Part shown: positions 1-37,725 of the stretch, piece by piece | How positions within the stretch are numbered: the stretch's first letter is position 1 | Layout: each line of letters opens with the position of its first letter | Source of the DNA: Comamonadaceae bacterium | GTDB lineage: Bacteria > Pseudomonadota > Gammaproteobacteria > Burkholderiales > Burkholderiaceae_C | Length of the DNA stretch: 37,725 bases | Direction of reading: 5' to 3' | Assembly: GCA_947372495.1 (NCBI GenBank) | Contig: CANBTZ010000003.1 | Span: 1 to 37,725 of the forward strand | Translations under genes and position numbers: made by a program | Notes under the pieces: generated by a model | Databases searched by the model: none | Told to the model about the DNA's origin: nothing | The model's input: only the letters and a program-made list of their open reading frames with translations

Positions 1-416
1 ACCAGATCAAACGCACCCGCCGTCAAACGCTGCATGGCGGCCACAGCGTCGCCGCGCTGGACCTGCACACCCGTGGCTTTGAGACGCTCGACCTGTTGCA
101 ACAAGGCTTTGACCAGCTCCGGGTCTTGCTCCAGCGCCACCACATGCGAGGCGCCGCGCGAAGCCGCTTCCAGGCCCAGCGCACCCGTGCCAGCAAAGGC
201 ATCCACGCAGCGCCAGCCTGTCAGGTCTTGGCCCAGCCAGTTGAAGAGCGTTTCACGGACACGGTCGGGCGTGGGGCGCAAGCCCGGCTTGTCGAGCACT
301 TTGAGCAAGGTGCGACGCCACTGCCCGCCAATGATGCGGATCTCATGGCTCGGCTGGCTGCGCGTGCGTGCAGGGGCTGTTGGTTTTTTGGGGGTTTGAG
401 AAGACTTGGGGCGCAT
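1..416 (-). CDS. rsmD: 16S rRNA (guanine(966)-N2)-methyltransferase RsmD, 3' end outside window
   Basis: RsmD transfers a methyl group from S-adenosylmethionine to N2 of G966 of 16S rRNA in the assembling 30S subunit. The minus strand reads from an ATG at 416. A basic, Pro-rich N-terminus is followed by HEIRIIGGQWRR and RPTPDRVRETLFNWL, which are typical of the start of RsmD. The SAM-binding motif I region VDAFAGTGALGLEAASRGA follows. The reading frame runs off the window at base 1 after about 138 residues, so the catalytic DPP(Y/F) motif and C-terminus are not visible. The ORF track misses this frame because its end is open. A terminator for the upstream minus-strand gene lies between that gene and this start, so rsmD probably has its own promoter. 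Family assignment is firm. Confidence 0.93.
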   Translation of the reverse strand, partial: MRPKSSQTPKKPTAPARTRSQPSHEIRIIGGQWRRTLLKVLDKPGLRPTPDRVRETLFNWLGQDLTGWRCVDAFAGTGALGLEAASRGASHVVALEQDPELVKALLQQVERLKATGVQVQRGDAVAAMQRLTAGAFDL

Positions 417-459
417 GGGGCGCAAGTGTAAATGCAGCCTGCCGCCAGTGGATGTGCCC

Positions 460-500
460 AAAGAAAACAGCCAGCGCCCGGCATGGGTTGGCTGGCTGTT
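460..500 (-). terminator. Rho-independent terminator of the Ala/Lys-rich protein gene
   Basis: A perfect 10-bp inverted repeat (AACAGCCAGC at 66-75 past base 400, GCTGGCTGTT at 491-500) has a 15-base loop that can itself fold a short CCC/GGG stem. Read on the minus strand, the hairpin is followed directly by TTTTCTTT. It sits 51 bases after the stop codon of the minus-strand gene at 552-848. On the plus strand no T tract follows, so it should work only for the minus strand. Confidence 0.75.
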
Positions 501-551
501 GATCCCGTGGCCTCATGCCCGAGAGGCAAGAGGCACAGACTCAGCAACGCA

Positions 552-848
552 TCACTTGGACACGGTCGCCGCTGGTGCGGCTTTCAGGGCCACCTTCTGG
601 ACGTCGGCTTTGGGTTGCGATTTTTTCTCGTCTTTGGCTGCTTTGGCATCGGCCTTGGCTTTCACTTTGGCAGCCTTGGCTTGGGCTTTGGCTTCGGACT
701 TGATGGTTTTTTGATCGGCTTTGACCTCGGCCTTGGCAGGGGTCACCACCGCAGCAGGTGCGGCTGGTGCAGGGCTGGCAGCAGGCGCTTGTGCGAAGGC
801 ACCAACAGCAAAGAAACCAGCGATCAGGGTAGCGAGCAGTTTGTTCAT
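552..848 (-). CDS. Secreted Ala/Lys-rich small protein, function unknown
   Basis: I do not recognise a named family. The 98-residue product begins MNKLLATLIAGFFAVGAFA, a typical Sec signal peptide with likely cleavage after AFA. An Ala/Pro stretch follows, and then repeated AKA/KAD units (KAEAKAQAKAAKVKAK style) that should form a highly charged helix. No cysteines or catalytic motifs are visible. The track's longer ORF starts at 992, but the ATG at 848 is preceded by a GGACT-like ribosome site and gives the signal peptide, so I chose it. The gene is alone, with a terminator just downstream. Low complexity means similarity searches would be unreliable. A periplasmic or surface role, for example binding acidic polymers, is only a guess. 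Confidence 0.7.
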   Translation of the reverse strand: MNKLLATLIAGFFAVGAFAQAPAASPAPAAPAAVVTPAKAEVKADQKTIKSEAKAQAKAAKVKAKADAKAAKDEKKSQPKADVQKVALKAAPAATVSK

Positions 849-1194
849 GAGAGTGAGTCCTTCATTTCGGTTTTCAGCCCAACACTGTGTTGAACTTGAA
901 TCTACAACGCGACCTGATCTGCGCTTGATGACGCGAAGGAATGCACAGTTGTAACGCCTTGTGTCACACGCTTTGTGCAGGCCAATGCGCACCTCAGGCG
1001 TTCAGATGCGCGCATTGGCCAAGCTGTTGGGATGAGGATGGTGGCACTGGACTGGTTGCTGGACATGCGCCATGCGCTCAACTTGAGCGCGCACGTTGGC
1101 GTGCTGCTCTGGGTGGCTTGGGTGCCTGATTTCACTCGTCCACACAGGCGGGATCCGGGTTTCATAAAATCAAGGGGCTTACACTCAGTCCAAC
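849..1194. other. 346-base intergenic region with an 11-bp inverted repeat
   Basis: This gap separates the divergent small secreted protein gene and ftsY, so it should hold promoters for both. The one clear structure is a perfect 11-bp inverted repeat, GGCCAATGCGC at 980-990 and GCGCATTGGCC at 1010-1020, with a 19-base loop and no T tract. The ORFs called here (902-1165 minus, 975-1553 plus) have no ribosome site or recognisable product. I see no convincing coding sequence or RNA gene. Confidence 0.5.
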
Positions 1195-2247
1195 ATGTTC
1201 AGTTTCTTCCGAAAAAAGCCTCCCCAGCCCGCCACGCCTGTTGTGGCAGACACGCACGCCGCGCCTACAACCCCAAGCACCTCGCTGGCGCAAAGTGCAG
1301 CTCAAGCTGCTCCCGAAGCTGGCCCAGCACCTGTGCCAGCCCAAGCCCCACGCCAAAGCTGGATGGAGCGCCTCAAATCCGGTTTGCGCAAAACCGGCAC
1401 GAGCATCACGACCGTGTTCACCGGCACCAAGATCGACGACGAACTCTACGAAGAGCTCGAAACCGCCCTCTTGATGGCCGACACGGGCGTCAAGGCCACC
1501 GAACACCTGCTGCAAGACCTCAAGCGCCGTGTCAAGGACAGCAAGGCCACTGAACCCGCTCAGGTCAAAGGCTTGCTCATGGACGCGATCACCGATTTGC
1601 TGGCCCCGCTGCAAAAGCCATTGCAAATCGGCGCCCACCAACCCACTGTGATCATGGTGGCTGGCGTGAATGGCGCTGGCAAAACCACCTCCATTGGCAA
1701 ACTGACCAAGCACCTGGCCAACAGCGGTGCGAGCGTGCTGCTGGCTGCCGCAGACACTTTCCGCGCTGCAGCCAAAGAGCAGCTGGCGGTCTGGGCCGAC
1801 CGCAACACGGTTGAAATCATCAGCCAAGAAGGCGGCGACCCAGCCGCTGTGAGCTTTGACGCCGTGAGCGCAGGTCGCGCCCGGGGCAAAGACGTGGTGC
1901 TGGTGGACACGGCAGGCCGCCTGCCCACCCAACTGCACCTGATGGAAGAGCTCAAAAAAATCAAACGCGTGGTGCAAAAAGCCGACGCCACAGCGCCACA
2001 CGAGGTGCTGTTGGTGATCGACGGCAACACGGGGCAAAACGCCCTGGCGCAGGTCAAATCGTTTGACGAAGCGTTGGGCCTGACGGGCCTGATCGTGACC
2101 AAACTCGACGGCACCGCCAAGGGTGGCGTGCTGTGCGCCATCGCCCGCGAAAAAGCCATTCCGGTGTACTTCATCGGGGTCGGTGAAAAACTGGAAGACT
2201 TGGAAACCTTTGACGCCCGCGAATTCGCGCAGGCGCTGCTGAGCTGA
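1195..2247 (+). CDS. ftsY: Signal recognition particle receptor FtsY
   Basis: FtsY is the SRP receptor GTPase that docks ribosome-nascent chain-SRP complexes at the inner membrane for co-translational insertion. The 350-residue product has an Ala/Pro-rich N-terminal A region (about 1-55), shorter than in E. coli. The helical N domain (about 60-150) and G domain follow. GTPase motifs are complete: P-loop GVNGAGKT (157-164), DTFRAAAKEQL, DTAGR (about 239-243) and TKLDGTAKGG near the C-terminus. The start MFSFFRKKPP carries a basic amphipathic lipid-binding segment. selD follows after 14 bases on the same strand and may be co-transcribed. Identification is secure. Confidence 0.97.
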   Translation: MFSFFRKKPPQPATPVVADTHAAPTTPSTSLAQSAAQAAPEAGPAPVPAQAPRQSWMERLKSGLRKTGTSITTVFTGTKIDDELYEELETALLMADTGVKATEHLLQDLKRRVKDSKATEPAQVKGLLMDAITDLLAPLQKPLQIGAHQPTVIMVAGVNGAGKTTSIGKLTKHLANSGASVLLAAADTFRAAAKEQLAVWADRNTVEIISQEGGDPAAVSFDAVSAGRARGKDVVLVDTAGRLPTQLHLMEELKKIKRVVQKADATAPHEVLLVIDGNTGQNALAQVKSFDEALGLTGLIVTKLDGTAKGGVLCAIAREKAIPVYFIGVGEKLEDLETFDAREFAQALLS

Positions 2248-2261
2248 TCGAGACCCTTGCC

Positions 2262-3314
2262 ATGACCTCCACCAACGAACCCCGCCTCACATCCCTCTCC
2301 CACGGCGGGGGTTGCGGCTGCAAGATCGCCCCGGGTGTGCTGTCCGACATCTTGAAAAGCACCCACGCCTTGCCCGTGCCCAAGGAGTTGTTGGTCGGCA
2401 TCGAAACCGCTGACGACGCCGCGGTCTACCAACTCAATGACGAGCAAGCGCTGATCGCGACCACCGACTTTTTCATGCCCATCGTCGACGACCCCTTCGA
2501 CTTTGGCCGCATTGCCGCCACCAACGCCATCAGCGACGTGTACGCCATGGGCGGCACGCCCATCATGGCGCTGGCCCTGGTGGGCATGCCGGTCAATGTG
2601 CTGTCGGTGCAGACCATCGGACGCATCCTGGAAGGCGGCGCCAGCGTCTGCCAGGCCGCAGGCATACCAATCGCGGGCGGCCACACCATCGACTCGGTCG
2701 AACCCATTTATGGCTTGGTGGCGCTGGGCCTGGTCCACCCCGGGCGCATCAAGCGCAATGCCGACGCCCAGCCGGGCGACGTGCTGGTGCTGGGCAAACC
2801 GCTGGGCGTGGGCGTGCTGTCGGCCGCCCTCAAGAAAAACGCCCTGCCCCCCGAAGGCTATGCTCAGATGATCGCCACCACCACACAGCTCAACACGCCA
2901 GGCCCCGCTCTGGCTGCGCTGCCAGGTGTGCACGCACTGACTGACGTGACCGGCTTCGGTCTGGCGGGCCATGCGCTGGAGATGGCCCGCGGCTCGGCCT
3001 GCACCGTGACATTGGACTGGCCGCAAGTCCCCCTGCTGCCGGGTGTGCGCGAGCTGGCCAGCCAGGGCATGGTGACAGGTGCCTCTGGGCGCAATTGGGC
3101 AGGCTACGGCCAACAGGTGCGCCTGTCAGAGGGCTTTGCGGCCCCCGATCAGGCCTTGCTGAGCGACCCCCAGACCAGTGGTGGCCTGTTGGTGGCCTGC
3201 CGCCCCGACACGGTGGCCGCTGTGATGGACACTTTCAAAAAGCACGGTTTTGAGCATGCCGCCGTGATCGGTGAAGTCCAAGCCGGCCCCGCCGAACTGG
3301 TGGTTCGGGGCTGA
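2262..3314 (+). CDS. selD: Selenide, water dikinase SelD (cysteine form)
   Basis: SelD makes selenophosphate from selenide and ATP. Selenophosphate is the selenium donor for selenocysteine-tRNA and for 2-selenouridine in tRNA. The product is 350 residues, a normal family length. The N-terminal active loop reads GGGCGCK: Cys18 and Lys21 line up with the catalytic Cys17 and Lys20 of the E. coli enzyme, so this is the Cys form and not a selenoprotein. The AIRS-type ATP-binding folds follow, with DDAAVY, TTDFFMPIVDDPFDFGRIAATNAISDVYAMGG, GGHTID, DVTGFGLAGHALEMA and DPQTSGGLL. It lies 14 bases after ftsY. No selA, selB or mnmH is visible in the window, so its user pathway must be elsewhere. Confidence 0.96.
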   Translation: MTSTNEPRLTSLSHGGGCGCKIAPGVLSDILKSTHALPVPKELLVGIETADDAAVYQLNDEQALIATTDFFMPIVDDPFDFGRIAATNAISDVYAMGGTPIMALALVGMPVNVLSVQTIGRILEGGASVCQAAGIPIAGGHTIDSVEPIYGLVALGLVHPGRIKRNADAQPGDVLVLGKPLGVGVLSAALKKNALPPEGYAQMIATTTQLNTPGPALAALPGVHALTDVTGFGLAGHALEMARGSACTVTLDWPQVPLLPGVRELASQGMVTGASGRNWAGYGQQVRLSEGFAAPDQALLSDPQTSGGLLVACRPDTVAAVMDTFKKHGFEHAAVIGEVQAGPAELVVRG

Positions 3315-3367
3315 GGGGTTCGCAGGCTGGGTGCTTCACCACTTGTAACAATTGCCCAACAGGCCTG

Positions 3368-3394
3368 TTAGCACTCCCCTCATGAGAGTGCTAA
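3368..3394 (+). promoter_or_regulatory. CIRCE operator (HrcA site) before rpoH
   Basis: The sequence is TTAGCACTC, nine bases, then GAGTGCTAA, an exact match in both arms and spacing to the classical CIRCE element bound by the heat-shock repressor HrcA. The dyad extends one further pair (G/C) on each side. It lies 30 bases before the rpoH start codon. A possible sigma-70 promoter is contained in it: TTAGCA at 3368 as -35 and TAACAT at 3392 as -10, with 18 bases between. HrcA binding would then block RNA polymerase directly. The match is seen; the regulation is inferred. Confidence 0.93.
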
Positions 3395-3424
3395 CATCGG
3401 GTCAATTCTGAAAGGAGTTCTGGA

Positions 3425-4357
3425 ATGAACATTCAAACTGGATCCCCGGCCACCTCGGTGACGCTGAGCAACCCTTGGGCCGTGGTGCCCTCGCTCGGCC
3501 ATCTGGACGCTTACATATCTGCGGTCAACCGCATGCCCATGCTCACCCTCGAGGAAGAGCAAGCCGCCGCCCGCCAGCTCAAAAACGAGGACAACCTTGA
3601 AGCCGCCCGCAAATTGGTGCTCTCGCACTTGCGGCTGGTGGTTTCGGTCTCGCGCCAGTACTTGGGCTACGGCCTGCCCCACGGCGACCTGATTCAAGAA
3701 GGCAACATTGGCCTCATGAAGGCGGTCAAACGCTTTGACCCAGACCAAGGCGTGCGACTGGTGAGCTACGCGCTGCACTGGATCAAGGCCGAAATCCACG
3801 AGTACATCCTGAAAAACTGGCGCATGGTCAAGGTGGCCACCACCAAGGCCCAGCGCAAGCTGTTTTTCAACCTGCGCTCGATGAAGCAAGGCTTCAAAGC
3901 CGAGCTCGATGAAGGCACGCACCGCGACACCTTGTCCCCCGCCGAGGTGGACAAAATGGCCAGCCAACTGAACGTCAAGCGCGAAGAAGTGCTGGAGATG
4001 GAAACCCGCATGTCCGGCGGCGATGTGCTGCTGGACCCGGCACCCAGCGATGACGGCGAGCAGGCCTTTGGCCCCATCGCTTACTTGGCCGACGCCAACC
4101 ACGAACCCACGGCCATGATCGAAGCGCACCAGCGCGACTTGATGGCGAGCGACGGCCTGATGACCGCGTTGAGTGCACTTGACGAACGCAGCCGCCGCAT
4201 CGTCGAAGAGCGCTGGCTCAAGGTCAACGACAACGGCTCCGGCGGCATGACGCTGCACGAACTGGCTGCCGAATACGGCGTCAGCGCCGAACGCATTCGC
4301 CAGATCGAAGTGGCGGCCATGAAGAAAATGAAAAAATCACTGGTCGAATACGCTTGA
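3425..4357 (+). CDS. rpoH: Heat-shock sigma factor RpoH (sigma-32)
   Basis: RpoH directs RNA polymerase to heat-shock promoters. The 310-residue product shows region 1.2/2.1 (LSHLRLVVSVSRQYLGYG), the core-binding region 2.2 (DLIQEGNIGLMKAVKRFDP), and region 2.3-2.4 (VRLVSYALHWIKAEIHEYIL). The sigma-32-specific RpoH box QRKLFFNLR sits at about residues 143-151. Region 4.2 with its helix-turn-helix, LHELAAEYGVSAERIRQIEVAAMKKMK, closes the protein. A strong AAGGAG ribosome site precedes the ATG. A perfect CIRCE operator lies upstream, so control by HrcA is likely in addition to the usual post-transcriptional control of this factor. A strong terminator follows, so rpoH is probably monocistronic. 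Confidence 0.97.
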   Translation: MNIQTGSPATSVTLSNPWAVVPSLGHLDAYISAVNRMPMLTLEEEQAAARQLKNEDNLEAARKLVLSHLRLVVSVSRQYLGYGLPHGDLIQEGNIGLMKAVKRFDPDQGVRLVSYALHWIKAEIHEYILKNWRMVKVATTKAQRKLFFNLRSMKQGFKAELDEGTHRDTLSPAEVDKMASQLNVKREEVLEMETRMSGGDVLLDPAPSDDGEQAFGPIAYLADANHEPTAMIEAHQRDLMASDGLMTALSALDERSRRIVEERWLKVNDNGSGGMTLHELAAEYGVSAERIRQIEVAAMKKMKKSLVEYA

Positions 4358-4374
4358 GCGTGTTGGCCTGATCC

Positions 4375-4402
4375 AGACCCGGTTGTGACCGGGTCTTTTT
4401 TT
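4375..4402 (+). terminator. Rho-independent terminator of rpoH
   Basis: An 8-bp perfect stem AGACCCGG/CCGGGTCT with a six-base loop (TTGTGA) is followed by seven T residues, 18 bases after the rpoH stop codon. Confidence 0.93.
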
Positions 4403-4473
4403 GCCTGTGGATGGCACCCGCCACCTATGGCCCACACCTTTAAGATCAGCGCTCACCGCTCTTCGAGATTGAC

Positions 4474-5454
4474 ATGTCCACTTTGCCTCTGCACCGCTTC
4501 TTGATGGCCCTGACTGGGCTGCTGTTGACCGTAGCCAACCCTGGGGCACACGCCAGCGAATGGCCCACGCACACACTGCGTCTGGTCGTCGGCTTTCCGG
4601 CGGGTTCCAGCCCCGACCTGACCGCCCGTGCCCTGGCCGAGCCTTTGGGCAAGGCACTGGGGCAGACGGTGGTCGTAGACAACAAGGTGGGCGCTGGCGG
4701 CAACATCGCTGCCGACGCCGTGGCTAAAGCCACAGACGGCCACACCTTGGGGCTGATGATCAACGGCAACATGACGGTGGCCCGCATCCTGAACCCCAAG
4801 CTGGCGTATGACCCGCTCAAGGACCTGGCCCCCGTGAGCCTGATCGGCACCGCGCCGCTGCTGCTGGCTGCACCCCTAGGGGCCTCAGGCCAAACGCCAG
4901 CCCAATGGCTGGCCGAAGCCCGCCAAAACGGCCAGCAACTGAGCTACGGCTCGCCAGGTGTGGGTACGGTGGCACACCTGGGCATGGAGCTGCTCAAAGC
5001 GCGCACAGGGCTCGACCCGGTCCATGTGCCCTACCCCGGCAACCCTCAAATCATCAACGCCATGATGGGTGGCCAGATTCAGCTGGCTTTGCTGCCACCA
5101 GCGATGGCGCTCACGCAAATCCGAGCGGGTAAATTGCGGGCCATCGGCATGACCAGCAGCAGCCGCAGCACTTTGGCACCCGATGTGCCGAGTCTTTCGG
5201 AATCTGGGGTGAAAAACTACCAGCTCGAAATCTGGAACGCAGTGGCTGCTCCCGCGTCCATGCCGACGAAGCACATCCAGAAACTGTCTGCAGCCGTCAG
5301 CGACATCGTGCGCTCGCCCGACATGCGATCCCGCTTGTTCCAGCAGGGCTGGCAGGTGGTGGGCTCATCGCCCGAAGGCCTGAAGAACCGGATTGAAGCC
5401 GACACCCAAAGTCTGGGCGACATCGTGCGCAAGCAGAACATCCAGGTCAACTGA
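4474..5454 (+). CDS. Bug/TctC-family periplasmic substrate-binding protein
   Basis: This is a periplasmic binding protein of the tripartite tricarboxylate transporter (Bug) family, which is greatly expanded in Burkholderiales and binds organic acids, aromatic acids or related small molecules. The 326-residue product has a Sec signal peptide (MSTLPLHRFLMALTGLLLTV, cleavage near HAS). Family landmarks follow: TLRLVVGFPAGSSPDLTARALAEPLGKALGQTVVVDNKVGAGGNIAADAVAKA in short stretches, then SYGSPGVGTVAHLGMELLKARTG and VPYPGNPQIINAMMGGQIQLA. No TctA/TctB membrane components are adjacent, as is usual for orphan Bug genes, so the ligand cannot be predicted. It is convergent with sco1. Confidence 0.92.
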   Translation: MSTLPLHRFLMALTGLLLTVANPGAHASEWPTHTLRLVVGFPAGSSPDLTARALAEPLGKALGQTVVVDNKVGAGGNIAADAVAKATDGHTLGLMINGNMTVARILNPKLAYDPLKDLAPVSLIGTAPLLLAAPLGASGQTPAQWLAEARQNGQQLSYGSPGVGTVAHLGMELLKARTGLDPVHVPYPGNPQIINAMMGGQIQLALLPPAMALTQIRAGKLRAIGMTSSSRSTLAPDVPSLSESGVKNYQLEIWNAVAAPASMPTKHIQKLSAAVSDIVRSPDMRSRLFQQGWQVVGSSPEGLKNRIEADTQSLGDIVRKQNIQVN

Positions 5455-5483
5455 CCTGGACGGGACTGGCGCACAGGGCTGGC

Positions 5484-6077
5484 TCAGGTCCCTTTGAGCA
5501 AGATTTTCACGTCTTGCGCCAGCGCGGGTGCACCGCTGCCGTAGCGGTTGTACAAGCGCACGCGCCCTTGCGTGTCAAAGGTGTAGCTGCCTGCGGAGTG
5601 GTCCATGGTGTAGCTGGTCGCACTCTTGCCTTCGACCTTCTTGTAGTAAATCTTGAAATCCTTGGCCACTGCAGCCAGCTGCTCGGGCGTGGCACGCAAG
5701 GCGATGAACGTGGGGTCAAAGTTGGCCATGTAGGCCTTGAGCAGTTCGGCCGTGTCGCGCTCGGGGTCGATGGTGATGAAGACCCCCTGCAACTTGTCGC
5801 CATCGGGTCCCAGCAACTGTTTGACCTGCGCCAGCTCTTGCATGGAAGTGGGGCACACATCGGGGCACTGGGTGTAGCCAAAGAACACGACCACGACCTT
5901 GCCCGCAAAGTCCTTGAGCGTGCGCACCTGGCCATGCTGGTCAGGCAGTTCCCAACCCTTGGCGTAATCGGCCCCGGTGATGTCGACGCCTTTGAAGGCG
6001 GGCTTGTCCTGGCCGCAGGCCGCGAGCAGGGACAGCGCAGCCGCCGACAGGGCAGCCAAAAATTGACGTTTGATCAT
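5484..6077 (-). CDS. SCO1/SenC-family copper chaperone lipoprotein
   Basis: SCO proteins are membrane-anchored thioredoxin-fold copper chaperones that help build the CuA centre of cytochrome oxidase subunit II. From ATG 6077 the product has 197 residues. A lipoprotein signal, LSLLAAC, puts the lipidated Cys at residue 21. The copper-binding CxxxC is GYTQCPDVCPTS (Cys71, Cys75), the thioredoxin-fold segment TIDPERDT follows, and the third ligand His is in MDHSAGSYTFD. The track's 6119 start lies inside ctaB and adds 14 residues before the signal peptide, so I reject it. It is the last gene of the surf1-ctaA-ctaB block, seven bases after ctaB. Confidence 0.95.
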   Translation of the reverse strand: MIKRQFLAALSAAALSLLAACGQDKPAFKGVDITGADYAKGWELPDQHGQVRTLKDFAGKVVVVFFGYTQCPDVCPTSMQELAQVKQLLGPDGDKLQGVFITIDPERDTAELLKAYMANFDPTFIALRATPEQLAAVAKDFKIYYKKVEGKSATSYTMDHSAGSYTFDTQGRVRLYNRYGSGAPALAQDVKILLKGT

Positions 6078-6084
6078 ACCCACC

Positions 6085-6981
6085 TCAGAACAGGTAATGG
6101 TCCACCAGCAACGCGGCAAACAAGGCGCTCAGGTGGATGAGTGAGAAACGGAAAGTCTTGCGCGCCAACTCGTCCGAATATTGCCGCCACAGGGCCACGG
6201 CGTAGCCAATGAAGCCGATGTTCAGTACGACGGCAAAAAACAAATACAGCCAACCGCTCATAAGGGTCATGAAGGGCAACAAGCACGCAGCCAACAGCAC
6301 GATGGTGTAGAGCAAGATCTGCAAACGGGTGAACTCGTTGCCGTGCGTGACCGGCAGCATGGGCAGGCCCGATTTGCGGTAGTCCTCCACGCGGTACAGG
6401 GCCAGCGCCCAAAAGTGCGGTGGGGTCCACAAGAAAATGATGAGGAACAGGATCAAAGCCTGGTAACCCACATCACCGGTCATGGCCGCCCAGCCCAGCA
6501 CGGGCGGCATGGCACCGCTTGCACCACCAATGACGATGTTTTGCGGCGTGAGCGGCTTGAGGATCACGGTGTAAATGACGGCGTAACCCACAAAGGTGGC
6601 AAAGGTCAGCCACATGGTCAAGGGATTGACCATCACGTACAACACCGCCGAGCCTGCAACGCACAAAGCGCCCGAAAACAGCAAGGCTTGGCGGTCGCTG
6701 AGTTCGCCCTTGGCCGTGGGACGCCAAGCGGTGCGCTTCATCTTGGCGTCAATGGTTTTTTCGACCAAGCAGTTGAACGCGGCTGCAGCCCCGGCCACCA
6801 ACCAAATGCCTGCACAGGCCCAAAGACCCAGCACCAGCTCAGGCACACTGGGCAGCCCTGGAACGGCCAGCACCATGCCAATCAAGGCACAAAAAACAAT
6901 GAGCTGCACCACGCGTGGCTTGGTCAGCGCGTAGTACTGCCGCCAAACGGTCGTTGCAGAAAAAGCAGAGGCAGAGGTCAT
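6085..6981 (-). CDS. ctaB: Protoheme IX farnesyltransferase (heme O synthase)
   Basis: CtaB/CyoE adds a farnesyl group to protoheme to make heme O, the first step to the heme A of aa3 oxidases. The 298-residue product is a polytopic inner-membrane protein of the UbiA prenyltransferase superfamily. The first Asp-rich active-site region is [20 protein letters not shown]. The second conserved loop is [24 protein letters not shown], and [11 protein letters not shown] lies in the middle. Its ATG overlaps the ctaA stop codon by four bases (ATGA), which suggests translational coupling of the two consecutive enzymes of heme A synthesis. Confidence 0.96.
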
Positions 6982-8111
6982 GCGACAGGCCTTGAATCCA
7001 TAAAAAGTTGCGAAGCCACCGAAGTGGTGCTGAGCGACAAAGCCCAGGTCAGAGTCATCATCAATGCCGCTGCACCGCCCGTGTGCAGCACGGCTGAGAA
7101 CAAGGGCCAGTCCAACACCACGTTGGACAGGCCCGTGAAAAATTGCAGCACCGACAGCGCCAACAGCGCCTGCGCAGGACGAACCAAGCCCGGCTGCAAA
7201 CGCAGTCGCCAGCCCACACCGAGCAACACCGCCAAGACGACCCAGGCCATGCAGCGGTGGATGTAATGGATGCTGGCCAGCGCCGAGAAGGGCAAAGGCT
7301 GTCCATCGGAGCCCAGCCCCAGTTCACGCCAAAGCCTGAAACCCAGCCCATTCATCTCGGGCCACCATTGGCCCTGACAAGTTGGAAAGTCACTGCACGC
7401 CAGCACCGCGTAATTGGTGCTCACCCAAGCGCCCAAGGCGATTTGCAGCCACAGCAGCAACCAGACCGCCACCAGAGCCCAACGCAGACCACGCGGGATG
7501 ACGACACTGCGCCAGCCTTCGTAGCGCACGGCCTGCATCACCAGCAAAGCCAGCAATCCGATGGCCAACAGCAGGTGCAAGCTCACGATGAGCGGAAACA
7601 GCTTCATGGTCACGGTGAGTGCACCAAAAGCACCCTGCAAGCAAACCCAAACCAAGCTCAACAGCGGCCAGCCTGGGTGAACCGCCAAGCGGCGGTCACG
7701 CCACCACTGACGCCAAGTCAGCGCGCACAAAGCGATGATCAAAACCCCGACGCCTGTGGCCATGTAGCGGTGGACCATTTCAATCCAAGCCTTGCCGTGG
7801 GTCACCGGACCCGTGGGCATGGCCGCCTGGGCTTGAGCAATGTCATGGTGTGCCCCCAGCGGGGTGGCGCTGCCGTAGCAGCCTGGCCAATCGGGGCAGC
7901 CCAGACCCGAGTCGGTCAGTCGCGTGAAGGCCCCCACCAGAACCAACTCGAAGGTGAGGATCAGCGTGAGCACGGTCAGCGCCTTCAAGCGCCGCGCAGG
8001 CCCTGCCGTGCGGTGCTGCCGCCAAGTCCAGAACAAGGGCAGGCCCGCCACCAGCAGGCCCACACCCATGAGCTGCAAGGCCGGGCTGAGGTTGTACAAA
8101 TCCACCTGCAT
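6978..8111 (-). CDS. ctaA: Heme A synthase CtaA (COX15 family)
   Basis: CtaA oxidises the C8 methyl group of heme O to a formyl group, giving heme A. From ATG 8111 the product has 377 residues and begins [20 protein letters not shown], the first of about eight membrane helices. Heme-ligand histidines sit in [30 protein letters not shown] and LHTGG. The N-terminal conserved loop is [18 protein letters not shown], and a second Cys pair occurs in CSDFPTCQG. The start at 8171 in the track would overlap the upstream gene by about 55 bases, so I prefer 8111, four bases after that gene's stop. The 3' end overlaps ctaB. Confidence 0.95.
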
Positions 8112-8115
8112 GGTG

Positions 8116-8829
8116 TCAGCGTCCCGGCTGGTCCCAGGACGCAGAGGCGCGCATGAGGCGCTCCAAGTCACGTTTGGCTTTGGAGGCCGCGGTCATGTCC
8201 ATGTGGGCCGGAAAACGCATCATCCAGTTGCCCATCGGGTCAACCACATACAAATGGTCTTGCAGCGCGTGTCCGGGTGCAGGACTCAACCAACTTTGCA
8301 GTGTGGCGGCGTCCATGCGCAGCGCTTGTGAAGGGTCCAGTGCCGGCAACAATTTGGTCGGCACGGCTGCTTCGTCGTTGATCAGCCACAACCTGTCCAG
8401 ACGGTCTTTGTCTTTGCCAAGTACCTCGCGCAGCTGGCGCTGAAAATACAGGTTCTGCTGGCATGCCGCATCGCATGCACCGCTGCCCACCGACACCAAG
8501 AGCCATTGCCCCTTGAGGCTGGACAACTGCAGTGCTTTGCCCTGCATGTCACGCACCGTGGCTTGCGGCATGTCTTTCGGGGGCGTGACCAGTTCGCCGT
8601 AGTTGCGACGGCTCTCAGGGCGGATCACGTAATACGTGACATACGAAGCGATCACGGGCGCGGCGCACACCAGCATCACCATCAGCATCTTGAAGCGGCC
8701 AGAGACGGTTCGGCGCTCATCGGCCTGAGCCACCTCGCCTGGTGCTGGCATGTCGTGCACGGTCATGGCCAAGGGCACATCAACCGTTTTTTTGTTTTCT
8801 GAGGGGTTGGACAATTTGGAACCAGACAT
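8116..8829 (-). CDS. Membrane-anchored SCO-like thioredoxin-fold protein of the cox cluster
   Basis: The 237-residue product has no standard gene name that I know. A polar N-terminus (1-45) is followed by one membrane helix (MLMVMLVCAAPVIASYVTYYVI, about 48-69). The periplasmic domain looks like a reduced SCO/thioredoxin fold: MQGKALQLSSLKGQWLLVSVGSGACDAAC, then a helix, then DHLYVVDPMGNWMMRFP. The motif CDAAC (Cys119, Cys123) is a CxxxC like that of SCO1, and a His precedes the final strand. Its position between surf1 and ctaA suggests oxidase assembly, perhaps copper or disulfide delivery. Start 8829 overlaps surf1 by 50 bases; ATG 8766 avoids the overlap, but neither has a clear ribosome site. 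Confidence 0.85.
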   Translation of the reverse strand: MSGSKLSNPSENKKTVDVPLAMTVHDMPAPGEVAQADERRTVSGRFKMLMVMLVCAAPVIASYVTYYVIRPESRRNYGELVTPPKDMPQATVRDMQGKALQLSSLKGQWLLVSVGSGACDAACQQNLYFQRQLREVLGKDKDRLDRLWLINDEAAVPTKLLPALDPSQALRMDAATLQSWLSPAPGHALQDHLYVVDPMGNWMMRFPAHMDMTAASKAKRDLERLMRASASWDQPGR

Positions 8830-9523
8830 AAAGTAAGGCGATCAGGGCACTGAGCCCGAACCACTGGAATGCATAACCATGGTGTTTTTCGATGCCCGAA
8901 GCCACTTGTGGCCACTCGCGCAACAAGCCTTCGCTGGCGGGGCCGGCTTGTGCCGCGCTGACTTCCAAGAGCGGCAAGCCTGTTTCAGCACGAAAATCAT
9001 TCAAGTCGAGATTTTGCCGTATCGGGCCCCGCTCCACGCCAGCGAAGTCATACATCCGTGAAGGCCATGGGGCCAAATGCGCTTGCAGGCTCACCTCGCC
9101 CTCGGGGGTGCTGACTTGCGGCAAGCTTTGGCGGTCAGTGAAGGACCGCGCCACCCAGCCGCGTTGCACCAAGATCGCGGCATCTGTCCCAGTCAGCACC
9201 AAGGGGGTCACCACATAAAAGCCTGCACGGCCTTGCATCTGCCGGTTGTCGAGGTAGACGGTTTTGGGGGCTTCCCAGCGGCCTTTGAGCAGCACGGGTC
9301 GGTGCAACAGGGCTTGGCGCTTTTCCAAACCCTCATCAGGCCGACCCAAGTCAACGCCCAGCACTGGCGCCATGGCCGCTTGCGAAAGCCTTTGGTCCAC
9401 GAGCAGCTGCTTTTCATCGGCCCGCCTCAGTTGCCAACGGCCCAAAGCCGCCGAAGCCAGCACCCCAAGGAGCGCAGCCAGCAGAATCAAGGAACGCCCC
9501 CAGGACAAGGAGCGCCCAGTCAT
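8780..9523 (-). CDS. SURF1-family cytochrome oxidase assembly protein
   Basis: SURF1 proteins are inner-membrane factors that help insert heme A into oxidase subunit I. The 247-residue product has the family layout: one N-terminal helix (SLILLAALLGVLASAALGRWQL, with the conserved GRWQLRR just after it), a periplasmic domain, and one C-terminal helix (FQWFGLSALIALLYVWFQIV). Conserved segments include RGWVARSFTDRQSLPQV and ASGIEKHHGYAFQWFGLSAL. The start codon is only 15 bases from the divergent DUF2909 start, so its promoter must lie inside that gene. It begins the second block of the oxidase cluster. Confidence 0.94.
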   Translation of the reverse strand: MTGRSLSWGRSLILLAALLGVLASAALGRWQLRRADEKQLLVDQRLSQAAMAPVLGVDLGRPDEGLEKRQALLHRPVLLKGRWEAPKTVYLDNRQMQGRAGFYVVTPLVLTGTDAAILVQRGWVARSFTDRQSLPQVSTPEGEVSLQAHLAPWPSRMYDFAGVERGPIRQNLDLNDFRAETGLPLLEVSAAQAGPASEGLLREWPQVASGIEKHHGYAFQWFGLSALIALLYVWFQIVQPLRKQKNG

Positions 9524-9538
9524 TGGATAATCCCGTTC

Positions 9539-9772
9539 ATGAAAATCCTTGTTGCATTTGCATTTGTGGCCATTTTGGCCAGTCTGGCCATGGCCTTGGT
9601 GTACATGATGCGCGGCGGCGCACCCAGTTCAGAAGGCCAACCGCGGCCCAAAGGCAATATGGCGCGGGCATTGGCTTTTCGGGTCGGATTTTCCATCCTG
9701 CTGTTCATCTGTGTCCTCATCTCTTGGAAGATGGGCTGGATTCAGCCTTCGGGTATTCCGGCCGGCGCCTGA
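9539..9772 (+). CDS. Twin-transmembrane protein, DUF2909 family
   Basis: This 77-residue protein has two hydrophobic helices, AFAFVAILASLAMALVYMM (about 6-24) and FRVGFSILLFICVLISWKMGW (about 47-67), joined by a polar loop with PRPKGN. Its size, topology and place beside cox genes fit the DUF2909 twin-transmembrane family. I infer the family from the pattern, and no function is known to me. The track gives a 231-residue ORF from 9077, but everything before 9539 is antisense to surf1. It is the only plus-strand gene inside the oxidase cluster, 15 bases from the divergent surf1 start and ending at a bidirectional terminator shared with coxC. Confidence 0.85.
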   Translation: MKILVAFAFVAILASLAMALVYMMRGGAPSSEGQPRPKGNMARALAFRVGFSILLFICVLISWKMGWIQPSGIPAGA

Positions 9773-9785
9773 TTTGCCACCACAC

Positions 9786-9814
9786 AAAAAAAGCGCCCGA
9801 CTGGGCGCTTTTTT
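9786..9814. terminator. Bidirectional Rho-independent terminator between DUF2909 gene and coxC
   Basis: The stem AAGCGCCC/GGGCGCTT has a GACT loop and is flanked by an A tract on the left and a matching T tract on the right, giving a U tail on either strand. It should stop both the plus-strand DUF2909 transcript and the minus-strand coxB-to-coxC transcript. This splits the oxidase cluster into two transcription units. Confidence 0.93.
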
Positions 9815-9832
9815 GTTGCGGCTAGGCAGCCA

Positions 9833-10714
9833 TCAGAGCCAGTACACGAGGATGTACAAACCCAGCCACACCACGTCAACGAAGTGCCAATACCAAGCTG
9901 CACCTTCAAAACCGAAGTGACGCTCAGTTGTGAAATGGCCCTTTTGCAGGCGCAGTGTGATGAACAGCAGCATCAACATGCCCACAAACACGTGGAAACC
10001 ATGGAAGCCGGTCAGCATGTAAAAGGTCGAACCGTAAACACCGGACGACAGTTTCAAGTTCATGTCGCTCCAGGCGTGGGCGTATTCATAACCCTGAACA
10101 AACAAGAAGACAACGCCCAACAACACTGTCATCCACATGAAGCGGATGGTCTTGCTGCGGTCACCGTGCTGCAAAGCGTGGTGAGCGATGGTCAGCGTCA
10201 CACCCGAAGTCAACAGCAAAGCGGTGTTGATGGTGGGGAGCCAGAACGGCGTCATGGTCTGGAAGGGCTCGATGATGCCGGCGGGCGAAGCCGTGGCACC
10301 GGCTGCCAGCGAAGGCCACACCGCTTTGAAGTCAGGCCAGATCAAGGCGTTTTCCAGGCTGCCCAGGGCCGGCAAGGAGTGCATGCGGGCCCACCACAGT
10401 GCCGAGAAAAAGGCACCGAAGAACATGACTTCCGAGAAGATGAACCAGGTCATGCTCCAGCGGTAAGACAGGTCGATTTTGTGGCCGTACATACCGCCTT
10501 CGCTCTCAGCGATGGCTTCTTTGAACCATTGGTACAAAACCACCAACCACCAGGCCAAACCACCGAACAAGGCATAACGGCCCCAGTCTGCGCCATTGAT
10601 CCACTGACCTGCGCCAAGAATCACGAAAAACAGACCAATGGCCGCCATCACGGGGTGACGTGATGAGTGGGGAACGTAGTAATAAGGCGTTGTGCCGTGT
10701 GCGGTAGAACTCAT
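9833..10714 (-). CDS. coxC: Cytochrome c oxidase subunit III
   Basis: Subunit III is a seven-helix integral membrane protein that supports proton uptake and stability of the aa3 oxidase. From ATG 10714 the product has 293 residues, starting MSSTAHGTTPYYYVPHSSRHP. Typical segments are YSWRMSTWF-like SYRWSMTWFIFSEVMFFGAFFSALWWAR with the conserved helix-III Glu, NTALLLTSGVTLTIAHHAL, and the C-terminal HGFHVFVGMLMLLFITLRL plus FEGAAWYWHFVDVVWLGLYILVYW. An AGGAG ribosome site supports this start; the track's extension to 10918 runs through the DUF2970 gene. It ends the first block of the cluster, 19 bases from a terminator. Confidence 0.96.
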   Translation of the reverse strand: MSSTAHGTTPYYYVPHSSRHPVMAAIGLFFVILGAGQWINGADWGRYALFGGLAWWLVVLYQWFKEAIAESEGGMYGHKIDLSYRWSMTWFIFSEVMFFGAFFSALWWARMHSLPALGSLENALIWPDFKAVWPSLAAGATASPAGIIEPFQTMTPFWLPTINTALLLTSGVTLTIAHHALQHGDRSKTIRFMWMTVLLGVVFLFVQGYEYAHAWSDMNLKLSSGVYGSTFYMLTGFHGFHVFVGMLMLLFITLRLQKGHFTTERHFGFEGAAWYWHFVDVVWLGLYILVYWL

Positions 10715-10755
10715 GGGGACTCCTGCTCTCTTTTCTTGGTAACTCAATTCTGGGG

Positions 10756-10953
10756 TTAAAAACCGGTGGGTTGAACCACCACCCAATTGACCAGGGCCAT
10801 CAGCCCCAGCACAAATAACAATGCAATCGCAATGCCCACCACAATGATGTGAAAGGGATTGAGACGCTCGGTGTCTTTCTGGTAATCGGCACTTTTGCGG
10901 ATGCCCAAGAAAGACCACAGCACGGCCTGAATGGTGCGCAGCATGGCACTCAT
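10756..10953 (-). CDS. DUF2970 small membrane protein of the cox operon
   Basis: The 65-residue product has one membrane helix, NPFHIIVVGIAIALLFVLGLMALVNWVVV (about 32-60). Before it comes an amphipathic stretch, TIQAVLWSFLGIRKSADYQKD, that is characteristic of DUF2970 proteins, which sit between ctaG and coxC in betaproteobacteria. The ATG overlaps the ctaG stop by four bases (ATGA). Its function is unknown; an accessory role in oxidase assembly or stability follows from position only. MLRTI at residue 4 is a possible alternative start. Confidence 0.9.
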   Translation of the reverse strand: MSAMLRTIQAVLWSFLGIRKSADYQKDTERLNPFHIIVVGIAIALLFVLGLMALVNWVVVQPTGF

Positions 10954-11558
10954 GAGCCCACTCCGTTCATCGGCGCCACTTGAGCGACAGGTGCTGCAGG
11001 CGTCTTACCGCCCACCTCGAAAAACGTGTAGGACAAGGTGATGGTGCTCACGTCCTTGGACAGCTTGGGATCGATGACAAACGAAACCGGCCATTGCTTT
11101 TTCTCGCCAGGCTCGAGCGTGTACTGGTTAAAGCAAAAACACTCGAGCTTGTTGAAATGGCTGGCCGCCTGGTGAGGCGCGTAGCTCGGAATGGCCTGCG
11201 CCGCCATGCGGCGGTTTTGGACATTCTGGAACTCGTACATGACCGTGGCCAGCTCGCCAGGATGGACCTGCACCGATCGCTTTTGTGGCTTGAATTCCCA
11301 GGGCCCACGGGCATTGGCATCGAACTCCACCGTGATGGTGCGGCTCAAATCCACTTGGGTGTTGGCAGGCAACTTGACTGCTGCACCCGTGGTTCCGTTG
11401 CCGGGCACCATGCGCTCCGAGACCGACAGGATGTTGATCCCGGTGATCTCGCAGATGTGTTTGTAAATCGGGATGAGCGCGTACCCAAAGCAGAACATAC
11501 CCGCAGTCACGACTGCCAGTTTGCCCACCATCTTCAAGTTTTCAGAGCGCAGGTTCAT
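10950..11558 (-). CDS. ctaG: Cytochrome c oxidase assembly protein CtaG (Cox11 family)
   Basis: CtaG/Cox11 delivers copper to the CuB centre of subunit I. The 202-residue product has a short cytoplasmic N-terminus, one helix (KLAVVTAGMFCFGYALIPIY, about 13-32) with the family signature YKHICEITGIN directly after it, and a periplasmic beta domain. The copper-binding motif is KLECFCFNQYTLEPGE, with the CFC cysteines. Conserved NRRMAAQAIPSYAPHQAASHFNK precedes it. The gene stands between the 36-aa assembly protein (10-base gap) and DUF2970 (four-base overlap). Confidence 0.96.
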   Translation of the reverse strand: MNLRSENLKMVGKLAVVTAGMFCFGYALIPIYKHICEITGINILSVSERMVPGNGTTGAAVKLPANTQVDLSRTITVEFDANARGPWEFKPQKRSVQVHPGELATVMYEFQNVQNRRMAAQAIPSYAPHQAASHFNKLECFCFNQYTLEPGEKKQWPVSFVIDPKLSKDVSTITLSYTFFEVGGKTPAAPVAQVAPMNGVGS

Positions 11559-11568
11559 CCGATTTGCC

Positions 11569-11679
11569 TCAATAGCCCAAAAGCACCATCTTGGTCAAAA
11601 AGCCCACGAAAAACACAACGGCTACCGAGGCCAGAATCAGGCCCAGGCGCACATTGTTTTTCTTTTGTTCGGGTGTCAT
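11569..11679 (-). CDS. Cytochrome oxidase small assembly protein, 36 aa
   Basis: This gene is too short for the ORF track. Reading the minus strand from ATG 11679 gives 36 residues: a charged N-terminus (MTPEQKKNNVRL), one membrane helix (LILASVAVVFFVGFLTKMVLL) and a TGA stop at 11569-11571. It fills the gap between coxA (stop 13 bases upstream) and ctaG (start 10 bases downstream). Both its sequence and position match the short proteins annotated as cytochrome oxidase small assembly protein in Comamonadaceae. The family match is from memory of the pattern; the frame itself is read directly. Confidence 0.85.
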   Translation of the reverse strand: MTPEQKKNNVRLGLILASVAVVFFVGFLTKMVLLGY

Positions 11680-11692
11680 CACAAGCCTGCGA

Positions 11693-13309
11693 TCAGCCGA
11701 TCACGCGCGTGGCGGACTCGTCGAGCTTGGGTGGATTTTCGAAGGTGTGGAAAGGTGCTGGCGAAGGCACTTCCCACTCCAGACCCTCAGCGGCTTCCCA
11801 AGGTTTCTGGCTTGCTTTGTCGCCTTGACCACGCATGGTCGGAAGCACAATGAACAAGAAGAAGTAAACCTGAGCGAAGCCGAAGAAGAAAGCACCGACT
11901 GAAGCAATCATGTTGAAGTCAGTGAACTGCATCGGGTAGTCGGCATAGCGACGTGGCATGCCAGCCAGACCCAAGAAGTGCATCGGGAAGAAGGTCACGT
12001 TGAAGGAAATCAACGACCACCAGAAGTGCAGTTTGCCGCGCGATTCGTTGTACATCACACCGGTCCACTTGGGCACCCAGTAGTAAAAGCCAGCGAACAA
12101 AGCGAACAGCGAACCCGCCACCAGCACGTAGTGGAAGTGAGCCACCACGTAGTAAGTGTCTTGCATCTGGATGTCGATGGGAGCCATCGACAAGATCAGG
12201 CCTGTGAAGCCGCCCAGCGTGAACACGAAGATGAAACCCACAGCAAACAGCATGGGGGTTTCAAACGTCATGGAACCACGCCACATGGTGGCGATCCAGT
12301 TGAAGATCTTCACAGCGGTCGGCACGGCAATCAGCATCGTGGCGTACATGAAGAACAACTGACCTGTCACGGGCATGCCGGTCGTGAACATGTGGTGTGC
12401 CCACACGATGAACGACAAAATAGCGATCGAGGAGGTGGCGTACACCATCGAGGCGTAACCAAACAACTTCTTGCGGGCAAAAGCAGGCACGATCTGGCTG
12501 ATGATGCCGAAGGCCGGCAAGATCATGATGTACACCTCAGGGTGACCGAAGAACCAGAAGATGTGCTGGTACATGACCGGGTCACCGCCACCAGCAGGAT
12601 TGAAGAAGCTGGTGCCAAAGTGGCGATCGGTCAAGGTCATGGTGATCGCGCCAGCCAAAACGGGCATCACAGCGATCAGCAGGTAAGCAGTGATCAACCA
12701 AGTCCATGCGAACATGGGCATCTTCATCAGTGTCATGCCAGGAGCGCGCATGTTCAGGATGGTCACGATGATGTTGATCGAACCCATGATGGACGATGCA
12801 CCCAGGATGTGCATGGCAAAAATACCTGCGTCCATCGAAGGACCCATTTGCAGGGTCAGCGGTGCGTACAGTGTCCAGCCAGCAGCAGGTGCGCCGCCAG
12901 GCATGAAGAACGAACCGGCCAACATGATGGCTGCAGGAATCATCAGCCAGAAGCTGAAGTTGTTCATGCGGGCAAAGGCCATGTCAGAAGCGCCGATTTG
13001 CAAAGGCAGCATCCAGTTCGCAAAGCCCACGAAGGCGGGCATGATCGCGCCGAACACCATGATCAGACCGTGCATGGTCGTGAACTGGTTGAACAGCTCG
13101 GGGTTGACGATTTGCAGGCCAGGCTGGAACAGCTCGGCACGGATCAGCAGGGCCAAAACGCCGCCAATCATGAGCATGGCGAAACTGAACAACAGGTACA
13201 GCGTACCGATGTCCTTGTGGTTGGTCGCAAAGACCCAGCGACGCCAGCCAGCAGGCGCGTGACCGTGGTCGTCGTGAGCGTGATCGTGATGGTCGAGAAC
13301 GGCACTCAT
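11693..13309 (-). CDS. coxA: Cytochrome c oxidase subunit I (aa3 type)
   Basis: Subunit I carries heme a and the heme a3-CuB site where oxygen is reduced and protons are pumped. The 538-residue product has twelve membrane helices in the type-A family order. Landmarks are [14 protein letters not shown] (heme a ligand), [17 protein letters not shown] (CuB His and the cross-linked Tyr), [11 protein letters not shown] (two CuB His), the K-channel region, and [13 protein letters not shown] (heme a3 and heme a ligands). The E(S)-type helix VI signature GHPEVY points to an A1-type enzyme. The N-terminus is unusually His/Asp-rich ([11 protein letters not shown]), a possible metal-binding tail. It follows coxB after 33 bases. 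Confidence 0.97.
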
Positions 13310-13342
13310 CTTGATTTCCTCTTTACTTGATACGGTTCAGGC

Positions 13343-14515
13343 TTACTTGCGAGCGGCCAGCACATCCGCTGGTTGCACAATCTGCCCGGTCTTGTTCGAC
13401 CAGTTGTTCTTGGTGAAAGTGATCACAGCAGCGATCTCGGTGTCGGACAGTTGCTTCCACGAGGGCATGGCACCATTGTTTTGACCATTGAGCAGCACAG
13501 CCACTTGCTTGAGTTTGTCTGCATCCAGCACAACAGCCGAACCATCGAGTGGTTTGATCGGACCGGCACCCTTGCCGTTGGCCTGGTGGCAAGCAGCGCA
13601 GTTGGCCGCGTAGACCTTCTCGCCGCGCTTGGACAAATCGTCCAAAGCCCAAACTTTGCTTGGATCGTCCGCCTTGGCCGCTTGTTTCTTCTTCTCGACG
13701 TCCACCCACTTCGCGTAGTCCTCAACAGACAGGACTTTCACATGGATAGGCATGTAAGCGTGTTCTTTACCGCACAGTTCTTGGCACTGGCCGTAGAAGT
13801 CACCCGTCTTTTCGGCGCGGAACCAGGTATCACGAACAAAACCAGGGATCGCATCTTGTTTGATACCGAAAGCAGGCACAGCGAAGGCGTGGATCACGTC
13901 GTTGGCTGTCGTGATCACGCGCACCTTTTTGCCCACAGGCACCACCAAGGGGTTGTCCACTTTGAGCAGGTAGTTGTCGCCTTCGGGTTTGCCCGCGTTG
14001 GACATGGCGCGCTGGCTGGAGTCCAGAGTGGAGATGTAGCTCAGGCCTTCGCCCTCACCTTTGAGGTAGTCATAACCCCATTTCCACTGGTAGCCGGTGG
14101 CCTTGATCGTCAGATCGGCGTTGGTGGTGTCTTTTTGGGCCACCAGCACTTTGGTCGCTGGCAGGGCCATCAAGATCACGATCAGGAAAGGCGCTGCGGT
14201 CCACAAAATTTCAACGGTGACCGACTCGCTGAAGGTCGCAGGCTTGTGGCCCACAGATTTGCGGTGCTTCCAGATGGAATAGAACATCACCGAAAAAACG
14301 GCAATGAAAATCACCGTGCAGATGATCAACATCATCCAGTGCAACCAATGCTGCTCTTCGGCGATTTTGGTCACCGGAGGGGCAAAGTTCAATTGGTTGA
14401 CTGCGGGACCGCCCGGCAAGTCATTGACGGCGTGGGCGGCTGTCGCCAGCATCACGCCTGTGAAGATGCCCACGCGGGACAGCAGCGAAGCCAGTTTTCT
14501 GGAAATGTTCTTCAT
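13343..14515 (-). CDS. coxB: Cytochrome c oxidase subunit II fused to a cytochrome c domain
   Basis: Subunit II takes electrons from cytochrome c at its CuA centre. From ATG 14515 the product has 390 residues. A signal peptide is followed by two membrane helices (about 58-80 and 100-122) and the CuA domain with all ligands visible: His209 (NDVIHAF), then Cys244, Glu246, Cys248, His252 and Met255 in YGQCQELCGKEHAYMP. After a Lys-rich linker comes a c-type cytochrome domain with CAACH (306-310) and distal Met in GAMPSW. The fusion makes this caa3-like in subunit II. The track's start at 14878 adds upstream non-coding and antisense sequence. It is the first gene of the operon. Confidence 0.96.
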   Translation of the reverse strand: MKNISRKLASLLSRVGIFTGVMLATAAHAVNDLPGGPAVNQLNFAPPVTKIAEEQHWLHWMMLIICTVIFIAVFSVMFYSIWKHRKSVGHKPATFSESVTVEILWTAAPFLIVILMALPATKVLVAQKDTTNADLTIKATGYQWKWGYDYLKGEGEGLSYISTLDSSQRAMSNAGKPEGDNYLLKVDNPLVVPVGKKVRVITTANDVIHAFAVPAFGIKQDAIPGFVRDTWFRAEKTGDFYGQCQELCGKEHAYMPIHVKVLSVEDYAKWVDVEKKKQAAKADDPSKVWALDDLSKRGEKVYAANCAACHQANGKGAGPIKPLDGSAVVLDADKLKQVAVLLNGQNNGAMPSWKQLSDTEIAAVITFTKNNWSNKTGQIVQPADVLAARK

Positions 14516-14765
14516 GGTTCTCACAAACTTCCAAGTCACGTTTAGATCCACACCTTTGGCCCCGGCTGTTGCCAGCCCGGGCCAGGCCAGCGCATAACGC
14601 CAAGCCTTTCTTAGGGATTCGCCTCTGATGAATAACATATTCAACAGATTTCTCGCTTGGGCGCAATGCAAACCCCATAAGCGCCAGATGAACTGGACGG
14701 ACGAAATAGCGGCGAATTTTACCTGACTTGTGAATGGGTTTTGATATTTCTCAAAGCCAATGCCA
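14516..14765 (-). promoter_or_regulatory. Upstream region of the coxB operon
   Basis: This 250-base gap should hold the promoter of the minus-strand oxidase operon. I cannot fix -35 and -10 boxes with confidence. The only clear element is a perfect dyad TGAATA-ACA-TATTCA at 14629-14643, about 115 bases before the coxB start, which could be an operator. No small gene is convincing here. Confidence 0.4.
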
Positions 14766-15668
14766 TCAAGTCTTTCTGGCGCTGAGCATCTGGCGCATGT
14801 CGTCCAGGCCAATTTGGCTCTCCGACTGCACTTTGTGGCGCGCCATGGGCTTGAGCGCGTGACCGTACACCACCTCAAACGTCAAGCACAGCCGGCCCTG
14901 CTCATCGGGCCGGGCCAAGGCCTGCAAAGCCTGCATCAAATCGGCCCGCCAGCGGCGTCCACGCAGCCCTGCAAACCTCTGCCCATGCAGGTTTCGGCCC
15001 AGTTCGCGCAGTTCGGCCAGCAAGCGCTCGGGGGTTTCATAACTCAAGGTGATCCGCTCCATGTCCATGACAGGCTCGGCGAACCCGGCATGCACCAGCA
15101 TGTCGCCCCAATCGTGCATGTCGGTGAACTCATGGGCGGGCGCTGGCCAGCCCTTTTGGGCATAAATTTGACGCAATTCCCGCAGGGTATCAGGGCCAAA
15201 ACACGAAAACATCAGAAAACCGTCGACCGCCAGCGCCCGGTGCCAGGCCGCAATCAAGGCCTGCGGGTCGGCCGCATGGTGCAGCTGCATGTTGGCCCAC
15301 AGCATGTGAATCGCCCCTGCGGGCGGGGAGCCCACATGGGCCGCAGGCCCCATCCAGCGCGAAAGCTGCCACCAAGCGCCACGGGTCTGCAAATGAGCCG
15401 CCTGGGCGTGCGCCGCCTGCTTGGCCACCAGCCAGGCCGGGGCTTTGGGGTAGCGCTGCAGCAACTTTTGGTGCGCCTCGATCCCGCCCCGCAACGGCTC
15501 CCAATGCGCCCAGGTTTGGGGCTGCAAACGGATGAAGTCCAGCCGTTCCAGCATGCGAGAGGCTATTTCTTCGTGCAGCCAGGGTGACGCAACACCGTGC
15601 ACAGGCAAAGCAGCCCATCGCTCAGAGGCAAGCGGGTCGAGGGTGGGGGGGCGTTCAGAAGAGGACAT
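14766..15668 (-). CDS. BioC-like SAM-dependent methyltransferase homologue with degenerate motif I
   Basis: The C-terminal half resembles BioC, the malonyl-ACP O-methyltransferase of biotin synthesis. LWANMQLHHAADPQALIAAWHRALAVDGFLMFSCFGPDTLRELR is the post-motif II/III region, followed by FTDMHDWGDMLVHAGFAEPVMDMERITLSYETPERLLAELRELG. But the usual glycine-rich SAM-binding motif I (D/ExGxGxG) is not seen; at the expected place (about residues 57-66) the protein reads EPLRGGIEAH. It may not bind SAM normally. I chose MSSS at 15668 (300 residues); 15698 is the alternative. It is divergent from comF, and no other bio gene is near. Confidence 0.8.
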   Translation of the reverse strand: MSSSERPPTLDPLASERWAALPVHGVASPWLHEEIASRMLERLDFIRLQPQTWAHWEPLRGGIEAHQKLLQRYPKAPAWLVAKQAAHAQAAHLQTRGAWWQLSRWMGPAAHVGSPPAGAIHMLWANMQLHHAADPQALIAAWHRALAVDGFLMFSCFGPDTLRELRQIYAQKGWPAPAHEFTDMHDWGDMLVHAGFAEPVMDMERITLSYETPERLLAELRELGRNLHGQRFAGLRGRRWRADLMQALQALARPDEQGRLCLTFEVVYGHALKPMARHKVQSESQIGLDDMRQMLSARKT

Positions 15669-15721
15669 GTCAATCCATTCGGGCCTTGCAGGCCGCAACA
15701 GCCTGGCAGTATATTGATTTC

Positions 15722-16477
15722 ATGGTTCACAACTGGTTCAAGGGGCTCACCGCACCTCGCCTCGGGCGCGATCTGGGCGCTTGGCTGCCCAGCCGCTGCG
15801 CCATTTGCCGCGACTGGCCGACGGCCCCCGTGTGCGACCACTGCATTGCGCATTACGCGCAACCCCAGCCCCGTTGCCAGCGCTGTGCGCTGCCCCTGCC
15901 AGCGGGCCAAATCTGCGGGGCTTGCCTGAAATACCCGCCCCCCATCGATGTGTGCCTCAGTGCCGCCGCCTACAGCTGGCCTTGGATCGATCTGATCGCC
16001 CAACTCAAATTCCACGCCCAACCGGGCTGGGCTCGCCCCTTGGCCACCTTGATGCGCAGCAGCGACGGGGTAGAGGACACGCTGGAGGCCGCCGACTGGG
16101 TGCTGCCCATTCCGCTCTCGCGCGAGCGCTTGGCCGAGCGTGGCTACAACCAGTCTTGGCTGTTGGCGCGGCACCTTTCTCCGGGCAAGGCACAGCCGCA
16201 GTTGCTGCTGCGCACACGCGACACCCCTTCGCAGCGCACATTGCCGCGCAGTGAGCGACTGGCCAACCTGGAGGGCGCTTTTGCGGTAGAACCTCTGCGC
16301 GCGCACGAATTGCGAGACAAGCGCGTGGTGTTGGTGGACGACGTCATGACCAGCGGGGCCTCGCTGCACACCGCCGCCCGGGTGCTGCGCCAAGCTGGGG
16401 CAAAGCACATCAGCGCCGTGGTGCTGGCCCGCACCGAGGCGCAAACCGAAGCAGACTTGGACAGCCTGCCCTTTTGA
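15722..16477 (+). CDS. comF: ComF-family phosphoribosyltransferase-like protein
   Basis: ComF proteins take part in uptake or processing of transforming DNA and carry a type I phosphoribosyltransferase fold. From ATG 15722 the product has 251 residues. The N-terminal double zinc-finger has four CxxC-type pairs: CAIC, CDHC, CQRC and CGAC. The PRPP loop region is VVLVDDVMTSGASLHTA (about 200-216), preceded by the family motif LAERGYNQSWLLA. The track's extension to 15584 overlaps the divergent methyltransferase and has no ribosome site. trmL follows 45 bases later on the same strand. Confidence 0.93.
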   Translation: MVHNWFKGLTAPRLGRDLGAWLPSRCAICRDWPTAPVCDHCIAHYAQPQPRCQRCALPLPAGQICGACLKYPPPIDVCLSAAAYSWPWIDLIAQLKFHAQPGWARPLATLMRSSDGVEDTLEAADWVLPIPLSRERLAERGYNQSWLLARHLSPGKAQPQLLLRTRDTPSQRTLPRSERLANLEGAFAVEPLRAHELRDKRVVLVDDVMTSGASLHTAARVLRQAGAKHISAVVLARTEAQTEADLDSLPF

Positions 16478-16522
16478 CAGGCCACGCCGAGGCAGCCTCA
16501 GGCTCACGGCACAATACCGACC

Positions 16523-17005
16523 ATGTTTCATATCGTCCTGGTCGAACCCGAAATCCCACCCAATACGGGCAACGTCATCCGGTTGGCCGCAAACACGGGC
16601 TGCACACTGCACCTGATTGAGCCCTTGGGTTTTTCGATGGACGACAAGCACATGCGCCGCGCCGGGCTCGATTACCACGAGTACGCCCAGCTGCGACGCC
16701 ATGCCAATTGGGAAGCGTTTTTGGCGACAGAACAGCCCCAAGCCGAGCGCATGTTTGCGCTGACCACGCGCGGCAGCCAAGCGGCCCACACCATCGGGTT
16801 TCAGCCCGGCGACTGGCTGGTCTTTGGTGCCGAAACGCGGGGCCTGGCACCCGAGTTGCGCGAGCGCTTTGCAGCCGGGCAGCGTATCCGCTTGCCCATG
16901 CGCGAAGGCCAGCGCAGCCTCAACCTGTCCAACGCCGTGGCCGTCACCGTGTTTGAGGCTTGGCGGCAAAACGGTTTTGGCGGGGCCAGCGCCCCCAGCC
17001 TCTGA
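16523..17005 (+). CDS. trmL: tRNA (cytidine(34)-2'-O)-methyltransferase TrmL
   Basis: TrmL methylates the 2'-OH of the wobble nucleotide of tRNA-Leu species. The 160-residue product is a SPOUT-class enzyme with the trefoil-knot SAM site at its C-terminal half. It starts MFHIVLVEPEIPPNTGNVIRLAANTG, the family signature. FGAETRGLAPELRERF and RLPMREGQRSLNLSNAVAVTVFEAWRQ follow, the latter containing the SLNLSNAV knot motif. Length is normal. Its stop codon lies in a short dyad shared with the convergent MaoC gene. Confidence 0.95.
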   Translation: MFHIVLVEPEIPPNTGNVIRLAANTGCTLHLIEPLGFSMDDKHMRRAGLDYHEYAQLRRHANWEAFLATEQPQAERMFALTTRGSQAAHTIGFQPGDWLVFGAETRGLAPELRERFAAGQRIRLPMREGQRSLNLSNAVAVTVFEAWRQNGFGGASAPSL

Positions 17006-17020
17006 TCAGCGTGTGATCAG
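17002..17020. other. Dyad spanning the stop codons of convergent trmL and MaoC genes
   Basis: CTGATCA, five bases, TGATCAG is a perfect 7-bp inverted repeat. The trmL TGA (17003-17005) lies in the left arm and the MaoC-gene stop (17017-17019 on the complement) in the right arm. There is no T tract on either side, so it would be at best a weak bidirectional hairpin. Confidence 0.4.
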
Positions 17021-17472
17021 ACGTACATCCTGGCCAGCGACTCGGCCACGCACACGGGTTTGTCGCTGCCTTCGCGCTCGATCGTGACATCCCACTGGAT
17101 CTGCATGCCATTGCCATCGATGGGGGTGGCCGATTGCAGCTTGAGCTGGGCACGCAAACGGCTGCCCACAGGCACAGGAGCCATGAAGCGCACTTTGTTC
17201 AGGCCGTAATTCACGCCCATGCGCACGCCTTTGACCTGCACCGTGTTGTCAAAGAACTGAGGCAGCAAAGACAAGGTCAAAAAGCCATGCGCGATCGGGG
17301 CGCCAAAAGGGCCTGCCTTGGCCCGCTCGACATCCACATGGATCCACTGGTGGTCTCCGGTGGCATCTGCAAAACGGTTGACCTGCTCTTGGGTGATGTG
17401 CACCCATTCGGAAGTGGCGACGTGTTGGCCCACGCAAGCGGCCAGATCGGCCAGTGTTTCAAAGGTTTTCAT
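17017..17472 (-). CDS. MaoC-like (NodN-type) dehydratase domain protein
   Basis: This is a single hot-dog-fold hydratase of the MaoC/NodN family, usually acting on (R)-3-hydroxyacyl-CoA or enoyl-CoA thioesters. From ATG 17472 it has 151 residues and begins MKTFETLADLAACVGQ. The hydratase active-site motif is FADATGDHQWIHVDVERAKAGPFGAPIAHGFLTLSLLP, with the Asp and His of the family in DATGDHQWIH. The C-terminal strand reads VNYGLNKVRFMAPVPVGSRLRAQLKL. The track's 5' extension to 17652 runs into the upstream gene. The substrate cannot be told from sequence. Confidence 0.92.
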   Translation of the reverse strand: MKTFETLADLAACVGQHVATSEWVHITQEQVNRFADATGDHQWIHVDVERAKAGPFGAPIAHGFLTLSLLPQFFDNTVQVKGVRMGVNYGLNKVRFMAPVPVGSRLRAQLKLQSATPIDGNGMQIQWDVTIEREGSDKPVCVAESLARMYV

Positions 17473-17551
17473 GTCGAACACTTTAGGCAAGTCGGCCAAC
17501 AACCCTTGTCCATGCCGCGACACTTCAAGGGCTAACCCCAAGTCAAAGGCC

Positions 17552-18145
17552 TCACTTGGCGGACATCCGACTAAGCTCTTGCCGCAATCGCGCCAACTCG
17601 GCGCGGTAATGTTCCGCATCGCCATAGTCGGCAAAGCCGTGGTAATGCGCATGGGCTTGAACGACCTTGCGGGCGTGCTTGATGGGGCACCAATACTGCT
17701 CCGTCAAACCCACCACCTCGCGCACATAAGCCACCACGCCTGTGCCATAAGAGCAATACGCACAGTTGATTTTTTCGATCAGGTTCAGGTACGCCAAGTG
17801 GGTGCGGTCAAACACAAAATACTGGCTGCGCTTGACGCGGGGAATCCGATACAGAGGAAAACAAACCCATTGGTACAGGGTGACAAACACATCCAACAGC
17901 AAGAAGGCGATGAACACCGGGTAAATGAAAGGCATGCTGATGAGACTGCGCCAATCCGAGCTGAACACATAGCGCAGCAAGCCCATCTTGAAACGCTTTT
18001 GCTGTGACAGCACTTCGGACTCAAACCGGACCTTGCTTAACTCGAAGTCGGCCTGCCACTGCTGCCGGCGCGATCTGGCCTCATGCTCGATGCGTTCTTC
18101 CAAATCGCGGATGCGCGCCAGAAATTCACTGATGTCAGGATTCAT
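17552..18145 (-). CDS. Conserved membrane protein with N-terminal coiled coil, function unknown
   Basis: The 197-residue product (ATG 18145, MNPDISEFLARIRDLEERIEHEA) starts with a heptad-like coiled coil of about 50 residues. A membrane segment follows (SLISMPFIYPVFIAFLLLDVFVTLYQWVCFPLY, about 85-115). A cytosolic C-terminal domain then has CAYC (a CxxC), RTHLAYLNLIEKINCAYCSYGTGVVAYVREV, EQYWCPIKHARKV and HGFADYGDAE. These segments look strongly conserved and I recall similar proteins annotated as hypothetical across proteobacteria, but I know no function. The Cys residues and His could bind metal. The track's start at 18235 adds 30 residues that do not resemble a real N-terminus. Confidence 0.85.
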   Translation of the reverse strand: MNPDISEFLARIRDLEERIEHEARSRRQQWQADFELSKVRFESEVLSQQKRFKMGLLRYVFSSDWRSLISMPFIYPVFIAFLLLDVFVTLYQWVCFPLYRIPRVKRSQYFVFDRTHLAYLNLIEKINCAYCSYGTGVVAYVREVVGLTEQYWCPIKHARKVVQAHAHYHGFADYGDAEHYRAELARLRQELSRMSAK

Positions 18146-18269
18146 CTCCAACGCCTTGGGTAGCCATGCATGGAAACAATGTACCCGGGATGGGGCCAAG
18201 CCAGAGAACAGAAAACCGGTATCCAAGCGTGCCACACAAAGCGCCAGGGTGCCAAGGCGGCACCAACAC

Positions 18270-19598
18270 TCAGAGGGACTTGGCGACCAAACGGCTCGCG
18301 GGAAAACTCAGCATGAACGTCGATCCGCGACCGGGCTCACTGTCGATGCGCAATTGCCCACCGTGGCGCTGCACCACATGCTTGGTGATGGCCAACCCCA
18401 AGCCGGTGCCCCCAGTTTCGCGTGAACGGCTGCGGTCCACGCGGTAAAACCGCTCGGACAGCCGAGGCAAATGCTCAGGCGCAATGCCCGGGCCGGTGTC
18501 TTTCACTGAAAAAACCACCTGGTCATCTTCAGTGCGAGACCAAGCGATGCGGATCGTGCCGCCAGCCGGGGTGTAGCGCACCGCGTTGTTGGCCAAGTTG
18601 GACATGGCGCTGAGCAGCTCGTTGCGTGAGCCAGACAAACACCAATCAGGCACGGGCTCCAACACCAAAGTGTGCACAGGCCCCGTCGATTCGGGGTCTT
18701 GCAAGGCCGACAGGGCCAAGGCATCGTCGCGCACCTGCAGCGTCAAAGGCGCCAGCGCCACGGGCTCGCCTTTGCCGGGCAAGGGGCTGCCTTCCAACTG
18801 AGACAGGATCAGCAAATCGCTCACCAAGGTCTGCATTCGGCTGGCTTGCACGGCCATCAAATCCAAAAAGTGATGCTGCTCATCTGGGTCTAAGGGCAAA
18901 CTCTGCAAAGTTTCTACAAAGCCGCTCAGCACGGTCAGAGGCGTTCGGATTTCGTGCGACACATTGGCCACAAAATCACGGCGCATGATCTCGGCTTGGT
19001 GCACCGCAGTGATGTCACGGGTCAGCAGCAGTTGCTGTCCGTCCCCGTAACGGTGCAACTGCACCGACAACTTGACGCTCTTGGTCAGCGTGGGCGATCG
19101 ACCTTCGATGACGACTTCGCCATCGTGCTTGTCTTGCGTGAAATAACGCGAAAAAACCGGGTCTCGCACCATGTGCACCACGTGTTGCAGATGGTCTCTG
19201 TGAGAGTCGATGCCCAAGTGCAAAGCTGCCGTGTCATTGCACCACTCGATGCGTCCCTCTTTGTCCAGCAAGGTCACCCCATTGGGCGAGGCCTGAATGG
19301 CTTGCAAAAAATGCTGCAAACGGTCCGCATGCACTTGTACTTGCTGGTCTCGCTGCTGCAGCAAGCGGCGCATGCGGTCAGCCAAATCACGCCACAGTCC
19401 TTTGAGGACGGGCTGGTTCGCCACCTGCCCGGCGCGCAGCCAGACTTCAAGACGGTGGGCACGCCACAGCTGCTGAAGAACCCAGCCCCAGCTGACCAGC
19501 GCCACCATGGCCAATGCGGCGGTCCAGCCGCCGTACCACCAAGCGGCCCCTGCGGCCACCAAGCTCCAAAAAATCAGCGAAACCAGATGCGATGCCAT
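18270..19598 (-). CDS. phoR: Phosphate-regulon sensor histidine kinase PhoR
   Basis: PhoR phosphorylates PhoB when external phosphate is low and is silenced through Pst-PhoU when it is high. The 442-residue product has two N-terminal membrane helices (about 4-45), a PAS domain (about 90-200, ASPNGVTLLDKEGRIEWCNDTA) and a HisKA domain with the phospho-accepting His215 in VSHEIRTPL. The ATPase domain has the N box NLANNAVRYTP (about 334-344), G1 DTGPGIA (367-373) and G2 GTGLGLA (398-404). It follows phoB after three bases and ends the pst-pho operon. Confidence 0.97.
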   Translation of the reverse strand: MASHLVSLIFWSLVAAGAAWWYGGWTAALAMVALVSWGWVLQQLWRAHRLEVWLRAGQVANQPVLKGLWRDLADRMRRLLQQRDQQVQVHADRLQHFLQAIQASPNGVTLLDKEGRIEWCNDTAALHLGIDSHRDHLQHVVHMVRDPVFSRYFTQDKHDGEVVIEGRSPTLTKSVKLSVQLHRYGDGQQLLLTRDITAVHQAEIMRRDFVANVSHEIRTPLTVLSGFVETLQSLPLDPDEQHHFLDLMAVQASRMQTLVSDLLILSQLEGSPLPGKGEPVALAPLTLQVRDDALALSALQDPESTGPVHTLVLEPVPDWCLSGSRNELLSAMSNLANNAVRYTPAGGTIRIAWSRTEDDQVVFSVKDTGPGIAPEHLPRLSERFYRVDRSRSRETGGTGLGLAITKHVVQRHGGQLRIDSEPGRGSTFMLSFPASRLVAKSL

Positions 19599-19601
19599 GC
19601 C

Positions 19602-20297
19602 TTAAGCCGAAGGCGAAGCGGTCAGGCGGTAACCTGCCCCACGAACAGTCTCGACCATGCGGCCGGCGTTGCCCAGAGACTCACGCAAGCGCTTGACATG
19701 CACATCGACCGTGCGCTCTTCGATGTAAACATGGTCGCCCCAGACCTTGTCGAGCAACATGCCCCGGCTGTGCACGCGTTCAGGGTGGCGCATCAGGTAT
19801 TGCAGCAATTTGAACTCGGTAGGTCCAATTTTGAGAGGTTGCTCGGCCCAGTTCACACGGTGGGTGTCGGCGTCCAGACTCAGCTCGCCGATGCTCACCA
19901 CGCCCCCGCCTTGTTCAGGCGCGCGGCGGCGCAGCACCGCACGAATGCGCGCCAGCAACTCCCGTGGAGAAAACGGTTTGACAATGTAATCGTCCGCCCC
20001 CGCATCGAGCCCAGCCACGCGGTCAGGTTCGTCGCCTCGGGCGGTGATCATCAAAATCGGCACGGCCTTGCTGCGTGCAGACGAACGCCAGCGCTTGGCC
20101 AGACTCAGGCCGCTCTCGCCGGGGAGCATCCAGTCCAGCAAGATCACATCGGGCAGCACTTCGTCCACCTCGCGCAAGGCCGATTCAGCGTCCATCGCAC
20201 ACACCGGTTGGAAGCCGTTGTGGCGCAGGTTCACGGCGATCAGCTCGGCAATGGCCGGCTCATCTTCAACAATAAGGATGCGAGGCAGGTTTCTCAT
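19602..20297 (-). CDS. phoB: Phosphate-regulon response regulator PhoB
   Basis: PhoB binds Pho boxes and activates phosphate-starvation genes after phosphorylation. The 231-residue product has the receiver domain with acidic pocket Glu11/Asp12 (VEDEPA), phospho-acceptor Asp55 (VILLDWMLPG) and the conserved Lys in VKPFSPRELLARI. An OmpR-type winged helix follows, with FKLLQYLMRHPERVHSRGMLLDKVWGDHVYIEERTVDVHVKRLRESL. Its ATG overlaps the phoU stop by four bases. It is the natural regulator for the Pho-box-like sites found before pstS, ppx and the acyltransferase operon in this window. Confidence 0.97.
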   Translation of the reverse strand: MRNLPRILIVEDEPAIAELIAVNLRHNGFQPVCAMDAESALREVDEVLPDVILLDWMLPGESGLSLAKRWRSSARSKAVPILMITARGDEPDRVAGLDAGADDYIVKPFSPRELLARIRAVLRRRAPEQGGGVVSIGELSLDADTHRVNWAEQPLKIGPTEFKLLQYLMRHPERVHSRGMLLDKVWGDHVYIEERTVDVHVKRLRESLGNAGRMVETVRGAGYRLTASPSA

Positions 20298-20992
20298 TTC
20301 ACAGCAGATTCAATGTCAGCCAAGGCCGTGTGGCGCACATCGGCGCCTTTGACCACATAAATGACGAATTCGGCAATGTTCTTGGCATGGTCGCCGATGC
20401 GCTCAATGGCTTTGGCCACAAACAGCAAGTCCAGGCTGGCCGAGATCGTGCGCGGGTCTTCCATCATGTAAGTCACCAACTTGCGCATGAAGCCATTGAA
20501 CTCGGCATCGATCAAATCGTCTTCCTTGAGAATTTCCAAAGCGGTGTTGACGTCCAGTCGGGCAAACGCATCGAGCGACTTGCGCAACAAGGCCGAAGCC
20601 AAATCAGACGCCACGCGCAGCTCGGTGGAAGGCAAGTTCCGTGGGTTGCCCTGCTCCAGAATCTGCTTGACCATGCGGGCAATGCGATCGGCCTCGTCGC
20701 CCACGCGTTCCAGGTTTCCGGTGATTTTCGAAATCGCCATCAACAAGCGCAAATCGCGGGCTGTGGGTTGGCGGCGCGCAATGATCGAGGCCAGTTCCGC
20801 GTCGATTTCCACTTCCATGGTGTTGACTTGGCGCTCGGTTTCGATCACCTGATTGGCCACCTCAGAGCTGAACTGGGCCAGCGAATACACCGCGTGGCGG
20901 GTCTGCGACTCAACCAAACCACCCAGCTCCAATACACGCGAAGACACGCCCGTCAGGTCGGCATCGAATTGGCTTGAAATGTGTTTTTCCAT
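20294..20992 (-). CDS. phoU: Phosphate signalling protein PhoU
   Basis: PhoU links the Pst transporter to PhoR and keeps the Pho regulon off in high phosphate. The 232-residue product is an all-helical tandem repeat of two PhoU domains. The metal-binding E/DxxxD motifs are visible as RVGDEADRIARMV in the first repeat and RIGDHAKNIAEFVIY in the second. It stands between pstB (13-base gap) and phoB (four-base overlap). Confidence 0.97.
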   Translation of the reverse strand: MEKHISSQFDADLTGVSSRVLELGGLVESQTRHAVYSLAQFSSEVANQVIETERQVNTMEVEIDAELASIIARRQPTARDLRLLMAISKITGNLERVGDEADRIARMVKQILEQGNPRNLPSTELRVASDLASALLRKSLDAFARLDVNTALEILKEDDLIDAEFNGFMRKLVTYMMEDPRTISASLDLLFVAKAIERIGDHAKNIAEFVIYVVKGADVRHTALADIESAVK

Positions 20993-21005
20993 GGTGCTCT
21001 CCGGA

Positions 21006-21788
21006 TCAGCCGAAACGGCCAGTGATGTAGTCTTCGGTTTCTTGGCGTGTGGGTTTCATGAAAATCTGATCGGTCTTGCCGAACTCGATCAACTCACCCA
21101 AGTACATGTAAGCGGTGTAGTCCGACACACGCGCCGCTTGCTGCATGTTGTGCGTCACGATGGCCACGGTGTAGTCGCTCTTCAACTCATGCACCAGCTC
21201 TTCCACCTTGGCGGTAGAGATCGGGTCGAGCGCCGAAGTGGGCTCGTCCAACAAAATCACCGACGGCTTGACGGCCACGGTGCGCGCAATGCACAAGCGC
21301 TGCTGCTGGCCACCCGACAAAGACAAGCCGCTTTGGCCCAGTTTGTCCTTGACCTCGTTCCAGATCGCGCCTTTGGTGAGCGCCCATTCCACACGCTCAT
21401 CCATTTCAGAACGGCTGAGGTTTTCATACAACTTCACACCAAAAGCGATGTTGTCATAGATCGACATCGGGAACGGTGTGGGCTTTTGGAACACCATGCC
21501 GACTCGGGCGCGCAAGAGGTTCAAATCCTGCTTGGCGTCAAGGATGTTGTTGCCGTGCAGGTTGATTTGGCCCTCCGCACGTTGGCCAGGATACAAGCTG
21601 TACATGCGGTTGAGCGTGCGCAGCAAGGTTGACTTGCCACAGCCCGAAGGACCGATGAACGCTGTGACCTTGCCTTCGGCGATGTCCAGGTTGATGTTTT
21701 TCAGGCCCTTGAAGGTGCCGTAATAGAAATCGAGGTTTCGAATCTCGATGGCATTGCGAATGGGCTCGTTGGAAGTCGGCATGTTCAT
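21006..21788 (-). CDS. pstB: Phosphate ABC transporter ATP-binding protein PstB
   Basis: PstB powers high-affinity Pi import through PstA/PstC. From ATG 21788 it has 260 residues. Motifs are Walker [10 protein letters not shown] (46-54), Q loop [15 protein letters not shown], signature LSGGQQQR (157-164), Walker [13 protein letters not shown] (177-188) and the switch His in [18 protein letters not shown]. The track starts at 21890 inside pstA and is not supported. A second in-frame ATG lies at 21782. The gene follows pstA after 14 bases. Confidence 0.97.
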
Positions 21789-21802
21789 TCCATTCTTCAA
21801 AA

Positions 21803-22651
21803 TCAGTGTTGGGTGTTGTCGCGGAAAAACACGCGAGCGACGATGTTCAGGATCAAAACAGTGACCGTGATGAGCAATGCACCACCCCAAGCCAAACGGA
21901 CCCAGTTGTCATAAGGGCTCATGGCGAACTGGAAAATCACCACTGGCAAGTTGGCCATCGGTGCGTTCATGTTGGTCGAGAAAAACTGGTTGTTCAAGGC
22001 TGTGAACAGCAAAGGGGCTGTTTCACCGCTGATGCGGGCCAAAGCCAGCAGCAAACCGGTCATCACGCCCGACTGCGCAGCACGCAGGGTGACGAAGGTC
22101 GCCACTTTCCAGCGCGGCGCACCCAGCGCAAAAGCCGCTTCACGCAGACTGCCGGGCACCAGGCGAAGCATGTTTTCTGTGGTGCGAACCACCACCGGGA
22201 TGGCGATCAGTGACAAAGCCACTGTGCCCGCCCAACCAGAGAAATGCCGCACTTGAGCCACCAACACCGCATACACAAACAAGCCCAACACAATGGAGGG
22301 CGCAGACAGCATGATGTCGGTCACAAAACGGGTCAGTCCCGCCGTCTTGCTCTGATCACCGTACTCGGCCAAGTAAACCCCAGCCAAGATGCCAATCGGC
22401 GTGCTGATGAGCGCGGTCACGCCGACCATCAACAAGCTGCCGATGATCGCGTTGGCCAAACCACCGCCTTCTGAGCCGGGTGCGGGGGTTGACTCTGTGA
22501 AGATGGCCCAATCCAGAGCGGCAATGCCGTTCGAGAAAAGGACGAACAAAATCCAAAGCAGGACGAAAAGCCCCAGACCCATGGCCGACATCGACAGCGT
22601 CAGGCCGATCCTGTTGACAAATTGGCGTCGTTTGTAAATCGTTGAATTCAT
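21803..22651 (-). CDS. pstA: Phosphate ABC transporter permease PstA
   Basis: PstA is one of two membrane channels of the Pst importer. The 282-residue product has six predicted helices. The EAA-loop region reads [63 protein letters not shown], where the cytoplasmic loop meets PstB. Two Arg/Glu residues typical of Pst permeases are in this stretch. An AGGAA ribosome site precedes the ATG. It lies 22 bases after pstC. Confidence 0.96.
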
Positions 22652-22673
22652 TTTGTGGTTCCTGCGTGGGGCA

Positions 22674-23660
22674 TCAAGTCTTGGTGCCTTTGGCTTTTTC
22701 TGCGCGGATCAACATGATCTTGGCGGCAGACAAAACCACGAAAGTGATCACAAAGAGCAAGAAGCCCAGTGCGAACAACGTCGACAAATGCAGGTCAGCG
22801 GCTTCGCCAAACTCGTTGGCCAAGGTCGATGCGATGGTGGTGCCCGGCGCAAACAAAGATGCGCTCAGGCGTTGCGAATTGCCGATCACAAAGGTCACGG
22901 CCATGGTTTCACCCAGCGCACGACCCAAGCCCAGCATCACGCCGCCGATCACACCTTTTTGCGTGTAGGGCAAGACGATGCTGCGAACCACCTCCCAGGT
23001 GGTGCAGCCCAGACCATAGGCCGACTCGCGCAAGATGGGGGGCACGATTTCAAACACATCGCGCATCACCGCCGCAATGAAAGGCACGATCATGAATGCA
23101 AGGACGATGCCCGCAGCCAAAATGCCCACACCATTCATAGCGCCACCGAACAGTCTGCCAATCAAGGGCATCTGCCCCAAGGTGGACTGCAGGGCTGGCT
23201 GGCCGTATTCAGCGAACAGCGGAGCAAAAATAAAGAGACCAAACATACCGTAGATGATGGACGGCACCGCCGCCAGCAACTCGATGGCCGAGCCCAATGG
23301 GCGGCGCATGTAAACAGGGCAGGTTTCGGTCAAAAACAGGGCAATGCCAAACGACAGTGGCACCGCGATCAGCAAAGCGATTGTGGCGCTGACCAAGGTG
23401 CCAAAGATGGCAATGGCGGCACCAAATTCCTCGTTGACAATGTCCCACTCGACACGCCAAACGAATGGCAAACCAAACTTGGCCAAGGAAGGCCAAGCAT
23501 TGATGAGCAATGAAATGATGATGCCCATGAGGGCAAACAAGACCATCAGGGAAAAACCCAGTGTGAGCTTGTGAAAAATGAAGTCTTCCATCCGCTGCCG
23601 CCGAGCGACGGACAGCATGTTTGCTTCGGACATTGTGTCCGCCTTGTCCACCGAGTCCAT
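22674..23660 (-). CDS. pstC: Phosphate ABC transporter permease PstC
   Basis: PstC is the partner permease of PstA. I place the start at ATG 23660 (328 residues) because AAGGA lies seven bases before it; the track's 23696 start has no such site. The cytosolic N-terminus ([14 protein letters not shown]) is followed by six helices, the first being [19 protein letters not shown]. Family landmarks are [42 protein letters not shown] and the EAA loop [52 protein letters not shown]. It is separated from pstS by 121 bases that contain a hairpin. Confidence 0.95.
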
Positions 23661-23708
23661 CGAAATTCCTTGCGACAACTGCATTGCAAATACCACCGAT
23701 TAAGACAA

Positions 23709-23733
23709 GCCTCCCACCCAAGAGGTGAGAGGC
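23709..23733 (-). terminator. Intercistronic hairpin between pstS and pstC
   Basis: On the minus-strand RNA, GCCTCTCACC and GGTGGGAGGC form a 10-bp stem with one G-U pair around a five-base loop. A short U-rich run (TTGTCTT) follows. It lies about 50 bases after the pstS stop and 50 bases before pstC. Such a structure could partly terminate the transcript or protect the pstS 3' end, keeping the binding protein in excess over the permeases. Confidence 0.6.
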
Positions 23734-23781
23734 TCAGAGGGTGATGCACCTGAACCAGCAGGCACCCACCGCTCGATTCAA

Positions 23782-24798
23782 TTACTTGATTTCAGACCAC
23801 ACCTTGGCGCGGATCTGGTTGGTCAGCGCGTCAGGCAGTGGCACATAGTCCAGATCGGAAGCCATCTTCTTGCCGTTCTTGAAAGCCCAATCAAAGAACT
23901 TCAAGACTTCGTCCGAAGCGGCTTTGTCTGTGGGCTTTTTGTACATCAAGATGAACGACGCGGTGCTGATGGGCCAGCTCTCATTGCCTTTGGCGTTGAC
24001 CATCGACACACCCATGCCAGGCACGCTGAACCAGTCAGCACCGGCTGCAGCTGCAGCAAAAGTCAGGTCATCAGGAGCGACGTACTTGCCTGCAGCGTTT
24101 TGCATTTGCAAGAAGGTCATGTTGTTTTTCTTGACGTAGGCGTATTCCACGTAACCCACAGCGCCCTTGACGCGGTTCACGTTGGCGGCAACACCTTCGT
24201 TGCCCTTGCCACCGACAGAAGATTCAGCAGGCCATTTGACGGCAGCGCCCTTGCCCACTTTGTCAGACCATTCTTTGCTGACGGCGCTCAGGTAGTCGGT
24301 GAAGTTGAAGGTGGTGCCCGAGCCGTCAGCGCGGTGCACCACGGTGATGGCTTGCTCTGGCAGTTTTTTGCCAGGGTTCAAAGCGACCAACTTGGCATCG
24401 TTCCACTTGGTGACGGTGCCCATGTAAATGTCGGCCAGCACGGGACCGGTGATGCGCAATTCGCCTGGCTTGAAGCCTTCCAGGTTCACCACTGGCACAG
24501 TGCCGCCCACGATGGCTGGGAACTGGACCATGCCGTCCTTTTCCAGATCAGCACCGGAAACTGGCGCATCGGAAGCCCCAAAGGTCACGGTTTTGGCTCG
24601 GATTTGCTTCAAACCACCGGAAGAACCGATCGATTGGTAGTTCAGACCCACACCCGTGGCGGCTTTGTAAGCCTCAGCCCATTTGGCGTACATCGGATAA
24701 GGGAATGTGGCGCCAGCGCCCGTGAGTTCAGCGGCCGTAGAGGCCAATGCTGCAACCGCCAGACCAGCGGCCACCAAGATGGATTTCATTTTCAACAT
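23782..24798 (-). CDS. pstS: Phosphate ABC transporter periplasmic binding protein PstS
   Basis: PstS captures phosphate in the periplasm for PstCAB. I place the start at ATG 24798 because GGGAG lies five bases before it; this gives 338 residues beginning MLKMKSILVAAGLAVAALA, a clean signal peptide cleaved near STA. Phosphate-binding segments are ELTGAGATFPYPMYAKW, SIGSSGGLKQI, GASDAPVS and HRADGSGTTFNFTDYLS, as in E. coli PstS. The track's 25002 start has an upstream extension through the regulatory region. A tandem Pho box with a fitting -10 lies about 70 bases before the gene. First gene of pstSCAB-phoU-phoB-phoR. Confidence 0.96.
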   Translation of the reverse strand: MLKMKSILVAAGLAVAALASTAAELTGAGATFPYPMYAKWAEAYKAATGVGLNYQSIGSSGGLKQIRAKTVTFGASDAPVSGADLEKDGMVQFPAIVGGTVPVVNLEGFKPGELRITGPVLADIYMGTVTKWNDAKLVALNPGKKLPEQAITVVHRADGSGTTFNFTDYLSAVSKEWSDKVGKGAAVKWPAESSVGGKGNEGVAANVNRVKGAVGYVEYAYVKKNNMTFLQMQNAAGKYVAPDDLTFAAAAAGADWFSVPGMGVSMVNAKGNESWPISTASFILMYKKPTDKAASDEVLKFFDWAFKNGKKMASDLDYVPLPDALTNQIRAKVWSEIK

Positions 24799-24869
24799 GA
24801 GAACTCCCATTGAGGATAGTTGAGACTCGGAACCACTCGGGTACAGATGAATCTGCCCAAGACCCTGTG

Positions 24870-24903
24870 ACTTTATGACTTGATTGTGACAACTTCGTGT
24901 CAA
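24870..24903 (-). promoter_or_regulatory. Pho box and -10 element of the pst operon
   Basis: Reading the minus strand, half-sites TTGACAC, TTGTCAC and AAGTCAT follow each other at exactly 11-base steps (24903-24875), matching the tandem CTGTCAT units of PhoB sites. Ten bases after the second unit comes TAAAGT (24875-24870), a 4/6 match to a -10 box. The same ten-base distance is found at E. coli pstS. The predicted transcript would have a leader of about 65 bases. Half-site pattern and spacing are seen; PhoB binding is inferred. Confidence 0.82.
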
Positions 24904-25005
24904 AAGAACCACTGTTTGCAAACAGGCATTCATTTCACCTGGCCGTCGTGCAAAACGCTCGCACGCTGCGAAAACGGGTCTGAACCAGCTGTCTGTGAAC
25001 ATGGC

Positions 25006-25039
25006 ATGTCACATCGGTGAAAAATTAACGTCACATAAT
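25006..25039 (+). promoter_or_regulatory. Candidate Pho-box-like promoter of ppx
   Basis: ATGTCAC at 25006 and ACGTCAC at 25028 are two 11-base steps apart, with a poor half-site GTGAAAA between them at 25017. CATAAT at 25034 is a 5/6 -10 box and lies ten bases after the first two units, as at the pst promoter on the other strand. The second half-site matches the consensus at only three of seven positions, so the -10 is better supported than the PhoB site. Confidence 0.45.
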
Positions 25040-25075
25040 CTGAACCATCTCCAAAGTTTCACGTCAATTCCTCGC

Positions 25076-26557
25076 ATGCAACCCAAAAGTCTTTTCGCAG
25101 CTGTTGATCTCGGATCCAACAGCTTTCGGCTGGAAATCGGCCAACTGGACGCGGGTCGCTTGCGCAGAGTCGAGTACCTGAAAGAAACCGTTCGGCAAGG
25201 CAATGGGCTCGATGCCGATCGGAATCTGAGCGAAGAAGCCATGCAACGTGGCTGGGACTGCTTGGCCCGTTTTGGTGAGCGTCTCGCCGGCTTTCGGCCC
25301 AGCCAAGTGCGCGCCGTGGCCACACAAACCCTGCGCGAAGCCCGCAACCGTGATGTGTTTCTGGCCAAGGCCAAACAAATTTTGGGCTTTCCCATCGAAG
25401 TGATTGCGGGTCGAGAAGAAGCGCGTCTGATTTATCTGGGTGTCTCGCACCTGTTGCCCCAGGCCGAGGAGCGGCGCTTGGTGGTCGACATTGGCGGGCG
25501 ATCGACCGAGATGATTTTGGGCCAGAACTGGCACGCCAATACCTTGGAGTCTTATCGAGTGGGCAGCGTGGCCTGGTCAATGAAGTTCTTCCCCAGTGGT
25601 CAATGGACGGCATCGGCGTTTCGCGCTGCAGAAATTGCCGCCAAAGCCATATTGGACGAATCGCTGCCTCTGTACCCACGCAGCAGCTGGGACACCGCCT
25701 ACGGCTCCTCAGGCACCATTGGTGCGGTCTCGGACGTGCTGGTGGCCGCTGGATGGCCTGCGGGCGTGATCACGCAAGAAGGACTCGACTGGCTGCAGGA
25801 AAAACTGCTCAAGGCCCAACGCCCGGAGCAACTCAAGCTCGAGGGCATTCGCGAAGACCGACGCCCAGTGATCGGTGGCGGCTTGTCGGTTTTGCGCGCT
25901 GTTTTTGATTTGCTCCAAATCAGCGAAATGCATGTGGCACAAGGCGCCTTGCGCCACGGTGCGCTGTTTGACCTGATCGACCGCGAAAGTCCTGGCGCCG
26001 ATGTGCGAACCCAGATGGTTGATTGGCTGACGCAGCGCTTTGGCGTGGACGCCGTTCAGGCCGAACGCGTTTCACGCACGGCTCAAGCCTTGCTGGCACC
26101 CATGCTGGGCAAGGCGGACCCAGAGCGGCACCTGCGCAAACTGCATTGGGCAGCTCAACTGCACGAAGTGGGCATGCGCATCTCGCACAGCGATTACCAC
26201 AAGCATGGCGCATACATCCTTGAAAACACGGATTTGCCAGGCTTCACCATTGATGAGCTGCACCGCTTGGGGCTGCTGGTGCTTGGCCACCGGGGCAAAC
26301 TGAAAAAGTTGGACAGCACGCTGGAAGACCCCCATTTCGTGTTGCAGCTGCTGGCATTGCGATTGGCGGTGATCCTTTGTCATGCCCGACGCGACCCGGA
26401 TATTTCTGATGTCCAAGTTGAATTGGACAGCAAGCGCCGCACTGTGCGTTTGGTTTTGGGCGACACATGGGCGCAGCTTTGGCCTCAGTCAGCGCACCTC
26501 CTCAAAGAAGAGGTGTTGTCGTGGCAAAAAACAGAATGGAAACTGGTACTGGCTTGA
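25076..26557 (+). CDS. ppx: Exopolyphosphatase (Ppx/GppA family)
   Basis: Ppx removes terminal phosphates from polyphosphate; the close relative GppA hydrolyses pppGpp. From ATG 25076 the product has 493 residues. The actin-like ATPase-fold domain shows AAVDLGSNSFRLEIGQ (phosphate loop 1, about residues 8-23), the catalytic region EEARLIYLGVSH with REEAR, and VDIGGRSTEMILG (loop 2). The C-terminal HD-like helical domain includes LHEVGMRISHSDYHKHGAYIL. Divergence from pstS and proximity to ppk make exopolyphosphatase the better call than GppA. The track's start at 24995 adds 27 residues with no family similarity. Confidence 0.94.
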   Translation: MQPKSLFAAVDLGSNSFRLEIGQLDAGRLRRVEYLKETVRQGNGLDADRNLSEEAMQRGWDCLARFGERLAGFRPSQVRAVATQTLREARNRDVFLAKAKQILGFPIEVIAGREEARLIYLGVSHLLPQAEERRLVVDIGGRSTEMILGQNWHANTLESYRVGSVAWSMKFFPSGQWTASAFRAAEIAAKAILDESLPLYPRSSWDTAYGSSGTIGAVSDVLVAAGWPAGVITQEGLDWLQEKLLKAQRPEQLKLEGIREDRRPVIGGGLSVLRAVFDLLQISEMHVAQGALRHGALFDLIDRESPGADVRTQMVDWLTQRFGVDAVQAERVSRTAQALLAPMLGKADPERHLRKLHWAAQLHEVGMRISHSDYHKHGAYILENTDLPGFTIDELHRLGLLVLGHRGKLKKLDSTLEDPHFVLQLLALRLAVILCHARRDPDISDVQVELDSKRRTVRLVLGDTWAQLWPQSAHLLKEEVLSWQKTEWKLVLA

Positions 26558-26581
26558 CTGTGGTTTTTTGATCGGTATAAA
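26554..26581 (+). promoter_or_regulatory. Near-consensus sigma-70 promoter of the histone-like gene
   Basis: TTGACT (26554-26559) and TATAAA (26576-26581) are 16 bases apart, each matching the consensus at five of six positions. The -35 box overlaps the ppx stop codon. The start codon at 26614 would have a leader of about 25 bases. This suggests strong expression independent of ppx. Confidence 0.75.
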
Positions 26582-26613
26582 CTGTATATACGATTTAAAC
26601 AAAAGAGACCCCC

Positions 26614-27012
26614 ATGACAGTTACATCCACGACGAAACACACAACAGCGAAAAAGGCTGCTCCGGTCAAAGCCAAACGTGCTGCGCCGTCCAAGGTGGCT
26701 CAAGCTGCAGCGCCTGCGAAGGCCGCTCAGAGTGCCGCGCCCGCCAAGGTCAAAAACAAAAAAGAAACCGTGGCACCTGTGACCAAAGACAAGAAAGTCA
26801 AAGTCGTGCGCGACAGTTTCACCATTCCCAAGAACGAATTCGTTCAACTCGCTGAAATGAAGAAGAAAGCCTTGGGCTTGGGCATGGACATCAAAAAGAG
26901 CGAACTGCTGCGCGCAGGGCTCATGTTGCTGAGCGCAACGACCGACACGGCTTTCAAGAAAGCACTGAGCAATGTGCCCACACTGAAAACAGGCCGTCCC
27001 AGCAAAGTCTGA
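26614..27012 (+). CDS. Histone-H1-like Ala/Lys-rich protein with a conserved C-terminal domain
   Basis: The 132-residue product has two parts. Residues 1-65 are Ala/Lys/Pro-rich (AKKAAPVKAKRAAPSK style), like the H1-type tails of bacterial AlgP or BpH1 proteins. Residues 66-132 form a compact domain: KVVRDSFTIPKNEFVQLAEMKKKALGLG, IKKSELLRAGLMLLSATTD, and the end LKTGRPSKV. That domain could be a small helical or ribbon-helix-helix-like DNA-binding fold, but I cannot name its family with certainty. A near-consensus promoter precedes it. Its place between ppx and the convergent sixA-ppk unit suggests a link of a polycation with polyphosphate or the nucleoid, which is inference. Confidence 0.85.
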   Translation: MTVTSTTKHTTAKKAAPVKAKRAAPSKVAQAAAPAKAAQSAAPAKVKNKKETVAPVTKDKKVKVVRDSFTIPKNEFVQLAEMKKKALGLGMDIKKSELLRAGLMLLSATTDTAFKKALSNVPTLKTGRPSKV

Positions 27013-27032
27013 TCAATCAGCCACTGAAGTTG

Positions 27033-27494
27033 TCACAGCTTTTCAGGGGTGGTCACAGACAAAATGATGGTCTGGTCCACCCCTTCGCGTTGGCGGCTGC
27101 GAAGCCACCAGACCGCCCCCTTGCGAATGGGACAAGAATCCGTTTGCATGCCCAGCAGTTGGGCGGCCACCTCTCCGAACGAAGGCTGATGCCCAACCAC
27201 CAGCACGGGAAATTTCGCTTCAGGCCATTGCGACGCTTCCAGCACGTCTTGCACGCTGGCACCCGGCGACAGGGCATCGCGGACTTTGTATTTGCGTTGC
27301 AAAGCACGGACAGTTTGCTCGGCCCGCACGGCGGGGCTGCTCAAGATCCGTGTCCCTTCAGGCAGTTGACGGTCCAGCCACTGTGCCATGCGCTGGGCGT
27401 GCTTTTCGCCCCTGGCGGTCAAAGGGCGCAGCAGATCGTCTTCTTGACCTTCGAGGTCAAACGCTTCTGCGTGTCGCCACAAAATCAAGTCCAT
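27033..27494 (-). CDS. SixA-like histidine phosphatase
   Basis: This 153-residue protein belongs to the phosphoglycerate-mutase-like histidine phosphatase superfamily. The catalytic motif LWRHAEA puts the nucleophile His at residue 8. A second conserved Arg sits in SSPAVRAEQT, and the second His in LVVGHQPSFGEV. The short length and RHAEA start match the SixA branch, which removes phosphate from histidine phosphotransfer proteins. It begins 15 bases after ppk with a strong AAGGGG ribosome site, so it is the last gene of that operon. A role in phosphohistidine turnover linked to Ppk or phosphate signalling is possible but unproven. Confidence 0.92.
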   Translation of the reverse strand: MDLILWRHAEAFDLEGQEDDLLRPLTARGEKHAQRMAQWLDRQLPEGTRILSSPAVRAEQTVRALQRKYKVRDALSPGASVQDVLEASQWPEAKFPVLVVGHQPSFGEVAAQLLGMQTDSCPIRKGAVWWLRSRQREGVDQTIILSVTTPEKL

Positions 27495-27509
27495 GCCCGC
27501 CCCTTGGTG

Positions 27510-29585
27510 TCAAGATTTTCCGTAGCGCGCCATCAATGCCGCCTGTGCGCCCGGCCCGGGGTGCAAAAGGGCTGCACGTTCGTAATGGCCATCGGCTTGC
27601 ATGTCCCAAGCATCGCGCTGGTCGTACATGTAGGCGAGCAAACATTCGTCGATGATGCGTTGGCGCAGCGCAGGGTCTTGCACAGGCCAAGCCACTTCGA
27701 TGCGGCGCATCATGTTCCGGTTCATCCAGTCGGCGCTCGACAGGTACAGCGTCTCTTGCTCGCCCGCCCTGAAATAAGACACGCGAGAGTGTTCCAGCAA
27801 TTGACCAATGACAGAACGCACCTTGATGTTGTCGGTCTGCCCCGGTAAGCCCGCAGGCAACATGCAAGCGCCTCGAACGATCAGGTCAATGCGAACACCG
27901 GCTTGGCCCGCTTCCATCAGGGCCAAAATCAAGGGCTCATCGGTGAGTGCATTCATCTTCAGCACAATGCGCGAGTCCTGACCCTGCTGAGCGGCTTTTT
28001 TGACGTCGCTGATGGCCCGCAGCATGCGCGCATGCAAGCTGAATGGGGCAACGCACAGGCGATGCATTCTTGCCAAGGGGTTTTGGCTGGCCAGGTGAAC
28101 GAAGAGCTGCTCCATGTCGCCTGTGATCTTTGGATCTGCCGTGAGGTAACTGATGTCGGTGTACAGCCGGGCGGTGCGCGGGTTGTAGTTGCCTGTGGAC
28201 AAATGGCCATAGCGGCGCAAGTGCCGGCCTTCGCGGCGGGTCACCAGCAGCATTTTGGCGTGGGTCTTGAGGCCGACCACACCGTAGACCACCTGCACAC
28301 CAATCGATTCGAGTTGTTCTGCCCAATTGATGTTGGCTTCTTCGTCAAAACGGGCCTTGAGTTCAACGACGGCAGTGACTTCTTTGCCACGTCGAACAGC
28401 CTCGCGCAGCAAATTCATCATCGCCGGGTCGCTGCCCGTGCGGTAGATGGTCTGCTGAATGGCCAAGACATCGGGGTCTTCAACCGCTTCTTTCAAAAAA
28501 GCGAGCACACCATCAAAACTCTCAAAAGGTTGATGGATGACCACGTCGCCTTGGCGCATGCGCGCCATGATCGCGCCGTGTTTGGGCAATTCGCTTGGGA
28601 AACTGGCCTGGTAAGGCGCAAACAACAAAGCGGGTCTGTCCACCAAATCAATCAGCTGTGTCAAGCGCACCAAGTTGACCGGGCCATTGACCCGAAACAA
28701 GGCTTGCTCGGGCAACTCAAACTGTTGCATCAAAAAGTCGGACAACTGCGGTGCGCAGTTCGAAGACACCTCAAGGCGAACCGCTTGACCATAGTGGCGG
28801 TGTTGCAAGCCCTGGCGCAAGGCGGTGCGCAGGTTGAGCACCTCGTCCTCATCGACCGCCAGGTCTGAATGACGGGTCACCCTGAATTGCGAAAATTGAT
28901 CGACCTCTCGGCCATTGAACAGCTCAGGCAGATGGGCTCGGATCACACTGGAGAGCAGCACAAAGGTCTTGCCGCTCTCACTGAGGCGATCGGGCAAACG
29001 GATCAAACGCGGCAAGACACGGGGCACCTTGACGATGGCGATTTCATTGCTGCGGCCGAAGGCGTCCTTGCCCTTGAGGTGCACGATGAAGTTCAGTGAC
29101 TTGTTGGCCACCTGCGGCATGGGGTGAGACGGGTCCAGGCTGACGGGGATCAGCAAAGGCTTGACGTCGTGGTTGAAGTACGACTTGACCCAACGCCTTT
29201 GCGCCGCATTGCGCTCACCATGCGACAGGATGCGGATGCCTTCTTTTTCAAACGCAGGCAACAACTCTTGGTTGTACAAACGGTACTGTTCGTCCACCAT
29301 GGCGCGTGCGCGCTCGGCGATGGCCAGCAAGCTACGGCGACTGTAGGCACCTTCGTCGATGTCGTGCTGCGCTGCCGCCACATGTGGCTCGGCACGGACC
29401 TCAAAAAACTCGTCCAGATTCGAAGAAACAATGCACAGGTAACGCAAGCGCTCGAGCAAGGGGACGTCATGGCGACGCGCACCATCGAGCACACGCTCAT
29501 TGAACGCCAAAATGCTCAGGTCACGGTCCAGCAATGGAGGGAGTGAGCCGCGCTCCAAACGTGCGCTGTTGGCTGATTCAGCCAT
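27510..29585 (-). CDS. ppk: Polyphosphate kinase 1
   Basis: Ppk1 polymerises the gamma-phosphate of ATP into polyphosphate. From ATG 29585 (GGGGAAG ribosome site six bases before) the product has 691 residues; the track's start is a TTG six codons upstream. Domains are N (about 10-110, LLDRDLSILAFNERVL), head, and two phospholipase-D-like catalytic halves. His442 in GLKTHAKMLL and His599 in LLEHSRVSYF are 157 residues apart, exactly like the catalytic His435 and His592 of the E. coli enzyme. HLSTGNYNPRTARLYTDISYLTAD is also present. It follows the glycosyltransferase gene after 39 bases and is probably read from the Pho-box promoter 2.9 kb upstream. Confidence 0.97.
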   Translation of the reverse strand: MAESANSARLERGSLPPLLDRDLSILAFNERVLDGARRHDVPLLERLRYLCIVSSNLDEFFEVRAEPHVAAAQHDIDEGAYSRRSLLAIAERARAMVDEQYRLYNQELLPAFEKEGIRILSHGERNAAQRRWVKSYFNHDVKPLLIPVSLDPSHPMPQVANKSLNFIVHLKGKDAFGRSNEIAIVKVPRVLPRLIRLPDRLSESGKTFVLLSSVIRAHLPELFNGREVDQFSQFRVTRHSDLAVDEDEVLNLRTALRQGLQHRHYGQAVRLEVSSNCAPQLSDFLMQQFELPEQALFRVNGPVNLVRLTQLIDLVDRPALLFAPYQASFPSELPKHGAIMARMRQGDVVIHQPFESFDGVLAFLKEAVEDPDVLAIQQTIYRTGSDPAMMNLLREAVRRGKEVTAVVELKARFDEEANINWAEQLESIGVQVVYGVVGLKTHAKMLLVTRREGRHLRRYGHLSTGNYNPRTARLYTDISYLTADPKITGDMEQLFVHLASQNPLARMHRLCVAPFSLHARMLRAISDVKKAAQQGQDSRIVLKMNALTDEPLILALMEAGQAGVRIDLIVRGACMLPAGLPGQTDNIKVRSVIGQLLEHSRVSYFRAGEQETLYLSSADWMNRNMMRRIEVAWPVQDPALRQRIIDECLLAYMYDQRDAWDMQADGHYERAALLHPGPGAQAALMARYGKS

Positions 29586-29624
29586 GTTGTCTTCCCCAAT
29601 CAAGTCAATTCGATGACCGATTGT

Positions 29625-30701
29625 TCATGTTGTTGGTGACAGCAGTGTGACAGCAGGAAGTGCCTGCCCCCGCTTGGCATGCACCGATACCAGGTTTGAG
29701 GTAAAGAGGGCCGCGGCAGCATCCCAGCCAAAGGCTTCAGCACGCAGCCGTGCCTGCGCACGGGGCAAGGTCAGGGCGCGCAAGGTGGCCGTCTGTAGAT
29801 CCGCGTCCAGCACGCCGCCCATGGGCTCACCCTGGTCTGCACCCATTACTTGCAGTGGGCCGTCGACCGGGTAAGCCGCCACGGGGGTGCCGGTGGCCAT
29901 GGCCTCGAGCATCACCAAGCCAAAGGTTTCGCTGCGCGACGGGAACACAAACACATCGGCAGCAGCGTAGACCTTGGCCAACTCGTCTCGCGGCAAAACC
30001 CCCATCCAATGCACGTCGGGGAAGCGTGATTGCAGGCTGGTCTCCAATGGGCCCACGCCACACACCATTTTGGTGCCGGGCAATTCGAGCTTTAGAAATG
30101 CCTCGATGTTTTTTTCGTAAGAAATTCGACCCACAAACAAAGACAGCGGCCGGGGCAAGTGCGCCAGGTAATCCAAAACCAGCGGGCGCTCGTGAAACCC
30201 AAACAAGCGGGTGTCTACCCCATGGGTCCAGGGTTTGAGCTGCTTGAATTGGCGCTTGTGCAGCATCTCCAAAACGCCCTGTGTGGGCACCATGACCGCA
30301 GACGAAGGCTTGTGAAAGTGCCTGAACAAGGCATAGCCCCAAGACAAGGGCACACGCAAAGCGGAGTGGAGGATCTCCGGGAACTTGGTGTGAAAAGCGG
30401 TGCTGAACGCCCAGCCTTTTTTCAGGCATATTTTTCTGGCTGCCCAGCCCAACGGGCCTTCCGTGGCCAAGTGAACGGCATCCGGCTGCAAGTCGTCGAG
30501 CATGCGGGCCAGCATTTTGGCTGGGCGCACCGCCAAGTCGATGCCCACGTAGCCAGGGCAAGGACGACGCTCAAACAAGCCAGGGTGAATCACCTCCACC
30601 TGCACCCCCATCGCGTTCAGTGAGGTGACCAATTCGTGCAGCGTGGTCACCACCCCATTGACTTGGGGATGCCAGGCATCGGTGATGAGCGCCAGTTTCA
30701 T
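29625..30701 (-). CDS. GT4-family glycosyltransferase, possible diacylglycerol glycosyltransferase (Agt-like)
   Basis: The 358-residue product is a GT-B fold enzyme of family GT4. The N-terminal acceptor half opens [21 protein letters not shown] with the glycine loop NGVV. The donor half has [17 protein letters not shown] and the E-x7-E region [29 protein letters not shown]. No signal peptide is present, so it acts on the inner leaflet. Its ATG overlaps the metallophosphoesterase stop by four bases. In phosphate-starved marine and soil bacteria a plcP gene is followed by such a glycosyltransferase (Agt) that glycosylates the diacylglycerol released by PlcP. I infer the same here. Mannosyltransferase for another lipid is the alternative. 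Confidence 0.88.
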
Positions 30702-31591
30702 GCAGCGACCCCTTGAGGCAAAGACACCGCGTTCACTGTCAAGGGCCCAGCCCCCCAGTGGATGATTTCCAGTCGGCCATCCATGTGCTCGACCAAGGCG
30801 GTGCGGCTTTCCACCCAGTCGCCATCGTTGCAGTACAGAACGCCTTCGACTTCGCGGATTTCAGCGTGGTGAATGTGACCACAAACCACACCGTCGTAGC
30901 CACGGCGGCGGGTTTCGTGCGCCACAGCCACTTCAAAGTCGGAAATGAAGTTCACAGCCTTCTTGACCTTGTGCTTGAGGTAGGCAGACAAAGACCAGTA
31001 TTCGAGCCCCAAACGGCCACGCATGCTGTTGAGGTAACGGTTCAATTTGAGTGTCAACTCGTACAACCAATCGCCCAAGTAAGCCAGCCACTTGGCGCAC
31101 TGGATCACGCCATCAAAATGGTCACCGTGGATGACCCACAAGCGTTGGCCCTGTGCGGTGGTGTGAACCGCCTCTTGCAGAATGTCCACGCCGCCAAACG
31201 CATGCCCCACAAACGCACGCGCAAATTCGTCGTGGTTGCCGGGCACATAAATGACTCGGCAACCCTTGCGGGCGCGGCGCAGCAGCTTTTGAACCACGTC
31301 GTTGTGGCTTTGAGGCCAGAACCAACGGCGGCGCAGCTGCCAGCCGTCCACGATGTCACCCACCAGGTACAGCGTTTCACTGGAGTGCGCCTTCAGGAAC
31401 TCGAGCAAAGCGTCTGCCTGAAAGCCCGGGGTGCCAATGTGCAGGTCAGAAATGAAAATCGCCCGCAGGCGTTGACGTCCAGCGGGCGATTCATCCTCCG
31501 GCAACTCCGGCTTTCGGTCGGATGCAAGCGGCAGATCCAGGTTCATGCCATCGGGCATGGCGCGAGCCGCCCACTGCGTTTGCGGCTTCAT
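30698..31591 (-). CDS. LpxH/PlcP-family metallophosphoesterase, probable phospholipase C PlcP
   Basis: The 297-residue product is a two-metal calcineurin-like phosphoesterase. Metal-ligand blocks are complete: SDLHIG (Asp49, His51), VGDIVDGW (Asp79), PGNHDEF (Asn119, His120), HGDHFD (155-160) and CGHIHHA (His239, His241). By similarity alone it would be called UDP-2,3-diacylglucosamine diphosphatase (LpxH). But it has an N-terminal extension of about 40 residues, is longer than E. coli LpxH (240), and lies in a Pho-box operon with an OlsB-like gene, a GT4 enzyme and ppk. This fits PlcP, the phospholipase C that strips head groups in phosphate starvation. Whether the genome has a separate lpxH or lpxI decides the matter. 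Confidence 0.88.
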
Positions 31592-32433
31592 CAGGCACCT
31601 CCCAAAAAGTGCTTTTTGTAGCGGGCGGGCATGTCGGCGATGCGCATCATCATGGGCAAATCGGCCGTGTTGAAGTCCGGATCCCAGGCGGGTGCGCCCA
31701 GCACTTTGGCGCCCAATCGCAAGTAACCTTTGATCAGTGCGGGTGGCTCGGTGTGGAGCGTGTGATCCAGCTCATCGACGGGCAGGGGCAATCGCGGCAA
31801 CACATGGCACTCGATTGGCGCCAAGTGTGTCTGCTTGAGTTGGTGCCAAATGCTGGCGGCCAGATCACCACTGATCACGCCGTTGTGCAGCATCGGGATG
31901 CTGGCGCAACCGATCATCACATCGAGTTGGTTGCGCACCATGAATTCGGTCAATGCGCCCCACAGGGCCATGATCACGCCACCGTGGCGGTGCTCGGGGT
32001 GCACACAGCTGCGACCCAACTCGACCATGCGTTCGCGCATGCCGCGCAAACGAACCAGATCAAATTCGGTATCGCTGTAGGTGCTGCCAGCGCGCTTGGC
32101 TTGGGCCGGGGTCAAGACACGGTAGGTGCCCACCACTTGAGCCGTAGCCACATCGCGCACCAGCAGGTGCTCACAGTAGTCGTCAAACAAATCCACGTCG
32201 TGCCCGGCGATGGTGGTCGCCAGGCGCGCACCCATTTCGCCTGCAAAGACGTGGTACCTCAGTCGCTGTGCCTCACGGACTTCATCGAGGTGCCGGGCCC
32301 AGCTGACTTCAATGCCTGCAGAGGCCGCCTTGGCCACGAACGTTTGAGGTGCAACAGTTGATCCCGGATGAAGTGACCCCCGTGGCAACTGGATCGGCGA
32401 CAAATCGAACGTGGGGTTGGGCAACTCTTTCAC
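31591..32433 (-). CDS. OlsB-like GNAT N-acyltransferase (ornithine-lipid type)
   Basis: The product resembles OlsB, which transfers a 3-hydroxyacyl chain from ACP to the alpha-amino group of ornithine, the first step to ornithine lipids. Family landmarks are REAQRLRYHVFAGEMGARL, FDDYCEHLLVRD, GTYRVLTPAQAKRAG, FDLVRLRGMRERMVELGRSCVHPEHRHGGVIMALWGAL and LIKGYLRLGAKVLGAPAWDPDFNTADLPMMMRI. I choose GTG 32433 (280 residues) because AAGGA lies six bases before it and the predicted Pho-type transcript starts near 32457. ATG 32472, the track start, lacks a ribosome site and would fall upstream of that transcript. Its stop overlaps the next start by one base. Partner OlsA is not in the window. Confidence 0.85.
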   Translation of the reverse strand: MKELPNPTFDLSPIQLPRGSLHPGSTVAPQTFVAKAASAGIEVSWARHLDEVREAQRLRYHVFAGEMGARLATTIAGHDVDLFDDYCEHLLVRDVATAQVVGTYRVLTPAQAKRAGSTYSDTEFDLVRLRGMRERMVELGRSCVHPEHRHGGVIMALWGALTEFMVRNQLDVMIGCASIPMLHNGVISGDLAASIWHQLKQTHLAPIECHVLPRLPLPVDELDHTLHTEPPALIKGYLRLGAKVLGAPAWDPDFNTADLPMMMRIADMPARYKKHFLGGA

Positions 32434-32463
32434 AGCAGGTCCTTCTCGTATGACATGACCTGC

Positions 32464-32519
32464 ATCTTCCATTTCGGCAATGACATTCGTGTGTCAAATC
32501 AATGAAATTTCCTTGACTT
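32464..32519 (-). promoter_or_regulatory. Tandem Pho-box array before the acyltransferase-plcP-agt-ppk-sixA operon
   Basis: On the minus strand, units AAGTCAA, ATTTCAT, TTGACAC and ATGTCAT follow each other at exactly 11-base steps (32519 to 32480), matching CTGTCAT at four, five, four and six of seven positions. TTGACAC is identical to the first unit at pstS. Ten bases after the last unit is GAAGAT (32469-32464), a weak -10 (3/6) at the distance seen in the pst promoter. The pattern and phase are seen directly; PhoB control is inferred. Confidence 0.8.
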
Positions 32520-32603
32520 TGCCGTCTGTGAAAAAAGGGAAATGCCCACACGCCTGCACGGACCCGTGCGGCTTGCCATGCCGACCTGACATGCCCACCT
32601 GAA

Positions 32604-33596
32604 TCAGTGCGGCGCGATGTCCACCACCACGTTGCCAATCGACTGGCCCGCCTCCACGGCCTGATGCGCCTGAACCATTTGGTCCAAGGCAAAGCGTGGG
32701 CCGATGGTGTGCTTGAGCGCACCTTGCTCCAGCAACGCTGTCAAGCGGGCAATGGCCAAGGCGCGGTCCGAGGGTGTCAGTTCGTACACCAGAAAGAATT
32801 TCACACCCAGAGAGTTGAACAACCAAGGGCGGTACTCGAAGTTTTGCTGCAAAGCGTTGGAGCCGTAGCAAACCACTTGCCCATGGGACTTCAACACATC
32901 GGCGGCCCAGCCTGCCGTCGAAGAAAAGTCCATGTCGATGATGGCCGACACGCCCTGCCCTTGCGTCAGGGTTTTGACGCGCTCAGGCACGGATTCTGTT
33001 TTGTAGAAAATCGCCTCTTGCATGCCTGCGGCACGCGCATGATCGGCTTTGGCTGGTGAACCCACAGTGCCGATCACACGGCCGCCCGCCAAGGTGACCA
33101 GTTGCGTGATGTAGTGCCCCACGGCCGAAGAAGCCCCAGTCACCAACACCGTCTGACCACGCAAGTCGCCCACCAAGCGCTCAGCCCAGGTCACGGCCTG
33201 AATGGCCGTGAGGGCCGGAATGCCAAAGCAAGCCCCAGCGGCAAAGTCGGTTTCATCAGGCAACCGAACCGCTTGCGCTTCAGGCACCGCGATGTATTCG
33301 CAAGCGGTGCCCATGGCACGCTGCCATTGCCCGTTCCAAACCCAAACCCGTTCGCCCACGCGAGACGCCGCCACACCCGCCCCCACGCGATCGATGACGC
33401 CTGCGCCATCGCTGTGGGGCACGATGTGGGGGTCTGTCACCGCTTTGGCGCGGCGCGACTTCACATCAGAAGGGTTGACCCCCGAAGTGACCAAGCGCAC
33501 GCGCACCTCGCCCGGACCGGGCTCAGGGGTGGGCAACTCACCCACTTGCAACACCTCGTTCGCATCGCCATTGCGGCTGTACCAAGTGGCTTTCAT
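32604..33596 (-). CDS. Zinc-type alcohol dehydrogenase/quinone oxidoreductase family (NADPH-dependent)
   Basis: The 330-residue product is a medium-chain dehydrogenase/reductase of the quinone-oxidoreductase branch. The GroES-like N-terminal domain has GVNPSDVKSRRA and PHSDGAGVIDRVGAGV but lacks the structural-zinc Cys cluster. The Rossmann domain has VLVTGASSAVGHYITQLVTLAGGRVIGTVGS (about 148-180), the nucleotide-binding loop of NADPH quinone reductases. It ends with QAHQAVEAGQSIGNVVVDI. It follows the thiolase gene after 38 bases and may be co-transcribed. The substrate is not evident. Confidence 0.92.
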   Translation of the reverse strand: MKATWYSRNGDANEVLQVGELPTPEPGPGEVRVRLVTSGVNPSDVKSRRAKAVTDPHIVPHSDGAGVIDRVGAGVAASRVGERVWVWNGQWQRAMGTACEYIAVPEAQAVRLPDETDFAAGACFGIPALTAIQAVTWAERLVGDLRGQTVLVTGASSAVGHYITQLVTLAGGRVIGTVGSPAKADHARAAGMQEAIFYKTESVPERVKTLTQGQGVSAIIDMDFSSTAGWAADVLKSHGQVVCYGSNALQQNFEYRPWLFNSLGVKFFLVYELTPSDRALAIARLTALLEQGALKHTIGPRFALDQMVQAHQAVEAGQSIGNVVVDIAPH

Positions 33597-33634
33597 CTCG
33601 GGGTTTCCTTCAGCGTGTGTTGCGCTCAGTCAGA

Positions 33635-34837
33635 TCAGACGCGCTCAATGATCAGCGCAATGCCTTGGCCCACGCCAATGCACATGGTGCACAGCGCGTA
33701 GCGGCCAGCGGTTTGCTGCAGGCGGTTGATGGCGGTGGTCACCAATCGCGCACCCGAGGCGCCCAGTGGGTGCCCCAGTGCGATCGCGCCGCCCCAGGCG
33801 TTCACGCGGGCGTCGTCGTCTTTGAGACCCAGCATGCGCAGCACGGCCAGGCCTTGTGCGGCAAAGGCTTCGTTCAGTTCGATCACATCCATGTGGTCGA
33901 TGGTCAGGCCCGTCTGGGCCAGCACCTTGAGCGTGGCGGGCGCAGGGCCAATGCCCATGATGCGCGGCGCCACACCTGCGGTGGCCATGCCCACCACACG
34001 CGCTTTGGGCGTGAGGCCGTATTTGGCCGCTTCGGCTTCGCCCGCCAACAGCAAGGCGCATGCGCCGTCGTTCACGCCCGAGGCGTTGCCTGCGGTCACG
34101 GTGCCGTCCGGGCGCACCACGCCTTTGAGTTTGGCCAGCGCTTCGAGGCTGGTTTCGCGGGGGTGCTCGTCCGTATCCACCAGCACAGCGTCGCCCTTTT
34201 TCTGGGGGATGCTCACGCCCACGATCTCACGCGCCAGGTGGCCGGCCTTGATGGCGGCCACCGCACGCAGCTGGCTGTTGTAGGCCATCAGGTCTTGCGC
34301 TTCGCGCTCGATCTTGAAGTCGGTGGCCACGTTCTCGGCGGTCTCGGGCATCGAGTCGACGCCGTACTGGGCCTTCATCAGCTTGTTCACAAAGCGCCAG
34401 CCAATGGTGGTGTCGTACACCGCGTTGTTGCGGCTGAAGGCGGTCTCGGCCTTGGGCATCACAAAGGGGGCGCGACTCATGCTCTCCACACCGCCAGCAA
34501 TCATCAAACCCGCTTCACCGGATTTGATGGCACGCGCGGCGGTGCCGATGGCGTCCAGGCCCGAACCGCACAGGCGGTTAAGGGTGGCACCAGGCACGTC
34601 GATCGGCAGACCTGCGAGCAAGCTGCTCATGTGGGCCACATTGCGGTTGTCTTCACCCGCTTGGTTGGCGTTGCCGTAGAGCACGTCGGTCACGGCGGCC
34701 CAGTCCACGTTGGGGTTGCGTGCCATCAGGGCGCGCAAAGGCACGGCACCCAGGTCGTCGGTGCGCACGCTGCTCAAAGCGCCGCCGTAGCGACCAAAGG
34801 GGGTGCGAACGGCGTCGCAAATGTAAGCTTGGTTCAT
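33635..34837 (-). CDS. pcaF: 3-oxoadipyl-CoA thiolase (PcaF-type)
   Basis: This thiolase cleaves 3-oxoadipyl-CoA to acetyl-CoA and succinyl-CoA, the last step of the beta-ketoadipate (and phenylacetate) pathway. The 400-residue product begins ICDAVRTPFGRYGGALSSVRTDDLGAVPLRALMARN, which is characteristic of PcaF/PaaE-type enzymes rather than general acetyl-CoA acetyltransferases. The nucleophile Cys90 lies in LNRLCGSGLDA. The catalytic GHPLGASGAR and CTMCIGVGQGIALI motifs are near the C-terminus. A GGAGA ribosome site precedes the ATG. No other pca or paa gene is in the window, so the exact substrate is less certain than the fold. Confidence 0.88.
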   Translation of the reverse strand: MNQAYICDAVRTPFGRYGGALSSVRTDDLGAVPLRALMARNPNVDWAAVTDVLYGNANQAGEDNRNVAHMSSLLAGLPIDVPGATLNRLCGSGLDAIGTAARAIKSGEAGLMIAGGVESMSRAPFVMPKAETAFSRNNAVYDTTIGWRFVNKLMKAQYGVDSMPETAENVATDFKIEREAQDLMAYNSQLRAVAAIKAGHLAREIVGVSIPQKKGDAVLVDTDEHPRETSLEALAKLKGVVRPDGTVTAGNASGVNDGACALLLAGEAEAAKYGLTPKARVVGMATAGVAPRIMGIGPAPATLKVLAQTGLTIDHMDVIELNEAFAAQGLAVLRMLGLKDDDARVNAWGGAIALGHPLGASGARLVTTAINRLQQTAGRYALCTMCIGVGQGIALIIERV

Positions 34838-34953
34838 GTTTTTCGTCTCCAGAAAAAAGTTGCATGCATTTTATTGCACACTCGAATGTTCAACTGGATT
34901 CATTCTAGGGCTCAGCCACAGGCCAGCGCACCCACATCGGGGACAATCGCCCC

Positions 34954-35391
34954 ATGCTGATCCAACCTTCACAAGCCGATGTTCGGCAATTTTTTTGCGG
35001 CGTCTATGCCAAAGCCAGAACCACAGCCCCTTTGGAGCCCATGGAAATGCTGGTCAGCCAGTGGATCGACCAGCACCCCGAGTACCACGCCGCGCTGTCG
35101 GATGTGGACGCTGCGCTGCGGGACATGGCCTTGGTCGACCCCCACAAGGAAAACCCCTTCCTGCATTTGTCGATGCACCTGTCCATCAGCGAGCAGTGCA
35201 GCATCGACCAGCCGCGCGGCATTCGCCAAGCGGTGGAACTGCTGACCCACAAGCTCAACTCCTTGCATGACGCCCACCACCAGACCATGGAATGCCTGGG
35301 CCGCATGGTGCACGAAAGCCAGCGTGCAGGCCGTATGCCCGATGGCGAGGCCTACATCGCCTGTGTGCAACGCCACGCGACGAAAGATTGA
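34954..35391 (+). CDS. DUF1841-family protein
   Basis: The 145-residue product matches the DUF1841 pattern: VRQFFCGVYAKARTTAPLEPMEMLVSQWIDQHPEYHAAL, then NPFLHLSMHLSISEQCSIDQPRGIRQAVELL and HDAHHQTMECLGRMVHESQRAGRMPDGEAYIACVQR. It is soluble and mainly helical, with several conserved His residues, and has no known function. It is divergent from pcaF (116-base gap) and ends 42 bases before a strong bidirectional terminator. Confidence 0.92.
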   Translation: MLIQPSQADVRQFFCGVYAKARTTAPLEPMEMLVSQWIDQHPEYHAALSDVDAALRDMALVDPHKENPFLHLSMHLSISEQCSIDQPRGIRQAVELLTHKLNSLHDAHHQTMECLGRMVHESQRAGRMPDGEAYIACVQRHATKD

Positions 35392-35433
35392 TGCCTGGCC
35401 ACTGACCGCCTCAGATCACTGCGTCAGAAATGC

Positions 35434-35460
35434 AAAAAGCCCGCGCAAGCGGGCTTTTTT
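35434..35460. terminator. Bidirectional terminator between DUF1841 gene and cytochrome c4 gene
   Basis: AAAAAGCCCGC and GCGGGCTTTTT form an 11-bp perfect stem around GCAA, with U tracts available on both strands. It serves the two convergent genes. Confidence 0.95.
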
Positions 35461-35480
35461 GGGGGCATCGAATCCGCCGA

Positions 35481-36140
35481 TCAGCGGAACTTGGCCTGAG
35501 GCACGGTTTTCAGCTCGCCTTCTTGGCTGCCCACATAAGTGGCCAATGCTTTGAGTTCGGCATTGGAGAATTGCTTGGCGATACCGCCCATCACGCCGTT
35601 GCTGCGACCCCATGTGGCCTGGTTCTCGGTTTTGTAGGACTTGAGCGCCACGAACAGGAAGTCTTTGTGCTGGCCAGCAAGCTTGGGGTAGCTGGGGTCC
35701 ACAGGCTTGCTGAAGTTGTCACCGTGGCAAGATACGCAAGCGCCTTTTTGCAGCAAGGCGGCCACTTTGGCGTCAGGTGTTGTGGGTGCAGGCACGGCGG
35801 CTTCGGTCTTGCCGTGCTGCTCGTAGTAAGCCGAAATGTCAGCGATGTCCTGATCGGTCAGGCTGGCAGCAATGCCGCGCATGGTGGGATGCTTGCGATC
35901 GCCTTTTTTGTAGGCATTGAGGGCAGAAGCGATGTATTTGGCATTCTGACCAGAGATCATCGGCACGCGATACACCTCAGGGAAGCTGGCTTGGTAGCCT
36001 TTGATGCCGTGGCAGCCGATGCACATGGCAATCTTTTGCTCAGCCGCTTTGGCATCACCCTTGACTTCCTGGGCTTGGACGGAGAAGGCGGTCACAGAAG
36101 CGACAGCCAGGGCGAACATCGAGGTCAACAGCTTGATCAT
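35481..36140 (-). CDS. Cytochrome c4-type diheme protein
   Basis: Cytochrome c4 is a periplasmic diheme electron carrier that can feed terminal oxidases. The 219-residue product has a signal peptide (MIKLLTSMFALAVASVTAFSVQA) and two class-I cytochrome domains. The first has heme motif CIGCH (40-44) with Met in HPTMRGIAA; the second has CVSCH (about 135-139) with Met in NGVMGGIAKQ. The two domains share the layout PxxxGQxxxYxxxAL-YK, as expected from duplication. It is a plausible electron donor to the CuA and cytochrome c domain of the CoxB in this window, which is inference. Confidence 0.94.
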   Translation of the reverse strand: MIKLLTSMFALAVASVTAFSVQAQEVKGDAKAAEQKIAMCIGCHGIKGYQASFPEVYRVPMISGQNAKYIASALNAYKKGDRKHPTMRGIAASLTDQDIADISAYYEQHGKTEAAVPAPTTPDAKVAALLQKGACVSCHGDNFSKPVDPSYPKLAGQHKDFLFVALKSYKTENQATWGRSNGVMGGIAKQFSNAELKALATYVGSQEGELKTVPQAKFR

Positions 36141-36249
36141 TTTGCTTGGACAATCCAGAGAGATTGATAAAAATCAACTGAGGATTATATCGGCCCCGAC
36201 CGCATAATCCTGACAAGCCACTTTTAACGTCACCCAAGCAGCCCTCATC

Positions 36250-37092
36250 ATGAAATTCCAAGGTACCGAAAAATACGTCGCCACCCAAGACCTGATGCTG
36301 GCCGTCAACGCCGCCATCACCCTCAAACGCCCCCTGCTGGTCAAAGGCGAACCAGGCACTGGCAAGACCATGCTGGCCGAGGAAGTGTCTGAAGCGCTGG
36401 GGCTGCCGCTGTTGCAGTGGCACATCAAATCGACCACCAAGGCCCAGCAAGGCCTGTACGAATACGACGCCGTGAGCCGCCTGCGTGACAGCCAGCTGGG
36501 CGAAGCCAAGGTCAAGGACATCGAGAACTACATCATCAAGGGGGTGCTCTGGCAGGCCTTCACCTCTGAAACCCCGGTTGCCATCCTGATCGACGAGATC
36601 GACAAGGCCGACATCGAGTTCCCGAATGACTTGCTGCGCGAGATCGACCGCATGGAGTTCTATTGCTACGAAACGCGTCAGCTGATCAAGGCCAAGACCC
36701 GCCCACTGGTGTTCATCACCTCCAACAACGAAAAAGAGCTGCCTGACGCTTTCCTGCGCCGCTGCTTCTTCCACTACATCAAGTTCCCCGAAGCGGAGAC
36801 CATGAAGCAGATCGTGGATGTGCACTTCCCCACGCTCAAGAAAGACCTGCTGGCCCTGGCGCTTAAGACGTTTTACGACGTGCGCAACCTGCCTGGCCTC
36901 AAGAAAAAGCCCTCGACCAGTGAGCTGCTGGACTGGCTCAAGCTGTTGGTGGCCGAAGACATCCCACTCGAAGCCTTGCAAAGCGCAGACCAGAAAGTGG
37001 CTGTGCCGCCGCTGGTGGGTGCCCTGCTCAAGAACGAGCAAGACGTCACTTTGTTTGAAAAGCTGGTCTTTATGAACCAGCGCAACCGCTGA
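36250..37092 (+). CDS. MoxR-family AAA+ ATPase
   Basis: MoxR ATPases act as chaperones, often with a VWA-domain partner, in metal-cofactor enzyme maturation or stress responses. The 280-residue product has Walker A GEPGTGKT (33-40), Walker B AILIDEIDKAD (about 111-121), sensor 1 FITSNNEKELPDAFLRRCFFHYIKFP with the arginine finger, and a C-terminal helical lid. The closest relatives by pattern are CoxD-type ATPases of CO-dehydrogenase clusters and their orphan homologues. The VWA partner is not within the window but may follow the GNAT gene. Confidence 0.93.
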   Translation: MKFQGTEKYVATQDLMLAVNAAITLKRPLLVKGEPGTGKTMLAEEVSEALGLPLLQWHIKSTTKAQQGLYEYDAVSRLRDSQLGEAKVKDIENYIIKGVLWQAFTSETPVAILIDEIDKADIEFPNDLLREIDRMEFYCYETRQLIKAKTRPLVFITSNNEKELPDAFLRRCFFHYIKFPEAETMKQIVDVHFPTLKKDLLALALKTFYDVRNLPGLKKKPSTSELLDWLKLLVAEDIPLEALQSADQKVAVPPLVGALLKNEQDVTLFEKLVFMNQRNR

Positions 37093-37103
37093 AGCCGCAG
37101 GGC

Positions 37104-37349
37104 ATGTCGGCTCGCCAACTCCTGCTCGAGGGCATTTCAGACGCCATCGGCTTTGTCGGGGGCGCTGTGGCTGGTTACTGGCTGGGCCAGCTCTTGGGCT
37201 GGAACCTCTTCAGCGCAGGCTACAACACCACAAGCATGGGTGCCATTTTGCTGGTGGGCCTGGGCGGTGGCGGCGGCCTGCAATTGGCAAGACGCTGGCG
37301 TGCCCAACAAAATGAGCGTGCCCACCCCAACGATTCGGAGTCTTCATGA
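37104..37349 (+). CDS. Small glycine-rich membrane protein, function unknown
   Basis: The 81-residue product has two hydrophobic stretches: ISDAIGFVGGAVAGYWLGQLLG (about 11-32) and MGAILLVGLGGGGGLQLARRW (about 45-65). The helices are Gly-rich, the loop reads NLFSAGYNTTS, and the tail is basic and then acidic. I do not recognise a family. It starts 12 bases after the MoxR gene and its stop overlaps the GNAT start by four bases, so the three genes form one unit. Confidence 0.8.
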   Translation: MSARQLLLEGISDAIGFVGGAVAGYWLGQLLGWNLFSAGYNTTSMGAILLVGLGGGGGLQLARRWRAQQNERAHPNDSESS

Positions 37350-37725
37350 GCCTGTTTGCCGCACCCGTCACCCTGAGTGGCCAGCATGTGAAGTTGGTGC
37401 CGCTGACGCCCGCCCACCACGATGACCTGGTGCAGGCGGTGCAAGACGGCCAATTGTGGAACCACTGGTACACCGCCATTCCCCGCCCCGAGGCCATGGC
37501 CACTGAAATCACACGCCGCTTGGAACTGCAGGCCAAAGGCAGCATGTGCGCCTTTGCCGTGATCGACCCGGCAACCGACCAAGCGGTGGGCATGACCACT
37601 TACATGAACATCGACGCCGCCAACCGCCGCGTCGAAATCGGCTCGACCTGGTACCGCCAAAGCGTGCAGCGCACGCACATGAACACACAAGCCAAGCGGC
37701 TCTTGCTGGCCCATGCTTTTGAGCA
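37346..37725 (+). CDS. GNAT-family N-acetyltransferase (RimJ/RimL-like), 3' end outside window
   Basis: From ATG 37346 (ATGA overlap with the preceding gene) the frame is open to the window end, giving about 126 residues. It begins MSLFAAPVTLSGQHVKLVPLT, the typical first strand of RimJ/RimL-like acetyltransferases. NHWYTAIPRPEAM, AFAVIDPATDQAVGMTTYMNIDAANRRVEIGSTWYRQSVQRTHMNTQAKRLLLAHAFE follow. The last segment contains the strand and pyrophosphate-binding helix region of the GNAT fold. The acceptor is unknown. The ORF track does not list this frame. Confidence 0.88.
   Translation, partial: MSLFAAPVTLSGQHVKLVPLTPAHHDDLVQAVQDGQLWNHWYTAIPRPEAMATEITRRLELQAKGSMCAFAVIDPATDQAVGMTTYMNIDAANRRVEIGSTWYRQSVQRTHMNTQAKRLLLAHAFE

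Follow-up and report, generated by a model that had tools for sequence, protein, structure and literature searches.

The window analysed here, a 37,725-nt stretch of DNA from a Comamonadaceae bacterium, contains a cytochrome oxidase gene cluster laid out on one strand in the order COX2-COX1-COX11-65-aa ORF-COX3-SURF1-PA0111-like gene-COX15-COX10-SCO. Judging from the C-terminal cytochrome c domain on COX2, the cluster is of the caa3 type. The COX2 ORF (13343..14878, minus strand; PF00116 and PF13442) also carries the CuA motif CQELCGKEHAYM, and its true start probably lies inside the ORF, below 14878. The 65-aa ORF between COX11 and COX3 (10756-10953, minus strand) encodes a one-helix protein that we take to resemble DUF2970, and a DUF2909 gene (9539-9772, plus strand; PF11137, E 4.8e-21) is located on the opposite strand between SURF1 and COX3. 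SURF1 (8780..9523, minus strand; PF02104, E 3.6e-33) precedes the PA0111-like gene, which is followed by the COX15/CtaA heme A synthase with its cysteine pairs CPDWPGC and CSDFPTC (6978..8111, minus strand, likely start 8111; PF02628, E 5.9e-73), the COX10/CtaB heme O synthase of the UbiA family (6085..6981, minus strand; PF01040, E 2.9e-69) and a SCO1/SenC lipoprotein (5484..6119, minus strand, likely Met start 6077; PF02630, E 1.3e-44). The last of these had been named as the canonical SCO1 of the cluster in an earlier note on this DNA, and its lipobox LLAAC and the motifs CPDVCP and YTMDHS bear out that identification.

The PA0111-like gene (8116..8829, minus strand) encodes a protein of 237 aa. 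It shares 50 nt with SURF1 at one end and stops at the probable start of COX15. Relatives whose alignments run from residue 1, among them one at 81% identity that belongs to the same genus, support the start codon. The Kyte-Doolittle maximum at about residues 46-68 (8626..8694, minus strand) fits a single membrane anchor, and the AF2 model places a long helix at residues 32-68, in agreement with the membrane anchoring proposed in the earlier note. Further along the protein are CDAAC (residues 119-123; 8461..8475, minus strand) and RQLR (residues 131-134; 8428..8439, minus strand), which represents the RQxR of the family signature CxxxC-x7-RQxR. These are followed by D191-H192 (8254..8259, minus strand), which lines up with the His that SCO uses as a copper ligand, and by DPMG (residues 197-200; 8230..8241, minus strand), the DPxG signature that closes the strand after D191-H192.

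The earlier note had described this product as a second SCO-like protein of the oxidase cluster, with CDAAC in a short thioredoxin-like domain; the ORF is real, the motif is in place, and the predicted fold is that of a thioredoxin. Of the two outcomes that the note gave as refuting it, a fold unlike thioredoxin and cysteines not conserved in orthologues, neither was observed. The AF2 model, built from a 38-sequence alignment, has a pLDDT of 87, and the top Foldseek matches in the PDB are SCO proteins (4hde, 4wbj, 4bpy) and TlpA, the leaders also including the TlpA-CoxB and TlpA-ScoI mixed-disulfide complexes 4txv/4txo. At the sequence level, the protein scores 16.9 bits against the Pfam SCO1-SenC profile (PF02630), below the gathering score of 22.8, and matches the NCBIfam model PA0111_fam (NF058629) with an E value of 8.4e-13. 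This model matches all 38 aligned relatives (best relative E 1.3e-27). Searched against solved structures, the profile of the PA0111-like family retrieved ScoI (E 1.2e-14) and human SCO2 (3.4e-8), the matches to human SCO2/SCO1 being at about 1e-7 to 1e-8, and TlpA at only 0.23.

These profile matches tie the window protein, as a diverged homologue, to the PA0111/PP_0108 family (NF058629, 'redox-active disulfide protein'), with which it shares the gene slot between SURF1 and the heme A synthase gene, but from which it differs in reaching 48.6 bits where the NF058629 cut-off is 230; betaproteobacterial members differ further in having D-H ahead of the DPxG strand. The suggestion that such proteins are usually left as hypothetical is apt in that PA0111 has been called uncharacterised (PMC13128677), but a named NCBIfam family does exist, its cut-off being missed here. 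Searches of a plasmid collection and of PHROGs for the PA0111-like family gave no match, and no gene fusions pointing to a partner were found among the relatives. Long open frames were rejected as fusions, being upstream read-through of overlapping frames.

With the SCO1/SenC/PrrC proteins (PF02630; Bradyrhizobium ScoI, human SCO1/2), the PA0111-like protein shares the thioredoxin fold, the membrane anchor, the CxxxC motif and a gene in an oxidase cluster. It differs from them in its sub-cut-off Pfam score, in the absence of both prolines of the SCO-type CPxxCP around CxxxC, in a ligand His confined to one clade, and in a loop that is 3 residues shorter. In the window, the PA0111-like protein and SCO are 26% identical over 78 residues. 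In a 101-row tree, the PA0111-like family and SCO fall apart with support of 100; this separation, together with the sequence distance, indicates that the PA0111-like protein is not a recent SCO duplicate and forms a clade of its own within the SCO superfamily. It resembles Bradyrhizobium TlpA in being a membrane-anchored, probably periplasmic thioredoxin-fold protein, and the role of TlpA as reductase of ScoI and CoxB is the kind of role proposed here; unlike the TlpA/ResA oxidoreductases, it lacks CxxC plus cis-Pro, and the sequence match to TlpA is poor. The window's own genome also encodes a TlpA-like lipoprotein with CTTC (L002:1285-1779, minus strand), adjoining cytochrome c- and b561-like genes, which is another candidate periplasmic reductant.

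The CxxxC motif is almost invariant: C119 and C123 are present in 157 of the 158 distinct relatives, the single exception having CxxxxC, so that CDAAC in the window protein is not a chance match. The complete C-x3-C-x7-RQxR signature is found in 133 of the 158. All 159 rows of the alignment have W109, C123 and D221, D197 and P198 are each present in 158, and G200 in 156. Position 191, the expected place of a cis-Pro, is mostly occupied by D, G, E, Q or N, and never by Pro. A few diverged members keep the gene slot with the cysteine pair lost or shifted (L195:1648-2178, L198:2161-2607 and L155), the altered motifs among them being PPCHHAN, CxxC in a 149-aa form, and CxxxxC.

The histidine shows a different pattern. 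A later His in the right order for copper binding had been pointed out in the window protein, and H192 does pair with the SCO ligand His in a profile-profile alignment, with 3 residues deleted after it, but it is not conserved across the family. Its conservation is limited to one clade (support 99), to which the betaproteobacterial members belong and in which 15 of 16 rows have it; outside this clade, Arg or some other residue usually takes position 192, and His turns up in a few dispersed rows. Most gammaproteobacterial members have no His there, including those from genomes in which no SCO was detected. With the tree rooted on SCO, the betaproteobacterial clade is nested, and the His accordingly looks acquired in that branch, although the counts of changes alone cannot separate gain from loss. 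SCO-like copper binding is thus not family-wide, and the near-invariant CxxxC combined with a clade-restricted His favours, on residue conservation, a redox role as the one common to the family.

We examined the distribution of the gene across the class Gammaproteobacteria in the broad sense, including betaproteobacteria. It is present in 113 of 121 genomes of the window's own family, and a profile search of the class found a clear match (E about 1e-19 or better) in 151 of 274 genomes. In the phylum sample outside the class nothing convincing was found; the only two matches near 1e-16, both from one family, are provisionally read as SCO-type. The upstream neighbour is SURF1 in all 80 named loci from other genomes, whereas the downstream neighbour varies (COX15 in 52, COX10 in 27, a second COX2 in 1). 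In the locus with the second COX2 (L096), a second COX2-COX1-COX3 set stands directly behind the PA0111-like gene, before COX15.

Among 56 class genomes that have SCO and/or COX15 and were scored negative for the gene, SURF1 was present in only 8. Four of these 8 have a diverged member of the family between SURF1 and COX15, and a fifth has a short, further diverged member behind SURF1; at L197 (G037) and L199 (G213), SURF1 is there and no PA0111-like member was found beside it. In the 151 gene-bearing genomes, SCO was detected in 134 and COX15 in 147, in counts that ignore kinship and include many incomplete MAGs. The constant SURF1 neighbour and the rarity of SURF1 among the negatives, compared with these co-occurrences, make the linkage to SURF1 tighter than that to SCO or COX15. 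The PA0111-like gene lies directly behind SURF1 in the oxidase clusters of most SURF1-carrying beta- and gammaproteobacteria.

The candidate clients were compared through genomes that carry the gene and lack one or another of them. SCO, scored at 1e-15, failed in 17 of the 151 gene-bearing genomes; a relaxed search of these yielded a divergent SCO-like match in 4 and, in the other 13, no SCO besides the PA0111-like gene itself and weak matches. SCO and the PA0111-like protein are therefore not an obligate pair. A search for PCuAC detected none in 12 of the 13 SCO-less genomes and in 16 of the 17 that failed at 1e-15. COX11 was not found in three genomes carrying the gene and was rejected as an obligate partner. 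Heme c ligation on COX2 was likewise rejected, since 16 COX2 ORFs beside the PA0111-like gene have CuA and no CxxCH. SURF1 is cysteine-free in 104 of 155 members and has no conserved cysteine. Leaving aside masked and frameshifted sequences, all COX2 proteins that could be recovered, those from SCO-less genomes included, have an intact CuA motif CxxxCxxxHxxM. In one genome that is 96% complete (L145, G118), a CuA-type COX2 and the PA0111-like gene are present, and SCO, PCuAC and COX11 all went undetected. The gene can occur without any given one of the other cysteine-bearing partners, and the CuA motif is intact, which speaks for CuA as the shared client; the argument is one of elimination, made on genomes some of which are incomplete and with counts that ignore kinship.

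On balance, we favour, with modest confidence, the view that the PA0111-like protein is a dedicated CuA assembly factor of COX2, most likely a thiol-disulfide reductase. One N-terminal helix would anchor the protein, placing the thioredoxin domain in the periplasm, where CxxxC would reduce the two CuA cysteines of COX2 and make copper loading possible. SURF1 may be part of the assembly complex at which this reduction takes place. In genomes that also encode SCO, that of the window among them, copper would be carried mainly by SCO, with the PA0111-like protein as the reductant; in betaproteobacterial members, the His at the place of the third SCO ligand might additionally allow the protein to bind Cu(I) itself. 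Both window proteins carry the C-x3-C...D-H pattern, as in betaproteobacteria.

That the CuA cysteines are reduced ahead of metallation is well established, and a division of labour between two SCO-type proteins has precedent: TlpA reduces ScoI and CoxB in Bradyrhizobium, Sco of T. thermophilus reduces the CuA cysteines while PCuAC delivers the copper, and in humans SCO2 works as a thiol reductase alongside the metallochaperone SCO1 (PMC6696091). The reductase reading is nevertheless weakened by the spacing of CxxxC, which is that of SCO copper binding and not the CxxC of classical reductases, by the missing Pro at the expected cis-Pro place, and by the few members in which the cysteine pair has been lost or shifted.

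The foremost alternative is that the protein is a second copper chaperone, which would bind Cu(I) through the two cysteines (and His192 in betaproteobacteria) and hand it to CuA, beside SCO or in its place. Membership of the SCO superfamily and CxxxC itself speak for it, as do the alignment of D191-H192 with the SCO ligand and its retention throughout most of a well-supported clade. Moreover, the PA0111-like protein is the sole SCO-like protein detected in 13 genomes, with CuA intact in those from which COX2 was recovered, and the 12 of them without detected PCuAC still need a copper supply, for which it is the obvious candidate. However, the His is absent from most gammaproteobacterial members even in SCO-less genomes, where the need would be greatest, and the loop is shorter than that of SCO, so we consider this alternative rather unlikely. 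The proposal of the earlier note, that the two SCO-type proteins of the cluster share CuA assembly as copper donor and thiol reductase, is thus plausible as regards CuA, with the reductase part favoured, but with the ligand His in one clade only, copper donation is not the common role of the family.

A role alongside SURF1 in placing heme A in COX1, with CxxxC structural or regulatory, would fit the tightest linkage of all, yet it sits poorly with the SCO-superfamily fold and a near-invariant CxxxC; SURF1 offers no conserved cysteine partner, and adjacency by itself gives no mechanism. We regard it as improbable.

Still less credit can be given to the idea that the substrates of the protein are the cysteine pairs in the adjacent heme A synthase, COX15. 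The COX15 gene is often directly downstream and nearly always present, the adjoining copy almost always belongs to the cysteine type, and the cysteine pair of ECL1 matters for the activity of B. subtilis CtaA (PMC8239418). Nevertheless, in all 20 gene-bearing genomes checked that have a remote, type-2 COX15, this enzyme is without the ECL1 pair, on which ground COX15 reduction was rejected as a general role, and COX10 rather than COX15 is the next gene in 27 loci. Reduction of SCO itself, modelled on the TlpA-ScoI relation, is equally hard to credit, given that 13 gene-bearing genomes have no detectable SCO, although SCO accompanies the gene in most genomes and the TlpA-ScoI complex is among the structural matches.

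For PA0111, the open-access literature yielded expression data and no functional study: the gene is strongly upregulated when biofilms disperse (PMC13128677) and in response to a nitric oxide donor (PMC13024080). In the published gene order it is flanked by PA0110 and by PA0112, which encodes heme A synthase (PMC13128677); work on the caa3 cluster of P. aeruginosa mentions PA0107 and PA0112-0114 and leaves PA0111 unnamed (PMC5436846). For the family as a whole, we tentatively suggest a history, itself doubtful, in which a lineage of the SCO superfamily found only in beta- and gammaproteobacteria can assume the assembly of CuA and serves as the sole SCO-like factor where SCO and PCuAC are missing, the betaproteobacterial branch having separately acquired a SCO-like His and moved from reductase to copper binder.

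Most of what is known of cytochrome oxidase assembly comes from work on alphaproteobacteria, Bacillus, Thermus and mitochondria. The PA0111-like protein is linked to SURF1 across the broad-sense gammaproteobacteria, and it did not turn up when a 2022 review on assembly factors of bacterial oxidases was searched by term (PMC9145763). Which factor reduces CuA and which one supplies its metal can be addressed directly in genomes that have CuA and in which neither SCO nor PCuAC was detected, and the His-bearing and His-less branches of the family may serve as a natural experiment on these two steps.

Follow-up and report, generated by a model that had tools for sequence, protein, structure and literature searches.

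Four direct repeats of 7 bases form two tandem Pho boxes (minus strand, 32480..32519) in front of an olsB-like N-acyltransferase gene, in the stretch of 37,725 nucleotides which was analyzed as a whole (the window). This array was confirmed as genuine and beyond chance. It is very probably an operator of PhoB, predicted to switch on genes for phosphorus-free membrane lipids under phosphate scarcity. The minus strand of the window carries, in order, olsB-like, plcP-like, agt-like, and ppk genes, and farther on pstS, other pst genes, phoU, phoB, and phoR.

The DNA comes from a freshwater bacterium related to Limnohabitans; among named organisms, Limnohabitans radicicola JUR4 has the olsB-like gene closest to the one described here (90 percent). 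Limnohabitans species and related bacteria are frequent in fresh water, where phosphorus is often in limiting supply. In this group, the array appears to put the replacement of membrane lipids under the phosphate regulon.

Structure of the Array

The direct reading of the minus strand showed the units AAGTCAA (32519–32513), ATTTCAT (32508–32502), TTGACAC (32497–32491), and ATGTCAT (32486–32480). A 4-base gap lies behind each 7-base unit, that is, AAGTCAA-4-ATTTCAT-4-TTGACAC-4-ATGTCAT, and the exact 11-base phase described in the initial annotation is thus borne out for all four half-sites. The array of four units scored 13.7. Shuffling the 170-base intergenic region 5,000 times by dinucleotides never reached this value, while the score of the array's best pair alone was matched in 34 out of 5,000. 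Spacings of 8–10 and 12–16 bases at the same position gave scores below −11, and only a spacing of 11 yields an array there. No fifth unit was found on either side of the array.

Compared with the E. coli consensus CTGTCAT, the units agree in 4, 5, 4, and 6 of the 7 positions, respectively. The two distal units are weak when taken singly, and therefore the case for the array rests on its phase and conservation. The heptamer TTGACAC had also been put forward as identical to a unit at pstS. It is indeed present there (24903–24897), but the identity alone means little, since the minus strand of the window carries seven copies of TTGACAC (the plus strand has none).

Matrix Searches of the Window and the Genome

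Expectation-maximization on 29 pstS upstream regions of the family, excluding the window's own pstS, yielded a de novo 18-base matrix, which reads as TGTCACAtaacTGTCACA. Its top positions on both strands of the window were pstS 24891 (score 23.8), ppk 29652 (22.2), pstS 24902 (18.0), and the olsB array at 32496 (14.0). A matrix trained on pstS promoters had been proposed as a check, and the array was recovered by it as the fourth of all window positions. The next-best position outside pstS, ppk, and olsB reached 8.1, against 14.0 for the proximal pair of the array, which is thus similar to a box found at an undisputed Pho gene within its own clade.

The reference site at pstS (minus strand, 24875..24903) consists of TTGACAC, TTGTCAC, and AAGTCAT, together with TAAAGT at 24875–24870. 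The second Pho box of the window, CTGTCAC-4-CTGTCAC (minus strand, 29636..29653), is located within the last codons of agt, ahead of ppk, with AACAAT (29625–29620) ten bases beyond. This box is stronger than the olsB array and was overlooked in the initial annotation. A ppk box scoring at least 12 is present in 25 of 37 relatives.

The window is contig C3 of a draft genome of 2.8 Mb, in which the strict pattern TGWCAY-N5-TGTCAY has just four matches, each of them at phosphate genes: pstS, ppk, the olsB array, and a DUF47-pit gene pair; the reversed control pattern has two matches in the same genome. For a fifth, looser match (contig C96), no gene start was found on brief inspection.

Promoter Layout

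The -10-like hexamer GAAGAT (minus strand, 32464..32469) lies 10 bases past the last unit, and a -35 element is missing from its usual place. The same distance from a unit pair to a -10-like hexamer had been noticed at both promoters, and it holds for GAAGAT at olsB and for TAAAGT (24875–24870) at pstS. Taken alone, GAAGAT is a poor -10. Its second (A, offset 50) and sixth (T, offset 54) positions, however, are invariant in the 65 arrays of relatives (65/65), and the distance to the -10 element is therefore fixed. Counted from the T of the last TGTCA-type unit, this A and T stand at offsets 17 and 21, and the offsets are identical at pstS (TAAAGT) and ppk (AACAAT) of the window.

No canonical sigma-70 -35/-10 promoter was found in 32380–32640, which fits a promoter that requires an activator. 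The TTGACA of unit 3 was considered as a -35 element and rejected: It is placed 22 bases from GAAGAT, in a region where no canonical sigma-70 promoter occurs. A terminator-like stem-loop (minus strand, 32544..32563) follows the upstream oxidoreductase gene, leaving about 25 bases to the array; the search returned this one against 0.2 expected.

Conservation of the Array in Relatives

The family set comprised 89 loci, including the window's own, and an array was counted when four units scored at least 9 within 220 bases of olsB. At a spacing of 11, arrays were found in 66 of the 89 loci; at spacings of 8–10 and 12–16 pooled, in a single one. The matrix was trained within the same family as these loci, and since the loci are related, the counts are not independent events. 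Coding and reversed sequences gave no array, and the opposite strand gave seven, to which the self-similarity of TGTCACA/TGTGACA is expected to contribute. The same selection by best score applies to the controls for spacing, coding, and reversed sequence, which are all but empty nonetheless, and the -10 element lies outside the matrix.

In a set of 80 named loci (Limnohabitans, Curvibacter, Rhodoferax, and others), which overlaps the family set in part, 43 reach this threshold, and no locus does so at another spacing. Most loci below it either have an inserted gene or keep four units in phase at lower strength. Relatives with weak or two-unit sites also exist (e.g., L074 and L090). In comparison with L. 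radicicola, the units are largely kept and the spacers altered.

In other families of the order, for which the pstS-trained matrix is less suited, 15 of 40 loci pass, none of them at another spacing, and the half-site drifts toward GTAAC. Loss of the repeats in relatives that keep the operon had been named as evidence against a Pho box. On the contrary, the array is kept in the genus and the family, and the site is conserved across the order, in altered form outside the family.

In several Comamonadaceae, a phoX-type alkaline phosphatase gene is inserted between the array and olsB. In all nine such loci (L130–L138), the array stands before phoX; the phoX-type identity was tested with PF05787 at one locus and is based on the motif NIQHPGE or a similar one in the other eight.

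The Genes Downstream of the Array

The olsB-like gene (minus strand, 31591..32433) encodes an N-acyltransferase with the GNAT domain Acetyltransf_5 (PF13444, 118.7 bits), which is the sole copy of this domain in the genome. Its closest models are the two NCBIfam OlsB equivalogs, both modeled on other lineages, against which it scored 163.7 of 350 and 150.8 of 320 bits; as the cut-offs are missed, the gene is called OlsB-like only. Its start was revised to GTG 32433 (MKELP...), where the proteins of relatives open with MKELP from an ATG. The start ATG 32472 was rejected, as transcription probably begins downstream of it and the corresponding ATG in L. radicicola is out of frame.

The plcP-like metallophosphoesterase gene (minus strand, 30698..31591; PF12850/PF00149) is a candidate for the release of diacylglycerol from phospholipid. 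All metallophosphoesterase motifs are present in its translation (SDLHIG, GDIVDG, GNHDE, HGDHFD, and GHIHH). It was rejected as LpxH, since the LpxH model gave 39 bits for it versus 178 for a separate candidate on contig C19. Thus, the motifs, the distinction from LpxH, the agt gene behind it, and the Pho box before the cluster all agree with PlcP. The agt-like GT4 glycosyltransferase gene (minus strand, 29625..30701; PF13439/PF00534) is proposed to act in glycolipid synthesis from diacylglycerol, and the NCBIfam model that fits its product best, one for a lipid GlcN-PG synthase, is matched far below the cut-off. The polyphosphate kinase 1 gene ppk (minus strand, 27510..29603) reached 867 bits with TIGR03705 (cut-off 466).

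The gene order olsB-plcP-agt-ppk is found in 39 of the 71 named loci with enough flank, and olsB-plcP-ppk in 19 of them. Probably, olsB-plcP-agt constitute a lipid-remodelling operon which turns phospholipids into phosphorus-free lipids. The lipid products are not certain, because OlsB misses the equivalog cut-offs and no model is specific for Agt. The array had been said to change how the downstream genes should be read. This is the case for the "acyltransferase," which becomes the OlsB-type head of a probable lipid-remodelling operon, and for its start, which moves to GTG 32433.

An inverted repeat, GCAGGTC/GACCTGC, surrounds the ribosome-binding site of olsB (minus strand, 32433–32463). In some relatives, complementarity is present with a different sequence. 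A hairpin over this ribosome-binding site in the olsB leader was considered and set aside: Complementarity exceeded that of swapped pairs (0 of 5,000 permutations, kinship ignored), but the effect is small and limited to the clade.

Proposed Mechanism and Alternative Explanations

The regulator proposed to bind the array is encoded in the window. PhoB (minus strand, 19602..20297) reached 330.3 bits with TIGR02154 (cut-off 296.2) and PhoR (minus strand, 18270–19598) 374.1 with TIGR02966 (cut-off 334.2). The DNA-binding domain of this PhoB aligns with E. coli PhoB 1gxp (E 7e-33), and RTVDVH..RLR and TVRG.GYR are kept. The reading of the array as a Pho box is supported by its conservation, by the pstS-trained matrix, and by PhoB and PhoR above the NCBIfam cut-offs.

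When phosphate is scarce, PhoR would phosphorylate PhoB, and phosphorylated PhoB would line up head to tail along the four direct repeats, always on the same face of the helix. The two tandem Pho boxes would then stand in for the -35 element of the olsB-plcP-agt promoter, and with a constant ten bases between the last unit and the -10, sigma-70 RNA polymerase would be recruited. OlsB would begin the ornithine lipid, PlcP would remove the phosphate head group of phospholipids, and Agt would glycosylate diacylglycerol. Through the second Pho box, ppk may also be responsive. For E. coli PhoB, head-to-tail binding on 11-base units and the contact with sigma-70 are established (PMC4415409), and a Pho box is expected to keep a strict distance to the core promoter elements (PMC10294691). 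From these properties, the position of the array, and the homology of PhoB, we infer that olsB-plcP-agt are activated at low phosphate.

The number of units which the operator needs allows for a narrower explanation: The site would be a real PhoB site in which the proximal pair TTGACAC-ATGTCAT alone works, whereas the distal units would be remnants or fine-tune the affinity. This is conceivable but rather unlikely. It agrees with the 18-base matrix, which gives the proximal pair 14.0 and the distal pairs 3.5 and 4.5, and with the two or three units carried by pstS and ppk. However, the G, T, C, and A of unit 1 (1.48, 1.72, 1.89, and 1.80 bits) are equally conserved to those of unit 4 (1.53, 1.53, 1.89, and 1.89), in arrays picked by best score, which favors conserved C and A in the units. 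Moreover, the recurring arrangement, in the family as well as in a fair share of the order's other families, has four units rather than two.

PhoB is a dual regulator with an effect set by the position of its site (PMC10294691), and it could accordingly repress at the array, or chiefly regulate something other than olsB. Both are very improbable: The array is just upstream of a conserved -10 without a -35, which is an activating position, the gene products are of use only at phosphate scarcity, and the terminator-like element separates the array from the upstream gene. Chance repeats in an intergenic stretch have a next to negligible probability. Although the half-sites are degenerate and the shuffles did at times reach the score of the best pair, they never reached that of the four-unit array, the exact phase is kept in most family loci, and the -10 is fixed.

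Comparison with Known Systems

The pstS promoter of E. coli has multiple tandem Pho boxes. In ugp of E. coli, more than one Pho box in 11-base phase replaces the -35 element (PMC4415409), as is predicted here. Compared with these tandem-box promoters, the target here is a lipid operon and the half-sites are further from CTGTCAT.

Pho boxes before olsB have already been predicted in print for Burkholderia sensu lato, where a second matrix placed them in all 43 genomes (PMC7814305), and for Acinetobacter, with expression data (PMC11828411). They resemble the present case in gene family, regulator, and the 18-base direct-repeat box. In these systems, phosphate-dependent ornithine or other aminolipids were observed. 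The four units, the fixed -10, and the continuation of the operon with plcP, agt, and ppk are features of the present system.

Similarly, Pho boxes at plcP clusters are known from marine bacteria (PMC4796936), and PlcP-Agt lipid remodelling at phosphate limitation has been demonstrated experimentally in Phaeobacter, Pseudomonas aeruginosa, and Methylosinus (PMC4796936, PMC8528852, PMC9239053). As here, plcP is followed by agt with a Pho box upstream (PMC4796936, PMC8528852; plcP-agt also in PMC9239053). The hosts of those clusters are Alphaproteobacteria, Pseudomonas, and methanotrophs, in contrast to Comamonadaceae, where olsB comes first and ppk last, with its own Pho box. The present work adds the four-unit layout as seen across the clade, the Pho box at ppk, and the revised olsB start GTG 32433. 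The Comamonadaceae operon, the clade-wide layout, and the separate ppk box were not found in the open-access papers searched, a weak negative as few subscription journals were covered.

Tentatively, the olsB promoter of the order might have a fixed design of four half-sites, unlike the two or three units at pstS and ppk, and this design might set a threshold or timing of its own; if so, phosphate import would come first and the dismantling of the membrane later, and the common control of plcP and ppk might route lipid phosphate into polyphosphate. The matrix and the fixed promoter layout could be used for reading Pho regulons in the family and, after adaptation, in the Burkholderiales.

Additional Pho Boxes

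Within the stretch examined, no Pho box was found ahead of phoX in the bacterium's own genome. Divergent from pstS, TGTCACA-4-TGAAAAA-4-CGTCACA (plus strand, 25007–25035) precedes ppx; its middle unit is poor. Clear boxes are present on the ppx side of pstS/ppx in several relatives.

Operons of the DUF47-pit type are repressed by PhoB in rhizobia. On contig C29 (minus strand, 2699–2715), a Pho box is located directly ahead of genes for a DUF47 (PhoU-like) protein and a pit-type phosphate transporter (L126), which were named by inspection of the translated sequences. At this pit site, the final -10 position is C, not T.
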